Source: Thiohalorhabdus sp. Cl-TMA
GTDB taxonomy: Bacteria; Pseudomonadota; Gammaproteobacteria; Thiohalorhabdales; Thiohalorhabdaceae
Assembly: GCF_041821045.1 (NCBI RefSeq)
Contig: NZ_JBGUAW010000001.1
Coordinates: 372,001 to 436,000 of the forward strand
Direction: 5' to 3'
DNA: 64,000 nt
In this document: one piece after another, positions 1 to 64,000 of the stretch
Position numbering within the stretch: the stretch's first letter is position 1
Layout of the letters: every line of letters starts with the position of its first letter
Position numbers and translations under genes: made by a program
Notes under the pieces: generated by a model
The model's input: only the letters and a program-made list of their open reading frames with translations
The model's database searches: none
What the model was told of the DNA's origin: nothing

Positions 1-2
1 TC

Positions 3-791
3 TTCGAGCGCGGCACCCGGGAGGTTACGCCGACCCCCATCGGCGACCGCATCGTGGCCCGCGCCCAGCGGGTGCTGGAGGGGGTGGACGAGATCGCCGA
101 CCTGGCGCGGGCGGCCCAGGATCCCCTGGCGGAGCCGCTCCGCATGGGTGCCATCTACACCGTGGGTCCCTATCTGCTGCCCCACCTGGTGCCGCGCATC
201 CACGAGCAGGCCCCGGACATGCCGCTGGTGGTGGAGGAAGGCTACACGGAGGGGCTCACCGAGCGCCTCCGCAACGGCGAGCTAGATCTCCTATTCATCT
301 CCCTGCCCTTCGAGGTGCCCGGCGTGGTGACCCGCGCCCTCTACGAGGAGCCGTTCAAGGTGGTGGTCCAGGCCGCCCATCCCTGGAGCCGGCGCGAGAC
401 GGTGAACCGGGAGGAGCTGGGCGAGGAGACGGTGCTGCTGCTTGACGACGGTCACTGCTTCCGCGACCAGGTCCTGGCAAGCTGCCCGGAATGCCGTCCG
501 GAGAAGGGGCAGCCGGAGGGCATGCGGCGGACCATCGAGAGCAGCTCCCTGGAGACCATCCGCTACATGGTGGCCAGCGGCCTCGGCGTCACGGTGATGC
601 CCTGTACCGCGGTGGGGGGCGAGCTGTTCTCCCAGCGTCTGTTGGCCCAGAAGCGCTTCTCCTCCGGCGCGCCGACCCGCCAGGTGGCCCTGGCCTGGCG
701 GGAAAGCTTTCCGCGGCCGGAGGCGGTGACCACCGTGGCCGAAGCCGTGCAGGGCTGCCCGCTGAGCTGCGTGCGATTTCTTGATAGCTAG
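3..791 (+). CDS. oxyR: Hydrogen peroxide-sensing LysR regulator OxyR (5' end outside window)
   Basis: This is the C-terminal part of a LysR-type regulator. The frame is open from base 3, so the start and most of the N-terminal winged helix-turn-helix lie upstream of the window. The effector domain carries the motif DGHCFRDQVLASC, in which two cysteines nine residues apart match the redox pair Cys199/Cys208 of E. coli OxyR. These form a disulfide when H2O2 is present and switch the protein to its activating form. The following stretch (SLETIRYMVASGLGVTVMP) is also typical of OxyR. It ends in a TAG at 789-791 that lies inside a putative OxyR binding site. The next gene is a peroxiredoxin-glutaredoxin, a usual OxyR target. 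Confidence 0.93.
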   Translation, partial: FERGTREVTPTPIGDRIVARAQRVLEGVDEIADLARAAQDPLAEPLRMGAIYTVGPYLLPHLVPRIHEQAPDMPLVVEEGYTEGLTERLRNGELDLLFISLPFEVPGVVTRALYEEPFKVVVQAAHPWSRRETVNREELGEETVLLLDDGHCFRDQVLASCPECRPEKGQPEGMRRTIESSSLETIRYMVASGLGVTVMPCTAVGGELFSQRLLAQKRFSSGAPTRQVALAWRESFPRPEAVTTVAEAVQGCPLSCVRFLDS

Positions 792-820
792 TAGCTATAG
801 CTTTTATTGCATTAATTCAT
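784..820 (+). promoter_or_regulatory. Putative OxyR binding site upstream of prx-grx
   Basis: The sequence reads ATAG-N7-CTAT-N7-ATTG-N7-TCAT. The published E. coli OxyR consensus is ATAG-N7-CTAT-N7-ATAG-N7-CTAT, so all four tetrads are correctly spaced and two are exact. The site begins inside the last codons of oxyR and sits about 105 bases before the peroxiredoxin gene. Tetramer binding here would be expected to activate that gene. Confidence 0.72.
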
Positions 821-926
821 TTTTGTAATCCCCGGCCCTTGGCTAGGATGATCCTTGCATTCGGGCCACGGCCCGATCCCCAAACGAGCCCGCAAGCGAA
901 TCGCATAAGAAACGAGGTAAACGGAA

Positions 927-1670
927 ATGGCCGACAAGCGAGAAGGACAGCGTGTACCCCAGGTGACCTTCAAGACCCGGCAGCAGGGCGACTGGGTGGA
1001 TGTTTCCTCCAGCGAAGTCTTCGACGGCAAGACGGTGGTGGTCTTCGCCCTGCCCGGGGCGTTCACGCCCACCTGCTCGGGATCCCACGTGCCGCGCTTC
1101 AACGAGCTGGCCCCGTCGTTCCGGGCCAACGGCGTGGACGACATCGTATGCCTCTCGGTGAACGACGCCTTCGTCATGAACGCCTGGAAGGAAGACCAGG
1201 GCGCCGATGAGATCACCTTCCTCCCCGACGGCAACGGCGAGTTCACCCGGGGCATGGACATGATGGTGGACAAGGACGACCTCGGCTTCGGGCCGCGCTC
1301 CTGGCGCTATGCCATGGTGGTGCGCGACGGCGTGATCGAGAAGATGTTCGTGGAGCCGGACGTGCCCGGCGACCCCTACGAGGTCTCCGACGCCGACACG
1401 GTGCTCGACTACCTCAATCCCGAGGCCGAACGGCCCACCGTGGTGACCCTGTTCACCAAGCCGGGCTGCCCGTACTGCGCCCGGGCCAAGGCCGACCTCG
1501 AGAAGCACGGCGTGGACTACGAGGAGGTGGAGCTGAGCCGGGAGGTCACCATCCGCTCGGTGCGCGCCATCTGCGGGGCGGAGACCGTGCCCCAGGCCTT
1601 CGTGAGCGGCGAGCGCATCGGCGGCTCCGAGGCCATCGCCGAGTGGCTGGAGAAGCGGAAAGCCGCCTGA
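927..1670 (+). CDS. Peroxiredoxin-glutaredoxin hybrid (glutathione-dependent peroxidase)
   Basis: This is a 247-residue fusion of an N-terminal peroxiredoxin of the Prx5/AhpE-like class and a C-terminal glutaredoxin. The peroxidatic cysteine is Cys50 in [14 protein letters not shown]. The glutaredoxin motif is Cys181-Pro-Tyr-Cys184, with the downstream TVPQAF element for glutathione. Family knowledge (Haemophilus and Chromatium PrxGrx) says the enzyme reduces H2O2 and small alkyl peroxides with glutathione in the cytosol. The ATG at 927 follows GAGGTAAACGGA. The gene lies directly after oxyR with an OxyR-like box between them, and it is followed by an intrinsic terminator, so it is probably a single-gene OxyR-regulated unit. 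Confidence 0.95.
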
Positions 1671-1691
1671 GCGGCATCCGGCCCGGAAAGG

Positions 1692-1720
1692 AAGCCCCGG
1701 GGCAGGTCCCCGGGGCTTTT
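1692..1720 (+). terminator. Intrinsic terminator after prx-grx
   Basis: A perfect stem AAGCCCCGGGG / CCCCGGGGCTT with a 5-base loop is followed by TTTT, 20 bases after the prx-grx stop. It may also serve the convergent SDR gene. Confidence 0.85.
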
Positions 1721-1741
1721 CTCGTCTTGACCGCCGTCGGT

Positions 1742-2536
1742 CTAGGCGATGGAGCGGATGAGGCCCCCTTCCACGCGCAGCGGGGCACCGGAAGTCCCCG
1801 ATGCCTGGGGTGAGCAGGCGTAGACGATCATGCTCGCCACCTCCGCCACGTCCAGAGGTCGTCCGATCAGGCTGTCGGGCCGCTTCTCCCGCACGAATTC
1901 CCGGCCCACCTCCTCGACGCTCTCGCCCGTCTCGCCGGCCTGCCGCTCGAAAAACTCCCGCAGGCTCTCCGAAAGCGTCGGTCCCGGCAGCACGGAATTG
2001 ACCGTCACCCCGGTACCGCGGACGCGCTCGGCCAGGCCGCGCGCGATGCTGAGCTGGGCCGTCTTGGTCATGGCGTAGGGGATCATGTCCTCGGGAATGT
2101 GCAGGGCCGACTCGCTGGATACGAAGACCACCCGGCCCCAGCCGGCCTCGGTCATGCCTCCGAGGTAGGCCCGGGTCAGCCGCACCCCGCTCATGACGTT
2201 GACCTCGAAGTATTGCTGCCACTCCTCGTCGCTGTACTCCTCGAAGGGCTTGAAGCCGAACATGCCGAGATTGTTGACCAGGATGTCGGCGCGCGGCTCG
2301 GCTTCGGTGAGCGCCCGCACTCCCTCGGTGGTGGCGAGATCCGCCGCCACGCCCGTGGCGGCGGCTTCGGGGCGATGCTCGCGCAGCGCAGACAAAGCCG
2401 CGTCCACCCGGGACTGGGTGCGTCCGGTGACGACGACCCGGGCTCCGGAATCGGCAAGCCCCTCGGCGACCGCGAAGCCGATGCCGGCGGTGGAGCCGCT
2501 GACGATGGCGGTCTTTCCGGACAGGTCGATCTCCAT
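1742..2536 (-). CDS. Short-chain dehydrogenase/reductase
   Basis: A 264-residue SDR. The NAD(P)-binding motif is SGSTAGIG near residues 12-19. NNLG is the SDR NNAG-type motif, and the catalytic Ser-Tyr-Lys are seen in VSSES and YAMTK. It fits the classical SDR length. The ATG at 2536 was chosen because AGGAGGG lies five bases upstream on the minus strand; an open frame extends 22 codons further but without a ribosome site. The substrate cannot be told from sequence. It is convergent with prx-grx and lies downstream of the XRE-cupin regulator on the same strand, about 215 bases away, so it may be read as a separate unit. Confidence 0.88.
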   Translation of the reverse strand: MEIDLSGKTAIVSGSTAGIGFAVAEGLADSGARVVVTGRTQSRVDAALSALREHRPEAAATGVAADLATTEGVRALTEAEPRADILVNNLGMFGFKPFEEYSDEEWQQYFEVNVMSGVRLTRAYLGGMTEAGWGRVVFVSSESALHIPEDMIPYAMTKTAQLSIARGLAERVRGTGVTVNSVLPGPTLSESLREFFERQAGETGESVEEVGREFVREKRPDSLIGRPLDVAEVASMIVYACSPQASGTSGAPLRVEGGLIRSIA

Positions 2537-2749
2537 GGTGGCCCTCCTGAAAAATGTCGTAACTCTTCGGGGAAAATTCAGGGAGACGTAGGCGGGTGGC
2601 ATCCGACCTATCGGGATTGGACCCCTCGGGTAGGGCCCCGTTTCCGCGGACAGGCCGGAGCCCAGCGGCCTCGCCGATAGTGTCCGGTCGGTAGTCGGGT
2701 CGGCGGCGGTTTCGAAGTCGATGTAAGCGGCGCCCGCCTCCCCGCCGGC

Positions 2750-3388
2750 TCATTCCTCCCCGTAGTTCAGCACCGAGAGGAAGCGGATCGGCACCTCCAG
2801 GAGGGCCTCCGGGCCGTGGGCTACCTCGCCCTCGAAGGTCAGGCTGTCGCCGGGGCCCACCTCGAACAGCTCGTTGCCCACCCGGTAGACCATTCGCCCC
2901 TCCAGGAAGTGCAGGAACTCGGTGCCCGGGTGGGAGAAGGTCGGGAACACCTCGCTGGCATCGTCCAGGGTCACCAGGAAGGGCTCGAAATTCTGCCGGG
3001 GACCGCGCCGGTGGGCGAGCAGCCGGTAGGTGTGGCCCTTGTCCGTGCCCCGCCCCACCACCTCCATGCCCTCGTCGGCGCGCACCAGCTGCGCCGCCGA
3101 ACCGGTCTGGTCGTAGTCGGTGAACAGCCGCGACAGCGGCAGGCCGATGGCCTCGCAGAGGCGGCTCAGGGTATCCAGGCTGGTGGAGACCTGGGCATTC
3201 TCGATCTTGCTCACCATGCCCTGGCTGATGCCGGTTATGCGGGCCACGTCGGCGATCTTCAGGCCCTGGCCGCGCCGCTCCTGGCGGATCCGGGTGCCAA
3301 TGTAGGCCTCCAGCTCCAGCCGGGAGCGCCCCGTTGTTCCCTGAATAAGCCCCTCGTCCACGTCCTTCCCCTCTGTTGGCTCCGTCAT
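2750..3388 (-). CDS. XRE-family regulator with C-terminal cupin domain
   Basis: A 212-residue protein. Residues about 25-85 form an HTH_3 helix-turn-helix (QGLKIADVARITGISQGMVS), and residues about 130-205 form a cupin fold (HPGTEFLHFLEGRMVY, then GPGDSLTFEGEVAHGPEA). Regulators of this build (PuuR-like) sense small amines, amino acids or sugars through the cupin. The gene is divergent from the N-methylglutamate operon and shares its 270-base control region, so it is the obvious candidate local regulator of methylamine use. That role is inferred from position. An NtrC-like site lies 21 bases upstream of its start and could also affect its own transcription. Confidence 0.85.
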   Translation of the reverse strand: MTEPTEGKDVDEGLIQGTTGRSRLELEAYIGTRIRQERRGQGLKIADVARITGISQGMVSKIENAQVSTSLDTLSRLCEAIGLPLSRLFTDYDQTGSAAQLVRADEGMEVVGRGTDKGHTYRLLAHRRGPRQNFEPFLVTLDDASEVFPTFSHPGTEFLHFLEGRMVYRVGNELFEVGPGDSLTFEGEVAHGPEALLEVPIRFLSVLNYGEE

Positions 3389-3408
3389 GGTGCGCCGTGG
3401 CCGGACTC

Positions 3409-3425
3409 TGCACCGTCCCGGTGCC
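3409..3425 (+). promoter_or_regulatory. Putative NtrC enhancer site, mgd operon
   Basis: TGCAC-CGTCCCG-GTGCC keeps the 5-7-5 spacing of the NtrC consensus (TGCAC-N7-GTGCA) with one mismatch in the arms. Its centre is about 165 bases before the predicted sigma-54 start site, a usual enhancer distance. Confidence 0.6.
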
Positions 3426-3556
3426 CGAGCTCCGGGGTGGCGGTGCTCCGCTTAGAAGAGCGGCCAGCCGCCCCGGGGCGGGTCGGAACGGAATTAACCC
3501 AACAAAACAGTATCTTGAGTACTGCTGTTCAAGTCTTCCTCCGGGATATCCCCGGG

Positions 3557-3573
3557 TTGGCAAGCCGTTTGCT
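3557..3573 (+). promoter_or_regulatory. Sigma-54 promoter of the mgd-gmaS-mgs operon
   Basis: TTGGCAAGCCGTTTGCT matches the -24/-12 consensus (YTGGCACG-N4-TTGCW) with a single departure. The invariant GG (3559-3560) and GC (3571-3572) are exactly ten bases apart. The expected start site is near 3584, giving a leader of about 75 bases before mgdA. Confidence 0.75.
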
Positions 3574-3607
3574 TTCCTGAAGGTAAACAAAGTTTCCCAT
3601 CAGGAAA
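3573..3607. promoter_or_regulatory. Inverted-repeat operator candidate
   Basis: Arms TTTCCTGA (3573-3580) and TCAGGAAA (3600-3607) form an inverted repeat, and a smaller palindrome TTTCC-N5-GGAAA (3593-3607) shares the right arm. It overlaps the -12 element and the predicted start site, where a repressor would block RpoN-dependent transcription. The divergent XRE-cupin protein is a plausible ligand; this is inference. Confidence 0.4.
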
Positions 3608-3658
3608 ACCGGATGCCCACAGCCAACCCGATTCCAATCCTACCGGAGGAAAGCCCCC

Positions 3659-4897
3659 ATGCCCTGGCGGCTGCTTAAGCGGGGTCTGGTGGGGGGGCGC
3701 GAGCCCCGCTTCTTCCCGGAGGAGCGGCCGCTCAAGTCCCGCTACGACGTGGTGATCATCGGCGGCGGCGGGCACGGGCTGGCCTGCGCCTACTACCTGG
3801 CCAAGGAGCACGGCATCACCGACGTGGCCGTGCTGGAGCAGGGGTATCTCGGCGGCGGCAACACGGGGCGCAACACCACCATCGTGCGCTCCAATTACCT
3901 GACGCCCGAAGGGGTGCGGTTCTACGACACCAGCCGGCGCCTGTTCGAGGACCTCTCCGGCGAGCTGGACATCAACCTGTTCTACTCCACCCGGGGCCAC
4001 TACACCCTCGCCCATTCCGACGGCGCCCTACGCACCATGCGCTGGCGGGCGGAGGTGAACAAGCACCACGGCGTCGACAGCCGGGTGGTGGACCGGACGG
4101 CCATCGCCGCCGACGTGCCCTTTCTGGACCTGGACTGCGGCGGCCGGAGCCCGGTGCAGGGTGCCCTCTACCATGCCCCCGGCGCGGTGGCCCGCCACGA
4201 CGCGGTGGCCTGGGGCTTCGGCCGCGGCGCGGCCAACCGGGGCGTGGAACTCCATCAGCAGACCCGGGTCACCGGGATCCGTACCGAGGGTGGCCGGGTG
4301 GCCGGGGTTTCCACCAGCCGGGGCGACCTCGAATGCGGGGCGGTGGTGTCCGCGGCGGCCGGCTCCACGCCGCGCATCACCGACATGGTGGGCCTGCCCA
4401 CGCCCGTCCGCGTCTTTCCCCTACAGGCCTGCGTGAGCGAGCCGGTGAAGCCCTTCCTGGACACCATCGTCGTTTCCGGAAGCCTGCACGTGTACGTGAG
4501 CCAGTCGTCCCGGGGCGAGCTGGTGATGGGCTCCGCCGTGGACCCGGCGGTACTCCACTCGACGCGCTCCTCCTTCGAGTTCGTGGAGGGGCTGGCCGAC
4601 CGGCTGCTCGACCTCTTCCCCTTCGCCGCGCGCCTGCGGCTCATGCGCCAGTGGGCGGGCATGGCCGACATGACACCGGATTTCGCCCCGGTCATGGGCA
4701 CCACGCCCGTGGCGGGCTTCTACCTGGACGGCGGCTGGGGCACCTGGGGCTTCAAGGCCACACCGGCGAGCGGCATGACCATGGCCTGGACCGTTGCCAA
4801 CGGACGCAATCACGAGCTCATCGAGCCCTTCCGCCTCTCCCGCTTCGACGATCTGCGCCTGGTGGGCGAGCGCGGCGCGGCCTCGGTGGGGCACTAG
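3659..4897 (+). CDS. mgdA: N-methylglutamate dehydrogenase subunit A (SoxB-like flavoprotein)
   Basis: A 412-residue FAD-dependent oxidoreductase of the sarcosine oxidase beta family. The dinucleotide motif VVIIGGGGHGLACAYYLA lies near residues 30-47. The stretch ARHDAVAWGF is typical of heterotetrameric sarcosine oxidase beta subunits, as is the C-terminal GGWGTWGFKATP. The heterotetramer oxidises N-methylglutamate to glutamate and passes the C1 unit to tetrahydrofolate. By family alone it could be sarcosine oxidase; linkage to gmaS and mgsABC decides the call. The ATG at 3659 follows GGAGG by nine bases. It is the first gene of an eight-gene run behind a sigma-54-like promoter. Confidence 0.9.
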   Translation: MPWRLLKRGLVGGREPRFFPEERPLKSRYDVVIIGGGGHGLACAYYLAKEHGITDVAVLEQGYLGGGNTGRNTTIVRSNYLTPEGVRFYDTSRRLFEDLSGELDINLFYSTRGHYTLAHSDGALRTMRWRAEVNKHHGVDSRVVDRTAIAADVPFLDLDCGGRSPVQGALYHAPGAVARHDAVAWGFGRGAANRGVELHQQTRVTGIRTEGGRVAGVSTSRGDLECGAVVSAAAGSTPRITDMVGLPTPVRVFPLQACVSEPVKPFLDTIVVSGSLHVYVSQSSRGELVMGSAVDPAVLHSTRSSFEFVEGLADRLLDLFPFAARLRLMRQWAGMADMTPDFAPVMGTTPVAGFYLDGGWGTWGFKATPASGMTMAWTVANGRNHELIEPFRLSRFDDLRLVGERGAASVGH

Positions 4898-4906
4898 GAG
4901 GCTGCC

Positions 4907-5173
4907 ATGAGATTGATCGAAGTCTTCGGCCTCGGCAAGCGGCCGGCGAGCGAGCTCGATTACGGCGGCGAGGCGCGGCCGCCTTCCGGGGAAACCGAGA
5001 CGGGGTCCATTGGTACCAGGGTATTCCCCGGCAGCGGCGGTCCCGGCGTCCGCAGGGAGTGGTGGTTCCACCGTCCCACTGGGCGGTGGCTGGTCTTCGA
5101 GCGGGATACCGGCACGGACCGGTTCCTGCGCCAGATCCCCCTCGCGGAGGTGCGGCGCCATGCTCCGGCTTAG
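4907..5173 (+). CDS. mgdB: N-methylglutamate dehydrogenase subunit B (SoxD-like)
   Basis: An 88-residue protein matching the small delta subunit of heterotetrameric sarcosine oxidase in length, order and pattern. SoxD family members hold a zinc through cysteines, but no cysteine or CxxC motif is visible in this copy, which is worth noting. The conserved tail WWFHRPTGRWLVFERDTGT is clear. It starts nine bases after mgdA with AGGAGGCTGCC before the ATG, and its last 14 bases overlap the start of mgdC, so the subunits are translationally coupled. Confidence 0.85.
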   Translation: MRLIEVFGLGKRPASELDYGGEARPPSGETETGSIGTRVFPGSGGPGVRREWWFHRPTGRWLVFERDTGTDRFLRQIPLAEVRRHAPA

Positions 5174-8057
5174 CAGGAAGCCCCGCGAGTGGCTGGACCG
5201 GACGCGGACCGTGCGCTTCACCCTGGAGGGGCGCACCTACCGGGCCCACCCCGGCGATACCGTCACCTCCGCCCTGTGGGCCAACGGCGTGCGGGTGCTC
5301 GGGCGAAGCTTCAAGTACCACCGCCCGCGTGGCGTGCTTTCCGCGGCCAACCACGACGTCAACGCCCTCTATCAGAACGCCGGGGCCACCCATATCCGCG
5401 CCGACGTGACCCCCGTGCGTGAGGGAATGGTCCTGGAGCCGGTGAACGTCGGCGGCAGCCTGGCCAGCGACCGCAACCGGATCCTCGACCGGCTGGGCCG
5501 GTTCCTGCCGGTGGGCTTCTACTACAAGTCCCTGCACCGGCCCAAGTGGCTGTTCCCGTTCTGGGAGCGGCTGATCCGCGGTAAGGCGGGACTGGGCGAG
5601 GTGGATACGGGCTGGCCGGCGGACCGTGCCCCCAAGGCCCACGCCTTCTGCGAGGTGCTGGTGGTGGGCGCCGGGCCAGCCGGGCTGGCCGCCGCCCTCC
5701 ATGCGGGGGATGCAGGGGCGGAGGTGCTGCTGGTGGACGAGAATCCCCACGTCGGCGGCAGCCTGGATTACGAGTGGGTGGGCACCACCGTGGCCGACCG
5801 CGAGCGGGCGCGGCTCGTGGAGCGGGTGAGCGCGCATCCGCGGGTCACGGTGCGGACCTCCAGCGTGGCCCTTGGCCATTACGCCGATCATCAGGTCCCG
5901 GTGGCCGGCCCGGAGGGCATCAGCAAGGTCCGGGCGGAGGCGGTGGTGCTGGCCACCGGCGTGCTGGAGCAGCCCGCGGTGTTCCGCAACAACGACCTGC
6001 CCGGGGTCATGCTGGCCTCCGGCGGCATGCTGCTCCTGCACCGGTTCGGGGTGGCGCCCGGCCTGCGGCCGGTACTGCTGGTGGCTAATGCCGAGGGCTA
6101 CCGCGCCGCCCTGGCCTTGATCGCCGCCGGCCTGCCCCCGGAGGCGGTGCTCGACTGGCGGGTATGCGGCGAGCCGGAACGGGGGCTGCCCAAGACCCTT
6201 CAGAACTTCGGCGTGGAGGTGCGGGAGGGCTGGACGGTCCGCGAAGCTCACGGCAGGGAGGCGCTTGCCGGCGTCACCGCCGTCCCCGCGAACCGTGCCG
6301 GGGCCCCGGGCGCGCGCCAGGGGGTCCGGATCGACTGCGACGCCCTGCTCATGAGCGTGGGCTGGGCGCCCGCCGGCCACCTGCTCTATCAGGCGGGCGG
6401 TACCTTCTCCTACGACCACAGCCTCCACCAGCCGGTCCCCCATCGGACCCCGCACGGCGTCTATCCCGCCGGACGGCTCAACGGCGTGTTCGTCCTGTCG
6501 GAGCAGCTGGCGGATGGCCGCCACGCGGCGGAGCGGGCCCTGGCGGCGCGAACCGGGGCACCCGACCCGGGCGTCTCCCCGTACCGGGCGGCGGAGCCGC
6601 ATTCCCACCCCTGGCCCATCGTGCCCCATCGCCGAGGCCGCGACTTCGTGGATTTCGACGAGGACCTCCAGTTGAAGGACCTGGAGCAGGCGGCCGCCGA
6701 GGGTTTCGACAACATCGAGCTGCTCAAGCGCTTCTCCACCGTGGGCATGGGGCCGAGCCAGGGCAAGCACGCCAACATGAACGCCATCCGCATCCTGGCC
6801 CGTTGGCGCGGCCAGGGAATCGACGAGACGGGGACCACCACCGCCCGCCCCGTTTACCACCCGGTGCCCCTCGGCCACGTCGCCGGACGGCGGCTGCGGC
6901 CGTGGTGCACCGGCCCCTTCCAGGCGTTCCACGAGGCGCAGGGGGCCGCCTTCATGGAGGCGGGACCCTGGCTGCGCCCGGATTTCTACGGTCCCCGGAA
7001 GGCCGAGGCGGTGGCCGCCGAGGTGGCGGCGGTTCGCCAAGGCGTGGGCCTCATGGACCTCTCCCCCCTGGGCAAGATCGAGGTGCTCGGCCCGGATGCG
7101 GCCCGCTTGCTGGAAAGCGCCTACACCTCGCGCCTCGCCGACCTGCGGTCGGGACGCAGCCGCTACGCGGTGCTCACGGACGAGACCGGGGTGGTGCTGG
7201 ATGACGGCGTCGTGGGCCGGCTGGCCGCGGATCGTTTCTACGTCACCGCCACCACCAGCCACGCCGAGGCCACCACCAAGCTGCTGCTGCGCCACGCGGC
7301 GGAGCGCGGCCTGGACGCGCACGTGGTGCCCCGCACCGGCCAGCTGGCCGCCCTGAGCGTGGCCGGTCCCGGCAGCCGCGAGCTGCTGCAGCCCTTCACC
7401 GACCTCCCCCTGCACGAGCCGGATTTTCCCCGCCAGGGGATCGCCGAGGCCCGGGTGGCGGGGCATGCCGCCCACCTTCTGCGCTCGGGATTCGTGGGCG
7501 AGGTGGCCTTCGAGGTCCACTTGGCGCCCGAGGCCGCCCGGACGGTCTGGATGGCGCTGTGGCGCGCCGGGGGGGAGGCGGGCGGCATCCGGGCCTTCGG
7601 CGTCCAGGCCCAGCGGGTGCTGCGCCTGGAGAAGGGACATCTGCTCGTGGGCCAGGACACGGACGGGCTCACCACCCCCTTCGAGGCGGGCCTGGGCGGC
7701 CTGGTCCACCTGGACAAGCCCGCCTTCACGGGCCGGGAGAGCCTGGCGCTGCTGAAGGAGCGCCGGGAGCGCCGGCTGGTGGGCTTCACCCTGCCGCCCG
7801 ACGCGCCGCTTCCCGAGGAATGCCATCTGGTGATCGTGGACGGTGCCATCGCCGGCCGCGTCACCAGCATCGCTTTCAGCCCCACCCTCGGCCACCCCAT
7901 CGGCCTGGCCATGGTGGATGCCGAGCTCGCCGACAGCGGGGCGCCCCTCCCCATCCGCCTGGATGACGGCGGCTTGGTGACCGCCCGCCCCGCCCCGAAA
8001 ACCTTTTACGACCCCCAGGGCCGCTGCCTGGGGGCCCACGCCGAGGAGGCCTGCTGA
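5160..8057 (+). CDS. mgdC: N-methylglutamate dehydrogenase subunit C (SoxA-like)
   Basis: A 965-residue alpha subunit. The N-terminal region to about residue 110 is the ferredoxin-like Fer2_4 fold seen in SoxA (FTLEGRTYRAHPGDTVTSAL). A pyridine nucleotide/FAD Rossmann motif follows (VLVVGAGPAGLAAALHAG, near residue 165). The last 370 residues form the GcvT-like folate-binding half, where the methyl-derived carbon is joined to tetrahydrofolate. The ATG at 5160 was taken over a longer upstream frame because the protein then begins where SoxA proteins begin, and the 14-base overlap with mgdB is natural for this operon. The stop shares one base with the mgdD start. Confidence 0.92.
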   Translation: MLRLSRKPREWLDRTRTVRFTLEGRTYRAHPGDTVTSALWANGVRVLGRSFKYHRPRGVLSAANHDVNALYQNAGATHIRADVTPVREGMVLEPVNVGGSLASDRNRILDRLGRFLPVGFYYKSLHRPKWLFPFWERLIRGKAGLGEVDTGWPADRAPKAHAFCEVLVVGAGPAGLAAALHAGDAGAEVLLVDENPHVGGSLDYEWVGTTVADRERARLVERVSAHPRVTVRTSSVALGHYADHQVPVAGPEGISKVRAEAVVLATGVLEQPAVFRNNDLPGVMLASGGMLLLHRFGVAPGLRPVLLVANAEGYRAALALIAAGLPPEAVLDWRVCGEPERGLPKTLQNFGVEVREGWTVREAHGREALAGVTAVPANRAGAPGARQGVRIDCDALLMSVGWAPAGHLLYQAGGTFSYDHSLHQPVPHRTPHGVYPAGRLNGVFVLSEQLADGRHAAERALAARTGAPDPGVSPYRAAEPHSHPWPIVPHRRGRDFVDFDEDLQLKDLEQAAAEGFDNIELLKRFSTVGMGPSQGKHANMNAIRILARWRGQGIDETGTTTARPVYHPVPLGHVAGRRLRPWCTGPFQAFHEAQGAAFMEAGPWLRPDFYGPRKAEAVAAEVAAVRQGVGLMDLSPLGKIEVLGPDAARLLESAYTSRLADLRSGRSRYAVLTDETGVVLDDGVVGRLAADRFYVTATTSHAEATTKLLLRHAAERGLDAHVVPRTGQLAALSVAGPGSRELLQPFTDLPLHEPDFPRQGIAEARVAGHAAHLLRSGFVGEVAFEVHLAPEAARTVWMALWRAGGEAGGIRAFGVQAQRVLRLEKGHLLVGQDTDGLTTPFEAGLGGLVHLDKPAFTGRESLALLKERRERRLVGFTLPPDAPLPEECHLVIVDGAIAGRVTSIAFSPTLGHPIGLAMVDAELADSGAPLPIRLDDGGLVTARPAPKTFYDPQGRCLGAHAEEAC

Positions 8058-8575
8058 TGTCCGAAGAGCTCGCGGCACCGCTGGTGCTGGAATCCCTTCC
8101 CCACGCCGCGCTGCGCGAAGTGGTTGGTCCGGGCGCCGAACGGGTCCTGCGCATGGCGGGCTGGCCGCAACCGGACGCCGAGCTCACCGCCCTTTCCAAC
8201 GAGCGCGGCCTGGTGGCGCGGACCGGCGTCAACGGCTACCTGCTGCTGCGCTGGGACGGCGAGGAGCCCGGCCTGGGCAAGGGCGCCTCGCCGCCCTGGG
8301 TGCTGACCCGGTCGGACCGGGCCCTGTGGCTGCTCGGCGACGATCCGGCCGGTGTGCTGCGCGAGGTCTGCGAGCACGACTTTCGCGGCTTCCCGCTCGA
8401 CGGTTGGCTGATGACGGAGGTGGCGGGTGTTGCCGCCTGGTGCGCCCGGCCCCGGTCCCGCCCGGAGGGCCTGCTGCTCGGCTGCGACCCGTCCCACGGC
8501 GACTATTTCCGGAACACCCTGCAGGGCGTGATCGACGACCGGAACGGCTCCGGCGCCCTACCCGCTGACCCCTAG
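8057..8575 (+). CDS. mgdD: N-methylglutamate dehydrogenase subunit D (SoxG-like)
   Basis: A 172-residue gamma subunit, related in fold to the N-terminal part of GcvT. It completes the B-D-A-G order of heterotetrameric sarcosine oxidase operons. The ATG overlaps the mgdC stop by one base (TGATG). Sequence conservation in SoxG proteins is low, so the call leans on length, position and motifs such as LLRWDG and DCEH-like spacing near the C-terminal third. It has no catalytic role known of its own and is structural in the complex. Confidence 0.85.
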
Positions 8576-8585
8576 GAGGTGGACC

Positions 8586-9920
8586 ATGCTGTCCGATGAG
8601 CTGCAAAGCTTTCTCACCGACAACGATATCGAGTACGTCCTCGCCCAGTTCGTGGATATCCACGGCGTGGCCAAGACCAAGGCCGTTCCCGCCCAGTGCC
8701 TGGAGACCATCCTGGAGGACGGCGCCGGCTTCGCCGGGTTCGCCGTCTGGGGCCTGGGACTGGAGCCGCACGACCCCGATTTCATGGCCGTGGGCGATCC
8801 CGCGACGCTGACCCGGGTGCCCTGGCAGCCGGGCTACGCCCGCATCGCCTGTACCGGCCACGTCAACGGCGCGCCCCATGCCTGCGACTCCCGCTTCGTC
8901 CTGCAGCAGCAGCTCGCCCGGCTGGCGGAGCGCGGCTGGCACCTGAATACCGGGGTGGAGCCGGAGTTCGCCCTGCTGAAGCGGGACGAGTCGGGGAGGC
9001 TGCGGCCCGTGGACGAGAGCGACGACCTCACCAAGCCCTGCTACGACTACAAGGGCCTGTCGCGGTCGCGGGTCTTCCTGGAGCGCCTGGTGGGCAATCT
9101 CCGGGAGGTGGGCTTCGATGTCTACCAGATCGACCACGAGGACGCCAACGGCCAGTTCGAGATCAACTACACCTACAGCGACGCCCTCACCTCCGCCGAC
9201 CGCTTCACCTTCCTGCGCATGGGGGCGGGGGAGATTGCCGAGGACCTGGGCATGATCTGCTCCTTCATGCCCAAGCCGGACGGCAGCCGCACGGGCAGCG
9301 GCATGCACTTCCACCTCTCCGTGGAGGACGGGTCGGGCGCCGACCTGTTCCACGACGACGGCGACCCGCAGGGCATGGGGCTGTCCGAGACGGCCTACCA
9401 CTTCCTCGGCGGCCTGCTGGCCCACGCCCCCGCTCTGTGCGCCTTCGCCGCCCCCACCGTGAACTCCTACAAGCGGCTGGTGGTGGACGGCTCCGCCTCG
9501 GGGGCCACCTGGGCGCCGGCCTACATCACCTACGGCGACAACAACCGCTCGGCCATGGTGCGGGTGCCCTACGGGCGCCTGGAATTCCGGCTGCCCGATT
9601 CCGGCTGCAACCCCTACCTGGTCACCGCCGCCCTCATCGCCGCCGGCCTGGACGGTGTGGAGCGGCACCTGGATCCCGGCCCCGCCCAGAACGTCAACCT
9701 GTTCACGCTGAGCCCGGAGGAGCGCCGGGCCCAGGGCATCGAGCTGCTGCCCCAAAACCTCAACGAGGCGTTGGCGGCGCTGGAGGCGGACCCGCTGTTC
9801 GCCGAGCGGCTGGGCGACGGCATCGTCAACGAATTCCTCCGGGTCAAGGGCGCGGAGTGGACCGAATACAGCCGCCACGTGAGCGACTGGGAGCTGGCCC
9901 ACTACGCCGAGTTCTTCTAG
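8586..9920 (+). CDS. gmaS: Gamma-glutamylmethylamide synthetase
   Basis: A 444-residue glutamine synthetase-fold enzyme. GS signatures are visible: the beta-grasp N-terminus, VEPEFALL (metal site), [20 protein letters not shown], and VNSYKRL followed by [10 protein letters not shown]. In this pathway the enzyme ligates methylamine to glutamate with ATP, giving gamma-glutamylmethylamide. Members of this subfamily cluster with mgd and mgs genes, as here. It follows mgdD by ten bases with AGGAGGTGGACC before the ATG. A plain glutamine synthetase is less likely because of the context and the shorter, GlnT-like build. Confidence 0.9.
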
Positions 9921-9947
9921 GCCCGGAGCGCGAAAGGAGCGAGACGC

Positions 9948-10844
9948 ATGTGTGGAATTGCCGGCCTTTTCCTGAAGAACCGGGCGCTGGAGCCGGAGCT
10001 GGGGGCCCTGTACACCCCCATGCTCACGGCCATGACGGGGCGGGGTCCCGACAGCGCGGGCTTCGCCGTCTACGGCGACGAGGTGCCGGAGGACTGGGTG
10101 AAGCTCACCCTGCAGCATGCGGACCCGGATTTCCCCTGGGAGGAGATCGCCGAAGGGCTGGAGCGGGACCTGGATGTCCCGGTGAAGTGGTTCCGCAACG
10201 CCGACGTGGCGGTGCTGAAGACCGGCGCCGGGGAGGCGGCGGTGCGGTCCTGGCTGGAGGATCGGCAGCCCGGGATCGAGGTCATGAGCGTCGGCCGCGG
10301 CATCGAGATCCTCAAGGGGGTGGGCCTTCCCGGGGAGATCGCCGAGCGCTACGGCCTGGCCCGCATGCAGGGCAGCCACGTGGTGGGCCATACCCGCATG
10401 GCCACCGAGAGCGCCGTGGACCTGGCCGGGAGCCATCCCTTCTCCACGGGGCGGGACCTGTGCCTGGTGCACAACGGCTCCCTCTCCAATCACAACCGTC
10501 TGCGGGATTCCCTGGAGCGCCGGGGGCTGTCCTTCGCCACCTACAACGATTCCGAGGTGGCCGCCGGCTACCTCACCTGGCGGCTCGCGGAGGGGGCGGA
10601 CCTCCAGGAGGCCCTGGAAACGGCCCTCACCGACCTGGACGGGTTCTACACCTTCACGGTGGGCACCCGGGACGGCTTCGCCGTACTCCGCGACCCCATC
10701 GCCTGCAAGCCCGCGGTGCTCGCCGAGACCGGGGACTACGTGGCCATGGCCTCGGAATACCAGGCCCTGGCGCACCTGCCGGGCATCGAGGCCGGCGAGG
10801 TCTGGGAGCCGGAACCGGGGCGGGTTTATGCCTGGCACCGCTAG
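9948..10844 (+). CDS. mgsA: N-methylglutamate synthase subunit A (class II glutamine amidotransferase)
   Basis: A 298-residue protein starting MCGIAGLF. After methionine removal Cys2 would be the N-terminal nucleophile of the Ntn-hydrolase fold. Further GATase II landmarks are RGPDSAG, HTRMATES and HNGSLSNHN. In N-methylglutamate synthase this subunit acts on gamma-glutamylmethylamide, releasing methylamine for channelling to the FMN subunit. It starts 27 bases after gmaS behind GAAAGGAGCGAGACGC. The three mgs genes together resemble glutamate synthase split into separate subunits. Confidence 0.9.
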   Translation: MCGIAGLFLKNRALEPELGALYTPMLTAMTGRGPDSAGFAVYGDEVPEDWVKLTLQHADPDFPWEEIAEGLERDLDVPVKWFRNADVAVLKTGAGEAAVRSWLEDRQPGIEVMSVGRGIEILKGVGLPGEIAERYGLARMQGSHVVGHTRMATESAVDLAGSHPFSTGRDLCLVHNGSLSNHNRLRDSLERRGLSFATYNDSEVAAGYLTWRLAEGADLQEALETALTDLDGFYTFTVGTRDGFAVLRDPIACKPAVLAETGDYVAMASEYQALAHLPGIEAGEVWEPEPGRVYAWHR

Positions 10845-10866
10845 CGGAACAGCAGAGGAGAAGGCA

Positions 10867-11574
10867 ATGAAGACCATTAGTCTGGCGGAGACCCCGGTGC
10901 GCGAGCTGAATCGCCAGCTCCAGGAGCAGGCCGCCCATTTCCGGGAGCCCGATTGGCGGATCACCGATCCCGGCGGCCGGCACGCCCTGGCCGTGGGCCT
11001 CGACGCTCCCCTGAACGTCACCATCGACGGCCACGTGGGCTACTACTGCGCCGGCATGAACCAGCAGGCGCACGTCACCATCAACGGCATGGCCGGCGTG
11101 GGCGTGGCCGAGAACATGATGTCGGGTAGCGTTCGGGTGCGCGGCAACGCCTCGCAGTCCGCCGGCGCCACCGCCCACGGCGGGCTCCTGGTGGTGGAGG
11201 GGGATGCCTCCGCCCGCTGCGGCATCGCCATGAAGGGCGTGGACATCGTGGTGGGTGGCAGCGTCGGCCATCTGAGCGCCTTCATGGGTCAGGCCGGCCG
11301 CCTGGTGGTATGCGGCGACGCCGGCGAGGCGCTGGGCGACTCGCTCTACGAGGTGGACATCTACGTGCGCGGGTCCGTGCGGTCGCTGGGTGCCGACTGC
11401 GAGGAGAAGTCCATGGGCCCGGAGCACCGGGCCGCCCTGGCAGAGCTGCTGGAGGCGGCCGGCATGGATCACGATCCGGCCGGATTCCGCCGTTACGGCT
11501 CCGCCCGCGCACTCTACAACTTCCGGGTGGACAACGCCTTCGCCGGCTACGGCGAGGAGGAAATCGAATCATGA
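10867..11574 (+). CDS. mgsB: N-methylglutamate synthase subunit B (GXGXG protein)
   Basis: A 235-residue protein built from the right-handed beta-helix repeats of the glutamate synthase GXGXG domain. The repeats are seen in GVGVAENMMSGSVRVRG, GGLLVVEGDA and VDIVVGGSVG. It has no known active site and serves as structural core between the amidotransferase and FMN subunits. The ATG at 10867 follows AGAGGAGAAGGCA; a longer frame exists but would overlap mgsA by 17 bases. Its stop overlaps the mgsC start (ATGA). Confidence 0.88.
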   Translation: MKTISLAETPVRELNRQLQEQAAHFREPDWRITDPGGRHALAVGLDAPLNVTIDGHVGYYCAGMNQQAHVTINGMAGVGVAENMMSGSVRVRGNASQSAGATAHGGLLVVEGDASARCGIAMKGVDIVVGGSVGHLSAFMGQAGRLVVCGDAGEALGDSLYEVDIYVRGSVRSLGADCEEKSMGPEHRAALAELLEAAGMDHDPAGFRRYGSARALYNFRVDNAFAGYGEEEIES

Positions 11575-12896
11575 GCGAGCAGCACAAGCGGCCCGGCATG
11601 CGGGAGTCGGCGAGCTTCGACCGCGACGTCATCGCCGAGATCCAGCGCGCCGCCGATACGGGCATCTACGACATCCGGGGCTTCGGCGCCAAGCGCGCCG
11701 TGCCGCACTTCGATGACCTGCTGTTCCTGGGGGCCAGCATGTCGCGCTATCCCCTGGAGGGCTACCGGGAGCGCTGCGCCACGGACGTGACCCTCGGCAC
11801 CCGCTATGCCTCCCAACCCCTGGAGCTGGACATCCCGGTGACCATCGCCGGCATGAGCTTCGGGTCCCTCTCCGCGCAGGCCAAGGAGGCCCTGGGACGG
11901 GGCGCCAGCGTCGTGGGCACCTCCACCACAACGGGGGACGGCGGCATGACCGCCGAGGAGCGCGGCCAGTCGGACAAGCTGGTCTACCAGTACCTGCCGT
12001 CGCGCTACGGCATGAATCCCGACGACCTGCGCAAGGCCGACGCCATCGAGGTGGTGCTCGGCCAGGGCGCCAAGCCCGGCGGCGGGGGCATGCTCATGGG
12101 CCAGAAGATCAGCGACCGCGTGGCGGAGATGCGCACCCTGCCGAAGGGTGTGGACCAGCGCAGCGCCTGCCGACATCCCGACTGGACCGGCCCCGACGAC
12201 CTCGCCATCAAGATCGAGGAGCTGCGCGAGATCACCGGCGGCGAGAAGCCCATCTACATCAAGATCGGCGCCACCCGCACCTACTACGACGTGAAGCTGG
12301 CGGTGAAGGCGGGCGCCGACGTGGTGGTGCTCGACGGCATGCAGGGCGGTACGGCGGCCACCCAGGAGGTGTTCATCGAGCATGTGGGCATCCCGCTTCT
12401 GAGCGCCCTGCCCCAGGCGGTGCAGGCCCTGCAGGAGCTGGACATGCACCGCAAGGTGCAGCTCGTGGTTTCCGGGGGTATCCGCAGTGGCGCGGATGTG
12501 GCCAAGGCCATGGCCCTCGGCGCCGATGCGGTCTCCATCGGCACCGCCGCGCTCATCGCTTTGGGCTGCAACCATCCCCGCTGGGAGGCGGAGTACCGGA
12601 CGCTGGGCACGGCGGCGGGCTTCTACGACGACTACCACGAGGGCCGGGACCCTGCCGGCATCAGCACTCAGGATCCGGCCCTGGCCCGGCGCCTGGATCC
12701 CGAGGCGGGCGGCCGCCGCCTGGCCAATTACCTCCGGGTGCTGACCATGGAGGCGCAGACGCTGGCCCGGGCGTGCGGCAAGTCCCATCTGCGCAATCTG
12801 GAGCCCCAGGACCTGGTGGCCCTCAATGTGGAGGCCGCCGCCATGGCGCGGGTGCCCCTGGCGGGTACGGGCTGGGTGCCCGGGGTCGGCGCGTAG
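11571..12896 (+). CDS. mgsC: N-methylglutamate synthase subunit C (FMN-binding glutamate synthase-like)
   Basis: A 441-residue FMN-binding TIM-barrel of the glutamate synthase family. Barrel landmarks are GMSFGSLSAQAKEALG, PGGGGMLMGQKIS, YIKIGAT and VVSGGIRSGADVAKAMALGA. It condenses methylamine with 2-oxoglutarate and reduces the product to N-methylglutamate. Only one cysteine follows the barrel (ALGC), so the three-cysteine [3Fe-4S] motif of GltB is not evident in my reading. The start is fixed by the ATGA overlap with mgsB. It is the last gene of the operon; a 310-base gap to amt follows. Confidence 0.9.
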   Translation: MSEQHKRPGMRESASFDRDVIAEIQRAADTGIYDIRGFGAKRAVPHFDDLLFLGASMSRYPLEGYRERCATDVTLGTRYASQPLELDIPVTIAGMSFGSLSAQAKEALGRGASVVGTSTTTGDGGMTAEERGQSDKLVYQYLPSRYGMNPDDLRKADAIEVVLGQGAKPGGGGMLMGQKISDRVAEMRTLPKGVDQRSACRHPDWTGPDDLAIKIEELREITGGEKPIYIKIGATRTYYDVKLAVKAGADVVVLDGMQGGTAATQEVFIEHVGIPLLSALPQAVQALQELDMHRKVQLVVSGGIRSGADVAKAMALGADAVSIGTAALIALGCNHPRWEAEYRTLGTAAGFYDDYHEGRDPAGISTQDPALARRLDPEAGGRRLANYLRVLTMEAQTLARACGKSHLRNLEPQDLVALNVEAAAMARVPLAGTGWVPGVGA

Positions 12897-12912
12897 GGAC
12901 CCCCGTGCCTGT

Positions 12913-12929
12913 TGCACCAGATTGGGGCG
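12913..12929 (+). promoter_or_regulatory. Putative NtrC site upstream of amt
   Basis: TGCACCA-GAT-TGGGGCG matches the NtrC consensus TGCACYA-NNN-TGGTGCA at all defined positions but two. It lies 16 bases after the mgsC stop and about 130 bases before the predicted amt start site. Confidence 0.55.
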
Positions 12930-13025
12930 GGCGGCCGAGCGCACCGCCCTGTAACGGGGAGCGGCAAGGAGGGCGGAAAGCCGGGAAAACGGCTAAACAC
13001 TTTGATTTTTATGAGTTTATAAAAG

Positions 13026-13043
13026 TTGGTACGAGAATTTCAT
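13026..13043 (+). promoter_or_regulatory. Degenerate sigma-54 promoter candidate of amt
   Basis: TTGGTACGAGAATTTCA has a good -24 element and correct spacing, but the -12 GC is replaced by TC. The upstream NtrC-like site makes it credible. The expected leader to amt is about 155 bases. The rest of the 310-base gap (12897-13206) holds no other feature I can support. Confidence 0.4.
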
Positions 13044-13206
13044 TAGGGACGGTGAATTCCTTTAATTCCGGGGCATGGTCCGGACCCGCAACCCAGGAGC
13101 AGTCCCCCATGAAACGTCTCGGTTCCAGGAGCACAAAGGCACGCCGGCGGCGGCCGTCCCGCAACCCTACAAACGGGGTAGTCGCCCCGGCAGGAGGTAA
13201 GAAACC

Positions 13207-14544
13207 ATGGAAGGAATGATCGCGCAGTTGGCGTATGCGCTCGACACGTTCTATTTCCTGATGTCCACGGCGTTGGTCATGTGGATGGCGGCCGGTTTCG
13301 CCATGCTCGAGTCCGGGCTGGTGCGCAGCAAGAACACCGTGGAGATCCTGAACAAGAACATCCTGCTCTACGGCGTCGCCACCATCGTCTACGGGGTGAT
13401 CGGCTACAACATCATGTACCCCGGGGATCCGGTGAGCAGCTGGCTGCCCGGTGCATCCCTGTTCCTCGGCGCGGATCACTCGGTGGACGCCGTGGTGGCT
13501 GGCGGCGAGGGCGCGCCCTACTACTCGGCCATGTCCGACTTCATCTTCCAGGCGGTGTTCGCCGCGGCCACCATGTCCATCGTTTCCGGCGCCGTGGCCG
13601 AGCGCATGAAGCTCTGGTCCTTCCTGGTGTTCGCCGTCTTCATGGTGGCCTTCATCTATCCGGTGGAGGGCTACTGGAAGTGGGGCGGCGGCTTCCTCGC
13701 CCAGCTCGGCTTCCAGGACTTCGCCGGCTCCGTGGTGGTGCACATGGCCGGGGCCGCCGCCGCACTCGCCGCGGTGCTGCTGATCGGGCCCCGCAAGGGC
13801 AAGTACGGGCCCAACGGTGAGGTGCGCGCCCTGCCCGGCGCCAACCTGCCGCTGTCGGCACTCGGCATGTTCATCCTGTGGATGGGCTGGTTCGGCTTCA
13901 ACGGCGGCTCCGAGCTGAAGATCGCCAACGTGGAAGAGGCCAACGCCGTGGCCCGGATCTTCGTCAACACCAACGCCGCCGCGGCCGCGGGCATGGTGGT
14001 GGCGGCGCTCCTGAGCCGCCTGCGCTTCGGCAAGACCGACATCACCATGAGCATCAACGGCGCCCTGGGCGGCCTGGTGGCCATCACGGCCGAGCCCCTG
14101 CTGCCCTCCATGGGCCTGTCCCTGCTGGTCGGCGGCATCGGCGGCGTGGTGGTGTTCTTCTCGGTGCTGGCTCTGGACCGGGCACGGGTGGACGATCCGG
14201 TGGGCGCCATCTCCGTGCACGGCACCTGCGGCATCTGGGGCATCTTCGCGGTGCTGCTGACGCACCCCGACGCCACCTTCCTGGGCCAGCTCATCGGCAC
14301 CGGCGCCACCTTCGCCTGGATGTTCGCCGCCTCCGCGGTGGTCCTGCTGGCCATCAAGGCGGTCATGGGCCTGCGCGTGAGCGACCAGGAGGAGCTGGAG
14401 GGCATGGATGTCCACGAATGCGGCATGCTCGGCTACCCCGAGTTCATGCCCGGAGCCGCCGCCTCCGAGCCGGAGGGCGAGGACCGGGACGGCGCGGTCA
14501 GCCGCCCCGTTGGCGGCGCCCAGCCGAGCCTGGGAGCTTCCTGA
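13207..14544 (+). CDS. amt: Ammonium transporter (Amt/MEP/Rh family)
   Basis: A 445-residue polytopic protein with about eleven membrane segments. Amt landmarks include MSTALVMWMAAGFAMLESG at the N-terminus, GDPVSSW near the pore entrance, DFAGSVVVHMAGA, WMGWFGFNGGS, and AISVHGTCGIWG with the pore histidines. It moves ammonium, possibly methylammonium, into the cell. The ATG at 13207 is preceded by AGGAGGTAAGAAACC. No glnK gene is adjacent, unlike many amtB loci. It follows the methylamine operon and has its own NtrC/sigma-54-like control region, suggesting uptake of the same pool of substrate under nitrogen limitation. Confidence 0.94.
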   Translation: MEGMIAQLAYALDTFYFLMSTALVMWMAAGFAMLESGLVRSKNTVEILNKNILLYGVATIVYGVIGYNIMYPGDPVSSWLPGASLFLGADHSVDAVVAGGEGAPYYSAMSDFIFQAVFAAATMSIVSGAVAERMKLWSFLVFAVFMVAFIYPVEGYWKWGGGFLAQLGFQDFAGSVVVHMAGAAAALAAVLLIGPRKGKYGPNGEVRALPGANLPLSALGMFILWMGWFGFNGGSELKIANVEEANAVARIFVNTNAAAAAGMVVAALLSRLRFGKTDITMSINGALGGLVAITAEPLLPSMGLSLLVGGIGGVVVFFSVLALDRARVDDPVGAISVHGTCGIWGIFAVLLTHPDATFLGQLIGTGATFAWMFAASAVVLLAIKAVMGLRVSDQEELEGMDVHECGMLGYPEFMPGAAASEPEGEDRDGAVSRPVGGAQPSLGAS

Positions 14545-14576
14545 GGCGCCTTTCGGCGATCTTGCGTGGCAGTGCA

Positions 14577-14605
14577 GGGCGGCCCCCGTGGGCCGCCCGC
14601 TTTTT
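14577..14605 (+). terminator. Intrinsic terminator after amt
   Basis: Stem GGGCGGCCC / GGGCCGCCC with a 4-base loop is followed by GCTTTTT, 33 bases after the amt stop. Confidence 0.85.
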
Positions 14606-14629
14606 GTGCAGGCACGGGAGGAAAAAAGG

Positions 14630-15100
14630 ATGAGCGGCGATGCGGAGCGGGTGCCCTGCCGGGTGCGGCCCGCGGAGGAGGCGGATCTGGAGGCCATGAT
14701 CGGGCTCCTGCGGCAGCTCTTCGCCCTTGAGGTGGATTTCGGCGCCGATCCGGAGTGCCAGCGGCGGGGGCTGCGGAGCCTGCTGGCCAGGCCCGGCCAG
14801 GCCCGGGTCCTGGTGGCCGAGGGGGCGGGCGCGGTCCGGGGCATGTGCAGCGTGCAGTCCGTGGTCTCCACCGCCGAGGGCGGCCTGGTGGGCTGGCTGG
14901 AGGACCTGGTGGTGGCGGAAGGCTGGCGGGGCCGCGGTCTGGGGAGATGCCTGTTGCGGGCGGCTTGCGCCTGGGCGCGCCAGCAGGGACTGAGCCGCCT
15001 GCAGCTGGTGGCCGACCGCTCGAATGCGCCGGCCCGGGACTTCTACTGGCGGCAGGGGTGGGATTCCACGCAATTGGTTGTGCTCCGGCGCCGGCTGTAG
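14630..15100 (+). CDS. GNAT-family N-acetyltransferase
   Basis: A 156-residue acetyltransferase of the GNAT fold. The acetyl-CoA pyrophosphate loop is seen as VAEGWRGRGLGRCLL (R/Q-x-x-G-x-G/A), preceded by the beta-strand VGWLEDLVV and followed by QLVADRSNAPARDFYWRQGW, a typical GNAT C-terminal motif. The ATG at 14630 has GAGGAAAAAAGG just upstream; a longer open frame reaches back into amt and is unlikely. It follows the amt terminator, so it is probably expressed separately or by read-through. The acceptor substrate is unknown. Confidence 0.85.
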   Translation: MSGDAERVPCRVRPAEEADLEAMIGLLRQLFALEVDFGADPECQRRGLRSLLARPGQARVLVAEGAGAVRGMCSVQSVVSTAEGGLVGWLEDLVVAEGWRGRGLGRCLLRAACAWARQQGLSRLQLVADRSNAPARDFYWRQGWDSTQLVVLRRRL

Positions 15101-15171
15101 CCGGCCGGGCTCCGAGGCGCGCGGCGTGCTCAGGAGCCTGAGTCGGAAGGCCCCCGGAGCCGGGCGGCGCC

Positions 15172-16299
15172 CTACGGGGAGTCGAGGCGGAGGGCCCCTT
15201 CCGCATCCAGGGTGGCGGCGGTGCCAAGCTGCTTGCCGAGCGTGGTGATCAGTTCCGCCAGCCAGCGGGCGTCCCCGGGAGCCGCATCCTCCACCCGGAA
15301 GCGGCGGATCCGCATGGGCCGCATGCGGAGGTCCAGGAGCCGGCCACTGCGCGGGTCGAGGTCCGGGAAGTACATGAGCGTCAGGTCGTCCCGGAAGGGA
15401 CCGTGTCCGCCGATGCCCTCGTAGTCGTTCAGGAAATCGCCGCAGCCGTAGAGAATCAGCCGGTCGCGGTACAGCTCCATGCCCCGCACGTGGTGGGAGG
15501 AATGGCCGTGGATCAGGTCCACCCCCGCCTCGTCGATGAGGGCCCGGGCCAGGGTCCGCTGCGCCTCGGGGATGGTGTAGCCCCAGTTGGAGCCCCAGTG
15601 GATGGAGGCCACCACCAGGTCCCCCGGGCCCTTGATGGCCTGCACGCCCGCCGCCACCTCCGCCGCGGCCCGGGAGGTCCGCTCCGGGAGCAGCCAGACG
15701 CCGGCTTGGCGGCTCGCCGCCGCCCATTGTGCGGGGATGCCGCTGGTATCCGAGCCCATGGAAAGGAATATCACCCGGCCCTTCCCCGGCACCTTCAGGA
15801 TCGCTGGTGCTCGGGCGGCCGCTAGGTTCCGCCCGGCCCCCGCGGAGGCCACGCCCGCCCGCTCCAGGGCGTCCAGGGTTTCCGCCAGGCCTGCGTACCC
15901 CCAGTCGAGCACGTGGTTGTTGGCCAGGGCGCATGCGTCCAGGCTCGCGGCTTGGAGCAGGCGGGCGTTGCGCGGGTGCATGCGGTAGTGGATGCCCTTA
16001 CCGGGCCAGTGGTCCTCGCTGCCGGTGATCGCCGTTTCCAGGTTGGCGAGGTGCCGGTCCGGGGCTAGGGCCGCCAGCCAGCGCAGGGCGTCCCCCCACA
16101 CGTAGTCCTCCGCCACACCGCGCGGAAGGGGGCCGCTCTCCCGCTCGGCCAGCTCCACGTAGTCGCGGGCATCGCGGACATAGGGCTCGTGCAGGTGCGG
16201 CGGGCAATGCCAGGGCATGATCTGGTCGATGCCGCGACCGGTCATCAGGTCGCCGCAGAGGAACAGGCGGATTCGGTCCGGGGCTGCATGCGGGGTCAT
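15172..16299 (-). CDS. CapA-family (PGA_cap) metallophosphatase-like protein
   Basis: A 375-residue protein of the CapA/PGA_cap family, with the calcineurin-like motifs FLCGDLM, LANLETA, ALANNHVLDWG, SIHWG, HGHSSHH and YGCGDFLNDY. Family members take part in poly-gamma-glutamate capsule making in Bacillus, but many lone copies have no known job. No signal peptide or membrane anchor is visible, and no capB/capC/pgsE partner is in the window, so a capsule role should not be assumed. The ATG at 16299 follows GGAGGGCCCCGC. It converges on the GNAT gene. Confidence 0.85.
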   Translation of the reverse strand: MTPHAAPDRIRLFLCGDLMTGRGIDQIMPWHCPPHLHEPYVRDARDYVELAERESGPLPRGVAEDYVWGDALRWLAALAPDRHLANLETAITGSEDHWPGKGIHYRMHPRNARLLQAASLDACALANNHVLDWGYAGLAETLDALERAGVASAGAGRNLAAARAPAILKVPGKGRVIFLSMGSDTSGIPAQWAAASRQAGVWLLPERTSRAAAEVAAGVQAIKGPGDLVVASIHWGSNWGYTIPEAQRTLARALIDEAGVDLIHGHSSHHVRGMELYRDRLILYGCGDFLNDYEGIGGHGPFRDDLTLMYFPDLDPRSGRLLDLRMRPMRIRRFRVEDAAPGDARWLAELITTLGKQLGTAATLDAEGALRLDSP

Positions 16300-16470
16300 G
16301 CGGGGCCCTCCGCGAGGCGGGGTACGAATCCATTGCACACCCTGGCCGCGGGGCGGCCAAGATGGTCCGCGCCCCGATCCCCGTGCCTTTACCTGCCGGC
16401 GCAAAAAACGGCCCGGAACAGGGGATGCGCTCCCTGAACCGGACCGCCGGAGGAGAAGGTGCAGGGGCCG

Positions 16471-17091
16471 TCAGGCGGACAGGGGGATCATTCCGGCCTC
16501 CCGGATGTGCTCGGCCACCGCGTCGAGGCCCGTGCCGGTGCGGAAATCGGTGAGGACGTAGGGCCGGTCGCCGCGCGCGGCGCCGACATCCCGGCTCAGA
16601 TCCGCCATGGAGGCCCCCATCATGGGCGCCATGTCGGCCTGGTTGACCACCAGCAGATCCGCGCGGGACAGGGCGGCGCCCTCCTCCCGCCGGAGGTCCT
16701 GGCCGAGCGAGGCATCCACCACGTAGAGGGTGAGGTCGGAAAGCTCGCGGCTGAAGGCGGCCCCGGGGTTTTGGTTGCCGAACTCCACCAGGACCAGGTC
16801 CAGTCCGGGGAAGCGCATGGACAGCTCGCCCACCGCGTTCAGGGTCATTGAGGCGCTCCTGCCGGCGGTGGAGCGCGGGAAGTCGCCCAGCTCCACGCCG
16901 ATGACCCGTTCCTCGGGCAGTGTCCCGCTGGCGATCAGGAATTCGGCGTCCTGCCCGGTGGCGCGGTCGTTGGTGACCACGCCGATGCTGAGCTCGTCGC
17001 CGAGCCGCTTGCACAGGGCGCTCAGGAGCGCCGTCTTGCCGGAGCCGGCGGGTCCGCCGATGCCGACGCGCAGGGGCCTTTGGGTCTCCAT
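16471..17091 (-). CDS. UreG-like SIMIBI GTPase lacking the nickel-binding CPH motif
   Basis: A 206-residue P-loop protein of the UreG/HypB family. The P-loop is GGPAGSGKT (residues 12-20), switch I resembles UreG (TNDRATGQDAEFL), and VIGVE and LVEFGNQNPGAAFSRELSDL align with UreG regions. Two hallmark sites differ. The UreG nickel motif GGCPH is GDFPR here (residues 69-73), so the metal cysteine and histidine are gone. The G4 motif NKxD is NQAD (150-153). No urease genes are in the window. Two ATGs are possible; 17091 has AGGGA at six bases, while 17097 has almost no spacing. A sigma-54-like promoter lies just upstream. The function is unknown and probably not classical urease maturation. Confidence 0.82.
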   Translation of the reverse strand: METQRPLRVGIGGPAGSGKTALLSALCKRLGDELSIGVVTNDRATGQDAEFLIASGTLPEERVIGVELGDFPRSTAGRSASMTLNAVGELSMRFPGLDLVLVEFGNQNPGAAFSRELSDLTLYVVDASLGQDLRREEGAALSRADLLVVNQADMAPMMGASMADLSRDVGAARGDRPYVLTDFRTGTGLDAVAEHIREAGMIPLSA

Positions 17092-17144
17092 GGCCATTCC
17101 CTCTTGGCTCGCTAAAGGAAGAGATGCGGTCTTATCCCCGAAAT

Positions 17145-17161
17145 AGCAAGGGGTGTGCCAG
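17145..17161 (-). promoter_or_regulatory. Sigma-54 promoter of the UreG-like gene
   Basis: Read on the minus strand, CTGGCACACCCCTTGCT fits the -24/-12 consensus, with GG and GC ten bases apart. The expected start site is near 17134, 40-45 bases before the gene. TGGTGC half sites lie at 17276-17281 and 17307-17312, but no full NtrC palindrome was found. Confidence 0.7.
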
Positions 17162-17317
17162 AGCGGCGAAGGGCGGCTTATTGAGTCGGAAGGGCGCCTT
17201 TTCAAGAGGTTGCGTGCATTCCGGCAAGGGGGTCGGCGGCTGGAAGGGTCGTGGGGCGCGGTGGGGGGCCCAGGCTGGTGCACCGGGCCGGCCGGCCGTG
17301 CCGACTTGGTGCGCTGC

Positions 17318-18481
17318 TCAGGATGCGCCCGGAGACGATGCGCCGGAGAGCTGGTCGTGGACCGCGGACTCCACCTCGTGGACGGGGGCCAGCACGCCGT
17401 TACCGGAGTCACGCAGCATGCGCTGGCGCAGGGCGTCCAGGTACGCCGCCAGGCGCTTGCGGAGCTTGGGGCGCAGCTCCGCCTCCGTGCGGCTGTAGTC
17501 GTAGACGTCCCAGGCCAGGAAGCCCACCAGCGCGGCGGCGCCCAGCACCCGGCCGCCGAGCCGGCCCCCGGTCCGCGCGGCCCGCCGGCCGCCCGTGCGG
17601 GCGACGCGGCCACGCAGGGCGCTGCCCACCAGGGCCGTCTCTCCCGCGGCCGCCCCGGCGCGGGGCGCCCAGCGCATGGCGGCGGCACCCACCCGGCCCA
17701 TGGCCCGGCTGCCGCGCAGCACCACGGCGGTGGTTCCGGCCGCGCCGAAGGTCACCAGGCCCTTGAGGGTGGTGGGCACCTGCTCATCCTGGGTGCGCGC
17801 CTGGGCCAGCTGCAGGCCGATGTGGGAGAGGTGCTGCTGCCAGTCGTCGCGGGGGACCTGGTACTCGGCGGGGATCTCCCGAAGGCGGCTGCGGGCGTGC
17901 TCCAGGTAGACGCGCAGGGATTCGCGGGCAATGGCCTCCATGCGCATCTGGGTCTCGCCCGGGGGCATGACCTGCACGGCGAAGGCGTCGCGGAAATCCG
18001 CCATCATGGTGTCCTGGGCGCCGGCGCCGCCGACCCAATCGGCGGCCAGATAGCCCAGGGCCTTGAGGTCCCGCCACTGCTGGTTCCAGAAGCCGAAATA
18101 CCAGGGCAGGAAGTCCTCCTCCACTCGCTGCATGAGCTCCGCCTGCCAGGCATCGAGCTCTTGCCGGGCGCGCTGCTCCGCCTTGCGCCGGGCCTCCAGG
18201 AATACCGCGCGGATCTCGGCGTCCACGCTGGACCAGTCCACGGGGGCGGCCACGGTGAAGGTACGGTCCTCCTCCAGCCAGGCGAAGGGGGCGCCGTCCT
18301 CGCCGATGTACCGGCTGAGGAGCGCCGCCGTGGCGAGCAGCACCAACAGGAATATGGAGCCCCACTTCGCGGCACGCCAGAAGCGGCCGAGGAAATAGCG
18401 GTCGGGGTCCCGGGCCGGCTTCCGGGGCGTGCCGGAAGGCTGGATGCGGGTGTGCGGCTGGACAATGGGCGGACGGGCCAT
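17318..18481 (-). CDS. Hypothetical membrane protein, unknown function
   Basis: A 387-residue protein that I do not recognise. A membrane segment lies near residues 36-56 (WGSIFLLVLLATAALLS). A long, charged, probably extracytoplasmic stretch of about 190 residues follows, rich in Trp, Glu and Arg with amphipathic helices (around DFLPWYFGFWNQQWRDL). Then come a glycine/alanine/arginine-rich segment with GR repeats near residues 250-310 and a second hydrophobic segment (VLGAAALVGFLAWDVYDY). The ATG at 18481 was chosen because AGGAGGGACCC precedes it. The gene stands alone between the UreG-like gene and the divergent proQ. No catalytic motif is visible. Confidence 0.75.
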   Translation of the reverse strand: MARPPIVQPHTRIQPSGTPRKPARDPDRYFLGRFWRAAKWGSIFLLVLLATAALLSRYIGEDGAPFAWLEEDRTFTVAAPVDWSSVDAEIRAVFLEARRKAEQRARQELDAWQAELMQRVEEDFLPWYFGFWNQQWRDLKALGYLAADWVGGAGAQDTMMADFRDAFAVQVMPPGETQMRMEAIARESLRVYLEHARSRLREIPAEYQVPRDDWQQHLSHIGLQLAQARTQDEQVPTTLKGLVTFGAAGTTAVVLRGSRAMGRVGAAAMRWAPRAGAAAGETALVGSALRGRVARTGGRRAARTGGRLGGRVLGAAALVGFLAWDVYDYSRTEAELRPKLRKRLAAYLDALRQRMLRDSGNGVLAPVHEVESAVHDQLSGASSPGAS

Positions 18482-18851
18482 GGGTCCCTCCTGGACAGGG
18501 GACATCTCCCTTTAGACAACATAAACGGGGACAAAATCAAGGGGGCGATCCCGGTTTCGGCGGCTACAGGGCTTCGCTGGTTGGAACGAGGTCCTCGCAA
18601 TGGTGCCCAAGCGTACCGGGGACAGTCCGTGGCAAGCACCCGGGGTTCGGGGGCGTGCCCTAAATCGTCCGATACCGGTACACTGCCGCTGGCTGTGCTG
18701 GGGCGTTCCGGGGGTATGCCCATATCGGGGTAGGGGGTTTCCCTTATTTTCCTGGGGGGGTATCGCGGCCACCCTCTCGCCGGAGCAGGGGGCGGCGGTG
18801 GGCCGAAACGCACCCGCCGCCGAAAAAAGGGGACAGCGGAAAGAAGGAAGC
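18482..18851. other. 370-base divergent intergenic region
   Basis: The gap between the hypothetical membrane gene and proQ. A -10-like TACACT occurs at 18679-18684, but no good -35 is paired with it. I see no gene, terminator or clear repeat here. Confidence 0.3.
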
Positions 18852-19412
18852 ATGAACCGTCACACGTCCAGCCAGCAGCATTCCAGCGGACGGGCCGATG
18901 CGCTCCTGGAAGAGTTCCGGAGGCGTTTCCCGGTGTTCGCCGAGTTCCGGCCGCTGGCGCCCGGCATCGAGAACGAGCTGCAGAGCCATTTTCCGGACGA
19001 TCCGAACTGGCGCATCATTGCCGCCCTGCGGCGTCATGTGAACGATAGCCGCTACCTGAAAGCGACTTTCGGCCAGCGGCGGCGCTACAACCTGATCGGC
19101 CAGGCGGTGGGCGAGGTGACCACCGCCGAGCGTGCCTTCATCCGGGCCAAGCTTCACAAGCGTGCCGAGGCGGGTGAGTCGGCTGCCGAGGAGGCGGACC
19201 CCCTCGAAGACCTCAAGAACGGCCAGCGCCTCCTGCTCTCCGGCCAGGTGGACTATCTGTACGGGGAAGAGGTGGCCACCGCCTGCCAGCCCTATCTGGA
19301 GCGGATTGGCGAGGAGAAGGTGCTCGAGGAGCTGGGGGTGGAGCTGTTGCGCACCCGCGACGCGGATGACTGGCTGCAGACGGTCCGCGATCGGGTGCCC
19401 GACGTGGACTGA
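18852..19412 (+). CDS. ProQ/FinO-domain RNA-binding protein
   Basis: A 186-residue protein with a ProQ/FinO domain in residues about 20-115. Landmarks are FRPLAPGIENEL, WRIIAALRRHVNDSRYL and RYNLIGQAVGEVTTAERAFI. The C-terminal 70 residues are acidic and helical without a recognised domain. Family members bind structured 3' ends of sRNAs and mRNAs and act as chaperones in post-transcriptional control. The ATG at 18852 follows AAGAAGGAAGC. Unlike E. coli ProQ, the domain is near the N-terminus without a Hfq-like Tudor tail that I can identify. Confidence 0.85.
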   Translation: MNRHTSSQQHSSGRADALLEEFRRRFPVFAEFRPLAPGIENELQSHFPDDPNWRIIAALRRHVNDSRYLKATFGQRRRYNLIGQAVGEVTTAERAFIRAKLHKRAEAGESAAEEADPLEDLKNGQRLLLSGQVDYLYGEEVATACQPYLERIGEEKVLEELGVELLRTRDADDWLQTVRDRVPDVD

Positions 19413-19531
19413 TCCCGATCCACGCCCGCGGTTGGCCGACCGTATGGTAGGCGAGACGCCTTGCCGTCCATTCGGGGGAGCCGACCGTGTGGCCCCCGCC
19501 CCTCCGGAGGCGGCAGACCGGAGTCGGGGGC

Positions 19532-20239
19532 TCAGCCCGCCTCGGTCCACAGCTCCGCGCGCTGGCGCTCCGTCCCCGTGATCAGCCGGTTCCCCGCCAG
19601 GTCGGCGAGCCCCTGCTTGGCCACGCCGATGACCCGGATGGGCTCCGCGTCGTTGCCGGGGATGGTGGCCATGTAGTTCTCGTGCTGGTGGCCGTGGACC
19701 ACGGTGTGCACCTCCAGCGCCCGGGCCAGGTCGCCCAGGGCCTCGTGCCCATAGGGGTGGGATTCCGGGGCCTCGTGGGTCACCAGCACGTCCGCCCGCT
19801 GTTCCCAGAGGGCCGCATAGTCCTCCCACCAGATGGAGGACCAGTGGCGCAGCGGTGGGCCGTCCCGGAAGCGGTCGCCGGCGGGGGTGGCGGCGGCCAG
19901 GTCCGCCCGCTGGCTCCAGGTGAGGCCCGCCTCCGGATGCCAGACCTTTTCCCGGAATACCCCCGACAGGCCGGCCACCCGCGTGCCCTTTACCTCGGTT
20001 ACCCGACCATTGAGGTCGCGATGGACCAGGGGGTCGTGGTGGGTCAGGCTCGCCTCCCGGTCCGTATCGTGGTTCCCCAGGATGAAATGGACGCTGGTCC
20101 GGCAATCGAGGGCCGGCAGCGTCTCGGGAAGCGGCGGCTCGTTGTCGCCGAGCAGGATCAGGGCGTCCGGCCCGTGGCCGCGGACGGCCTCTTCCAGGTG
20201 GCGGAAGGCTCCGTGGGGATCACCGGCGAAAAGCAGCAT
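19532..20239 (-). CDS. Calcineurin-like metallophosphoesterase
   Basis: A 235-residue phosphoesterase. Metal-binding motifs are FAGDPHG (GDxHG), LLGDNE (GDx), FILGNHD (GNHD) and VVHGHQHEN (GHxH). The order and spacing fit the metallophos family at close to minimum length. The substrate is not predictable; cyclic nucleotides, diadenosine polyphosphates or phosphoproteins are all possible. The ATG at 20239 places the first motif at the N-terminus, as usual; a TTG nine bases upstream is an alternative. It runs alone, with a 430-base gap to the next minus-strand gene. Confidence 0.85.
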   Translation of the reverse strand: MLLFAGDPHGAFRHLEEAVRGHGPDALILLGDNEPPLPETLPALDCRTSVHFILGNHDTDREASLTHHDPLVHRDLNGRVTEVKGTRVAGLSGVFREKVWHPEAGLTWSQRADLAAATPAGDRFRDGPPLRHWSSIWWEDYAALWEQRADVLVTHEAPESHPYGHEALGDLARALEVHTVVHGHQHENYMATIPGNDAEPIRVIGVAKQGLADLAGNRLITGTERQRAELWTEAG

Positions 20240-20674
20240 AGGCTCCAAACTCGTGGTGGCTCGGGTCCGGATCGGTCTCCGGCCGGTTTTTCCAGGATCC
20301 GGGTGAAGTGGCGTGGCTGGATAAGCTCCGACCCGGCGACGCCGGGCTGGTGAAGCTGCTGGTGCTCGGGATGAAGCGCTTCATGGCCGCCTCCCCGCGC
20401 TTCTCCAGCCAACCTAGCAGCCGTCGCCCCGGCTCCGACAGGGGCCCGGGGCGCGGCGCGGTCCGGCAAGGTCCTGCGGAACCGGATTGCCTGGGTGTGG
20501 ACCAGCGGGCTCACCGCCGGTGAGCCCCCGGGCCTATTCAGGCCGCCATCGGCCCCTCGGAGCTCCGCACCCCGGGCTCCGCCGAGAACGGTGCCCTCGG
20601 CTGGCGGGAATGCTTCAGCCGCGACATTCTGCGCCGCCTGCTGGCTCCGCGTGTGCCGTCATGGTCATGATCGC
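20240..20674. other. 435-base region without a confident gene
   Basis: A 71-codon frame opens with GTG at 20308 (MAWLDKLRPGD at the start, Arg/Pro-rich after residue 35). It has no convincing ribosome site and no motif I recognise, so it may be a remnant or non-coding. Nothing else was seen. Confidence 0.3.
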
Positions 20675-21721
20675 TCAGAGGCGGTTGCGCAGCATCAGCT
20701 CCGCGGGGTGGGGCTGGAGGTAGATCTGGTCCTCCACGTAGGGATGGGGATGGCGCCGGAAATGGTGGTTGAACAGGGTGATGGGTACCACCAGCGGGAC
20801 GAAGCCTTGGCGGTAGGACTCCACCACCTCCACCAGCTCAGCCTTGTCGCCCGGGTCCAGGCTCTCCTTGAGGAAGCCCATGAGGTGGTAGAGGACGTTG
20901 GTGTGGCCCTTGGGCCCGGCGGGTCGGCGCAGGGCCTCCATGAGGGAGTGGAAATAGGTCCGCGCCGTGGCCTCGAAATCCCCGTTTCCGGCCTCGGCCA
21001 CCAGGCGTCCCAGCTCGCGGTAGGGCTTTTGTCCGTGGGCCATGACCAGCAGCTTGTGGCGGCTGTGGAAATCCACCAGCGCGCCGGGCGTGAGCCCCTC
21101 GGCCTCCAGGGTACGCCAGCGGTAGTGCACGAAGACGCGCTCGATGAAGTTCTCCCGCAGGGTGGGGTCGCCCAGCCGCCCCTCCTCCTCCACCGGAATC
21201 TCGGGCCGCTCCTCCATGAACGCCCGGGCGTAGACGCCGCGGCCGTCGCTGCCCGCCGGCTGGCCCTCCGGGGTGTAGACCTTTACCCGTTCCATGCCGC
21301 AGGAGGGAGAGCCCTTCTTGAGGATATAGCCGTGGATGGAATTGAGCTCCCCGGCCATGCGTCGGCCGTATTCGGTAAGCTCCTCGGTAACGTCCAGGTC
21401 GGGGCTCCGTTTACCCACCACCCGCACCGGCTGGCCCTTATCACGGACCAGGTGGATGGGCTCGCGGGGGATGCCCAGGCCGATGGCCGCTTCTGGGCAA
21501 ACGGGGACGAAATCGAAGTATTCGCCAAGGGTGCCGGTTATGTAGGAGTTCCGCTTGTGCCCACCGTCGTAACGGACCTCCTCGCCAAGCAGGCAGCTGC
21601 TGATGCCCACCGGGATCTTGGACTCGGGCAGATGGGGAACCGTGGAGGTGGTCTGACGCACGATGGGGGACCTTTGTGGAACGGGGTTACGGTGCATTCG
21701 GTTTTTCGGACAAGCGCGCAT
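20675..21721 (-). CDS. DUF523-DUF1722 protein (YbgA-like)
   Basis: A protein of up to 348 residues. The N-terminal half is DUF523 (SSCLLGEEVRYDGGHKRN, then PVCPEAAIGLGIPREP and SPSCG), with conserved cysteines that suggest a metal or Fe-S site. The C-terminal half is DUF1722 (LVDFHSRHKLLVMAH, then HPHPYVEDQIYLQPHPAEL), the YbgA domain. The fused form is common in proteobacteria and often sits near DNA-repair genes; its biochemistry is not settled. The start is uncertain: ATG at 21721 or 21697, or GTG at 21661, which has AAAGG upstream and would still keep the whole first domain. It is divergent from the SDR at 21778. Confidence 0.85.
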   Translation of the reverse strand: MRACPKNRMHRNPVPQRSPIVRQTTSTVPHLPESKIPVGISSCLLGEEVRYDGGHKRNSYITGTLGEYFDFVPVCPEAAIGLGIPREPIHLVRDKGQPVRVVGKRSPDLDVTEELTEYGRRMAGELNSIHGYILKKGSPSCGMERVKVYTPEGQPAGSDGRGVYARAFMEERPEIPVEEEGRLGDPTLRENFIERVFVHYRWRTLEAEGLTPGALVDFHSRHKLLVMAHGQKPYRELGRLVAEAGNGDFEATARTYFHSLMEALRRPAGPKGHTNVLYHLMGFLKESLDPGDKAELVEVVESYRQGFVPLVVPITLFNHHFRRHPHPYVEDQIYLQPHPAELMLRNRL

Positions 21722-21777
21722 GGGGTAGATTCCCCTGTTTCACCCTATCTTTTTGATCGCTCGGGAGACAGTGCTTG

Positions 21778-22596
21778 ATGGAACTTGGGCTGGCGGGTAA
21801 ACGGGCATTGGTCACCGGGGCCTCCGGCGGTCTGGGCGCGGGCATGGCCGAGGAGCTTGGCCGGCACGGCGCGCGGGTGGTGGTCCACTACCGCAGCCGC
21901 CCCGAGGGGGCGGAGCAAACGGCCGCGGCGGTACGCGCCGGGGGCGGCGAGGCGGTGACCGTGTACGGGGACCTACGCGCGGAGTCCGCGCTGGAGCGGG
22001 CGCTCCGGGAGGCCTGGGCAGTTTGGGACGGGCTGGACGTAGTGATCAACAACGCCGGGGTGGTGCTCAAGGCCGCCGCCCTCGACGCCGGGTCCGAGCA
22101 CTGGGACGACACCCTGAACATCAACCTGCGCGCGCCCTATCTGCTGGCGCGGCGGGCGGCCGGGGCCATGATCGCCGCCGGTATACCCGGGGTCATCCTG
22201 CACAACACCTCCATCCACGGCCACAGGTCGGTGCCGCACTTCTCCGCCTACGCCGCCTCCAAGGCAGGCCTGGAGGCGCTCATGCAGGTGCAGGCCCTGG
22301 AGTGGGCGGAGCACGGCATCCGCGTGAACGCCGTGGCCCCGGGGGTGGTGCCGGTGGAGCGCACCGCCGAGGCCCTGGAAGCCAACCGGGCGGGCTTCAT
22401 GCCCCATATCCCCCTGGGACGCTACGGCGCGGTGGCGGACATCGCCCGGCTCACCGCCTATCTGGCCTCCGATGCCGCGGGCTGGGTGACCGGACAGTCC
22501 TTCGTGGCCGACGGCGGCACGCTGGCCCGGCTCGATCTGCCGCGCCGTCCCAAACCGCCGGCGCCGGGCGCACCGGAGCCCGTGGATCCCAGCTGA
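21778..22596 (+). CDS. Short-chain dehydrogenase/reductase (glucose/3-oxoacyl reductase type)
   Basis: A 272-residue classical SDR. The cofactor motif is TGASGGLGAG, the basic residue after beta-2 (HYRSR) suggests NADP preference, NNAG is present, and the catalytic Tyr-Lys is in YAASK. The C-terminal GQSFVADGG is typical of the glucose 1-dehydrogenase/FabG-like group. About 20 proline-rich residues extend the C-terminus beyond the usual length. The ATG at 21778 has GGGAG ten bases upstream, with TTG one codon earlier as an alternative. It precedes the antiporter by 18 bases and probably shares its transcript. The substrate is unknown. Confidence 0.87.
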   Translation: MELGLAGKRALVTGASGGLGAGMAEELGRHGARVVVHYRSRPEGAEQTAAAVRAGGGEAVTVYGDLRAESALERALREAWAVWDGLDVVINNAGVVLKAAALDAGSEHWDDTLNINLRAPYLLARRAAGAMIAAGIPGVILHNTSIHGHRSVPHFSAYAASKAGLEALMQVQALEWAEHGIRVNAVAPGVVPVERTAEALEANRAGFMPHIPLGRYGAVADIARLTAYLASDAAGWVTGQSFVADGGTLARLDLPRRPKPPAPGAPEPVDPS

Positions 22597-22614
22597 GCTG
22601 GCGGAGCGAGGGCC

Positions 22615-23781
22615 TTGCACGACCCCATCCTGACCGCCCTGTTCCTGGTCTTCGTGGGTGCCGCGCTCGGCGCCACGGGGGCCCTGTTCGCCCGGCAGTC
22701 CATGCTGGTGGGCTATATCCTGCTGGGCATCCTGTTCGGCCCGTCCGTGCTGGGGTGGGTGAGCAGTCCCGACCTCATCAAGGAGGCGGCCGGCATCGGG
22801 CTCATATTCCTGCTGTTCCTGCTGGGCTTGAACCTGCACCCCCAGAAGCTGGTGCAGCTGTTCCGCGAAGTGACCCTGACCACGCTCCTCAGCTCCCTGA
22901 TATTCGCCGCCTTCGGTTTTGGCGTGGCGGCGGCCTTCGGCTTCGGCACCGGGGAAAGTGCGGTGATCGGGGCGGCCACCATGTTCTCCAGCACCATCAT
23001 CGGCCTCAAATTGCTCCCGGCCACCGCTCTGCACCACCAGCACATCGGCGGGGTGGTGATCGGCGTGCTGCTGCTGCAGGACCTGCTCGCCATCGCCACC
23101 CTCATCGGTCTGCAGGGACTGGGGACCGGGGAGGCGGGCATGGGCGATCTCGCCGCCCTCGTGCTGGGGCCGCCGGCGGTGATCGCCTGCGCCTTCCTCG
23201 CCGAACGGTTCCTCCTCCGCCATGTCTGGCACCGCTTCGGTCAGGTCCAGGAGTACGTCTTCCTTACCGCCGTGGCCTGGTGCCTGGCCGTGGCGGAGCT
23301 CGGCAGCGTCGTGGGCCTGTCCCACGAGATCGGCGCCTTCATCGGCGGGGTGGCGGTGGCCAACAGTCCCATATCCCGCTTCATCGCCGAGAGCTTGCGG
23401 CCGCTCCGGGATTTTTTCCTAGTGCTGTACTTCTTCGCGCTCGGCGCCGGGCTGGAGCTGGGCATGGTGGAGGACGTGGCGCTGCCGGCGGCGGTACTGG
23501 CGGGCGGCACACTGCTCCTGAAGCCCTGGGTGTTCCGCCTGCTTCTGAGCCGTGTCCGCGAGAAGGGGGAGCTGGCCACCGAGGTGGGCGTACGCCTCGG
23601 GCAGATGAGCGAGTTCGCCCTCTTCATCGCCATGGTGGCGACCACCAGCGGCGTCATCGGCGCGCGGGCGGCTTCCCTGATCCAGGTGGCCACGGTGGCC
23701 ACCTTCATGGTCTCGTCCTTCGTCATCGGGCGGAGCTATCCCTCGCCGATTGCCGGAACGGCGGCGCTGCGGCGGGATTAG
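22615..23781 (+). CDS. CPA2-family monovalent cation:proton antiporter
   Basis: A 388-residue membrane protein of the KefB/KefC Na+/H+ exchanger domain, with about eleven to twelve hydrophobic segments. Landmarks are GYILLGILFGPSVLG, FLLFLLGLNLHPQKL, MFSSTIIGLKLL and EIGAFIGGVAVANSP. There is no C-terminal RCK/TrkA-N domain, so it is the short form rather than full KefC. It exchanges K+ or Na+ for protons across the inner membrane. The start is a TTG at 22615 preceded by GGAGCGAGGGCC; the frame closes just before this, so an ATG is not available near the N-terminal hydrophobic segment. Confidence 0.88.
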   Translation: MHDPILTALFLVFVGAALGATGALFARQSMLVGYILLGILFGPSVLGWVSSPDLIKEAAGIGLIFLLFLLGLNLHPQKLVQLFREVTLTTLLSSLIFAAFGFGVAAAFGFGTGESAVIGAATMFSSTIIGLKLLPATALHHQHIGGVVIGVLLLQDLLAIATLIGLQGLGTGEAGMGDLAALVLGPPAVIACAFLAERFLLRHVWHRFGQVQEYVFLTAVAWCLAVAELGSVVGLSHEIGAFIGGVAVANSPISRFIAESLRPLRDFFLVLYFFALGAGLELGMVEDVALPAAVLAGGTLLLKPWVFRLLLSRVREKGELATEVGVRLGQMSEFALFIAMVATTSGVIGARAASLIQVATVATFMVSSFVIGRSYPSPIAGTAALRRD

Positions 23782-23860
23782 GGGGTCGTCCCGCTTTGGC
23801 GGGGCGGCGACTCCGTGGTGGGTGGAATGGAGCGGCGTGGGGCGGAGGACGGGCGGGCGC

Positions 23861-24466
23861 CTAGAGCTTGGTGGTGAAGATCTCCAGGCCGAGGTGGTAG
23901 CCGGAGTCCAGGGGCCGGCAGTGCACCACCACGCACTCGTAGGTGCGGCTTGCCCCGTCCGGGTCGGCCACCGTGACCCGGATCACGCCGTCGGGCTCCA
24001 GGGGCGTATCGGTCTCGATCCCGATGCCGAAGGCGGAGGTATCCAGCAGGGTCCCCTCGGCGGCGCCGTCCGGCCATTCGAGCTGTACGCTGCGTCCGGG
24101 CTCCGGGAGCTGGCGACTGGCCAGGCGGTGCTCGGCGCCGCGCAGGAAGAAGGTGAGCCGCAGGCGGGCGTTGTGCAGGTAGTGGGTCAGCGTGCTGGAC
24201 AGGCCGCTGCCCTTGGAGGCGTCCACCAGCGCACTGAAGCGGGTGACCAGATCCTCGCTGTCTTGGACGGATTGGTGGCTGGGCTCGGGGGCCGGAAAGG
24301 CGGGGTTCGCTTCCCCCGTGAGGTGGGCCTGGATCCGGACCAAGCGCTGCCGTACCGCGGCCAGCTGCCGGGCCAGGAGGGGATCCACCCGGGCGGCCCA
24401 GGCCGCGTTCACCAGCCCGTCGATGCGGGCCAAAAGATCCTTGAAATCCTGAATCTGCTCCTGCAC
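23861..24466 (-). CDS. PilZ-domain protein (copy 1)
   Basis: A 201-residue protein. The C-terminal half is PilZ-like, with an RxxxR element (RLASR) and DxSxxG (DTSAFG) about 25 residues later, the two motifs that bind c-di-GMP. The N-terminal 110 residues are helical with no domain I know. A paralogue of nearly the same length (199 residues) lies 0.8 kb away; both share the core segments LVRIxxHLTG, STLTHYLHxARLR and a YHxGLEVF-like end. The start is a GTG at 24466 with AAGGGG upstream; the frame continues 45 codons further without a ribosome site. It is divergent from the uracil-DNA glycosylase gene. Confidence 0.82.
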   Translation of the reverse strand: MQEQIQDFKDLLARIDGLVNAAWAARVDPLLARQLAAVRQRLVRIQAHLTGEANPAFPAPEPSHQSVQDSEDLVTRFSALVDASKGSGLSSTLTHYLHNARLRLTFFLRGAEHRLASRQLPEPGRSVQLEWPDGAAEGTLLDTSAFGIGIETDTPLEPDGVIRVTVADPDGASRTYECVVVHCRPLDSGYHLGLEIFTTKL

Positions 24467-24563
24467 CCCTACCCCTTCGGCCGTGACCCTTGGAATTGCC
24501 GGCAACCTTAGCCCCGCGAGTCGATTTGGACAAGGCGGCTCCGTAAAACGAGGAGGATGCACC

Positions 24564-25280
24564 ATTTCCGATCTGATTGCCATTGATGACGAGCTGCGCA
24601 AGGCCGTGGATTCCCTGCGCTTTTCGGAGGCGGTGGACTACGTGTACAACCCCCTGGACTATGCCCGGGAGCCGCACCGGCAATACCTGGAGCGGTTCGG
24701 GCGTGGGAAGCGGGAGGTGGTCCTGGTGGGCATGAATCCGGGGCCGTACGGCATGGTCCAGACGGGGGTCCCCTTCGGGGAGATCGGCATGGTCCGCGAC
24801 TGGATGGGCATCGAGGGCGTGGTGGACCGTCCGGAGCGGGAGCACCCCAAGCGCCCGGTGGAGGGCTTCGCCTGCCCGAAGAGCGAGGTGAGCGGCAAGC
24901 GCCTCTGGGGATGGGCACGGGAACGCTTCGGGGCGGCGGAAGCCTTCTTCGGCCGGTTCTACGTGGCCAACTATTGCCCTCTGGCCTTCTTCGAGGAATC
25001 CGGCGCCAACCGGACCCCGGATAAGCTCCGCAAGGCCGACCGGGAGGCCCTGTTCGAGGCCTGTGACCGGGCCCTGGCCGCCACCGTGGACGCCATGCGG
25101 CCGGAGTGGGTGCTCGGCATCGGCCGTTTCGCCGAACGGCGGGCGACCGCGGCGTTGAAAGGCCGGGACGTGCGCACCGGCATGGTGCTGCACCCCAGCC
25201 CGGCCAGCCCCAAGGCCAACCAGGGCTGGGCGGAGCAGGCGGAGCAGGCCCTGCGGGACCTGGGCATCGCCCTCCCCTGA
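24564..25280 (+). CDS. SMUG1-type uracil-DNA glycosylase with apparent AUU start
   Basis: A protein of about 238 residues in the SMUG1 family. Motif 1 is GMNPGPYGMVQTGVPFGE and motif 2 is HPSPASPKANQGW, both close to vertebrate SMUG1. It removes uracil and oxidised pyrimidines from DNA. The start is odd. A strong GAGGAGG lies at 24549-24555, but the only ATG after it (24557) opens a different frame that ends after nine codons. In the correct frame the codon seven bases after the ribosome site is ATT (24564). The alternative in-frame GTG at 24483 has no ribosome site. Either an AUU start is used or there is a frameshift here. Confidence 0.85.
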   Translation: MSDLIAIDDELRKAVDSLRFSEAVDYVYNPLDYAREPHRQYLERFGRGKREVVLVGMNPGPYGMVQTGVPFGEIGMVRDWMGIEGVVDRPEREHPKRPVEGFACPKSEVSGKRLWGWARERFGAAEAFFGRFYVANYCPLAFFEESGANRTPDKLRKADREALFEACDRALAATVDAMRPEWVLGIGRFAERRATAALKGRDVRTGMVLHPSPASPKANQGWAEQAEQALRDLGIALP

Positions 25281-25290
25281 GGGGATGCCC
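25262..25290. terminator. Bidirectional hairpin between SMUG1 and PilZ copy 2
   Basis: Arms GGGCATC and GATGCCC enclose CCCC-TGA-GGGG, spanning the SMUG1 stop codon and the end of the convergent PilZ gene. There is no T-run, so terminator function is uncertain. Confidence 0.4.
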
Positions 25291-25889
25291 TACAGGATGG
25301 CGAAGACCTCGAGGCCGATGTGGTACTCGAAGCGGTTCTGCTCGCAGTACACCACCAGGCACTCGTAGCGCCGCCGGCGGGCTTCCTCCTGGGTGGTGAG
25401 CCGGGCCACCGTGCTCACCGCGATGGGGTTGCGGCCGATGACGCCGGCGCCATAGGCGGAGCTGTCCACCACCTCCACGGTCTCCCGGCCGCCCGGCCAT
25501 TCGAGCTCCGCGGTCCCCGTCTTCTCGTCGCGGTTGACGATCCGGCGCCCCGCCTGGCCGCGCAGGGAGAAGCGCATGCGCAGACGGGCCGTATGGAGGT
25601 AATGGGTGAGCGCCGAGGGCAGGCCCGCCCCGCGCGCGGCATCGGTGAGCATGCCGAACTGGTTGAGGAGGTCCTCGGTATCCGTCACCGACTTGGACTG
25701 GGCATGGGTACCCGGCTCCGCCTCCGCGGGCTGCCCGGTGAGGTGGTTGTGGATGCGCACCAGCCGGTGGCGGATGGTCACCAGGAAATCCACGGTCTCC
25801 GCGTCCACGTGCGACCGCCTGGCGGAATCCGCCAGGCCGTCCATGTGACTGATCAGGTCCTCGAACCGGGTGATGCCGAGCGTGGTCAA
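25290..25889 (-). CDS. PilZ-domain protein (copy 2)
   Basis: A 199-residue paralogue of the PilZ protein at 23861-24466. It has RxxxR (RIVNR) and DxSxxG (DSSAYG) with the same spacing, and an N-terminal helical half sharing RHRLVRIHNHLTG and SALTHYLHTARLRM. It likely binds c-di-GMP in the cytosol; no output domain or membrane segment is visible. The start is taken as TTG at 25889, with GGGAG five bases upstream, giving a length almost equal to copy 1. The two copies flank the SMUG1-type gene, which suggests that gene was inserted into, or trapped by, a duplication. Confidence 0.82.
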   Translation of the reverse strand: MTTLGITRFEDLISHMDGLADSARRSHVDAETVDFLVTIRHRLVRIHNHLTGQPAEAEPGTHAQSKSVTDTEDLLNQFGMLTDAARGAGLPSALTHYLHTARLRMRFSLRGQAGRRIVNRDEKTGTAELEWPGGRETVEVVDSSAYGAGVIGRNPIAVSTVARLTTQEEARRRRYECLVVYCEQNRFEYHIGLEVFAIL

Positions 25890-26047
25890 GGCCGCTCCCA
25901 ACTGGGGAATTGTCCGGCGCCGGCAATCGGCCGCGCCAAGCGAACCATAGCGGGGTGCCGACTTTCGGGCAAGCATACCTTAGGAGGTATCAGAGGGGTA
26001 CGGGAGCTCCTCGGGGAGAAGGGGTTATGGGCGCCTCAAGGCCGGTT

Positions 26048-26590
26048 TTATAGCTGGTCCCGGGCCAGGAGATAGCCGCCCATGGTCTTGGCGTCCACAT
26101 GGCCGGCGGCGACGGCGTCCCGCAGCTCGTCCTCGGTGAGCAGCACGGTTTCCAGGTCCTCATCCTCGTCCTGGGCCGGCGGTTCCGCCAGCGCCTCGAG
26201 CTCCCGTGCGAGGAAGGCGTGGATGTGCTCGTCGGAATAGCCCGGCGCGAGCGGGAAGCGCCCCAGGTCCCGCCATTGCCGGGCCCGGTATCCGGTTTCC
26301 TCCTGGAGCTCGCGCTCGATGGTGCCCGCCGGGTCCTCGCCATCCTCCACCGTGCCGGCGGGGAACTCCAGCAGCCAGTCGCCCACGGGGAACCGGTACT
26401 GCCGCACCAGAACGAAGCGTCCGTCCCCGGTAACGGGAACGGCCATGGCGCCGCCCGGGTGGCGGATGGTCTCGAACTCCCCTTCCACGCCGTTGGGCAG
26501 GCGCAGGGCGGCCACCTCGAAGCCGAATTTGCGGCCCTGATACCGGAGGCGCATGGAAAGCTGTCGTGGTTCCTGTTTATCGCGGCTCAT
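26048..26590 (-). CDS. Nudix hydrolase, ADP-ribose pyrophosphatase type
   Basis: A 180-residue Nudix protein. The Nudix box runs from AGTVEDGEDPAGTIE into RELQEETGY and satisfies GX5EX7REUXEEXGU. The preceding FVLVRQYRFPVGDWLLEFPAG is typical of the NudF/ADP-ribose pyrophosphatase group, which cleaves ADP-ribose and related nucleoside diphosphate sugars. The ATG overlaps the stop of the upstream phosphatidyltransferase gene (ATGA), so it belongs to a sixA-CDP-alcohol transferase-nudix operon. A palindrome ATACCT-TAGG-AGGTAT (25975-25990) lies downstream. Confidence 0.9.
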   Translation of the reverse strand: MSRDKQEPRQLSMRLRYQGRKFGFEVAALRLPNGVEGEFETIRHPGGAMAVPVTGDGRFVLVRQYRFPVGDWLLEFPAGTVEDGEDPAGTIERELQEETGYRARQWRDLGRFPLAPGYSDEHIHAFLARELEALAEPPAQDEDEDLETVLLTEDELRDAVAAGHVDAKTMGGYLLARDQL

Positions 26591-27222
26591 GCATCCCTCG
26601 AGCTCGGGAGATCGGGTGGCCCGCCGCCGGTCTGGCGGCGGACATGGAGGATCCGCTGGCCGACCGTCCACAGGGAGAGGACAGCCAGGAGGAAGACGGC
26701 CTCCGCCAGCACATTGAAGAGCAGGCCGATGCCCAGGAGACCGACCCGCTCGGGCCTGCTCAGCCAGCCCACGGTGCAGGCTAGGCCGAGCCCCTCGGCG
26801 CGTGCCCGCGTGTAGCTGGTCAGCAGGGCGCCCAGCAGGCCGAGCGCCACCACGGCCACTGCCAGGGCCTGGCCCTCCAGGGCGAACCGGTAGGCGGCGG
26901 CGGCCAGCAGGGCGCCCTCCCCGAGGCGGTCCAGCGTGGAATCGAGGAAGGCGCCGAAAGGGGTGGTGCGGCCCGAGGCGCGGGCCAGGGTGCCGTCCAG
27001 CAGATCGAAGGCGCTGCCCACCAGGAACAGCGCCCCCGCGGTCGCTAAGTGGCCCGCTGCCAGTGCCCCCGCGGCGGCGAGGGTTAACAGCAGGCAGGCA
27101 GCGGTGACCTGGTTGGGCGTGACCGGGGATCGCGCCAGGGCGCGCACCAGCGGACCCAGCAGCCTTTCCAGCCCGGCCTTGCCCGCCTCGCGTATCCGTT
27201 CCACGGGCGAGGGGCGTGGCAT
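26587..27222 (-). CDS. CDP-alcohol phosphatidyltransferase
   Basis: A 211-residue membrane enzyme with about five to six transmembrane segments. The family motif DG(x2)AR(x8)G(x3)D(x3)D is complete: DLLDGTLARASG, then GAFLDSTLD. The reaction is transfer of a CDP-linked lipid head or backbone to an alcohol. PgsA-type glycerol-phosphate, PssA-type serine or inositol-phosphate acceptors are all possible on motif alone. The inositol-1-phosphate synthase gene 1.1 kb away makes phosphatidylinositol-phosphate synthesis a serious candidate. The ATG at 27222 begins a typical basic N-terminus (MPRPSPVERIREAG). It is coupled to the Nudix gene by a 4-base overlap. Confidence 0.88.
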   Translation of the reverse strand: MPRPSPVERIREAGKAGLERLLGPLVRALARSPVTPNQVTAACLLLTLAAAGALAAGHLATAGALFLVGSAFDLLDGTLARASGRTTPFGAFLDSTLDRLGEGALLAAAAYRFALEGQALAVAVVALGLLGALLTSYTRARAEGLGLACTVGWLSRPERVGLLGIGLLFNVLAEAVFLLAVLSLWTVGQRILHVRRQTGGGPPDLPSSRDA

Positions 27223-27322
27223 GGTCGGTGGCCTCCTGGATCTGGGTCCCAGCTCCAAGGGTAGGGGATCGCCGTTTGCGAGGCAATTTCCCGGAATGGC
27301 GGTGCCTTCCCGAGGGCTTGGT

Positions 27323-27787
27323 TCAGCGCACCAGCTCGGGACGGACCATCCAGGCCACCTGCCAGCCGCCATCCGGGGCGTGCTCCAGGCAGACCACGCT
27401 TCCGGGCTGGAAGCCCACCGGCGGTTTTGCATCGCCGCCCACCACCAGGGTGCCCGCCAGTCTGCCCAGGAAGGGCAGATGTCCCACCAGCAGGAGGTCC
27501 CGCTCCTGGCCCCCTATTTCTTGGGCCATTTCCGGCGCGGGGTCGTCGGGCCCCAGCCCGGACACTGCCTCGGGCAGGAGGCCCGGAGCCACCTGCTCTC
27601 CCACCAGCTCCGCGGTATGGCGGGCACGGGTCTTGCCGCTGTGATGGATGCCCTCCACCACCACGCGCGCCTGACCCAGGAAGGAGGCGATCGCCCGCAC
27701 GTCACGGGTGCCGCGCTCCGAGAGCGGCCTGTCCGGGTCCGCCTCCTTGGAAAGGGCCTCGCCGTGCTGCATCAGGTAGATCCGCAT
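27323..27787 (-). CDS. sixA: SixA-type histidine phosphatase
   Basis: A 154-residue member of the histidine phosphatase superfamily. The RHG-like motif is MQHGEA at residues 6-11; the usual arginine before the catalytic histidine is a glutamine here, as in E. coli SixA and related short forms. A second conserved histidine is in LLVGHLPFL. SixA proteins dephosphorylate histidine on HPt domains such as ArcB. Here the gene heads an operon with a phosphatidyltransferase, so a small-molecule or lipid phosphate substrate cannot be excluded. The ATG at 27787 follows GAGGAGGGAGC. Confidence 0.82.
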   Translation of the reverse strand: MRIYLMQHGEALSKEADPDRPLSERGTRDVRAIASFLGQARVVVEGIHHSGKTRARHTAELVGEQVAPGLLPEAVSGLGPDDPAPEMAQEIGGQERDLLLVGHLPFLGRLAGTLVVGGDAKPPVGFQPGSVVCLEHAPDGGWQVAWMVRPELVR

Positions 27788-27863
27788 GCTCCCTCCTCAG
27801 ATTCGTGACGCAGGCGGCCCGACCCGGGGAGACCGGCACGGGCCGGGCCGAAGGCGTTGCACG

Positions 27864-28122
27864 CTAATGCGTACCGGCCTCGTGGGGCCAGAGCGCCCGC
27901 ACCTCCTCGGGCAGCATGGCGCGAACCTCTTCCACCTCATAGATGCCGCGCACCAGCATGGGCAGCTGCGCGGCGAGGTCGAAGGCCTCGTTCACCTCCA
28001 GGCGGTCCCGTACCGGGTACAGCACGCCGCGCAGGGCGTGATAGGCCACCTGGCGGTCCTCCAGGCCCAATCTCCGTCTCCTGGACGATGCGGTCCAGGG
28101 AGGAAACCGTGAATCCGGTCAT
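27864..28122 (-). pseudogene. Decayed DUF2267 gene with internal deletions and frameshift
   Basis: A good ribosome site (GAGGAGG) and ATG at 28122 open the frame MTGFTVSSLDRIVQETE, then the frame is lost near 28070. One frame over, the sequence continues as GLEDRQVAYHALRGVLYPVRDRL and AAQLPMLVRGIY, the core of DUF2267, and ends with VRAMLPEEVRALWP, which resembles the family C-terminus. Both the linker after QETE and the middle part after RGIY seem to be missing, so the gene has probably suffered two deletions. A 68-residue product from TTG at 28070 is the alternative. It lies between sixA and inositol-phosphate synthase. Confidence 0.65.
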
Positions 28123-28364
28123 GGCGCAGCCTCCTCGAACGAGTCGATGATGGTGAATGCATGCTCCTACTGCATTGGAGGATGGCGAGACGCCGACGGT
28201 TTCAAGGAGTGGGGGCGCGGAGGCGCGGGGGTGCTTGGGGGAGTGGTGAAGGGGTGTTTAAGGTGGCGGTAGGGGCCTTTGCAGTGTCTGGGGACAGAGG
28301 CATGGGGGAAGGGACAACCGTACCGGGGCGGGAGCCTCCGGCGGCCGTGAAAGGAGGAGGGTCC

Positions 28365-29480
28365 ATGGAGCACGACGGGAAACCGGTCCGGGTGGCCATC
28401 GCGGGAATCGGCAACTGCGCGAGCGCGCTCGTTCAGGGTCTGCACTATTACCGCTCCAGGGAGGGTGCGGACGTGGCCGGTCTCATGCACCCCCGCATCG
28501 GTTCCTGGGGGGTGGCGGACTGGGAGGTGGTGGCGGCCTTCGATGTGGACCGGCGCAAGGTGGGCCGCCCTCTGGAGGAGGCGGTGCTCGCGGCCCCCAA
28601 CTGCACGCGGATCTTCCAGGAAACGCTGCCGCCCTCCGGGGTAACGGTCCAAATGGGCCCGGTGCTCGACGGCGTGGCGGCGCACATGACGGATTACCCG
28701 GAGGACCAGGCTTTCCGGGTGGCCGATGCGGATCCCGTGTCGGTGGCGCGGGTGCTCCGGGATACCGGGGCCGAGGTGCTGCTGTGCTACCTGCCGGTGG
28801 GCTCGGAGCGGGCGGTGCGCCACTACGCGGAGGCCTGCCTGGAGGCCGGAGTGGCCCTGGTCAACTGCGTTCCCGTGTTCCTCGCCTCCGACCCCCAGTG
28901 GGCGGAAAACTTCCGCCGCCACGGCCTGCCCCTGGTGGGCGACGACATCAAGAGCCAGGTGGGGGCTACCATCGTGCATCGCAGCCTGGCCCGCCTGTTC
29001 AACGACCGGGGCGTGCGCCTCAGGCGCACCTATCAGCTCAACACCGGCGGCAATACGGACTTCCTCAACATGCTGGCCCTGGAGCGGCTGGCCTCCAAGC
29101 GGGCCTCCAAGACACGCTCCGTCCAGTCGCAGCTCGACACGCCCCTGGCCGACCGGGAAATCCATATAGGCCCCTCCGACCACGTGGCCTGGCAGGAGGA
29201 CAACAAGGTGGCCTTCATCCGGCTGGAGGGGGAGGGGTTCGGCGGCGCCCCGGTGGAAGCCGAGCTGCGCCTGTCCGTGCAGGACTCGCCCAATTCCGCG
29301 GGGGTGGTCATCGACGCCCTGCGCTGCGCCAGGCTCGGTCTGGACCGGGGACTCGCCGGCCCTCTGGAGGCGGTGTGCGCCTACTACATGAAATCCCCGC
29401 CGGTGCAGATGCGGGACACCGTGGCGCGGGACCGGTGCGACGCCTTCATCCGGGGGGCGCCCCCGATGGCCGGGGACTGA
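28365..29480 (+). CDS. ino1: Myo-inositol-1-phosphate synthase (bacterial type)
   Basis: A 371-residue enzyme of the short bacterial/actinobacterial INO1 type. The NAD-binding motif is VAIAGIGNCASALVQG near residues 9-24. Other landmarks are VNCVPVFLAS, GDDIKSQVGATIVHR and QLNTGGNTDFLNM, close to the active-site lysines and asparagines of the family. It converts glucose 6-phosphate to L-myo-inositol 1-phosphate. The ATG at 28365 has an ideal AAAGGAGGAGGG upstream. It is followed after three bases by a dual-specificity phosphatase gene, so the two are co-translated. In halophiles and thermophiles inositol phosphate feeds solutes or inositol lipids. Confidence 0.93.
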   Translation: MEHDGKPVRVAIAGIGNCASALVQGLHYYRSREGADVAGLMHPRIGSWGVADWEVVAAFDVDRRKVGRPLEEAVLAAPNCTRIFQETLPPSGVTVQMGPVLDGVAAHMTDYPEDQAFRVADADPVSVARVLRDTGAEVLLCYLPVGSERAVRHYAEACLEAGVALVNCVPVFLASDPQWAENFRRHGLPLVGDDIKSQVGATIVHRSLARLFNDRGVRLRRTYQLNTGGNTDFLNMLALERLASKRASKTRSVQSQLDTPLADREIHIGPSDHVAWQEDNKVAFIRLEGEGFGGAPVEAELRLSVQDSPNSAGVVIDALRCARLGLDRGLAGPLEAVCAYYMKSPPVQMRDTVARDRCDAFIRGAPPMAGD

Positions 29481-29483
29481 GCG

Positions 29484-29894
29484 ATGGACTGGATCCTCGA
29501 CGGCCTGGCCGTGGGGCGGTACGCGGAGGCCCGGGAGCCGCCGGAGGAGGTGGACGCCCTGTTGTGCGTGGCCGCGGAGAAGGAGGTGGACCCGCGCGGG
29601 CGGCCTTATCACAAGGTTCCCATGGCGGATATGCAGCCCATACCGGCAGAGCAGCTAACCGAGGCCGTGGTCTGGATCCGGGACCACATCGCCGGGCACC
29701 GCATCCTGGTGTTCTGCAACGAAGGGGTGGGCCGCTCGCCCTCGGTGGCGGTGGCCTACCTCTGCGCGGTGCGGGGGATGGGCTTCGGTGCGGCGGTGGA
29801 GCACGTGGCCGCCCGCCGGCCGTATGTCTCCACCCTTCCCGGGCTGATCACCACGCTGAGAGAGGTGCGGGAGCGCCTGGCCCGGGGCCGCTGA
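29484..29894 (+). CDS. Dual-specificity phosphatase-like protein
   Basis: A 136-residue cysteine phosphatase. The CX5R loop is FCNEGVGRSPSV (nucleophile Cys, arginine six on). The usual preceding histidine of HCX5R is replaced by phenylalanine (VFCNEG), which may lower activity. The general-acid aspartate may be in PMADMQP. DUSPs act on phosphoproteins, but bacterial and mitochondrial forms (PTPMT1) also remove phosphate from phosphatidylglycerophosphate. Being three bases downstream of inositol-phosphate synthase, an inositol phosphate or phosphatidylinositol-phosphate phosphatase is plausible. That is inference. Confidence 0.82.
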   Translation: MDWILDGLAVGRYAEAREPPEEVDALLCVAAEKEVDPRGRPYHKVPMADMQPIPAEQLTEAVVWIRDHIAGHRILVFCNEGVGRSPSVAVAYLCAVRGMGFGAAVEHVAARRPYVSTLPGLITTLREVRERLARGR

Positions 29895-29927
29895 GGAGCT
29901 GCCGGGCACCGGGGCCCCGGTGCCGGA

Positions 29928-30446
29928 TCATAACGGACGCTCGAAGACCCAGAAGGTGCAGGCGTAGGGGTTCTTTTCGTCGGCGGGACTCTGGTGGGAT
30001 TCCACGAGGGACCATTCCGTGAAGTCGGGATCGGTGAGGACGGTATCGCCTTCCGGCGCGCAGTGGACGCGTGTCAGCCGCAGTCGGTTCGCCCGGGGCC
30101 AAGCCTCCCGGAAGATCTGGGCCCCGCCCACCACGAATAGCTCTGCCTCCCCCGCCTCCTCGGCGCGGGCGATGCCCGCTTCCACGGAGCCTACCGGGAT
30201 CACTTCGGGGTGCGCGGGCAACCGCTCGGGCTCCCGGGTCACCACGATCAGCCGGCGTCCCGGCAGGGGGTTGGGGCCCTCCGCCGTGGGGCCCAGGGAG
30301 TCGTAGGTCTTGCGCCCCATGAGCAGGTGACGGCCCTTGGTCTGGCGGGCGAAGTAGCGCAGGTCCGCCGGGAGGTGCCAGGGCATGCGATTGTCCTTGC
30401 CGATCACGCCGTTCTCGGCGGCGGCGACCAGAAGGGTGATGTCCAT
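29928..30446 (-). CDS. folA: Dihydrofolate reductase
   Basis: A 172-residue DHFR. Landmarks are the N-terminal LLVAAAENGVIGKDNRMPWHLPADL with the Met20-type loop and the catalytic acidic residue (DLRYF), the NADPH loop GRKTYDSLG, and FVVGGAQIFRE. It reduces dihydrofolate to tetrahydrofolate and recycles the folate oxidised by thymidylate synthase, whose gene lies 1.4 kb away on the same strand. The ATG at 30446 follows GGAGCACGCC. A longer frame is open upstream without support. Confidence 0.94.
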   Translation of the reverse strand: MDITLLVAAAENGVIGKDNRMPWHLPADLRYFARQTKGRHLLMGRKTYDSLGPTAEGPNPLPGRRLIVVTREPERLPAHPEVIPVGSVEAGIARAEEAGEAELFVVGGAQIFREAWPRANRLRLTRVHCAPEGDTVLTDPDFTEWSLVESHQSPADEKNPYACTFWVFERPL

Positions 30447-30756
30447 GGCGTGCTCCCTGCTCCAGTGTCCGCGTGCCGGGGATTCTACGGGGAACCGCGG
30501 TACGGGGCCAGCGGCGGTTCCCGAGGGCGCCGGCCCGGTCTCCGTCCAAGGAGGCCGGGATTTTACGGAGGAAGGCGGGCCGTCCCCCATCGGGGAGATC
30601 GCCCAGGCCCGCACTTCCCGTGCGGCAGGAGTCCAATCAGTTGGGACTTCCTTCCATACATGGCCTTCCGATCCCCGGGCCCGCCCGGCATGTCCCAACG
30701 GCCCGGAGGAAACCGCTCCGCGAATCGGCATCCCCGCACGGGGCCGAGGTGGTGAC

Positions 30757-31791
30757 ATGAAACGCGTATTGAGATGGGTCCTGCTTGCCGGGGGCGCCCT
30801 GTTCCTTCTGCTCGGGGTGAGCGTCATGGCGTTGACCCTGCTGGTGGATGCCGATGCCTATCGGGGCCAGCTGGAGAACCTGGCGGAGCGGTAGCTGGGC
30901 CGCCCGGTGGCACTCGGGGGCGATCTGCGCCTGAACCGCCTCGACTTGGACCCCTATCTGCCCTCCGTACGGGGGCGGGCCGCGGTGCGGGACCTGGCGA
31001 AAACGCCGCTGACTCCGGTGAGCCATGCTCGCGAACTCACCGTGGACGGCCGGCTCCGGGTGGATTCGCTGCACCTGCGTGGGGTGCGCGCTCACCACCT
31101 CGAGACCCGGCTGCAGGTGGAGAAGGGCCATGTGCGCCTCCATCCCCTGAAGGCGCCTCTGTTCCAGGGTGCTTACCGGGGGGACCTGCGGGTCGATGCC
31201 TCCGGGACCGTGCCCCGCCTGACCGTGGATGAGCGGGCCCGCGGTCTCCAGGTGGGCCCGCTGCAACGGGATTTGCTGGGGGAGGTGATGGTCACCGGAA
31301 CGGCGCGGATGGACCTGGCCCTCCGGGCCCGGGGGCGCACGCTGGGCGATGTGCTCCGGTCCCTGAGCGGCCGCGGGGCCTACGGGCTGGAGGAGGGGGA
31401 GGTCATGGGGATGGGGCTGCGCCAACGGGTCCTGGAAGCCGTGAATCCCTTCGGCGACGGGGAAGAAGGCGGGGTCCGCACCTGGATCCATGCGCTGCAC
31501 GGCTCCCTGGAGATCCGGGAGGGACGGGCATACAGCAACGATCTGGAGGCGCTGGTGGACTTGGTGCACGTGGCGGGACACGGCTACGTGGCCCCGGGGG
31601 AGCGCAGGCGCATGGACTATCGCCTCGACATGGCCCTGCGGGGCGAGGCGGAGGGTATTCCGGATCTGGTGGACGGTCTGGTGGTCCCCGTGCGCTTCCA
31701 CGGGCCGCTGGCGCAGCCCGAGGTGGAGCTCAAGGTGGGGGAGGCCTTGAAAGGCGAATTGGATCCCGACCTGGAGGATTCCGGCAGATGA
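30757..31791 (+). pseudogene. AsmA-family protein interrupted by an in-frame amber codon
   Basis: The ATG at 30757 opens a typical AsmA N-terminus, with a single membrane segment (WVLLAGGALFLLLGVSVMAL). Reading stops at TAG (30892-30894) after LENLAER. The same frame then stays open to 31791 with LGRPVALGGDLRL, the usual AsmA continuation, and ends with VPVRFHGPLAQPEVELKVG, the usual AsmA C-terminus. Without the amber codon the protein would be 344 residues. One base change (for example CAG or GAG to TAG) explains it. AsmA-family proteins take part in envelope lipid transport. It lies between folA and thyA on the opposite strand. A sequencing error is possible. Confidence 0.75.
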
Positions 31792-31816
31792 GCGCGGGGT
31801 CCTCCGGGCGTGCCGG

Positions 31817-32611
31817 TCACACGGCTACCGGCGCTTCGATGCGGCCGTGGCAGTGGTAGCCCTCCAGGACGATGTCGTCGGAGCCGAAGGCGAACAGGTC
31901 GTCCACGTCCGGGTTCAGCCATAAGGTGGGCAAGGGAAGCGGCTCGCGGGAAAGCTGCTCGTCCACCGCCTCCAGGTGGTTGCGGTAGATGTGGGTGTCA
32001 CCCAGCGTGTGAATGAGCTCCCCGGGCCGCAGCCCGGTGACCTGCGCCACCATGTGCGTGAGCAGGGCGTAGGAGGCGATATTGAAGGGCACGCCCAGGA
32101 ACAGGTCGGCGGAGCGCTGGTAGAGCTGGCAGGACAGCCGGCCCTCCGCCACGTAGAACTGGAACAGCACGTGGCAGGGAGCGAGGGCCATCCGGTCCAG
32201 GTCGGCCACGTTCCAGGCGGAGACCAGGTGCCGTCGGCTGTCCGGATCGTTCCGCAGGTCCTCCAGGACCCGGGCGATCTGGTCGATGTGGCGGCTGTCC
32301 GGTGCCGGCCAGGAGCGCCACTGGTAGCCGTAGACGGGGCCCAGCTCGCCCTCGGCGTCGGCCCACTCGTCCCAGATGTGGACGTCCTTTTCCTGCAGCT
32401 CCGCGGCATTTGTGGATCCGCGCAGGAACCACAGAAGCTCCTCCTTCACCCCGCGAAAGAACAGCCGCTTGGTGGTTACCGCCGGGAATCCCGCCTGGAG
32501 ATCGAAGCGCATCTGCGCCCCGAAAGTCGAGTAGGTACCCACTCCGGTGCGGTCTTCCTTGGCCACGCCGTACTCGCGAACATGGCGCATGAGGTCAAGG
32601 TATGTCTGCAT
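31817..32611 (-). CDS. thyA: Thymidylate synthase
   Basis: A 264-residue enzyme, the same length as E. coli ThyA. Landmarks are [12 protein letters not shown] with the phosphate-binding arginine, the catalytic cysteine in [32 protein letters not shown] and [12 protein letters not shown]. It methylates dUMP with methylene-tetrahydrofolate. GAGAGGAGACCGC precedes the ATG at 32611. It lies on the same strand as folA and nrdJ in a stretch rich in deoxynucleotide genes, with the broken AsmA gene in between on the other strand. Confidence 0.97.
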
Positions 32612-32752
32612 GCGGTCTCCTCTCCTGGGCCTCCCAGGATCGCATACTTGGCCTTTCCCTGCCTGTCATGAATCCGCAAATCCCCCTGTCGACACTGTCG
32701 CCGTTTCCAAGCCACGGATCGGCGCGTCTGGCCGCCGGACTCGGGAAAGGCC

Positions 32753-33049
32753 ATGAATTTCTGGAAGGTAGTCGCCCTGTGGCTGGTGGGGTGGACGGGG
32801 GCGGTCGCCCTGGTGGTGGGGGCCGCGGCCGGCCACCTGGAAGGCGCCGGCCAGGAAAGCGGCGGAGCGCGGCCCTCCGCCGCGGGACCGGGGAACGGGG
32901 AGTGCCCGCCGCCTGGCATGCGCTACGACGACCGCTCCTGCTTCCTCGGCGGACGGATACTCAGGGGGTCGACCGGAGCGTGGAGGGGGACAACAACGGA
33001 CGGAATCCGGAAGCGGAGCCCCGTTCCCCACCGAGCTGGGGTCACGTGA
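32753..33049 (+). CDS. Hypothetical small protein with N-terminal membrane segment
   Basis: A 98-codon frame starting MNFWKVVALWLVGWTGAVAL, a convincing membrane or signal segment with GGGAAAGGCC before the ATG. The remainder is Gly/Arg-rich with ECPPPGMRYDDRSC in the middle, and the last 35 residues look like non-coding translation. It may be the intact N-terminus of a gene that has lost its frame downstream. I recognise no family. Confidence 0.4.
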   Translation: MNFWKVVALWLVGWTGAVALVVGAAAGHLEGAGQESGGARPSAAGPGNGECPPPGMRYDDRSCFLGGRILRGSTGAWRGTTTDGIRKRSPVPHRAGVT

Positions 33050-33375
33050 CCAGAATCGGATCGGGGGGCGGCCCCTTCCGGGTGGGATGCCTGGACGTGG
33101 ACGCCATGGAGACAGCGGCGAACCGGGTCCACCTTCGACTTCGGCGCTCCCTGGTGGGCCGCGGAACGGAACGCCCGGGTTCGTGGCCGAGTCCGGCGAG
33201 GACTGGTTCGTGCTTGACGTCCTGGGCTGGGCGCAAGGGGGTAATCATCTTGCGGATCCGCACCTGAAGGGGTCCGCCCCGCTCCAGGCGGATGGCGAAT
33301 TCCTCGGCGCCCTGGGGAGACGGTTCTGGACCCGGGGATGGACGATGCCGGGCAGTCTGCAGTAACGGAGGGCGG
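33050..33375. other. 326-base region, possible remnant
   Basis: No complete gene is visible. A plus-strand frame ending at 33365 contains a gene-like run (GFVAESGEDWFVLDVLGW) without a good start, consistent with decay of the gene beginning at 32753. A minus-strand signal was not found. Confidence 0.3.
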
Positions 33376-34227
33376 TCACGGAGCGGTTTCCGGGGCCGCA
33401 AGCAAATGTGCGGCGAGGAAGGCCTCCCATCCCTCCATGTAAGTGCGCTCGCTCTCCAGGAAGGCGGTGTTGTGCCCGCCCTCGATTTCCAGGAAACGCT
33501 TGGGGGACCGGGCCCGCTCGAATACCGTCCGTCCGTGCTCGATGGGAATCACCTCGTCGTCGGGGCTATGAATGACCAGTACCGGACAGGCCGCCTGCGC
33601 CACGGCTTCGGCGGTGGGGTAGCGGAAGCGGGCCAGCCAGCGAACCGGGAGAAACGGGTAGATTCGGGCGGCGAGGTCGGGTACCGAGGTAAAGGCGGAT
33701 TCGAGTACCAGGGCCCCCGGCTGGTGCCGGCTGGCCAGCTCCGCGGCCACCGCCGCGCCCAGCGAGCGCCCGAAGAGCACGATGCGCTCCGGGGAAATGT
33801 CCCGCTCCGCCACCAAGTGGTGCCACACCGCTTCGGCGTCCCGGTAGGTGCCCGCCTCGGAGGGCCGGCCGCCGCTCCGGCCGTAGCCCCGGTAATCCAC
33901 GATCAGGGTGGCCAGTCCCAGCTCGTTGAGGATCCGGAGGGTGTCCACGCGGTGGCCGATGTTTCCCGCATTGCCGTGGAAGAAGGCCACCACGCCGCGC
34001 TCCGCTCCGGGGGCGGGAACGAACCAGCCGTCCAGGACCACGCCGTCCCCGGTGGTAAGGGATACGGGCTCGAAATCCAGCCGTATGGCCGCCGGGGTTC
34101 GCTCCACCTCCCGGCTCGGCGTGTCGGGGAAATACAGGAGGCGGGACTGGCCGAAATAGACCACGAGCAGCACGGCCCCGTAGGCCAGCAGAAGTACACC
34201 CGCCAGGATCAGCAGCGAATCGCTCAC
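33376..34227 (-). CDS. Membrane-anchored alpha/beta hydrolase (Bem46/YfhR type)
   Basis: A 283-residue hydrolase with an N-terminal membrane anchor (residues about 5-27). Landmarks are FFHGNAGNIGHR (oxyanion region), DYRGYGRSGG, the nucleophile in LFGRSLGAA (GXSXG), aspartate in HSPDDEVIP and the catalytic histidine in EGGHN. The composition matches Bem46/ABHD13-like proteins, whose substrates are mostly unknown; thioester or ester hydrolysis is assumed. It follows nrdJ on the same strand after 39 bases. Confidence 0.88.
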   Translation of the reverse strand: MSDSLLILAGVLLLAYGAVLLVVYFGQSRLLYFPDTPSREVERTPAAIRLDFEPVSLTTGDGVVLDGWFVPAPGAERGVVAFFHGNAGNIGHRVDTLRILNELGLATLIVDYRGYGRSGGRPSEAGTYRDAEAVWHHLVAERDISPERIVLFGRSLGAAVAAELASRHQPGALVLESAFTSVPDLAARIYPFLPVRWLARFRYPTAEAVAQAACPVLVIHSPDDEVIPIEHGRTVFERARSPKRFLEIEGGHNTAFLESERTYMEGWEAFLAAHLLAAPETAP

Positions 34228-34266
34228 CGGGCTCCGGCCTCCCGAGCAGAAAAGAGAAACGTGACG

Positions 34267-36126
34267 TCAGTCCGGCTCCCGTTCCGGGCTGCAGCAGTGC
34301 GGCGCCAGGACGCTGTCCTCCAGTTCCAGGACTGCGCCGCGCTCGGGTGTGGGCCGGTAGGTGGTGCAGCCCTTGAGCCCCAGGTCGTAGGCCCGCTGGT
34401 AGAGGTCCTCGAAGGCACCGAAGGGGAAGTCGGCCGGGATGTTGATGGTCTTGGAAATGGAGCTGTCCACCTGCGGCTGCAAGGCCGCCTGCATGGCCAG
34501 ATGCGCTTGCGGATCCAGCTCGGTGGCGGTGACGAAGGCTTCGGGCAGGGGTGCGTCCTCGCCGCGCTCCCGGCGCCACAGATCGTGGGCGTAGTCCTCC
34601 ACCGGGTATTCGGTGGTGGTGCCGTCCAGCTCCAGGACATGCCGCCGGAAATGGAAGGCGTAGGCCGGCTCCAGACCGCCGGAAACATTGTTGGCCAGTA
34701 GGCTGATGGTGCCCGTGGGCGCGATGGAAGTGAGGTGGCTGTTGCGGATGCCGTACTCGGTGATGCCCGTGCGGATGTCCTCGGGCAGACTCTGGACGAA
34801 GGGCGATTGCAGGTACCGCTCCCGTTCCAGAACGGCGCAAGGCCCCTTTTCCCGGGCTAGGTCCACGGAGGCGTGGTAGGCGGCGTGGGTGATGACGCGC
34901 ATGACCTCCGCGGCCTTTCGCCGGCCCGCCTCGCCGTCGTAGCGCAGACCCAGCATGATGAGGGCGTCCGCCAGTCCAGTAATGCCCAGCCCCAGCCGAC
35001 GGTTGGCGCGTTCCGTCTCCGCCTGTGCCTCCAGGGGAAAGCGGGAGGCGTCCACCACGTTGTCGAGCATGCGCACCGCAACCGGGACCATATCGCGGAT
35101 GCCGTCCAAGTCGAGCTCGGCCTGCTCGGAAAAGGGCTTGCCTACGAAGGCGGCCAGGTTCACGGAGCCCAGGTTGCAGGCTCCGTACGGGGGCAGGGGC
35201 TCCTCCCCGCAGGGATTGCTGGCGGTGATGTGCTCGCGGTACCAGAGATTGTTCCAGTGGTTGACCCGGTCCACGAACAGCACGCCCGGCTCCGCGGTGT
35301 CGTAGGTGGCGCGCATGATGCGCCCCCACAGCTCGCGGGCACCCACCCAGCGCATCACCCGGCAGGGTACCGGCCCTTCGTAACCGGGCCAGTCCCGCTC
35401 CAGCAGCTCCTCGGATCCCGCCTCGGGCTCGAGGGCCTCCGCCGGAAAGACCAGGGGCCAGGCGGCATCGTCCCGTACCGCTTCCATGAAGGCGTCGGTA
35501 ACCTGCACGGAGACATTGAAGCGGGTGAGTCGGCCCGGCTCCCGCTTGGCCTCGACGAATTCCTCGATGTCCGGATGGTCGCAGCGCAGGGTGGCCATCA
35601 TGGCCCCCCGCCGGGCGCCGGTGGAGAGGATGGTGGAGCAGGTGGCGTCCCAGATGTCCATGAAGGACACCGGGCCCGAGGCAATGGTCCGGGTGTGGCG
35701 GGTCATGGTGCCGCGCGGCCGCAGCGTGGAGAAGTCGAAGCCCACGCCGCCGCCCTGCTGCATGGTCAGGGCGCCTTCCTTGAGCGCATCGAAGATGCCG
35801 TCCATGGAATCTTCGATGCGCCCCATGACGAAGCAGTTGAACAGGGTGACCCGATGCCCCGTGCCGGCCCCGGCCAGGATCCGGCCGCCGGGGAGGAATC
35901 GGAAGCCCTCCAGGGCTTCCCGGAAGCGGGCCGCCCAGGCTGTCCGCTGGTCCGGTGCTTCCATGGCCGCCAGTGCCTCCGCCACCCTCGCCCAGCTTTC
36001 CCGTATCCCCGCCTCGCCATCGGAAGCGAAGCCGAACCGGTACTTGGTTCGCCAGATATGGCGGGAGATGTCGGCGACGAAGGGGGTGTCGCCGGTATCC
36101 CGGGGCGGGCGGGCCGTCGAGGGCAT
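34267..36126 (-). CDS. nrdJ: Adenosylcobalamin-dependent (class II) ribonucleotide reductase
   Basis: A 619-residue enzyme with no N-terminal ATP-cone. The radical cysteine is in NPCGEEPLPPYGAC; the second cysteine of that segment, 11 residues on, pairs with the early cysteine in LFNCFVMG as the redox couple. The MQQGGGVGFDFS and TGTISLLANNVSGGLEPAYAF elements are diagnostic of NrdJ. The C-terminal shuttle region ends with HCC rather than a spaced CxxC. It makes deoxyribonucleotides without oxygen, using B12. AAGGAGGCACTC precedes the ATG at 36126. Its neighbours folA and thyA fit the same pathway. Confidence 0.94.
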   Translation of the reverse strand: MPSTARPPRDTGDTPFVADISRHIWRTKYRFGFASDGEAGIRESWARVAEALAAMEAPDQRTAWAARFREALEGFRFLPGGRILAGAGTGHRVTLFNCFVMGRIEDSMDGIFDALKEGALTMQQGGGVGFDFSTLRPRGTMTRHTRTIASGPVSFMDIWDATCSTILSTGARRGAMMATLRCDHPDIEEFVEAKREPGRLTRFNVSVQVTDAFMEAVRDDAAWPLVFPAEALEPEAGSEELLERDWPGYEGPVPCRVMRWVGARELWGRIMRATYDTAEPGVLFVDRVNHWNNLWYREHITASNPCGEEPLPPYGACNLGSVNLAAFVGKPFSEQAELDLDGIRDMVPVAVRMLDNVVDASRFPLEAQAETERANRRLGLGITGLADALIMLGLRYDGEAGRRKAAEVMRVITHAAYHASVDLAREKGPCAVLERERYLQSPFVQSLPEDIRTGITEYGIRNSHLTSIAPTGTISLLANNVSGGLEPAYAFHFRRHVLELDGTTTEYPVEDYAHDLWRRERGEDAPLPEAFVTATELDPQAHLAMQAALQPQVDSSISKTINIPADFPFGAFEDLYQRAYDLGLKGCTTYRPTPERGAVLELEDSVLAPHCCSPEREPD

Positions 36127-36195
36127 GAGTGCCTCCTTCAGGGCGTACGGGCCGGATCCCGATGGGGTCGGTGGAGCTGGATCCCGCGGGCCGCG

Positions 36196-36417
36196 CTAGT
36201 CGAGGCCCGTGGAGTCTCCGGGGTCTTCCTCCTCTTCGATCATGGGCTCGTCCCCGAAGAGCTCATCTTCCTGGATCACATCCCCCTCGCTACCAAAATT
36301 ATCCTCCTCGTCATAGTTGTAGCCTCCGTCCGTCGCGCAGCCTCCCAGGGCCAGCAGGGCGGCGGCAGCCAGCAGGACGGAGAAGCGGTTTTTCCGGTCG
36401 TTCCGTTTCAGCAGCAT
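36196..36417 (-). CDS. Small acidic lipoprotein
   Basis: A 73-residue protein with a basic N-terminus (KRNDRKNR), a hydrophobic stretch, and a lipobox at LALGGC (cysteine at residue 27). The mature part of about 45 residues is almost entirely Asp, Glu, Gly and Ser, so it is highly acidic. It is likely exported, lipidated and anchored in the envelope. No family is recognised. It lies 69 bases upstream of nrdJ on the same strand, perhaps on one transcript. Confidence 0.75.
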   Translation of the reverse strand: MLLKRNDRKNRFSVLLAAAALLALGGCATDGGYNYDEEDNFGSEGDVIQEDELFGDEPMIEEEEDPGDSTGLD

Positions 36418-36876
36418 GTTTTGCTCCAGTGGGCTTGGACGGGCTGGGCCGGAGCCCGGCCCGGGGTTTCGTGCTCAGTCTGATTCTCGAACCGTTCATA
36501 CGGTTGGTCGATCCCGGACGGTCCCCATCGGACATCGGGAAATGCCCGGTCCGGCGTCCCACCCCGCCCGTCCGGCTTTGGTGCTGATTGCCATGTCCGC
36601 TAGATATTGCGCTTATGGGACGGGGTGCCGGATACGGAGGCGGCCTGTCCGTCCTAGGGAGATCCCGGTATGGCCTGACAGGGGGACAAGGGGTATCATA
36701 CCTACATAGATGAGAATGATTCCCAATAGTGTTTCCTATGGGGGACAACCCCCTGGATCGAGATGACGTTGCGTGACGACATGGGCAGGCCGGGATTGCC
36801 ACAAGGGCGTAATACGTTCCGGATAGGCTGGCAAAGCATGGAAGGCCCCACTACTGGAAAAGGGAGGGGAGCGAGA
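36418..36876. other. 459-base control region with Fur box
   Basis: The divergent gap between the lipoprotein gene and the HemS-like gene. Apart from the Fur-like site at 36709-36729 and an alternative upstream ATG for the HemS-like frame (36763, no ribosome site), I see no gene or terminator. Confidence 0.4.
36709..36729 (+). promoter_or_regulatory. Fur box upstream of the HemS-like gene
   Basis: GATGAGAATGATTCCCAAT closely follows the Fur pattern (GATAATGATAATCATTATC), with a perfect left half and the centre ATGATT. It lies about 150 bases before the HemS-like start. Confidence 0.65.
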
Positions 36877-37731
36877 ATGGATTGGACACTACCCGCCGAA
36901 ACGGCCCGCGCCGAAGAAGCAGCCGCCACGGACGGCGGGAGCCTCACCACCCGCCTGCACGGCGATCCCGCCGCCCTCGCGGAGCAATTGCCCGAGCTGG
37001 GACCGGTGACCCTCAAAGCCCAGAACCGCTATGCCAGCCATGCCATTACCGAGGCGCTTTCCCACGCCGAATGGACGGGCAACGCCCTGTGGCTCGGAGG
37101 GCGCGAGTCCGCTCTGTGGTTCTATCCTGCCCAGTGGGATTTCGCCGCCGCGGTGACCGAGGGCGGTCCGGCGGGACGTCAGGAGCGCCTGGAGTTCGTG
37201 GACCGGACCGGGGAAGCCGGGGTGCGTGCCGAGCTCACGCCTGCCAGTGCGGCCGGGGTTTTCGCCCGTCTGGTCCGCAGTCATCGGGCCCCCAACGTCC
37301 GTCGGCCCGTGATTACCGGGCGTGCCACGGCCCCGCTGTTTCCGGGCATCGCCAGGTACGCGGTGGATCCGTCCCTGATACGTGAGCTGTTGGAGACCCT
37401 GGCCGACGCCGCCATCGCCGTGCGCATCGAGCTGGGAAATCGGGGTGCCCTGCAGTCCTATACGGGACTGATCGACAATCCGCTCCCCACCCCGGAGGGA
37501 CTCCTGGTACGCGGTGCCGGTTTCCGGCTCGACCTCAGCCTGGCCGCGGTGGCCAGTGCCTGGGTGGCGGAGATGCATGTCGCCGATGGCCGGGCCCATG
37601 TGGTCGATCTGTTCGACGCCGACGGCGGTCGGGTGCTGCGCCTGGCCGGGAAACGGGTGCCGGGCTGCCCCGAGGAGCGCGCCTGGCGGACCCTCGTGGA
37701 AGCACTCTCCCCCTGCCGCTTGGCCTCCTAA
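36877..37731 (+). CDS. HemS/ChuX-like heme-utilisation protein
   Basis: A 284-residue protein related to hemin-degrading factor HemS. The C-terminal 130 residues match the HemS repeat best: IELGNRGALQSYTGLIDN, then DLSLAAVASAWVAEMHVADG, HVVDLFDADGGRVLRLAG and EERAWRTLVEAL. The N-terminal repeat is more divergent and shorter than usual (HemS is about 340 residues). Family members bind heme in the cytosol and pass or break it down for iron. The ATG at 36877 has GGGAGGGG upstream. The Fur box supports iron control. No hmuTUV or TonB receptor is in the window. Confidence 0.82.
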   Translation: MDWTLPAETARAEEAAATDGGSLTTRLHGDPAALAEQLPELGPVTLKAQNRYASHAITEALSHAEWTGNALWLGGRESALWFYPAQWDFAAAVTEGGPAGRQERLEFVDRTGEAGVRAELTPASAAGVFARLVRSHRAPNVRRPVITGRATAPLFPGIARYAVDPSLIRELLETLADAAIAVRIELGNRGALQSYTGLIDNPLPTPEGLLVRGAGFRLDLSLAAVASAWVAEMHVADGRAHVVDLFDADGGRVLRLAGKRVPGCPEERAWRTLVEALSPCRLAS

Positions 37732-37875
37732 GTACGGTCCATCCGCCCAGAATTCGCCGCCCGTGGCCCTTCCCCCGGACGCGGGCGGCGCTATATAGTC
37801 CTATGAGGAAATTCCCGTATCCCCAACGACCTACTTGATCCGTTTCGCGACCCATAAGGTCAGGATTGCTGATTT

Positions 37876-39075
37876 ATGACCCAGACCTTGATCGCCCGGC
37901 AGCCGATTCTGGATGTCCGGCAGAATGTATATGGATATGAAATCCTCTACCGGGATCCCGGCAATCCGGACAGCGCGCCCCGGGGTGCAGCGGACAAGGC
38001 CACCTCCTCCGTCCTGGTGGACCTCTTCACTAACCTCGACCTGGACCGTTTCCTGGGCGGTCACCGGCCCTTCATCAACCTCACCAAGAACACCCTGCTG
38101 CAGCTTGCCGATCACCCCGTTGGCGTGGGCAGGCTGGTAGTGGAGGTGCTGGAGAACGTGCCGGCGGACGAGGAGGTGGAAGGGGCCATCCGGCGATTGA
38201 AGCAGGAAGGGGTGGAGGTGGCCCTGGATGACTTCATGCTGGACACGGAGCATCGCCGGCTCGCGCCCCTGGTGGATTTCATCAAGGTGGATATCCGGGC
38301 CTTTTCCCGCGAGCAGCTGAGTGCCCAAGCCAAAGAGCTGGCCGGGATGCCCGCCCGGCTGCTGGCGGAAAAGGTGGAAACGCGGGAAGAATGGGAGTAC
38401 TGCCGCGAGCTGGGCTTCGAGCTCTTCCAGGGCTTCTTCTTCGCCCGGCCCGTGACTACCCGGCATCGTCGCATCCCCACCAACCGGGCTCAGGTGCTAC
38501 GCCTTGTTGCGCGCCTGCAGGATCCCCAGGTAGGGGTGGAGGAGCTGGCGGATCTGGTCAGCCAGGACGTGACCCTGAGCTATCGGCTCCTGCGGTTGAT
38601 CAACTCCGCCTATTTCCCCATCCGGGAAGAGGTGGAGACCATCCGGCGGGCCGCGGTCCTGCTCGGGATCCAGGGCCTGCGGACCTGGGTGACCTGGATC
38701 GCCCTGTCCCGGTTCGACGACAAGCCGGCGGAGCTGCGGGTGGTTACCCTGACCCGGGCGCGGATGTGCGGCCTCCTGGCCGAGGAGGCGGGGCTAGCCG
38801 AGGACCAAGGCTTCCTGGTGGGACTCTTCTCCACGCTCGATGCATTGATGGATACCTCCATGACCGAGGTCCTGGCCCATCTTCCGCTGGCCGAGACCGT
38901 GCGGGACGCCCTGATCGACCGTGCCGGGCCCGCGGGTGCACTGCTGAATACCGTGGAGGCCCACGAGCGCGGGGATTGGCTGCTCCTGGAGCAGGCCGGC
39001 TGGGAGCCGGGGCGGCTGGCCGACGCCTACGTGGAAGCCACGGAGTGGGCCGAGGAGCTAAACGCCACCGTCTAG
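37876..39075 (+). CDS. EAL-HDOD signalling protein (YuxH type)
   Basis: A 399-residue protein with an N-terminal EAL-like domain (to about residue 195) and a C-terminal HDOD domain (about 200-390). Degenerate EAL features are ARQPILD, YEILYR in place of EAL, VLEN, ALDDF, KVDIRAF, EKVET and QGFFFARP. Key metal residues are partly lost, so it probably does not hydrolyse c-di-GMP. HDOD is seen in DVTLSYRLLRLINSAYF and RRAAVLLGIQGLRTWV. Proteins of this build are regulatory in E. coli (YuxH/CdgJ-like in Vibrio). A GC hairpin (37755-37790) precedes it. Confidence 0.9.
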   Translation: MTQTLIARQPILDVRQNVYGYEILYRDPGNPDSAPRGAADKATSSVLVDLFTNLDLDRFLGGHRPFINLTKNTLLQLADHPVGVGRLVVEVLENVPADEEVEGAIRRLKQEGVEVALDDFMLDTEHRRLAPLVDFIKVDIRAFSREQLSAQAKELAGMPARLLAEKVETREEWEYCRELGFELFQGFFFARPVTTRHRRIPTNRAQVLRLVARLQDPQVGVEELADLVSQDVTLSYRLLRLINSAYFPIREEVETIRRAAVLLGIQGLRTWVTWIALSRFDDKPAELRVVTLTRARMCGLLAEEAGLAEDQGFLVGLFSTLDALMDTSMTEVLAHLPLAETVRDALIDRAGPAGALLNTVEAHERGDWLLLEQAGWEPGRLADAYVEATEWAEELNATV

Positions 39076-39114
39076 GCGGCAAGACCGCCGTTTCGCCAGA
39101 AGAGGAGGCGAGGG

Positions 39115-39684
39115 ATGCAGATTCCTCCTGAAGTGACCTTTCGCGGAATGGACCATTCCGATGCAATGGAGAACAAGATCCGGGAGCGCGCCCAGAAGCT
39201 GGAGCGCTTCTACGATCGGATCATGAGCTGCCGGGTGGTGGTGGAGGCCCCCCATCGCAATCACTACAAGGGCAAGATCTACCATGTGAGCCTGGACGTG
39301 ACCGTCCCGGGGAGCGAGCTGGTGGTCAACCGGGACCCCGGCGCCAACCATGCCCACGAGGATCCGTACGTGGCCATCCGCGACGCCTTCGAGGCCATGG
39401 AGCGCAAGCTGGAGGCGCATGCCAACAAGCAGCGCCGCGAGGTGAAGAATCACCAGCCCGAAGAGGGTTACGCCCGGGTGACCCTGATCCATCCGGACCA
39501 GGATTTCGGCATGCTGGAGTCCATCGACGGGCGCAGCATCTACTTCCATCGCCATGCCGTGAAAAACCAGCCCTTGGAGGAAATCCGTTCCGGGGACGAG
39601 GTCCGGTTCCTGGAGGAGATGGGCGAAGAGGGCCCCCAGGCCATCATGGTGCGGGTCATCGGTGAGGAGCATCCGGAGAAATAG
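39115..39684 (+). CDS. Ribosome hibernation factor-like protein fused to a cold-shock-like domain
   Basis: A 189-residue protein. Residues about 1-105 form an HPF/RaiA (sigma-54 modulation, S30AE) domain: VTFRGMDHSDAMENKIRERA, then YKGKIYHVSLDVTVPG and DPYVAIRDAFEAMERKLE. Residues about 120-185 resemble a cold-shock/S1-like OB fold (GYARVTLIHPDQDFGMLES, then IYFHRHAV and GDEVRFLEE). HPF proteins sit in the ribosome decoding centre during stress. The added RNA-binding domain replaces the dimerisation tail of long HPF. It starts 39 bases after the EAL-HDOD gene with GAGGAGGCGAGGG. Confidence 0.88.
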   Translation: MQIPPEVTFRGMDHSDAMENKIRERAQKLERFYDRIMSCRVVVEAPHRNHYKGKIYHVSLDVTVPGSELVVNRDPGANHAHEDPYVAIRDAFEAMERKLEAHANKQRREVKNHQPEEGYARVTLIHPDQDFGMLESIDGRSIYFHRHAVKNQPLEEIRSGDEVRFLEEMGEEGPQAIMVRVIGEEHPEK

Positions 39685-39723
39685 GGCATCGGGCATCACG
39701 CCACCGGATAGAGGAGTGAGGCA

Positions 39724-40716
39724 GTGGAGCGTACAGTCATCCCCGGCACCGAGATCGCGGTTTCCCGTGTCGGATTGGGCACGTGGGCCATCGGCGGCTG
39801 GATGTGGGGGGGCACCGACGAGGAGGAGTCCATCCGCACCATCCACGCCGCCTTCGAGCAGGGTATCGACCTGGTGGATACTGCCCCGGTATACGGCTTC
39901 GGCCGCTCCGAGGAGATCGTCGGCAAGGCCCTGGAGCAGTGGGGCCGCCGCGAGGAGCTGGTGGTGGCCACCAAGGTGGGCCTGGAATGGGATGACCGCG
40001 AGAACATCCGGCGGAATGCCACGGCCGACCGGATCCGCAAGGAGGTGGACGACTCGCTGCGCCGGCTGCGTACCGAGTATATCGACCTCTATCAGGTCCA
40101 CTGGCCCGACCCGCTGGTGGCGCCGGAGGAAACGGCGGAGGCCCTGTACGGGCTTTTGGAGGCGGGAAAGATCCGCGCCATCGGCGTGAGCAATTTCTCC
40201 CCGGAGCAGATGGACGCCTTCCGCCGGGAGGCGCCCCTGCACACCAACCAGCCGCCCTACAACCTGTTCGAGCGGGAGATCGAGGCGGACGTGCTGCCCT
40301 ACTGCCGGGACCAGGGCATCGGCCTGGTCACTTACGGGGCCCTGTGCCGCGGTCTACTGTCCGGCAAGATGCGGCCGGATTCCACCTTCGAGGGCGACGA
40401 TCTGCGTAATGTGGATCCCAAGTTCCAGGCGCCCCGCTACGAGCAGTATCTGGCGGCCGTGGAGCGGCTGGACGACTTCGCGCGCCGGAACTTCGGCGTC
40501 GGCGTCCTGGAGCTGGCGGTGCGCTGGCTGCTGGACCGGCCCGGCGTGACGACCGCGCTGTGGGGTGGCCGCCACCCCGATCAGCACCAGCGCCTGGCCA
40601 ACGTGCTCGGCTGGTCCCTGGACGAGGATGCCATGGAGCGGATCGATGCCATTATCCGCGAAACCGTGACGGATCCCGTGGGGCCGGAGTTCATGGCGCC
40701 GCCGGCGCGGGGCTGA
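39724..40716 (+). CDS. Aldo/keto reductase
   Basis: A 330-residue NADPH-dependent (alpha/beta)8 reductase. The active-site tetrad is visible: Asp in GIDLVDTAPVYG, Tyr in the same segment, Lys in VVATKVGLEW and His in YQVHWPDP. The C-terminal cofactor motif is in WGGRHPDQH. It belongs to the AKR11/YajO-like group acting on aldehydes or ketones; the substrate is unknown. The start is a GTG at 39724 after GAGGAGTGAGGCA. It lies 40 bases after the hibernation factor gene. Confidence 0.9.
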   Translation: MERTVIPGTEIAVSRVGLGTWAIGGWMWGGTDEEESIRTIHAAFEQGIDLVDTAPVYGFGRSEEIVGKALEQWGRREELVVATKVGLEWDDRENIRRNATADRIRKEVDDSLRRLRTEYIDLYQVHWPDPLVAPEETAEALYGLLEAGKIRAIGVSNFSPEQMDAFRREAPLHTNQPPYNLFEREIEADVLPYCRDQGIGLVTYGALCRGLLSGKMRPDSTFEGDDLRNVDPKFQAPRYEQYLAAVERLDDFARRNFGVGVLELAVRWLLDRPGVTTALWGGRHPDQHQRLANVLGWSLDEDAMERIDAIIRETVTDPVGPEFMAPPARG

Positions 40717-40797
40717 GCCCCGGGCCCGTGCGGGAACGGGACATCGCGTACTTGGGCCGGCTCCCGGCCGTTTCCCTCCGAACCGCAGGAAATTCCC

Positions 40798-41505
40798 ATG
40801 GCCCAGCCAGCCAGGCCCTTCTGGGAGGGGGTGCGTGACGTGGCCCCCCTGCTCCCCGGTGTGCTGCCCTTCGCCGTGATCACCGGCGCCACCGCCCTGG
40901 AGGCCGGCCTTTCCCCGGAGACGGCGGTAGCCATGGCGGTGGGCATCTTCGCGGGGGCGTCGCAGCTGGCCACCGTGCAGCTGGTGGAAGCGGGGGCGGT
41001 GCCCTGGGTGGTCGTCGCCACCGCCCTGCTCATCAACCTGCGCTTCGTCATGTACAGCGCCTCCCTGGCGCCGCATCTCGCCCATATGCCGCCGCTGCGA
41101 CGCTGGCCGTTGGCCTATCTCCTCACCGATCAGGCCTATGCCCTGAGCATGGCGCGCTTCCACCACCGTCCGGGGGAGCCGGACGGCCACAAGCCGTGGT
41201 ATTACCTGGGCACCGCGGTGACCATGTGGATCGCTTGGCTGATGGGCAATCTGGGCGGTATCGCCTTCGGCGGCCGGGTCCCCGCAGGGCTCTCCCTGCA
41301 GTTCGCCATCCCGCTGACCTTCCTGGCCCTGCTGGTGCCCCTACTGCGGGACCGGCCCACGGTGGTGGCCGCGGTTGTGGGTGGGGCCGTGGCGGTGGCG
41401 GGAGCCGGGCTACCCTTCAATCTGGGCCTCGTGCTCGGGGGTGTTTCCGGGATCTGCGCCGCGCTCCTGGCCGAAAATCTGCGGCCGGATCCTTCCGCCT
41501 CCTGA
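40798..41505 (+). CDS. azlC: Branched-chain amino acid exporter, large subunit AzlC
   Basis: A 235-residue inner-membrane protein with about seven hydrophobic segments. AzlC landmarks are PLLPGVLPFAVITGATALEAG, VGIFAGASQLATVQL and INLRFVMYSASLAPHL. With AzlD it exports branched-chain or similar amino acids (YgaZH in E. coli exports valine). The ATG at 40798 follows GCAGGAAATTCCC. It is followed by azlD after 14 bases. Confidence 0.92.
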   Translation: MAQPARPFWEGVRDVAPLLPGVLPFAVITGATALEAGLSPETAVAMAVGIFAGASQLATVQLVEAGAVPWVVVATALLINLRFVMYSASLAPHLAHMPPLRRWPLAYLLTDQAYALSMARFHHRPGEPDGHKPWYYLGTAVTMWIAWLMGNLGGIAFGGRVPAGLSLQFAIPLTFLALLVPLLRDRPTVVAAVVGGAVAVAGAGLPFNLGLVLGGVSGICAALLAENLRPDPSAS

Positions 41506-41519
41506 GCCCCGAGGCCCCC

Positions 41520-41843
41520 ATGGCGAGCGGCACTCTGGCCCTGATCATCCTGGTAATCGGCCTCGGCACCTTCCTCGAGCGCCTGTCCTTCATTCATCTC
41601 TCCGACCGGCTGGTGATTCCGACGATCCTGCGGCGGGCCCTGCACTATGTGCCCGCGGCGGTGCTGGCCGCACTGGTGGCGCCCGCCGTGCTCCGCCCCT
41701 CGGAGGCGGCGGCCGTGCCGCCGGAGAACTGGCGCCCGGTGGCGGCGCTGGCGGCTGCTCTGCTCGCCTGGCGCACCCGCAACATGCTCCTGACCCTGGC
41801 CGGGGGGATGGCCTGCCTTTGGCTCCTGGAGTGGCTGTTCTGA
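41520..41843 (+). CDS. azlD: Branched-chain amino acid exporter, small subunit AzlD
   Basis: A 107-residue protein with four hydrophobic segments and the AzlD landmarks GTFLERLSFI, LHYVPAAVLAALVAP and AALLAWRTRNMLLTLAGGM. It partners AzlC. The ATG at 41520 is close to the azlC stop, with GAGCCCCGAGG in between. A longer upstream frame overlaps azlC and is unlikely. Confidence 0.9.
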   Translation: MASGTLALIILVIGLGTFLERLSFIHLSDRLVIPTILRRALHYVPAAVLAALVAPAVLRPSEAAAVPPENWRPVAALAAALLAWRTRNMLLTLAGGMACLWLLEWLF

Positions 41844-41880
41844 TACGGCTTGCCCCGGCGCGCCGCATCCTTTACTGTAA

Positions 41881-41903
41881 ATGTAAATTGTTCTCATTTA
41901 CAT
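41881..41903. promoter_or_regulatory. Fur-like palindrome
   Basis: Outer arms ATGTAAAT and ATTTACAT are perfectly inverted around TGTTCTC. Read on the minus strand the centre is AAATGAGAACAATTTACA, near the Fur consensus (AATGATAATNATT). It ends 14 bases before the ATG of the 36-residue ORF. Confidence 0.55.
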
Positions 41904-41916
41904 GAAGGAGCGTTCC

Positions 41917-42027
41917 ATGACCATCGCCCGCCGTCCGCGTCAGCCCCGCCGCTCGGAGGATGCCCTGCTTGCCCTGCTCGGCCGTGAGGAGATGGCCTTC
42001 ACCTTCCTGCGCCGCTTCCTGGGCTAG
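41917..42027 (+). CDS. Small protein of 36 residues behind a Fur-like site
   Basis: A short frame, [12 protein letters not shown] followed by [19 protein letters not shown] and ending RRFLG. AAGGAG lies six bases before the ATG, and a Fur-like palindrome lies just upstream. The product is basic (nine Arg). Short Fur-controlled proteins such as HemP exist, but the HemP signature (YxLRxTRxGKLILTK) is absent. A hairpin CGGCCGGG/CCCGGCCG at 42086-42106 could end the transcript before prfC. The gene is plausible but unproven. Confidence 0.5.
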
Positions 42028-42223
42028 CGCGGGAAGTCGGCCGGGAAACCGGGGCGGGCGGCGGAGGTCGGAGTGCCGTGGGGAACGGCCGGGACATGCC
42101 CGGCCGGTGTCGTTTATACTTCCGGGGCTGTTCCTCGCGCTCCCGCGTTGCGCCGCGGGCCGGGGAGCCGCGGAGGCAGAACACCAGCCTTCCCATTTCT
42201 CCGGACGCCGACCCAAGATCCCA

Positions 42224-43840
<1,617 letters not shown>

Positions 43841-43860
43841 CTCCCGGCGCAGGGGATCGC

Positions 43861-44598
43861 ATGGGGGAGCAGCCCGAATACACGGTGCGGGTAAGCCAGC
43901 GGGCCAAGCGGGCCCGCCTGAGCGTCTCCCCAGCGGGGCGCGTGGAGGTGGTGATACCCAAGGGGGTGTCCCGCCGGGAGGCGGACGCGCTGGTTGCGGC
44001 CAACCGGGAATGGCTGGAGCGTGCCCTGAAACGGGTCCGGAGTCGGCAGGCGGAGCGGCCGGACCTGCATGCGGGGTTGCCGGAGCGAATCCATCTGGCC
44101 GCCCTGGGGCGCGGCTGGTCCGTGGAATACGCGGAGTCCGGCGATGGGAAGTCTCGGGTCCGGGAGCGGAACGGGGACGGGCTCCGAGTGCACGCCCCGG
44201 ATCGGGCGGCGGCGCGCTCGGCGCTCTGCACTTGGCTCCACCGCACCGCCAAGAGCCATCTGCCGGGGTGGCTGCAGGAGGTGGCGGAGCCCCATGGACT
44301 GCGCCCAGCCCGGGTAACCATCCGCTGCCAGGCCACCCGATGGGGAAGCTGTTCCGCCAAGGGGGCCGTCAGCCTGAACCGGAACCTGCTGTTCCTGGAG
44401 CCGGAGCTGGTGCGCTACCTTTTCCTCCACGAGCTTGCCCATACCGTTCACCTGAACCATTCGCCCGCCTTCTGGGAACTGGTGGGACGGATGGAGCCCG
44501 CCTACCAGGCCCTGGACCGGGGCCTGCGCGAGGCCACCGCCCGGGTCCCCGCCTGGGCCCTGCCGGACCGTCTCCTGCCCGCGGATTTTCTCGATTAG
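43861..44598 (+). CDS. YgjP-like zinc metallopeptidase (M48/SprT-like)
   Basis: A 245-residue protein of the YgjP/COG1451 group. The zinc motif HELAH (in FLHELAHTVHLNHSPAFWELV) is complete, with the third ligand about four residues on. The segment RCQATRWGSCSAKGAVSLN is diagnostic of the family. N-terminal residues VRVSQRAKRARLSVSPAG are the usual YgjP start. The role is unknown; it is often listed as a putative metal-dependent hydrolase. It follows prfC after 20 bases on the same strand, so it may share a transcript. Confidence 0.88.
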   Translation: MGEQPEYTVRVSQRAKRARLSVSPAGRVEVVIPKGVSRREADALVAANREWLERALKRVRSRQAERPDLHAGLPERIHLAALGRGWSVEYAESGDGKSRVRERNGDGLRVHAPDRAAARSALCTWLHRTAKSHLPGWLQEVAEPHGLRPARVTIRCQATRWGSCSAKGAVSLNRNLLFLEPELVRYLFLHELAHTVHLNHSPAFWELVGRMEPAYQALDRGLREATARVPAWALPDRLLPADFLD

Positions 44599-44710
44599 GG
44601 AACCAACGCGCCGATTCGGCTTCTAAATGTCGTTAGCCCGGAAGGGCCGGGTGAGGCGCAAGGGCCCGTCGGGGGCCCGCGTCGGTATTTTCTTTCTGTA
44701 GAGGTTGTAG

Positions 44711-44914
44711 ATGCGTACCGGTACCGTGAAGTGGTTCAACGACGCCAAGGGCTTCGGGTTCATCGCCCCCGAGGACGGCGGCGACGACGTGTTCGTCCAT
44801 TACTCCGCCGTTCAGGCCGAAGGCTTCAAGTCCCTGGCCGAGGGCCAGCACGTCTCCTTCGAGAGCGAGACCGGCCCCAAGGGCCCCAAGGCGACTCGTG
44901 TAGTGGTCGAATAA
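44711..44914 (+). CDS. CspA-family cold-shock protein (copy 1)
   Basis: A 67-residue single cold-shock domain. RNP1 is KGFGFIAP and RNP2 is VFVHYSAV. It binds single-stranded RNA/DNA as a chaperone. It is the most divergent of four copies: [15 protein letters not shown] replaces the [15 protein letters not shown] of the others. AGAGGTTGTAG precedes the ATG. It is followed by a strong terminator and so is a separate unit. Confidence 0.95.
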
Positions 44915-44932
44915 GCTCCCCCGCAGCACGTT

Positions 44933-44966
44933 CAGCAGGGCCCCGCTCACCGGCGGGGCCCTGCTG
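44933..44966 (+). terminator. Terminator after csp copy 1
   Basis: A 14-base perfect stem (CAGCAGGGCCCCGC / GCGGGGCCCTGCTG, short loop) is followed by TCTT. Confidence 0.7.
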
Positions 44967-45044
44967 TCTTCGGTCTGTCCTTCCGGCGCGCTTCCTATTA
45001 TTTCGTGATGCCCCTACGGCTTTTCTCCATCCGCAAAAAAGCTA

Positions 45045-45072
45045 TTGCAGAACAATGTAAGAAGCGTACACT
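45045..45072 (+). promoter_or_regulatory. Sigma-70 promoter of csp copy 2
   Basis: TTGCAG-N16-TACACT, 118 bases before the ATG. The TACACT -10 recurs at nearly the same distance upstream of copies 3 and 4, giving leaders of about 110 bases typical of cold-shock mRNAs. Confidence 0.6.
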
Positions 45073-45189
45073 CGGGAGGTGTAGTCTTACTCCGAGGCGA
45101 CGGGGGATTTCTGGTTTTCGCACGTAGTGCGCCGTATTCCTGAATTGCGCCTAGGGGTCATCTTTTCGTTTTTTTTGTCGAGGTGTCTA

Positions 45190-45393
45190 ATGCGTAGTGG
45201 TAATGTGAAGTGGTTTAACGATGCCAAGGGTTTCGGGTTCATCGCCCCCGAGGACGGTGGTGACGACGTGTTCGTCCACTACTCCGCCATCCAGGGCGAC
45301 GGATTCCGGACCCTGGCCGAGGGCCAGAACGTCTCCTTCGAGAGCGAGACCGGCCCCAAAGGCCCCAAGGCCACTAACGTCGTCGGCCAGTAA
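45190..45393 (+). CDS. CspA-family cold-shock protein (copy 2)
   Basis: A 67-residue cold-shock domain with RNP1 KGFGFIAP and RNP2 VFVHYSAI. It differs from copy 3 by one residue (Asn5 for Thr5) though its codons differ more. The ATG at 45190 follows GTCGAGGTGTCTA, an element shared with copies 3 and 4. A longer frame from 45127 would add 21 leader-encoded residues and is rejected. Its own promoter and terminator make it monocistronic. Confidence 0.95.
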
Positions 45394-45418
45394 GTCCCCC
45401 GGCTCAGACAACGTTAAG

Positions 45419-45445
45419 GCCCCGCCGACCCGGCGGGGCTTTTTT
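45419..45445 (+). terminator. Terminator after csp copy 2
   Basis: Stem GCCCCGCCG / CGGCGGGGC, loop ACC, followed by six T. Confidence 0.92.
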
Positions 45446-45608
45446 GTGCGCTGCCCCCTGGGGAATGCCGTTGCCGTTTTGCGTTTTGTCTTCTATAGCC
45501 TGCCGGAGGTGTCTGGCGGCATACAGAAGGGAAAGGCCTGGCTTCGGAGATCCGGGAGAATTGACTCCTCGCACCCATATATCCCTCTTTTAAACAAAGT
45601 AAAGAGAG

Positions 45609-45637
45609 TTGGCGGTGTGCCTCAGGAGGCGTACACT
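45609..45637 (+). promoter_or_regulatory. Sigma-70 promoter of csp copy 3
   Basis: TTGGCG-N17-TACACT, 126 bases before the ATG. The 369-base gap 45394-45762 holds the copy 2 terminator, this promoter and the copy 3 leader. Confidence 0.62.
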
Positions 45638-45673
45638 AAATTCAGGTATCGTGTTTGGACGTGCGTCCGGGTT

Positions 45674-45953
45674 GGAGGTCCTTGGGGTCCGCCGCCCGCT
45701 GGTCCTGGACAAGGACAGCACTGAAGAGCACTTTCTTTTCGCTTAATCTGTCGAGGTGTCTCATGCGTAGCGGTACTGTTAAGTGGTTCAACGACGCCAA
45801 GGGCTTCGGGTTCATCGCCCCCGAGGACGGCGGCGACGACGTGTTCGTCCACTATTCCGCCATCCAGGGCGACGGGTTCCGGACCCTGGCCGAGGGCCAG
45901 AACGTCTCCTTCGAGAGCGAGACCGGCCCCAAGGGCCCCAAGGCCACCAACGT
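45674..45953 (+). repeat. Direct repeat, copy A (leader plus csp copy 3)
   Basis: These 280 bases recur at 46260-46539 with two mismatches that I can find (45716, A for G; and one synonymous C/T in the FGFIAP codons). The repeat covers the distal leader and nearly the whole gene, stopping about four codons before the stop codon. It is a recent tandem duplication or a gene conversion tract. Confidence 0.9.
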
Positions 45954-45966
45954 CGTCGGCCAGTAA
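45763..45966 (+). CDS. CspA-family cold-shock protein (copy 3)
   Basis: A 67-residue cold-shock domain, identical to copy 4 except for the last two residues (GQ against AE). RNP1 and RNP2 are intact. The ATG at 45763 follows GTCGAGGTGTCTC. The leader of about 115 bases is nearly identical to that of copy 4 over its last 89 bases, so both probably share the same RNA-level cold control. Confidence 0.95.
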
Positions 45967-45991
45967 GTCCCCCGGCTCAGACAACGTTGAA

Positions 45992-46018
45992 GCCCCGCCG
46001 ATTCGGCGGGGCTTTTTT
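45992..46018 (+). terminator. Terminator after csp copy 3
   Basis: Stem GCCCCGCCG / CGGCGGGGC, loop ATT, followed by six T. It is nearly the same as the terminator of copy 2. Confidence 0.92.
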
Positions 46019-46193
46019 GCGTCCATGGTACCGGATGGATGTCCGGAGGTGCGTCGGAGCGGACCATGGCTTCCCGGCGTGTCCGGGATAGTGACTAGGG
46101 GATATCCCCAATGCGGGCCGCAATCACCCTGGCGCGCCCGGTATCCGGGCGCATGTCTTCCCGTGGCACCGCTTTTCTCGCGTTTCGGGGGGT

Positions 46194-46222
46194 TTGGCTG
46201 CCGGGAGAAAGGGGTTTACACT
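46194..46222 (+). promoter_or_regulatory. Sigma-70 promoter of csp copy 4
   Basis: TTGGCT-N17-TACACT, 127 bases before the ATG. The 382-base gap 45967-46348 holds the copy 3 terminator, this promoter and the copy 4 leader; I see no gene in it. Confidence 0.62.
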
Positions 46223-46259
46223 CGCAAGAAGGTGTGGTGCTCGGTCGTGCATCGGGGCC

Positions 46260-46539
46260 GGAGGTCCTTGGGGTCCGCCGCCCGCTGGTCCTGGACAAGG
46301 GCAGCACTGAAGAGCACTTTCTTTTCGCTTAATCTGTCGAGGTGTCTCATGCGTAGCGGTACTGTTAAGTGGTTCAACGACGCCAAGGGCTTCGGGTTCA
46401 TTGCCCCCGAGGACGGCGGCGACGACGTGTTCGTCCACTATTCCGCCATCCAGGGCGACGGGTTCCGGACCCTGGCCGAGGGCCAGAACGTCTCCTTCGA
46501 GAGCGAGACCGGCCCCAAGGGCCCCAAGGCCACCAACGT
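46260..46539 (+). repeat. Direct repeat, copy B (leader plus csp copy 4)
   Basis: The partner of 45674-45953 at a fixed offset of 586 bases, with two mismatches by eye. Confidence 0.9.
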
Positions 46540-46552
46540 GGTCGCCGAATAG
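46349..46552 (+). CDS. CspA-family cold-shock protein (copy 4)
   Basis: A 67-residue cold-shock domain from the recent duplication. The C-terminus VVAE resembles copy 1 (VVVE) more than copies 2 and 3 (VVGQ), which suggests recombination among copies. The ATG at 46349 follows GTCGAGGTGTCTC. It is the last of the array. Confidence 0.95.
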
Positions 46553-46573
46553 GTTCCCCCGTATTCGGTTCCG

Positions 46574-46603
46574 CGCCCCGCCCTTCCGGGCGGGGCGTTT
46601 TTT
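46574..46603 (+). terminator. Terminator after csp copy 4
   Basis: Stem CGCCCCGCCC / GGGCGGGGCG, loop TTCC, followed by six T. Confidence 0.92.
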
Positions 46604-46928
46604 CGCCCCTCCTTAGCCGCATTCCTCCCCGTCGCTTCGTATCGAAAAACCAGCGGTTGGGCCCCGGATGCCTGCATCGGCGCTCTGGGGCCGCGCTACA
46701 AGTCCGGGGGAGCATGCCGGGCCAAACGCCGAGAAGTGCCCTCGATCCCGGTCGGCTGCCCTTGAGAAGATGCACCGGCCCCGCCACTCGGCGGATGGGG
46801 CCAAGTGGGCACCGCGATGCTTCGCAATGGACGGGGATGTGGAGGTGGAAGGGTCCGAACGGCAAGGAAGCGTGTCCCGGAGTCCGGACGGCGCGAAGGC
46901 ACGCCGTCCATTCCGGGGGTGGTAGGGC
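46604..46928. other. 325-base convergent gap
   Basis: No gene recognised between the csp array and the end of typA. An inverted repeat GGACGGCG / CGCCGTCC (46886-46909) near the typA stop may be its terminator, but there is no T-run on the minus strand. Confidence 0.4.
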
Positions 46929-48743
<1,815 letters not shown>

Positions 48744-48959
48744 GAAGGTCTATCCGTCACGATGGGTGTTGCGGGTTCTCGGGCCCGGGAAACGGGATAG
48801 GATAACGCGTTTCGGCCCGTTTCGCCCAAACTTCGGAATCTTCTTGGGGGAAAAGTACCGCGGAGGCTCCCCCGCTCCGGGGGGCTCGGTTCGGTGAACC
48901 GGCGAGCCCTTGCGGTGTCGGGGTGCGCTTCCTGGTGCCCAGTGGTAAGCCGGGAGCGG

Positions 48960-49886
48960 CTAGGAGGCGCGTTTCAGGTCCGCATCGAGCACCGTCAGGG
49001 CCTCCCGTGGATCCGGCGGCAGGGCGCGCCCCCAGGACTGTCCCTGCAGGCGCCGGCGCGCGTTCCGGCCGCTCAGGTACAGGGGCACCCGAACCCGTTC
49101 GGCGAGCCAGGGGCCCTCCTCTTCGATCAATCCGGGCGGCGGGGCGGGGCCACTGAACAAGACCAAGCCCCCGGCGCGGGCGCGGTCCGTCGCGCCCACC
49201 AGGGCCTCCGTCGGGACGTTGGTCCCCATGAGCACGGGCCGGTAGCCGCCGTCCTGAACGATCAGGGCGAAGCTCATGAGGTCCAGCTCGCTGTCGGATT
49301 CCGGCAGTCCGGCGAGCATGAGCCGGGGGCCCGCGCTCTGGGCGCGCTGATGCAGGTAGCGCTCTCCCAGCTTGTTGCGCAGGTAGGCGAGGAAGAAGAA
49401 AAGCTCCCCTTCTCGCTCCGGCATGCTCACGCGGCGTTCCGCCAGGTCCTCCAGGATCGGCTGGACCAGGTACCGGTTGACCACCTCGGCCGGGTACAGC
49501 GCGAGGGCCTCGTTGTGCACGGATTCCAGCGCGCCCTCCTCGAAACCGGAGATGGATTCCAGGAGGCGATTCCGGAAGCCGATCCAGCCGCCGGCTTCCA
49601 CGGATTCGGGGTCCTCCGGGAAGCGCGCCCCGGGAAGATCCAGAACCGTCCGGATCTGGCCGATGGGAATGCCCTCCTCGAGCAGCTCGAGGATGGTCTG
49701 GATACGCTCCACGTCCGCCCGCGAGTACATGCGGTGGCCCTTCGGGGTGCGGCGTGGACGCAGCAGGCCGTAGCGCCGCTCCCAGGCGCGCAGTGTTACC
49801 GGCTTCACGCCGGTCATGGAGGCCACGGTGCGGATGGGGTAGAGCCCTGCCTCCCGCGTCGCCGCCGTTTTATTGGACAATCCCAT
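48960..49886 (-). CDS. MerR-family regulator with B12-binding-like C-terminal domain
   Basis: A 308-residue protein. Residues about 15-85 are a MerR helix-turn-helix (VASMTGVKPVTLRAWERRYG, then GHRMYSRADVERI). The middle is helical and the C-terminal 130 residues have a CarH/LitR-like cobalamin-fold (LMLAGLPESDSELDLMSFAL, then VLMGTNVPTEALV). The histidine expected in the GExHE region of B12-binding homologues reads as DSELD here, so light/B12 sensing is doubtful, as in E. coli MlrA. GCGAGGGCCGCA precedes the ATG at 49886. The targets are unknown. Confidence 0.86.
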   Translation of the reverse strand: MGLSNKTAATREAGLYPIRTVASMTGVKPVTLRAWERRYGLLRPRRTPKGHRMYSRADVERIQTILELLEEGIPIGQIRTVLDLPGARFPEDPESVEAGGWIGFRNRLLESISGFEEGALESVHNEALALYPAEVVNRYLVQPILEDLAERRVSMPEREGELFFFLAYLRNKLGERYLHQRAQSAGPRLMLAGLPESDSELDLMSFALIVQDGGYRPVLMGTNVPTEALVGATDRARAGGLVLFSGPAPPPGLIEEEGPWLAERVRVPLYLSGRNARRRLQGQSWGRALPPDPREALTVLDADLKRAS

Positions 49887-49991
49887 TGCGGCCCTCGCCA
49901 GTGCTTACCAGTCCCCATCTTACTATCAAGGTAACTCCGCCGGGCGGGAAAAGATCCATACGGATGTCTTCCCAGCCCATCCTGGCGGCGC

Positions 49992-50168
49992 CTAGGGCTG
50001 CGGCCCATCGGCGGGGCGGAAAGCCTCTTCGGTGGCATGCTCCGAATCGGTAGGGCCCTTTTCAAACCGCTTCAGGTGGTCCCGCACGGGACTGGCACGC
50101 TCCATGTGCCGGCCGATGTAGTAGCCCAGCAGGAATGCGGCTATCAGGAAAAGGAGACGGATTTGCAT
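49992..50168 (-). CDS. Small single-span membrane protein
   Basis: A 58-residue protein with one membrane segment at residues 4-19 (RLLFLIAAFLLGYYIG) and a charged cytoplasmic tail. The ATG at 50168 was chosen because AGAGGTG lies upstream at good spacing; a GTG three codons earlier is possible. It is divergent from the HMA-like gene at 50327, and nothing in its sequence assigns a function. Confidence 0.6.
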   Translation of the reverse strand: MQIRLLFLIAAFLLGYYIGRHMERASPVRDHLKRFEKGPTDSEHATEEAFRPADGPQP

Positions 50169-50326
50169 GGGTAGCACCTCTAGCGTCCCCGAGGCGGCCA
50201 GGACAGGGGGCGCCGGGGATGGCTCAAGTCCCGGAGCGCCCTGCCTTGTCGCCTACGGGGATGGGGGGTACAAAGGACTGTAGGGCCGTTTCCAGGGCCC
50301 GGGTCGTGAGGAGTGCGGTTTTCGAC

Positions 50327-50623
50327 ATGGATATCGACACTGTCAGGGTGACCCACTTCATGCCGGGGCGGGTCCGCCTGCGGATGGAGGACATAAAGGG
50401 CAGCCCGGAAACCGCCGACTGGGTGCAGTCCATCCTGGAAGGCGTCCAGGGTATCCAGCCCACCGAGGTCAGCACCGTTACCGGAAGCGTCCTGCTTACC
50501 TACGATCGCCGCGCGCTCCTTACCGAGCAGGCCGCCGAGTCCCTGGGCGAGGCCCTGTGTACGCTGTTCCCGGACCTGAACGTGGCCAGGCTCCTGGTCT
50601 GGCTGGTATCCCTGACCAAATGA
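50327..50623 (+). CDS. HMA_2-like domain protein
   Basis: A 98-residue protein resembling the HMA_2 ferredoxin-like domain: VTHFMPGRVRLRMEDIKG, then GVQGIQPTEVSTVTGSVLLTYD. The CXXC metal motif of true HMA domains is absent. The same pattern occurs in the protein at 50995 and in the N-terminus of the P-type ATPase at 52751, so the three probably belong to one system. The start is uncertain: GAGGAG lies 13 bases before the ATG, and a GTG seven codons upstream would suit no better. Confidence 0.75.
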   Translation: MDIDTVRVTHFMPGRVRLRMEDIKGSPETADWVQSILEGVQGIQPTEVSTVTGSVLLTYDRRALLTEQAAESLGEALCTLFPDLNVARLLVWLVSLTK

Positions 50624-50662
50624 CCCGAGGCCTGCATCGGCGGGCCGATTGGAGAGGAAGCC

Positions 50663-50998
50663 ATGGCGCTCACGGATGACCTGTTCAATTCCGGCACGGC
50701 CAAGGGCCTGGCCATTGGGCTGGGCACCGCCCTCGTGGCGCCGGTGGCCGCCTCGGCGCTCTCCGGCTTCGGACGCCCCGTCGCCCGGGCGGCCATAAAA
50801 TCCGGGATCATCTTCTATGACAAGGGTCGCGAGACCCTGGCGGAGATGGGTGAGGTCTTCGAGGACCTGGTGGCCGAGGCCCAGGCGGAGCTGGAGGCGG
50901 ATCGTCATCAAGGGCACCCTCCCGAAGAGGAGCCGGGTACGGACCAAGCCCAGGCGGAGGGCGGCGGCTCCTCCCCGGCTGATCCGGAGCAGGGATGA
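50663..50998 (+). CDS. DUF5132 protein
   Basis: A 111-residue protein with a hydrophobic N-terminal half (GTAKGLAIGLGTALVAPVAA) and the segment ARAAIKSGIIFYDKGRETLAEMGEVFEDLVAEA typical of DUF5132. The last 35 residues are acidic and disordered. The function is unknown; the family is often next to HMA-like proteins and P-type ATPases, as here. GAGAGGAAGCC precedes the ATG. The stop overlaps the next start (ATGA). Confidence 0.82.
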   Translation: MALTDDLFNSGTAKGLAIGLGTALVAPVAASALSGFGRPVARAAIKSGIIFYDKGRETLAEMGEVFEDLVAEAQAELEADRHQGHPPEEEPGTDQAQAEGGGSSPADPEQG

Positions 50999-51462
50999 CG
51001 CCGCGCGCTCAGATTCGGCACCGGCTCCCCCGGCGTGCTCGCCTGCGCATTCCGGACATGCGCGGGGACGCCGCCTATTTCGCCGCGCTGGAGGAATGGC
51101 TGGGTGCGCTCGAGGCCGTGGAGTCGGTGCGCGCCGATCCCCGTACGGGCGGAGTGCTCATCCGCCACGCCGAATCCGCCCTGGATACGCTGGCGGCCCG
51201 GGCCGAGGCGGAGGGCCGTTTCCGCCTGGCGCCGCAGGAGCAGCCTTCCGCGTCCATGGACGAGGTCCTGGCGCGCCTGCGCGGCATCGATGCGCGGCTG
51301 AACAGCGCCAGTCGCGGGGAGGTGGATCTCCGCGCCGCCCTCTTCCTGGTTCTACTGGCATTGGCCGCCCGCCAGACCCTGCAGGGCCAGGTCATGGCCC
51401 CGGCCATCACCCTCCTGTGGTATGCCCGCGACCTCCTGAAGCAGGAGCCCGTACCGGGCTGA
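50995..51462 (+). CDS. HMA_2-like protein with C-terminal hydrophobic segment
   Basis: A 155-residue protein. Residues 1-80 follow the HMA_2 pattern (IRHRLPRRARLRIPDMRGD, then AVESVRADPRTGGVLIRH) without CXXC. Residues about 110-145 are hydrophobic (LRAALFLVLLALAARQTL, then VMAPAITLLWYARDLL), likely one or two membrane spans. It is coupled to the DUF5132 gene by a 4-base overlap. It probably acts at the inner membrane with the P-type ATPase encoded on the other strand. No specific role is known. Confidence 0.75.
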   Translation: MTPRAQIRHRLPRRARLRIPDMRGDAAYFAALEEWLGALEAVESVRADPRTGGVLIRHAESALDTLAARAEAEGRFRLAPQEQPSASMDEVLARLRGIDARLNSASRGEVDLRAALFLVLLALAARQTLQGQVMAPAITLLWYARDLLKQEPVPG

Positions 51463-51566
51463 CCCTTCCTCTTCCCCATATCGCTACGCTACACGTGTTT
51501 GTGCGTATTTGCTTCCTGGGCGCAGCTCTTTCTTCGGTCGTGAGCCCGCGCGACGAAACCGGGGCT

Positions 51567-52754
51567 TCACCGGAGCGCCTCGGCTTCCTCGATCTCCTCC
51601 CAGGGTAGCTCCAATTCCGGGCGGCCCATGTGGCCGTATACCGCCAGCTCCTGGAAGAAGTCTCCGGCCCGGGCCTGCGGCAGGTGGCGCAGGCCGAAGC
51701 GGCGCAGGATGCCTCCGGGTCGGAAATCCAGGACCGCTTCCAGACGGCGGGCGATCTCGCCGTCCTCCAGGCGCCCGGTGCCGAAGGTTTCCACCTGGAT
51801 GCTGACCGGCCGCGAGAGGCCCACTGTATAGCTGAGCTGCACCTCGCATTCGCCGGCCAGGCCCGCCGCCACCACGTTCTTGGCGGCATGCCGGGCGGCG
51901 TAGGCGCCGATCCGGTCGATCCGTGACGGATCCTTCCCGGAGAGGGCCGCCCCGCTGTGGCGCGAATACTCCCCGTAGGTGTCGATGGCGTTCTTGCGTC
52001 CGGTCATGCCGGAATGGGCGGCCGGTCCGCCGCCGATGAAGGGGCCTGCAGGGTTGACGTAGATATTCGTATGGCTGTCGTCGGTCAGCCCCGAATCGGC
52101 AAGCACGGGGCGCACCACCTCCTCGGTGAGGGCTTCGTGGAGCGCGGCGGGGCTGGGGTGATCGGCCTGACGCTGGGCGGCGATGAGGCTGACGCTGTGG
52201 ATCCGCACCGGGCGGCGGTCGCGGTACTCCACGCCCACCTGGATCTTGCCGTCCGGGTACAGTCCCAGGCCCGGGCTGGAATGGCGCGCCCCGGCGAGCC
52301 GGGAGGCCAGGCGGTGGCCCACCCAGATGGGCAGGGGCAGGAAGCTCTCGGTCTGCCGGCAGGCGAAGCCGAACACGTTGACCTGATTGCCCGCGGGAAG
52401 CCGGTCGAGTGCCTCGTCCGACAGGGATTCCTCGTCCACGCGGGAATATTCCCCTCCCGGCAGCTCCCGGAAGCGGGTGAGGATGGTGCAGTCGCGCGGA
52501 TTGAAATCAGGATCGCGGTAGCCGGCGCGGTCGATGACGGAGCGGGTTACTTCCGGGATGTCCACCGAGGCGCGGGAGACGAAGCGGGCGGCGATGAATA
52601 CCACGCCGGTGGCCACGGCGGCCTCGGCGATGACGCGCGTGAAAGGGTCCCGCTCCAGGAAGCGGTCCACCACCGCATCGCTGATCCAATCGCAGAGCTT
52701 GTCGGGATGGCCTCCGGTGACCGATTCCGAAGTGAAGACGAAGTCCGTTCTCAT
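51567..52754 (-). CDS. Divergent S-adenosylmethionine synthetase paralogue
   Basis: A 395-residue protein with the three-domain MetK fold. Conserved parts are TSESVTGGHPDKLCDWISDA (the GHPDK loop), TGRKNAIDTYG, SGKDPSRIDR, YAARHAAKNVVAAGLAG and the end YGHMGR. By eye alignment, several E. coli MetK active-site residues differ: Glu55 is Arg57 here, Asp118 is Glu, and the Asp of GGPMGDxG is His (GPAAHSG). It may have altered substrate use or be non-catalytic. The ATG overlaps the stop of the P-type ATPase gene (ATGA), so the two are coupled. A canonical metK would be expected elsewhere in the genome. Confidence 0.82.
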   Translation of the reverse strand: MRTDFVFTSESVTGGHPDKLCDWISDAVVDRFLERDPFTRVIAEAAVATGVVFIAARFVSRASVDIPEVTRSVIDRAGYRDPDFNPRDCTILTRFRELPGGEYSRVDEESLSDEALDRLPAGNQVNVFGFACRQTESFLPLPIWVGHRLASRLAGARHSSPGLGLYPDGKIQVGVEYRDRRPVRIHSVSLIAAQRQADHPSPAALHEALTEEVVRPVLADSGLTDDSHTNIYVNPAGPFIGGGPAAHSGMTGRKNAIDTYGEYSRHSGAALSGKDPSRIDRIGAYAARHAAKNVVAAGLAGECEVQLSYTVGLSRPVSIQVETFGTGRLEDGEIARRLEAVLDFRPGGILRRFGLRHLPQARAGDFFQELAVYGHMGRPELELPWEEIEEAEALR

Positions 52755-55700
52755 GACGCGTCCTCCCCAGGGGGCTCGTAGGGAGCCGCCGGCTTGGTGG
52801 CCTCGTTTATCAGGAGGGGGAGCCCGGCCCCGGCAGCCACGGCCAGACCGTCCCGCCAGCCCATGGCGGTGGTGCCCAACAGGCCGCGGAGGGCCGGGAC
52901 GCCGCTTGCCAGAAGCTGGGCCCCGGCCGCGCCGCCCAGCGCCCAGGCGAGATGGGGGTTGTGCCTGCGGGGGCTTCCCCACAGCACGCGCTGCTCCGAG
53001 CGGGTGCTCACCGCGTGGAGGAGCTGGCCCAGGGTCAGGGCCGTGAAGGCGTGGCTGCCCGCCGCCGTACCCGGCCCGTAGCGCCAGCGGCTCAGGGCGT
53101 AAACGCCCAGGCTGCCGGCGGTCAGGGTGGCGGTCTCCAGGGCGGTGCGGCGCATGGTCCGTGACGGGATGATGGGCTCCTCGGGGTCGCGCGGTGAACG
53201 GTCGAGGACGTCCACCTCCTCCGGCTCCAGGGAGAGGGCCAGGCCCGGGAAGATATCGGTTACCAGGTTGATCCAGAGAAGCTGCATGGGCGTCAGGATC
53301 TGGCTGCCGGTGAAGAGCGTACCCGACAGCATCACGGCGATCTCGCTGAAGTTGGTGGCCAGTAGGAAATGGACCGCCTTCTGGATGTTGCCGTAAATGG
53401 TGCGCCCCCGGCCGATGGCCGTGCCCATGGTGGCCAGCTCGTCGTCCTCCAGCACTACGTCGGCCACGGAGCGCGCCACCTGCGTACCGCTGCGCCCCAT
53501 GGCCACACCGATGTCCGCGGCCTTGAGGGCGGGACCGTCGTTCACGCCGTCCCCGGTCATGGCCACCACGCGACCCGCGTGCTGTAGGGCCTCGACGATC
53601 TGCAGCTTGTGGGCCGGGCTCACCCGGCTGAAGACGTGGACATGGGGAACCACGCCGCGCAGCACCTCGGGGTCCATCTTCTCCAGGCGCGTGGAATCCA
53701 GGATCTCCAGGCTGTCCCCGCCGGCCAGCCCCAGCCGCTTGCCGATGGCGTAGGCGGTGGCGGTCTGATCGCCCGTGATCATGATGGTCTCGATCCCCGC
53801 CCGGTGGAACTGCTGGATCACCTCCCGCATCCCCGGCCGGATGGGATCGGCCAGGCCTACCAGGCCCAGCCATTCCAGGTCGCGCCCGCCGCGGTGGTCC
53901 ACTCCGGGGGCAACCTTCCGGGCGGCCAGCCCGAGGACCCGGAGGCCGTCACCGGCCATGGCCTCGTTGTCCCCCAGGATGCGGCGCCGGTGTCCCTCGT
54001 CCAGCGGATAGGCCTCGCCGTTGGCGCGAAAGCGGGTGCAGCGCTCCAGCACGGAAGCCGGGCTGCCCTTGACCAGCACCACCTGACCCCCTTCCGGGGG
54101 CTCATGGATGGTGGTCATGTAGGGGCGTCCCTCGGCTCGGTGGTGGATGGTGGCAAGCGGGTGGCGCCTGCGCAGCCGCCCCACCCCGATGCCCGCGTCG
54201 CGGGCGGCCTCCAGTAGCGCGGTCTCCGTGGGGGAGCCGGTGAAGTCCGCCGCCTGCCCGGAGGCCGCGATTTCCGCCTCGCTGCACAGGGCGGCGGTTT
54301 CCAGCAGGGCCGTCAGCTCCGGATGGGCCGCGGATTCGGCGGGGGCACCCCCCACCTGGAGGCGCCCTTCTTCCATGGTGAAGCGGGACTCGCCGGCGGT
54401 AGCCTGCACCAGGCTCATCTTGTTCAGGGTGAGGGTGCCGGTCTTGTCGAGGCAGAAGACCTGCACGGAGCCCAGGGTCTCCACGGCGCCGATCCGGCGC
54501 ACGGCCACCTGGTGCCGGCGCATGTCCCGGATCCCCATGGCCAGGGTGGTGGTGGCCACCGTGGGCAGTCCCTCCGGAACGGCGGCCACGGCCAGGGAGA
54601 TGGTGGATTTCAGCATGGTCAGCAGGCTCTGGCTCCGCAGCAGCCCGAGCAGGAACACCGCTGCGCAGGCCGCCGCGCTGATAAGCACCAGCCGCTTGCC
54701 CAGCATATCGAGCTGCCGCTGCATGGGCGTTGCCGGGGAGCGTGCCGTGCCCAGCATGGCCTGGATCCGACCGATCTCGCTCCCCGCTCCCTTGCCGACG
54801 ACGAAACCGCGGCCACTCCCGCCGGTGACCAGCGTGCCCATGTAGGCCATGTTCCGGCGCTCTCCCAAGGGCGTGTCGGGCGAGGTCCGATGGGCGGCCT
54901 CCTTCTCCACGGGCAGGCTCTCGCCGGTAAGACTGGATTCGTCCACGCTCAGGCGGTGGCTCCGGACCAGGCGGACATCCGCAGGGACGGTGGTCCCGGG
55001 GGAAATCTCCAGGAGGTCGCCGCTGACCAGGTCCTCCGCGTCGAGATGCCGGCGCCGGCCGCCGCGGAGCACGGTGGCCTGCTGCGGGGCCGCTCGGGTC
55101 AGGCTGCGGATGGTCCGCTCCGACTGCCGCTCGGTGGCGTAGCCGATGGCCGCGTTGACTCCCACCACCGCCAGGATGACCGCCGCGTCCAGGACCCCGC
55201 CGGTGGCCACGGATATGCCCGCCGACCCGACGAGCAAGCCCACGGGAACGTTGAGGACCTGGTCCAGGAGGATCTCGCGCACGCTCCGGGGACGGTCTTC
55301 TCCGAGCCGGTTGGGCCCTTCCTCCCGGAGGCGGGCTTCGGCGGTTTCCGGGGACAAACCGGTATGCGGGGAGGTTTCCAGGAGGCGGGCCGCCTGCTGC
55401 GGGGCGTGGCTGTGCCAGGGGGTGGTCCCCGGGCCCGGGGTGCCGCCATCTCCGGCGGCGTCGGCTTTGTCCGCTGTGGCACCGCCCCGCTCCGTGCCGG
55501 TGTCGGGGACGGCCTCCGCGAGGAGCGAGCCCAGCACGTCCTGGAGGGCGGACCGGGTCAGATCCGGGGTGTGGTGCGCCAGCAGGGACCCGGTGCGGGA
55601 GCTGGCGCGTACGCTGTGGATGCCGGAAAGCCGGCCCATTTCCTCCTCGAGCCGGGTGCCGAGCCCGGGATTCCGGTGCAGGGCGGGAATGGCGAAGCGG

Positions 55701-55795
55701 GTACGGCCCCGGACCGCGGCATGGCGGATGGAAAAGGGCTGCCCGGGCGCGGCGGGAGTGGGCTCCACGGAGTTGGCCGTGAGGCCGGATAGCAT
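52751..55795 (-). CDS. P-type cation ATPase with N-terminal HMA_2-like domain
   Basis: A 1014-residue P2-type ATPase. An HMA_2-like region (GRTRFAIPALHR, then GIHSVRASSRTGSLLAHHTP) comes first, without CXXC. Then follow the actuator motif LTGESLPVEKE, the transmembrane AAVPEGLPTVATT (PEGL as in Ca2+-ATPases), the phosphorylation site CLDKTGTLTLNK and the hinge MTGDGVNDGPALKAADIG. About ten membrane segments are expected. The cation is uncertain; PEGL suggests Ca2+ or Mn2+. The ATG at 55795 is preferred to 55804 because GAGG is nine bases before it. It is the first gene of a pair with the MetK paralogue. Confidence 0.9.
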   Translation of the reverse strand: MLSGLTANSVEPTPAAPGQPFSIRHAAVRGRTRFAIPALHRNPGLGTRLEEEMGRLSGIHSVRASSRTGSLLAHHTPDLTRSALQDVLGSLLAEAVPDTGTERGGATADKADAAGDGGTPGPGTTPWHSHAPQQAARLLETSPHTGLSPETAEARLREEGPNRLGEDRPRSVREILLDQVLNVPVGLLVGSAGISVATGGVLDAAVILAVVGVNAAIGYATERQSERTIRSLTRAAPQQATVLRGGRRRHLDAEDLVSGDLLEISPGTTVPADVRLVRSHRLSVDESSLTGESLPVEKEAAHRTSPDTPLGERRNMAYMGTLVTGGSGRGFVVGKGAGSEIGRIQAMLGTARSPATPMQRQLDMLGKRLVLISAAACAAVFLLGLLRSQSLLTMLKSTISLAVAAVPEGLPTVATTTLAMGIRDMRRHQVAVRRIGAVETLGSVQVFCLDKTGTLTLNKMSLVQATAGESRFTMEEGRLQVGGAPAESAAHPELTALLETAALCSEAEIAASGQAADFTGSPTETALLEAARDAGIGVGRLRRRHPLATIHHRAEGRPYMTTIHEPPEGGQVVLVKGSPASVLERCTRFRANGEAYPLDEGHRRRILGDNEAMAGDGLRVLGLAARKVAPGVDHRGGRDLEWLGLVGLADPIRPGMREVIQQFHRAGIETIMITGDQTATAYAIGKRLGLAGGDSLEILDSTRLEKMDPEVLRGVVPHVHVFSRVSPAHKLQIVEALQHAGRVVAMTGDGVNDGPALKAADIGVAMGRSGTQVARSVADVVLEDDELATMGTAIGRGRTIYGNIQKAVHFLLATNFSEIAVMLSGTLFTGSQILTPMQLLWINLVTDIFPGLALSLEPEEVDVLDRSPRDPEEPIIPSRTMRRTALETATLTAGSLGVYALSRWRYGPGTAAGSHAFTALTLGQLLHAVSTRSEQRVLWGSPRRHNPHLAWALGGAAGAQLLASGVPALRGLLGTTAMGWRDGLAVAAGAGLPLLINEATKPAAPYEPPGEDAS

Positions 55796-55918
55796 AGGAC
55801 GCATCCTCGGCGGTGACCCGGCGCCGGGCGGCCGGTATCATTGCCATTGAAGCCCAATGGCCGGGGCCTGCCAAGGCCCGTAGGCACGACCCCATCCAGC
55901 CTAAGGAGCTCCCGAACC

Positions 55919-56359
55919 ATGGCCGAAGACGAGCCCCGCGAACGCCCCGCGAGCACCCTGGGAATGCGCCACCTCGCCCTGTTCGTACGGGCGTTCGAGG
56001 AGTGCGAGCACTTCTACGGCGCCCTGCTGGGCATGGCCGTGGAGTGGCGGCCGGACGACGACAACGTGTACCTCAGCTCGGGGCCCGACAACCTGGCGCT
56101 GCACCGGGTGGGCGCGCCGCCCGCGGCCTTCGACGACCCCCACGCGCAGCACCTGGACCACCTCGGCTTCTTTCTGCCCGACTTCGAGGCGGTGGATGCC
56201 TGGTACGCCTTCCTCGGCGGCCACGGGGTCCGCATGAAGACCGAGCCACGCACCCACCGGGACGGCGCGCGCAGCTTCTACTGCTACGACCCGGACGGCA
56301 ACACCGTGCAGATGATCTGCCACCCGCCGATTCTGGAGTGGGAGGCCGGTCGGAGCTAG
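55919..56359 (+). CDS. VOC-family (glyoxalase/dioxygenase-like) protein
   Basis: A 146-residue protein of the vicinal oxygen chelate fold with two beta-alpha-beta-beta-beta modules. Likely metal ligands are the first histidine (GMRHLALFV), the middle histidine/glutamate region (HLDHLGFFLPDFEAV) and the DPDGNTVQM end. The substrate is unknown; glyoxalase, dioxygenase and resistance proteins share the fold. GGAGCTCCCGAACC precedes the ATG. It is divergent from the P-type ATPase gene. Confidence 0.85.
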   Translation: MAEDEPRERPASTLGMRHLALFVRAFEECEHFYGALLGMAVEWRPDDDNVYLSSGPDNLALHRVGAPPAAFDDPHAQHLDHLGFFLPDFEAVDAWYAFLGGHGVRMKTEPRTHRDGARSFYCYDPDGNTVQMICHPPILEWEAGRS

Positions 56360-56423
56360 CGGGCCAAGGCGCCGGAGTGCCCTGGCGGATCCGCCGGGGA
56401 AGGCTTTCCGGCGCCGGGAAAAG

Positions 56424-56454
56424 GAAGGCCCTCCCGTGCAGGGAGGGCCTTCTT
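56424..56454. terminator. Bidirectional terminator between VOC gene and phoU
   Basis: Stem GAAGGCCCTCCC / GGGAGGGCCTTC with loop GTGCA. It is followed by TTCTTC on the plus strand and by CCTTTTCC on the minus strand, between two convergent genes. Confidence 0.8.
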
Positions 56455-56476
56455 CGCTCGTGGCAGGAGGGCCGGA

Positions 56477-57184
56477 CTAGCCTTCGCCCTCCTCCAGATC
56501 GAGGTGGTTCACGTCCGTATGCCGGACGTCCTTGCCGTGGACCATGTAGATGACGTACTCGGTGATGTTCTTGGAGTGATCGCCGATGCGCTCCAGGGCC
56601 TTGGCCACGAACAGGATGTCGATGGTGGCCGAGATGTTGCGCGAGTCCTCCATCATGTAGGTGAGGAGCTCGCGGAAGATGCCCTCGAACATCTCGTCGA
56701 TCTTGGCATCCTCCTGGTGGATGCGCAGGGCGGCCTCCGCGTCCATGGCGGCCAAAGCGTCCAGCGCCTGGCGGGTCTGGTTGCGCACCGCCTCCGACAT
56801 GGAGGGAATGGCCAGATTGCGCTTCAGCGGTTTCCGCCCGCTCAGGTGCTTGGCCATGCGGGCGATTTTTTCCGCCTCGTCGCCCATGCGCTCCAGGTCG
56901 GTGATGGTCTTGATGGCCGTCATGACGAAGCGCAGATCGCGGGCCGCGGGGGTCCGCCGCGCGAGCAGGGAAACGGCCTTCTCGTCCGCGGCCACCTCCA
57001 TGGCGTTGACGGCGTGGTCCTCGCGGATGGCGCCTTCGGCGGTCTCCTCGGATCCTTCCGTGAGGGCCCGCACCGCATTCTCGATCTGCTCCTCCACCTT
57101 GCTGCCCATGTTCAGGACATCGTCCCGAAGGGCTTCCAGCTCCTGATCGTAGCGGTGACTGATGTGATGGTCCCGGCTCTGCAT
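56477..57184 (-). CDS. phoU: Phosphate signalling regulator PhoU
   Basis: A 235-residue all-helical protein with the two PhoU repeats: LRFVMTAIKTITDLERMGDEA (with the E/DxxxD metal motif) and ILFVAKALERIGDHSKNI. It links the Pst transporter to PhoR and keeps the Pho regulon off when phosphate is plentiful. It follows pstB by 13 bases and is the last gene of the locus on the minus strand. Confidence 0.96.
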   Translation of the reverse strand: MQSRDHHISHRYDQELEALRDDVLNMGSKVEEQIENAVRALTEGSEETAEGAIREDHAVNAMEVAADEKAVSLLARRTPAARDLRFVMTAIKTITDLERMGDEAEKIARMAKHLSGRKPLKRNLAIPSMSEAVRNQTRQALDALAAMDAEAALRIHQEDAKIDEMFEGIFRELLTYMMEDSRNISATIDILFVAKALERIGDHSKNITEYVIYMVHGKDVRHTDVNHLDLEEGEG

Positions 57185-57197
57185 GGTAAGAGGCTCC

Positions 57198-58133
57198 TCA
57201 GCCGAAGCGACCGGTGATGTAGTCCTCGGTCTTCTTCTCCCGGGGATTGGTGAACATGGTTTCGGTATCGTCGTACTCGATGAGCTCACCCATGTGGAAG
57301 AAGGCCGTGTAGCGGGCTACGCGGGCGGCCTGCTGCATGTTGTGGGTGACGATGAGGATGGTGTAGTTCTGCCGCAGCTCATCGATGAGCTCCTCGATGG
57401 TGGCCGTGGCCACGGGGTCCAGGGCCGAGGCCGGCTCGTCCATGAGGATCACCTCGGGGCTGACGGCGATGGCCCGGGCGATGCAGAGGCGCTGCTGCTG
57501 GCCCCCGGAAAGTGAGGTGCCCGGCTGGTCCAGGCGGTCCGCTACCTCATTCCATAATCCCGCCTTGCGGAGGCTGGTCTCCACCAGATCGTCCATCTCC
57601 GCGCCTTTCCTGGCGATGCCGTGAATGCGCGGGGCGTAGGCGATGTTCTCGTAGATGCTCTTGGGAAAGGGATTGGGCTTCTGGAAGACCATACCGACCC
57701 GGGAGCGCAGCTGGACCACATCCACGCTCGGGTCGTAGATGTCCTGGCCGTCCAGGTAGATCCCCCCCTTTACGTGCACGCCCTGGATGAGGTCGTTCAT
57801 GCGGTTGATGCAGCGCAGGAAGGTGGACTTCCCGCAGCCGGAGGGGCCGATAAGGGCGGTAACCTCCCGCTCCTGGACATCGAGATTGATGTCGTAGAGG
57901 GCCCGGGTCTCGCCGTACCAGAGGCTCAGGTCCTTCACCTGGACCTTCACTTGGCCGGATCCGGGGGCCGCGTGCGGTGCCCCGGAGGCGGGGACCTCCG
58001 TGTGCATGGGGGTGCTGCGCCCCGCTTCCTGCGACGGGCCTTGCTGCTGGTCGGCCGCTTTTCCGGGATCGCCGCCGCTGGACCCCCCGGGATGGGATTG
58101 GGGCTCGGAATCGGCGGATTTCGGCTGTTGCAT
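57198..58133 (-). CDS. pstB: Phosphate ABC transporter ATP-binding protein
   Basis: A 311-residue ABC ATPase. Walker A is GPSGCGKST, the signature is [14 protein letters not shown], Walker B is [13 protein letters not shown], and the end [18 protein letters not shown] is typical of PstB. It powers inorganic phosphate import through PstCA. An extra N-terminal stretch of about 60 residues, rich in Gln, Pro, Ser and Gly, precedes the ABC domain and is unusual; a later start is possible near [12 protein letters not shown], but the full frame is supported by CATGGTTC-type spacing only weakly. Confidence 0.95.
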
Positions 58134-58146
58134 GGTTCGATTCTCC

Positions 58147-59313
58147 CTACCAGCGCCGTTCGAAGCGCCTGCGCAGCAGGACTGCGGCGGCGTTCAGGGT
58201 AAGCAGTACGGCCAGCAGCACAATGATGCCAGCGGCGGTGAGCTCGGCAAAGGCGCGCTCCGGCCGGGAGGCCCAGGTGAAGATCTGGGCCGGGAGCACG
58301 GTGGCGGCATCCATGACCCCGTCCGGCGGGGACGGAATAAAGGCCATCATGCCCACGATGAGCAGTGGCGCCGTCTCTCCCATGGCCTGGGCCAGGCCGA
58401 TGATGGACCCGGTGAGGATCCCGGGCAGCGATAGCGGCAGGACGTGGTGCGCCACCATCTGCAGCCGGGAGGCACCGACGCCGAAGGCTCCCTCGCGGAT
58501 GGAATCGGGAACCGCGCGCAGCGCGGCGCGGGTGCTGATGATGATGATCGGCAGTGTCATGAGTGCCAGGGTGAAGCCGCCCGCCAGCGCCGAGGAGCGC
58601 GGCACCCCGAAGAAGTTGATGAACACCGCCAGGCCGAGCAGGCCGTAGAGGATGGAGGGCACGGCGGCGAGGTTGTTGATGTTGACCTCGATGGCCCGCG
58701 TGAAGCGGTTGTCGGAGGCGAACTCCTCCAGGTAGACCGCCGTCATCACGCCGATGGGGAAGCTCACCAGCATGGTCACCAGCAGGGTGTAGAGGGTCCC
58801 CACCACCGCGGAGCGGATGCCGGCCATCTCCGGCATGGTGGAGTCGCCGGCGGTGAACAGCTTCCAGTTGAAGGCCAGTTCGGCGCGGCCCTGCTCGGCG
58901 AGTCGGTCGACGATCCGCCGGTCCTGGCGGGAGAGCTGGTTATGCTTGCCCTTGAGGTACTGGTCCACGCCGATATCGGCGATCACCCACTTGGTGACGG
59001 TCTTGCCCAGGAGGGCCGGCCTGCGCTCCACCTGATTGGGGATCTGGCGGAGGAAGCCGCGGCTCACCAGATACCGGACGTCCTCCTGCAAGGCCGCCAG
59101 GGGCAGCTCCACGGAGCGCTCGCTGTAGGTGACCTCCACCTTGATCTGGGCGCGCTGGAAGGCCTGGTAGCCCTTGCTGATGATGTCGCCGAAGAAGAAG
59201 ACGAGAAAGGCGACCGCCAGGGTCAGGGCGCCGATGCACAGGGCCTTGAAACGGCGCTCCGCGCGGTAGCGGCGCCTGAGTAGCTTCTCGGTGCGGGAAT
59301 TGGGGGTGGCCAT
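58147..59313 (-). CDS. pstA: Phosphate ABC transporter permease PstA
   Basis: A 388-residue permease with about six membrane segments; the EAA-like loop is [40 protein letters not shown] is typical of PstA. A non-membranous stretch of about 120 residues between the first two spans makes it longer than E. coli PstA (296), as in many marine and halophilic gammaproteobacteria. It starts 15 bases after pstC and ends 13 bases before pstB, all one operon. Confidence 0.94.
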
Positions 59314-59328
59314 GGTCTCTAATGGGCC

Positions 59329-60570
59329 TTATTCGTATTTCTCGTGGAAGCGACGGACCACGTATACGGAGATCATGTTCAGGGCCAGGGTGACGATGAA
59401 GAGCACCAGCCCCAGGCCGAAGGCCGACAGAGTCTCGGGACTGTCGAACTCCTGATCCCCGGTAAGCGCGTCGACGATGCGCACGGTCACCGTGGTCATG
59501 TCCTCCAGGGGGTTCGCGGTCAGGTTGGGACGCAGACCCGCGGCCATGACCACGATCATGGTCTCACCCAGCGCCCGGGAAACGGCCAGGATGAAGGCCG
59601 CCACCACCCCCGGCAGTGCCGCCGGAAGCAGTACGTGCTTGATGGTCTCCGAGGGCGTGGCACCCAGCGCGAAAGAGCCCTCCCGCATGCTCTGGGGGAT
59701 GGCGCTGATGACATCGTCGGACAGGGACGAAACGAAGGGGATGATCATGACCCCCATGACGACCCCCGGTGCCAGGGCGTTGCTGTAGGAGGCCTCCAGG
59801 CCCACGGCCGTGGCGGCCTGGACCACCAGGGGGCTCACCGTGATGGCGGCGAAGAAGCCGTATACCACGGTGGGGATGCCGGCCAGCACCTCCAGGGTCG
59901 GCTTGGCGGCGGAGCGGACCTTCGTGGGCGCGTATTCGGACATGTAGATGGCCGAGAGCAGGCCCACGGGCAGGGCCACCGCCATGGCGACGGCGGTGAT
60001 CATGAAGGTGCCGGCGAACAGGGGGACGGAGCCGAACTCCGCCTGGGCCTTGCCCTCCGCGCCGCGTCCCGCGCCGCCCAGGAAGGCGGTATCCGGACTC
60101 CAGGTGGTGCCGGTGAGGAACTCCCACAGGCTGACCACCTGGAAGAAGCGGATGGCCTCGAAGAGGATGCTGAAGATAATGCCCAGGGTCGTCAGGATGG
60201 AAACCAGGGAGGCGGCCAACAGCAGCCAGCGCACCACCGCCTCGACGATGTTGCGTGCCCGCAGCGCCGGGTGGACGCTGCGCATGGCCAGTGCCAGGCC
60301 CCCCGCGGCCACCAGGAGGCTGGCCGTGAGGGTCATGGATGCGGGCGGCGTAGCCAGGCCGAGCAGCTGCAGGAGGCTGGCGGCCAGGGCTACGGCCAGG
60401 GCCGGCAGGGCGAGCCAGACCACCGCGTACCAGCCGTAGAAGCCCGGCCGGGAATGAAGGGGGGGGCCGCTTCCGAAGGCGAGTACCCGACGGCGGCCCA
60501 GCATGTAGGCCAAGGCCATCAGGGGAAACAGGCCTCCTAAGAAGAGCAAGGCGGCTTGTCCGGGGCTCAA
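59329..60570 (-). CDS. pstC: Phosphate ABC transporter permease PstC
   Basis: A 413-residue permease with seven or more membrane segments. Landmarks are FGSVPLFAGTFMITAVAMAV, EVLAGIPTVVYGFFAAI, IPQSMREGSFALGATPSETI and SRALGETMIVVMAAG. It pairs with PstA to form the phosphate channel. The start is a TTG at 60570 with GAGGAG six bases upstream; the frame runs 65 codons further but that part does not look like protein. It follows the hairpin after pstS. Confidence 0.93.
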   Translation of the reverse strand: MSPGQAALLFLGGLFPLMALAYMLGRRRVLAFGSGPPLHSRPGFYGWYAVVWLALPALAVALAASLLQLLGLATPPASMTLTASLLVAAGGLALAMRSVHPALRARNIVEAVVRWLLLAASLVSILTTLGIIFSILFEAIRFFQVVSLWEFLTGTTWSPDTAFLGGAGRGAEGKAQAEFGSVPLFAGTFMITAVAMAVALPVGLLSAIYMSEYAPTKVRSAAKPTLEVLAGIPTVVYGFFAAITVSPLVVQAATAVGLEASYSNALAPGVVMGVMIIPFVSSLSDDVISAIPQSMREGSFALGATPSETIKHVLLPAALPGVVAAFILAVSRALGETMIVVMAAGLRPNLTANPLEDMTTVTVRIVDALTGDQEFDSPETLSAFGLGLVLFIVTLALNMISVYVVRRFHEKYE

Positions 60571-60770
60571 GGACTGCTCCTCAATGGTTCCGGCCGGAAA
60601 GGGGGCGCCATTATACCGATCATGTCGCGAAATGCCGCCCCTGCGCAGGGAATTCCCGCGGAGGGTATGTCCTGTGGGGGCCGGACGGCCGAAAAATCGG
60701 GAAAACGGGCCTGTAATCAGGCGCCTGCCCGTAAACCTGTATCGCCGTGCGCATACGGATAACAAAAGGA

Positions 60771-60794
60771 GCCGGCCAGAACATTCTGGCCGGC
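60771..60794 (-). terminator. Hairpin between pstS and pstC
   Basis: Stem GCCGGCCAGAA / TTCTGGCCGGC with a two-base loop; TCCTTTT follows on the minus strand. It lies 23 bases after the pstS stop and may let pstS be made in excess over the permease genes. Confidence 0.75.
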
Positions 60795-60816
60795 CCGGCG
60801 GTCCAGAGCGGGGCCG

Positions 60817-61830
60817 CTATTTCAGGTCGGCCAGCTCCAGGGCCTCGTGCTCCCCGGCTCGCTGGCGGATCGCCTCGCGCCGCTCCTTGGGTAGCGGGAT
60901 GAGGCCGAGTCGCTTCAGATAGCCCAGGTCGCCGACCATCTTCTCCGAGAGGAAGAGGTTCACGTAGTCATAGAGTCCGGGAACCTCGCCCGCGTGGGCA
61001 TTCTTCACGTAGAAGAACAGGCTCCGGGACACCGGGTATTCCCCGGAGGCGATGGTGTCGGGCTTCGGCGCCACGCCGTCGATGCGGGAGCCCTGGATGC
61101 GGTCCGTGTTCTCCTCCAGGAAACCGTAGCCGAAGATGCCGAGGGCATTCTTGTTCTGGATCAGCTTCTGGACGATCAGGTTGTCGTTCTCGCCCGCGGG
61201 CACGTAGACGCCGTCCTGGCGGATCTTGGTGTACCCCCCGCCGTAGCCCTCCATCTCCTCGGAGGCGGCCTCCATGACCAGCTCCTCGAAGGCATCCCGG
61301 GTGCCGGAGGTGGTGGGCGGGCCGTAGATGAGGATCTCCTCATGGGGCAGGCTGGCGTCGATGTCGTCCCAGTGTTTGTGGGGGTTCTTCACCAGCTCGC
61401 CGTTCTCGGGCACCTGCGCGGCCACCGCCAGGGTGATCTGCTCGCGGGTGAGCTTGAACTGCGGAGCGTCGACGCTGTTGGCCAGCACGATGCCGTCGGA
61501 GCCGATCACCGCCTCGGTGATGCTCTTCACGCCGTTGTCCTGGCAGCGCTTGAGCTCGCTGACCTTGATGCGGCGGGAAGCGTTGGTGATGTCGGGGGTG
61601 TCCGCACCGGATCCTGCGCAGAACAGCTTTAGCCCGCCGCCGGAGCCGGTGGATTCGATCACGGGCGTGGGGTATTTGGTGGTGGCGCCGAACTCCTCCA
61701 CCACATAGCTGGCGAAGGGGTAGACGGTGCTGGAGCCGACGATGCGGATCTGCTCGCGGGCTTCCGCCTGGCCCGCCGTTACCGCCAGCACCGCGGCCGC
61801 GGCCACGCCGATGGTGCGCAGCATCTTCAT
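60817..61830 (-). CDS. pstS: Phosphate-binding periplasmic protein
   Basis: A 337-residue PstS-type binding protein. A Sec signal peptide is clear (MKMLRTIGVAAAAVLAVTAG, likely cleavage after QAEA). Ligand-binding segments are IVGSSTVYPF, STGSGGGLKLFCAG and ITNASRRIK. It delivers phosphate to PstCA. It resembles the longer marine PstS family more than E. coli PstS. A Pho box about 80 bases upstream supports PhoB control. Confidence 0.95.
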   Translation of the reverse strand: MKMLRTIGVAAAAVLAVTAGQAEAREQIRIVGSSTVYPFASYVVEEFGATTKYPTPVIESTGSGGGLKLFCAGSGADTPDITNASRRIKVSELKRCQDNGVKSITEAVIGSDGIVLANSVDAPQFKLTREQITLAVAAQVPENGELVKNPHKHWDDIDASLPHEEILIYGPPTTSGTRDAFEELVMEAASEEMEGYGGGYTKIRQDGVYVPAGENDNLIVQKLIQNKNALGIFGYGFLEENTDRIQGSRIDGVAPKPDTIASGEYPVSRSLFFYVKNAHAGEVPGLYDYVNLFLSEKMVGDLGYLKRLGLIPLPKERREAIRQRAGEHEALELADLK

Positions 61831-61910
61831 GGTACATGCCTCCGAATGGGTGTGGATTGGCTGCCTGTCTCCAGGAGGTCGCTTCCAGCCAATGGTGAGT
61901 GTCCCACTGC

Positions 61911-61932
61911 TTTATTACAAAATTGTTACAAG
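61911..61932 (-). promoter_or_regulatory. Pho box upstream of pstS
   Basis: On the minus strand, TTGTAACAATTTTGTAATAA holds two TGTAA(C/T)A repeats eleven bases apart, the layout bound by PhoB. The first repeat contains the phoR stop codon (61926-61928), so the pst promoter begins within the end of phoR. Confidence 0.7.
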
Positions 61933-63284
61933 GCCTTGTGGACGCCTCCGGACAGCGGTTTTTCCCGCTCCCCGGCGGGGTGGTCGGGGAGTACGGCGGA
62001 GAAGCGGGAGCCCCTTCCGGGCCGGCTGCTTACCTCCAGGTGCCCCCCGTGGTGCTGCAGGATGTGCTTGACGATGGACAGCCCCAGTCCGGTACCGCCC
62101 ACCTCGCGGGAGCGGCCCTTGTCCACGCGGTAGAAGCGCTCGGTCAGCCTTGGCAGGTGCTGCGGCTCGATACCGATGCCGGAGTCCTGGACATGGACGG
62201 CGAGCTCCCCGGCGCGCGGCTCCACCTGGATCTCAACGGTGCCCCCGGCCGGGGAATATTTCAGCGCGTTGTCGACCAGGTTCCCCAGTGCCTGGTTCAG
62301 GGAATCCGCCTCGCCGTACCAGTGGTAGCCGGCCAGGGTGGCGGAGTCGGGGAGGATCAGCGCGATGTCCTGGTGTGCCGCCGTGCCCGAGAACTGATTG
62401 GAGAGGTTGGCGATCAGGGCGTCCAGGGCCACGGGGGTTTCCGGGGCGGGCTCGGGCCGGCCTTCCAGCCGGGAAAGGGTGAGCAGGTCGGCCACCAGCC
62501 CCTGCATGCGCCCGATCTGGTCGTTCATGATGGCGAGAAACTCCTGGCGCCGCTCCCGCTCCAGGTCGGGGTCCCCAAGCAGGGTCTCGGCGAAGCCCCG
62601 CAGGCTGGTGAGGGGGCTCTTCAGCTCGTGGGAGACGTTGGCCACGAAATCCTCCCGCATCTGATGGAGGCGCAGCCGCTCGGTGATCTCCTCCACTACC
62701 AGCAAGAAGGTGCCGTCCTCTTTGTGGGTCACGGTAAAGGAGAGCGTTCGCGAGGGATCGGGGTGATAGGGGGCTGTGCCGTGCCGCAGCGCCTCCCCGT
62801 CGTCGCTGAACAGATGCTGCAGGCTCGGTTCGCGGAGCCAGCCCTGCAGACGCTGACCGTGACCCCGTTCGGGGTCCAGGGCGAGGAGCTCGAAGGCCTT
62901 GCCGTTGGCCTCCATGAGGCGGCCGCGAATATCGAGGAGCGCTACCCCCACCGGGAGCTCCTGGGCGAGCCCCTCCAGCTGGGAGAGCCGGCGCCGGGTT
63001 TCCCGGATCTGGCGGTCGCGGTGCTTGAAGTAGTAGCGGAGCTCGCTTTCCAGGGTGTCCCATGCATGCGCTCCCTGCAGGGCCACCACGCCCTCCCGGG
63101 AGCGCAGCCAGCGCCGCAGGGCGAACAGCCGGGTCCGGGCCCATGCCCAGCCGATCATGCCCCCCAGCACCATTCCCCCCAGGCCGAGGGCGATGACGGG
63201 CCAGCGCGCCTGCAGGGCGCCCATGAGGGCCACCATAAGCCCGAGCGCGATGACCCCGCGGGCGCCGACGGGGAGGAGCCGCAT
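61926..63284 (-). CDS. phoR: Phosphate regulon sensor kinase PhoR
   Basis: A 452-residue histidine kinase. Two N-terminal membrane segments (residues about 8-45) are followed by a PAS-like region (GVALLDIRGRLMEANGKAF), the H-box FVANVSHELKSPLTSLRGF, the N-box NLVDNALKYSP and G-boxes DSGIGIEP and GGTGLGLSIV. It phosphorylates PhoB when phosphate is low. It starts nine bases after phoB. Its stop lies in the Pho box of pstS. Confidence 0.95.
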   Translation of the reverse strand: MRLLPVGARGVIALGLMVALMGALQARWPVIALGLGGMVLGGMIGWAWARTRLFALRRWLRSREGVVALQGAHAWDTLESELRYYFKHRDRQIRETRRRLSQLEGLAQELPVGVALLDIRGRLMEANGKAFELLALDPERGHGQRLQGWLREPSLQHLFSDDGEALRHGTAPYHPDPSRTLSFTVTHKEDGTFLLVVEEITERLRLHQMREDFVANVSHELKSPLTSLRGFAETLLGDPDLERERRQEFLAIMNDQIGRMQGLVADLLTLSRLEGRPEPAPETPVALDALIANLSNQFSGTAAHQDIALILPDSATLAGYHWYGEADSLNQALGNLVDNALKYSPAGGTVEIQVEPRAGELAVHVQDSGIGIEPQHLPRLTERFYRVDKGRSREVGGTGLGLSIVKHILQHHGGHLEVSSRPGRGSRFSAVLPDHPAGEREKPLSGGVHKAL

Positions 63285-63293
63285 CAGCCGGCT

Positions 63294-64000
63294 CTACAGG
63301 GCGGCGAAGCGATAACCGGCGCCGCGCACCGTCTGCACCAGATCGCGTGGCGCCACCGGCTCCAGGGCCTGTCGCAGGCGGCGGACGTGGACGTCCACGG
63401 TGCGCTCTTCCACTTCGGCGTGGGGTCCCCACAGCCGGTCGAGGAGCTGGCCGCGCTCATAGACCTGGCCCGGGTGGGTCATCAGGAACTGAAGGAGCCG
63501 GAATTCGGTAGGCCCGAGGTGGACCTCCTGGTCCTCGAAGAATACCTGTCGCTGGCCTGGATAGAGCCGCAGCTCGCCGACGGTGAGCACTTCCTCCTGG
63601 AGCTCCGGGTAGCTGCGCCGCAGGAGGTTGTTGACCCGGGCCACAAGCTCCCGGGGCGAGAAGGGCTTGGGGATGTAGTCGTCCGCGCCCGTCTCCAGAC
63701 CGCGCACCCGGTGGTCCTCCTCGCCCTTGGCGGTGAGCATGATCACCGGGATGTGGCTGTAGGCGCCGTCCTCGCGCATGGACTTGCACAGGTCCAGCCC
63801 GCTCATACCGGGCAGCATCCAGTCGAGGATGGCCAGGTGGGGGCGCTCGTACGCCAGCCGCTCGAAGGCCGTTTCGGCGTCGCCGGCCAATTCCACGCGG
63901 AAACCGGCGGATTCGAGGTTGTGCTGGACGAGCACCTGGATGGGGGCTTCGTCCTCCACGAACAGGACCCGGATGGGCCCGGTGCTGGCGGGAAACTGAT
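63294..64000 (-). CDS. phoB: Phosphate regulon response regulator PhoB (5' end outside window)
   Basis: An OmpR-type response regulator of which at least 235 residues are visible. The receiver has the acidic pair in FVEDEAP, the phosphorylation aspartate in LAILDWMLPG and the lysine in LTAKGEED. The C-terminal winged helix includes LGPTEFRLLQFLMTHPGQVYERGQLLDRLWG and VDVHVRRLRQAL. The frame remains open to the window edge, so the start is outside. A GTG at 63957-63959 is inside the conserved first strand and is not the start. Confidence 0.95.
   Translation of the reverse strand, partial: QFPASTGPIRVLFVEDEAPIQVLVQHNLESAGFRVELAGDAETAFERLAYERPHLAILDWMLPGMSGLDLCKSMREDGAYSHIPVIMLTAKGEEDHRVRGLETGADDYIPKPFSPRELVARVNNLLRRSYPELQEEVLTVGELRLYPGQRQVFFEDQEVHLGPTEFRLLQFLMTHPGQVYERGQLLDRLWGPHAEVEERTVDVHVRRLRQALEPVAPRDLVQTVRGAGYRFAAL

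Follow-up and report, generated by a model that had tools for sequence, protein, structure and literature searches.

Within the window (the whole stretch of Thiohalorhabdus sp. Cl-TMA DNA analysed, 64,000 nucleotides), a gene for a UreG-like protein lies between a gene for a PGA_cap (CapA-like) protein and one for a hypothetical protein without a Pfam match (Table 1). The stop codon of the UreG-like reading frame occupies positions 16471-16473. An alternative ATG at 17097 would extend the product to 208 amino acids; however, the start at 17091 is likelier because a GAGGGA Shine-Dalgarno-like stretch lies ahead of it and the UreG of a congener (genome G001) starts at the same place.

Table 1. 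Positions in the window of the UreG-like gene, its motifs and the surrounding features
Feature	Position	Strand	Remarks
UreG-like protein gene	16474..17091	-	206 aa with the likelier start; PF02492 and TIGR00101 profiles
GDFPR replacing nickel-binding GGCPH	16873..16887	-	residues 71-75
NQAD replacing NKxD (guanine-specificity motif)	16633..16644	-	residues 152-155
Sigma-54 (-24/-12) promoter-like site TGGCACACCCCTTGCT	17145..17160	-	exact match, pattern search
Probable intrinsic terminator	16403..16445	-	interrupted G+C-rich hairpin, then TTTTTT; RNA fold z = -2.3
Segment of ~975 bases (gene, promoter, terminator) missing from G001	16342..17316		local alignments and reading by eye; edges approximate
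Flanking gene, PGA_cap (CapA-like) protein	15172..16296	-	orthologue adjoins that of the other flank in G001
Flanking gene, hypothetical protein	17318..18505	-	orthologue in G001
Sigma-54-like site TGGCAAGCCGTTTGCT	3558-3573	+	1 mismatch; ~85 bases before soxB-like gene
N-methylglutamate (methylamine) pathway cluster	3659-12896	+	complete-looking
NtrC-like sequence TGCACCAGATTGGGGCG	12913-12929	+	2 mismatches; ~280 bases before ammonium transporter gene

Profile searches with the protein recovered PF02492 at 71.8 bits, over its cut-off, and the NCBIfam UreG profile TIGR00101 at 190.7 bits, under the curated equivalog cut-off of 204.2; the congener UreG scores 338.6 bits with the latter profile. 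The protein is a full-length single domain, of which residues 7-204 align without gaps to the Klebsiella UreG (5xkt; E 1e-54), and a single-sequence AlphaFold2 prediction gave a model too poor to use (mean pLDDT 53). The protein resembles the known UreGs (TIGR00101; Klebsiella 5xkt, Helicobacter 4hi0) in whole-length homology, size, an intact P-loop (GGPAGSGKT at residue 14) and the Walker B glutamate (LVLVE, residue 105), with 43-58% identity to most canonical members. The original prediction had described a UreG frame in which GDFPR and NQAD stand for the nickel-binding and NKxD motifs, and this was confirmed. Two further departures were absent from its list: GNQN is found where UreG has GGDN, and the PRKGGPG loop is replaced. 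Unlike UreG, the protein has no CPH motif, and its only cysteine and only histidine lie next to the P-loop helix and near the C-terminus, respectively. It shares with the wider G3E group of P-loop GTPases (UreG, HypB, MeaB and COG0523/CobW) the PF02492 match and the Walker B glutamate, but differs from it in the NQAD motif, as an intact NKXD helps define that group (PMC2770081). Neither the GCxCC feature of COG0523 nor the histidine stretch of HypB is present.

Promoter, terminator and nitrogen context

The promoter-like site upstream of the UreG-like gene (TGGCAC-N5-TTGCT) lies 47-53 bases ahead of the start codon. It is one of 8 exact sigma-54 sites that the genome (3.74 Mb) contains, whereas a reversed control pattern matches only once. 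RpoN is encoded in the same genome, and from the combination of this protein with the -24/-12 element the gene is predicted to form a sigma-54-dependent transcription unit. A simple terminator scan, the rule of which demands a short loop and an uninterrupted stem, returned no match at the downstream hairpin. Judged by sequence, the gene would constitute a monocistronic unit between the sigma-54 site and the terminator.

The promoter had been foreseen in the original prediction, which further counted three sigma-54 units within 14 kb and linked them to nitrogen metabolism; these two additional claims were not confirmed. Besides the exact site, there are one site with a single mismatch, ahead of the methylamine cluster, and one at 13027 before the ammonium transporter gene (amt), with 2 mismatches and without the essential GC. 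Both are at chance level, with 1.4 matches of up to 1 mismatch expected in the window. The methylamine cluster, which codes for soxB/soxD/soxA-like dehydrogenase subunits, a type III glutamine synthetase (gmaS-like), an amidotransferase, and GXGXG and glutamate-synthase-like subunits, lies together with the ammonium transporter gene 1.9-13 kb from the UreG-like gene, on the opposite strand. Such a cluster would fit a halophilic gammaproteobacterium resembling Thiohalorhabdus. Upstream of the UreG-like gene, a search that allowed up to 2 mismatches detected no NtrC-type site; in the window as a whole, 7 such sequences are seen against 4.4 expected, including one ahead of the ammonium transporter gene (Table 1). 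Another of the exact sigma-54 sites is situated 47 bases before a gene for a PEP-CTERM protein (L089 1704-2633, G000 contig C14), which means that the sigma-54 sites of this genome are not nitrogen-specific. Sigma-54 sites ahead of PEP-CTERM genes have been documented (PMC1569441), and the present one suggests that the genome has a sigma-54 regulon of the exosortase type. Comparison of the 8 exact sites yielded no convincing common enhancer motif. A nitrogen-related role of the UreG-like gene is possible.

Relatives, urease and the empty site in the congener

As a chaperone UreG serves a single purpose, and it normally occurs together with urease. Profile searches of the window's genome (99.2% complete) for urease alpha and UreF retrieved neither, consistent with the gene having been described as lacking urease. 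Both are present in the congener, where the urease cluster also includes urease gamma, UreE and UreG and is located near nirB, cysG and an ammonium transporter gene. When 7.9 kb of this amt-urease region was searched at the DNA level against the window's genome, the only match was at the UreG-like gene; UreD and UreE were covered through this search rather than by profile. The stand-alone sigma-54 unit and the missing partners further distinguish the gene from ureG proper, and no accessory partner or metalloenzyme gene adjoins it.

A UreG homologue (E <= 1e-15) occurs in 81 of the 369 genomes searched from the class, and the CPH motif, NKx[DE], GGDN and the PRK-x-GP loop are kept in all 83 other UreG homologues of the class. 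A DNA pattern coding for GDFPR together with GNxN matched the gene itself alone across 398 genomes of the phylum. Two scans of an 84,980-species collection, one of them with this pattern, likewise revealed no homologue with GDFPR and NQAD; the pattern gave 11 matches there, none of them a UreG. The odd-motif form is a singleton within the collections searched, and we rejected a GDFPR/NQAD family since no second member was found at any of these three levels. The undescribed GTPase or ATPase branch of the original prediction is accordingly not supported, and the nearest relative of the protein is the ordinary urease UreG of the congener. A second, divergent type of UreG (L151 and L152), with GACPH and PRKRGPG and 38-40% identical to the window protein, was observed in two genomes of the class, in addition to an ordinary UreG in each. 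A phage origin was rejected, as phage-labelled records gave only more distant homologues (~41%) and viral contigs none; so was a plasmid origin, for which 157 records were all below 60% identity, many of the top ones being annotated as ureG.

The protein is 58% identical to the congener UreG, while its identity to the other UreGs averages 51% and does not exceed 53%; the congener UreG is itself 76% identical to the others, which share 78% among themselves. Seven rare residues are common to the protein and the congener UreG, compared with 0-3 for any other UreG. In a tree the protein is placed next to the congener UreG on a very long branch, which weakens the tree as evidence taken alone. At synonymous sites the two genes have diverged (NG86 dS 0.62) to nearly the same extent as the flanking orthologues (0.47 and 0.57), which indicates that the split of the two genes is about as old as that of the species. 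Both flanking genes are adjacent in the congener, with no UreG-like gene between them. The edges of the missing segment rest on local alignments, a global alignment of the empty site being uninformative on the exact breakpoints. The third genome (G002) carries the orthologues of the two flanks on separate contigs, with another gene next to that for CapA; the order to which these genomes belong is represented in the collection by one family, one genus and three species. The empty site would fit either an insertion in the present genome or a deletion in the congener. Together, these comparisons mark the gene as what appears to be a genus-level derivative of ureG, at a new site in a urease-free genome.

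Selection, decay and possible function

Of 103 positions that are invariant in UreG, 41 differ in the protein. These losses are concentrated in the nickel and PRKGGPG loops and amount to 1 of 13 in the P-loop, 10 of 12 in the nickel loop (70-81) and 8 of 11 in the region 131-146. A regional permutation test gave p 0.004 with regions drawn after the alignment was seen, and a runs test on kept and lost positions showed no clustering (p 0.50). Of ~80 assignable amino-acid changes, 65 fall on its own branch and 15 on that of the congener UreG. With dN at 0.30 (NG86), the dN/dS of its own branch is ~0.8, a rough estimate that assumes synonymous changes to be shared equally; the branch is strongly relaxed.

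These figures bear on the possibility that the gene is a decaying remnant, namely a stray ureG copy with little or no function, left after urease loss, whose frame is not yet broken. In addition to the extensive losses and the high dN/dS, this account gains from the disappearance of the urease partners and from the single, isolated copy without a detectable orthologue, and selection might have ended only recently. As the original prediction supposed, the gene is not visibly decayed, having neither an indel nor a stop across 206 codons after some 100 substitutions. The absence of stops as such was rejected as proof of function, given that, in this GC-rich code, stop-free frames arose in 23-60% of neutral simulations, and about a third of all neutral simulations keep an open frame too; the lack of any indel nonetheless speaks against decay. 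So do the replacements, whose mean BLOSUM62 score of 0.0 makes them more conservative than those simulated under neutrality (-0.64, p about 0.001), and the GC3 of 0.93, which is like that of resident genes, whereas neutral drift predicts 0.80-0.87. Second codon positions also change less than first positions (p 0.004-0.018). The nearly untouched P-loop beside a vanished nickel loop, and the presence of an exact sigma-54 site and a terminator, likewise sit poorly with decay, which we regard as possible but doubtful. Because the replacements are more conservative and GC3 is higher than in neutral simulations, we prefer, with moderate confidence, the view that the gene is maintained and codes for a repurposed NTP-binding protein to that of simple decay.

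Two further explanations would retain a chaperone function. The protein might still supply another enzyme with a metal, possibly one other than nickel, by means of different ligands, in keeping with its retained P-loop and Walker B glutamate and with its membership in the G3E group, the characterized members of which serve metallocenter assembly (PMC2770081). However, the loss of the metal loop, the presence of just one cysteine and one histidine, and the lack of an adjacent accessory partner or metalloenzyme gene make this improbable. Even less probable is the undescribed GTPase or ATPase chaperone family in nitrogen metabolism advanced by the original prediction: the sigma-54 site and the nearby methylamine cluster and ammonium transporter gene are compatible with it, but there is no second member, the closest relative belongs to urease, no NtrC-like site lies upstream, and a PEP-CTERM gene also stands behind a sigma-54 site in this genome.

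On balance, we consider it probable that the locus derives, at the level of the genus, from an ordinary urease ureG and now stands by itself elsewhere on the chromosome of a species without urease, where the sigma-54 promoter, the gene and the terminator make up a self-contained unit coding for a repurposed NTP-binding protein. In known UreG, GTP drives dimerization such that two CPH motifs join around one nickel ion, and UreF and UreD bring the dimer to urease (PMC10121161, PMC7408563). The present protein would still form the UreG-type P-loop fold and could bind a nucleotide through its intact P-loop; nickel binding, by contrast, would be lost, so that neither a nickel-bridged GTP dimer nor docking on UreF/UreD is to be expected, and strict guanine specificity would be lost too. 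It would be made only upon firing of a sigma-54 activator and might then act on some partner as a repurposed NTP-binding protein. Since the protein lacks the nickel ligands, the loop around them, NKxD and the usual partners but keeps its P-loop, we infer a nucleotide-binding domain freed from nickel and urease. Going further, one may tentatively entertain a neofunctionalized UreG with altered nucleotide choice, in which a nickel-insertion GTPase outlived its enzyme and turned, within one genus, into a metal-free nucleotide switch under sigma-54 control.

The protein is probably an isolated relic that has acquired a different use, and not the founder of a new protein family. If the gene is only decaying, it would be a caution against taking motif loss for a new family; if it is maintained, it would offer a small and recent example of an accessory GTPase that has taken on a new task, which can be dated against the ordinary UreG of the congener.

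Follow-up and report, generated by a model that had tools for sequence, protein, structure and literature searches.

The window, the whole 64,000-nucleotide stretch of Thiohalorhabdus sp. Cl-TMA DNA that was analysed, carries a gene for a putative SMUG1-type uracil-DNA glycosylase, smug1, whose translation very probably starts at an ATT codon. The relevant features, all on the plus strand, are the following.

24483–24485, plus strand: in-frame GTG, a rival start codon that is probably unused (SD run of only 2)
24550–24556, plus strand: Shine-Dalgarno sequence (SD) GAGGAGG, identified by direct reading, with a GGAGG core that can pair with the 3′ end of 16S rRNA
24557–24586, plus strand: out-of-frame ATG frame encoding MHHFRSDCH, probably untranslated and not a conserved leader
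24564–24566, plus strand: proposed AUU start codon of smug1, supported by an ATT in 3/3 genus genomes found, by the onset of conservation and by the starts of orthologues
24564–25280, plus strand: smug1, SMUG1-type uracil-DNA glycosylase, 238 codons plus stop
24606–24608, plus strand: in-frame GTG, codon 15 of smug1, a rival start codon that is probably unused (SD run of only 2)

Direct reading of positions 24548–24578 (acGAGGAGGATGCACCATTTCCGATCTGATT) confirmed two statements of the earlier note on this DNA: GAGGAGG is followed at seven bases (ATGCACC; SD run of 6) by an ATT in frame with the 238-codon gene, and the nearby ATG is out of frame and opens the peptide MHHFRSDCH. From the ATT at 24564 the frame is open through to the TGA at 25278–25280. 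The ATG (24557–24559) directly adjoins the SD without any spacing, its nine-codon frame stops at 24584–24586, and another ATG that is out of frame follows at 24586. The upstream stop of the glycosylase frame is at 24450–24452, and between this stop and position 24623 the only ATG, GTG or TTG codons of the frame are GTG 24483, which lies 27 codons upstream of the ATT, and GTG 24606. Searches for 16S rRNA in the assemblies of the genome of the window (G000) and of one relative in the same genus (G001) gave no match; the anti-SD was taken from a second genome of the genus (G002), whose 16S 3′ end, GGATTACCTCCTTT, can pair with the GGAGG core. A scan of 24380–24620 found no sigma-70-type promoter, and shuffled sequences give only 0.1 on average; the predicted RNA fold of 24500–24610 is not more stable than those of shuffles (z 0.80). 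The gene is flanked by two paralogous minus-strand genes, 23864–24466 and 25293–25976, which share 42% identity over 194 residues; the first encodes a PilZ domain (E 4.6e-7), and for the second Pfam gave no match at E 0.01.

The assignment of the product as a SMUG1-type enzyme draws on matches both to the superfamily (Pfam UDG PF03167, E 7.5e-10) and to a solved SMUG1 structure of the same enzyme family, that of Geobacter metallireducens (PDB 5h93; E 4.5e-90 to the chain, residues 3–235). No NCBIfam match was obtained at E 0.001. In a 38-row alignment chosen from about 100 loci, residues G56–P61, G63, M64, H210–A214 and P216 are invariant in 38/38 rows, as is L11; both GMNPGP.GM and HPSPASP, which we take to be the catalytic motifs of SMUG1, are thus intact in the product. 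The AlphaFold2 model built with this alignment has a mean pLDDT of 96.4, and its first helix spans residues 3–16. One locus elsewhere (L155, genome G373) gave a SMUG1 match with one TGA within the matched stretch.

Both of the other genomes of the genus that were found among 56 related genomes searched carry the gene, with protein identities to G000 of 78% (G001) and 65–67% (G002). Conservation of the ATT in orthologues, one of the checks put forward at the outset, was borne out within the genus, where ATT stands at the same codon in 3/3 of the genomes found, and not outside it, where it occurs in none of 93 orthologues. In each of the three genomes an SD lies at a working distance from the ATT, with a run of 6 at spacing 7 in G000, a run of 5 at spacing 4 in G001 and a run of 5 at spacing 6 in G002. 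The codons around it differ, reading ACC-ATT-TCC in G000, CCC-ATT-ACG in G002 and ATC-ATT-TTG in G001; among ACC, ATT and TCC, ATT is the sole well-known initiator. A plausible ATG, GTG or TTG start is absent in G000 and largely absent in G002, in which the canonical codons nearby are codons 4 (TTG) and 5 (GTG), with an SD run of 2, and, 16 codons upstream, a GTG with an SD run of 4. In G001, the frame is interrupted by a TAA located 27 codons upstream of the ATT, and the stretch from this TAA to the ATT lacks ATG, GTG and TTG codons; however, its codon 2 is a TTG that follows an SD run of 5 at spacing 7, whereas the ATT there has a spacing of 4, and this TTG may be the translation start in G001.

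Conservation also sets in at this place. In the comparison of G000 with G001, the identities at the first, second and third codon positions are 0.88/0.87/0.65 from the ATT on, compared with 0.44/0.41/0.33 in the 81 bases before it, and between G000 and G002 the corresponding values are 0.76/0.76/0.53 and 0.41/0.33/0.26; these comparisons are ungapped, so that small indels lower the upstream figures. Protein-level conservation therefore starts at or next to the ATT. Moreover, ATT makes up only 315 of the 3119 isoleucine codons across the aligned parts of 247 genes of G000, and where a G000 ATT faces an isoleucine codon in G001 in gap-free alignments, G001 has ATT as well in 24 of 114 cases; as a mere coding isoleucine codon, the ATT would thus have been unlikely to persist.

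The strength of the SD, taken by itself as proof of the start, was considered and rejected. On the contig, ATT is not enriched 5–9 bases after AGGAGG (12 seen, observed/expected 0.66), and the same, admittedly crude, test gave 57 for ATG (1.39), 40 for GTG (0.76) and a ratio of 0.83 for TTG. SD-like runs of at least 5 in both genomes preceded 76 non-canonical codon positions in 247 orthologous pairs. These pairs, which were what remained of 811 reciprocal best hits once overlapping frames had been removed, came from one contig pair (448,909 bases in G000 and 344,154 bases in G001) and were scanned from 40 codons before to 30 codons after the aligned start. An identical ATT, ATC, ATA or CTG codon with an SD run of at least 5 in both genomes occurred four times, namely the ATT of smug1, an ATC immediately followed by an ATG, and two CTG codons within aligned genes. 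In 104 of the 247 pairs, both genomes had an SD run of at least 4 ahead of an aligned canonical start; the other 143 pairs did not, and the scan therefore overlooks many ordinary starts. Because SD-like runs are common and ATT is not enriched behind them, the case for an AUU start rests on position and conservation rather than on the SD; the feature that looks non-random is the position of the ATT, which coincides with both the onset of conservation and the start position of the orthologues.

The latter position was determined by ungapped extension in 93 distinct orthologues from outside the genus, a set that leaves aside the six genus loci (L001–L004, L009 and L085), the duplicate L043 and also L101, which the tblastn matches did not include. 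The search for related loci had retained the best 80 of 195 relatives. In 71 of the 93, an ATG, GTG or TTG stands in the ATT column or in a column adjoining it, 55 of these having ATG. In the exact column, ATG occurs 13 times, GTG, TTG and CTG twice each, and ATT not at all; a canonical codon is absent from the interval of 9 codons before to 2 codons after the column in only four orthologues (L014, L034, L069 and L071). Of the two matches in a phylum-wide draw of 398 genomes, one was G000 and the other a locus that the set contained before.

Taken together, the presence of ATT in 3/3 genus genomes and its coincidence with the coding onset and with the orthologue starts give the AUU start suggested by the earlier note good comparative support. 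We therefore propose, with a probability of about 0.83, that smug1 starts at the AUU at 24564 by means of the SD GAGGAGG and that this start would be weak and disfavoured by IF3, so that the glycosylase is kept scarce; the start is argued from sequence comparison, and the weak expression and the role of IF3 by analogy. Considered alone, the start is very probably the ATT both in G000 (at 24564) and in G002, and in G001 it would be either the ATT or the TTG that follows. The first helix of the model starts at residue 3, which was likewise counted in favour of the AUU start.

The alternative that survives best, although it is very improbable, is initiation at GTG 24483, which would yield a protein of 265 residues with 27 extra residues at its N terminus. 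This GTG is the first ATG, GTG or TTG of the open frame and is what a mechanical ORF finder would call; however, its SD run amounts to only 2, it falls in the upstream region of the divergent PilZ-domain gene, 17 bases from where that gene probably starts (minus-strand GTG at 24466, by reading), and the 81 bases upstream of the ATT are poorly conserved. In G001 it aligns with GTA, in a frame that has a TAA and then no ATG, GTG or TTG before the ATT, and 71 of the 93 orthologues have a canonical codon no more than one codon from the ATT column. The proof of initiation at this GTG that the earlier note had named as a counter-case thus seems unlikely to be forthcoming.

Slimmer still is the chance of a base error, either an ATT that is in truth an ATG or a miscount of bases that hides an in-frame ATG 24557. 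A single change would indeed yield an ordinary start, and the orthologue L006 reads ATG TCC GAT CTG at this place, but ATT occurs at the same codon in both G001, at 78% identity, and G002, at 65–67%, and the counterpart of ATG 24557 in G002 is not an ATG; the one-base sequencing error first envisaged is therefore unlikely, as it would have to recur in three widely differing genomes. Equally slim is the suggestion that MHHFRSDCH is a leader that controls the glycosylase by translational coupling or re-initiation, or that it is joined to the glycosylase by frameshifting. The ATG and its frame do overlap the smug1 start, and GGATGCAYCATTT is common to G000 and G001; yet the ATG abuts the SD with zero spacing, the short frame of nine codons is one of 17 codons in G001, the ATG is missing in G002, and no slippery site was seen by eye at the junction, all of which speaks against the leader role raised in the earlier note. 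The least probable of all is a downstream start at GTG 24606, an in-frame canonical codon that is GTT in G001 and GTG in G002, as it has an SD run of only 2 and would delete most of the confident first helix (residues 3–16), including the invariant L11. The CTG at codon 4 (24573) was also considered as a start and rejected, with an SD run of 2.

If the AUU at 24564 is the start, the strong SD seven bases upstream would direct initiation to it. As judged from other bacteria, the initiator tRNA would pair imperfectly with AUU, and IF3 would destabilize 30S complexes of this kind; for these reasons smug1 would be translated at a fraction of the rate of an AUG-started gene, and its translation would rise as IF3 activity falls. 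The AUU would in this way keep scarce a glycosylase that makes abasic sites. In E. coli, co-expression of SMUG1 and the deaminase AID impaired growth, and the review that describes this links the effect to abasic sites (PMC12699328); on the strength of that account, a low level of SMUG1 is plausibly useful. That the AUU has been retained in order to hold SMUG1 low is a guess on our part.

The AUU start of pcnB in E. coli, reportedly described by Binns and Masters in 2002, is said to limit translation of that gene. The pcnB product may be harmful in excess. The parallel with smug1 is an AUU start on an enzyme that, for smug1 by inference, may be harmful in excess; the difference is that the gene is another one, and in G000 and G001 an in-frame ATG precedes the part of pcnB that matches the family. 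E. coli infC, the classic gene under IF3 control, starts with AUU and is autoregulated by IF3 (PMC5472188, PMC9410913). smug1 would share the AUU start with it, and infC in the genus itself apparently begins with AUC in 3/3 genomes; however, the smug1 product is a DNA-repair enzyme, so that control by IF3 would form no feedback loop. One of these articles gives the infC start as ATC in Streptomyces and ATT in E. coli (PMC5472188).

Two further systems bear on the comparison. In Staphylococcus aureus, the AUU start of cvfC1 and the AUA start of ccpN gave about 10% of the expression of AUG in reporters in RPMI medium, and the cvfC1 AUU is conserved among staphylococci (PMC13009471). These starts resemble that of smug1 in that a non-canonical codon follows a strong SD, but they were measured by Ribo-Ret and reporters, whereas the smug1 start is put forward by comparison only. 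For sigR of Streptomyces coelicolor, PMC5472188 describes a GTC start that is repressed by IF3 and a canonical GTG that lies inside the SD. There, as proposed for smug1, where an ATG abuts the SD, annotation is led astray by a canonical codon at the SD, and the gene in fact begins a few bases downstream with a non-canonical one; in contrast, the sigR start is GTC rather than ATT, belongs to a sigma factor, and was established by Edman degradation and mutants.

Experimentally known bacterial AUU starts are few, and in E. coli infC and pcnB are named as the only two in PMC9410913. As a further natural AUU start, smug1 is a good candidate, in this case a DNA-repair gene and with the ATT present in three species. 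No new mechanism would be involved. If true, it would tie base excision repair to the fidelity of translation initiation. Starts of this type escape predictors that are restricted to ATG, GTG and TTG (PMC5472188). Among the matches listed in the literature search, the titles and abstract openings make no mention of an AUU-started glycosylase, and the one paper that turned up for the two subjects together deals with a tool for activating translation.

A gene for IF3 was found in all three genomes of the genus. By inspection, infC in each of them (L103, L102 and L104) has GGAGG followed at seven bases by ATC GCT AAA, and in G000 and G001 no ATG, GTG or TTG occurs from the upstream stop as far as the family match. 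On these grounds infC probably starts with AUC in 3/3 genus genomes, and an IF3-sensitive start is therefore probably in use in the genus. A start predictor limited to ATG, GTG and TTG would misplace this infC start as well.

Weak starts may also be more widespread among SMUG1 genes. CTG is the best SD-placed start in three orthologues, L069 (Deltaproteobacteria), L078 (Acidobacteria) and L014 (Chromatiaceae). The CTG start of L069 (position 1501) overlaps, by eye, the end of another open frame; that of L078 (1501) has two TTG codons with weak SDs further upstream; and that of L014 (1495) is ambiguous owing to an upstream ATG. These orthologues provide a lead to the idea that SMUG1 starts may be kept weak beyond the genus. 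A bolder version, which we consider doubtful, is that the SMUG1 start has repeatedly been kept weak (AUU in the genus; CUG in L069 and L078 and possibly L014) and that SMUG1 and infC, with its AUC, would belong to a small set of genes that respond to IF3 activity, in which uracil repair would rise when IF3 is limiting. A second gene of the UDG superfamily is present in both G000 (L157, contig C12, 2128–2574) and G001 (L156, contig C10, 477591–478037). By eye, its start is probably a TTG common to the two genomes, and both glycosylases of G000 would therefore have weak starts.
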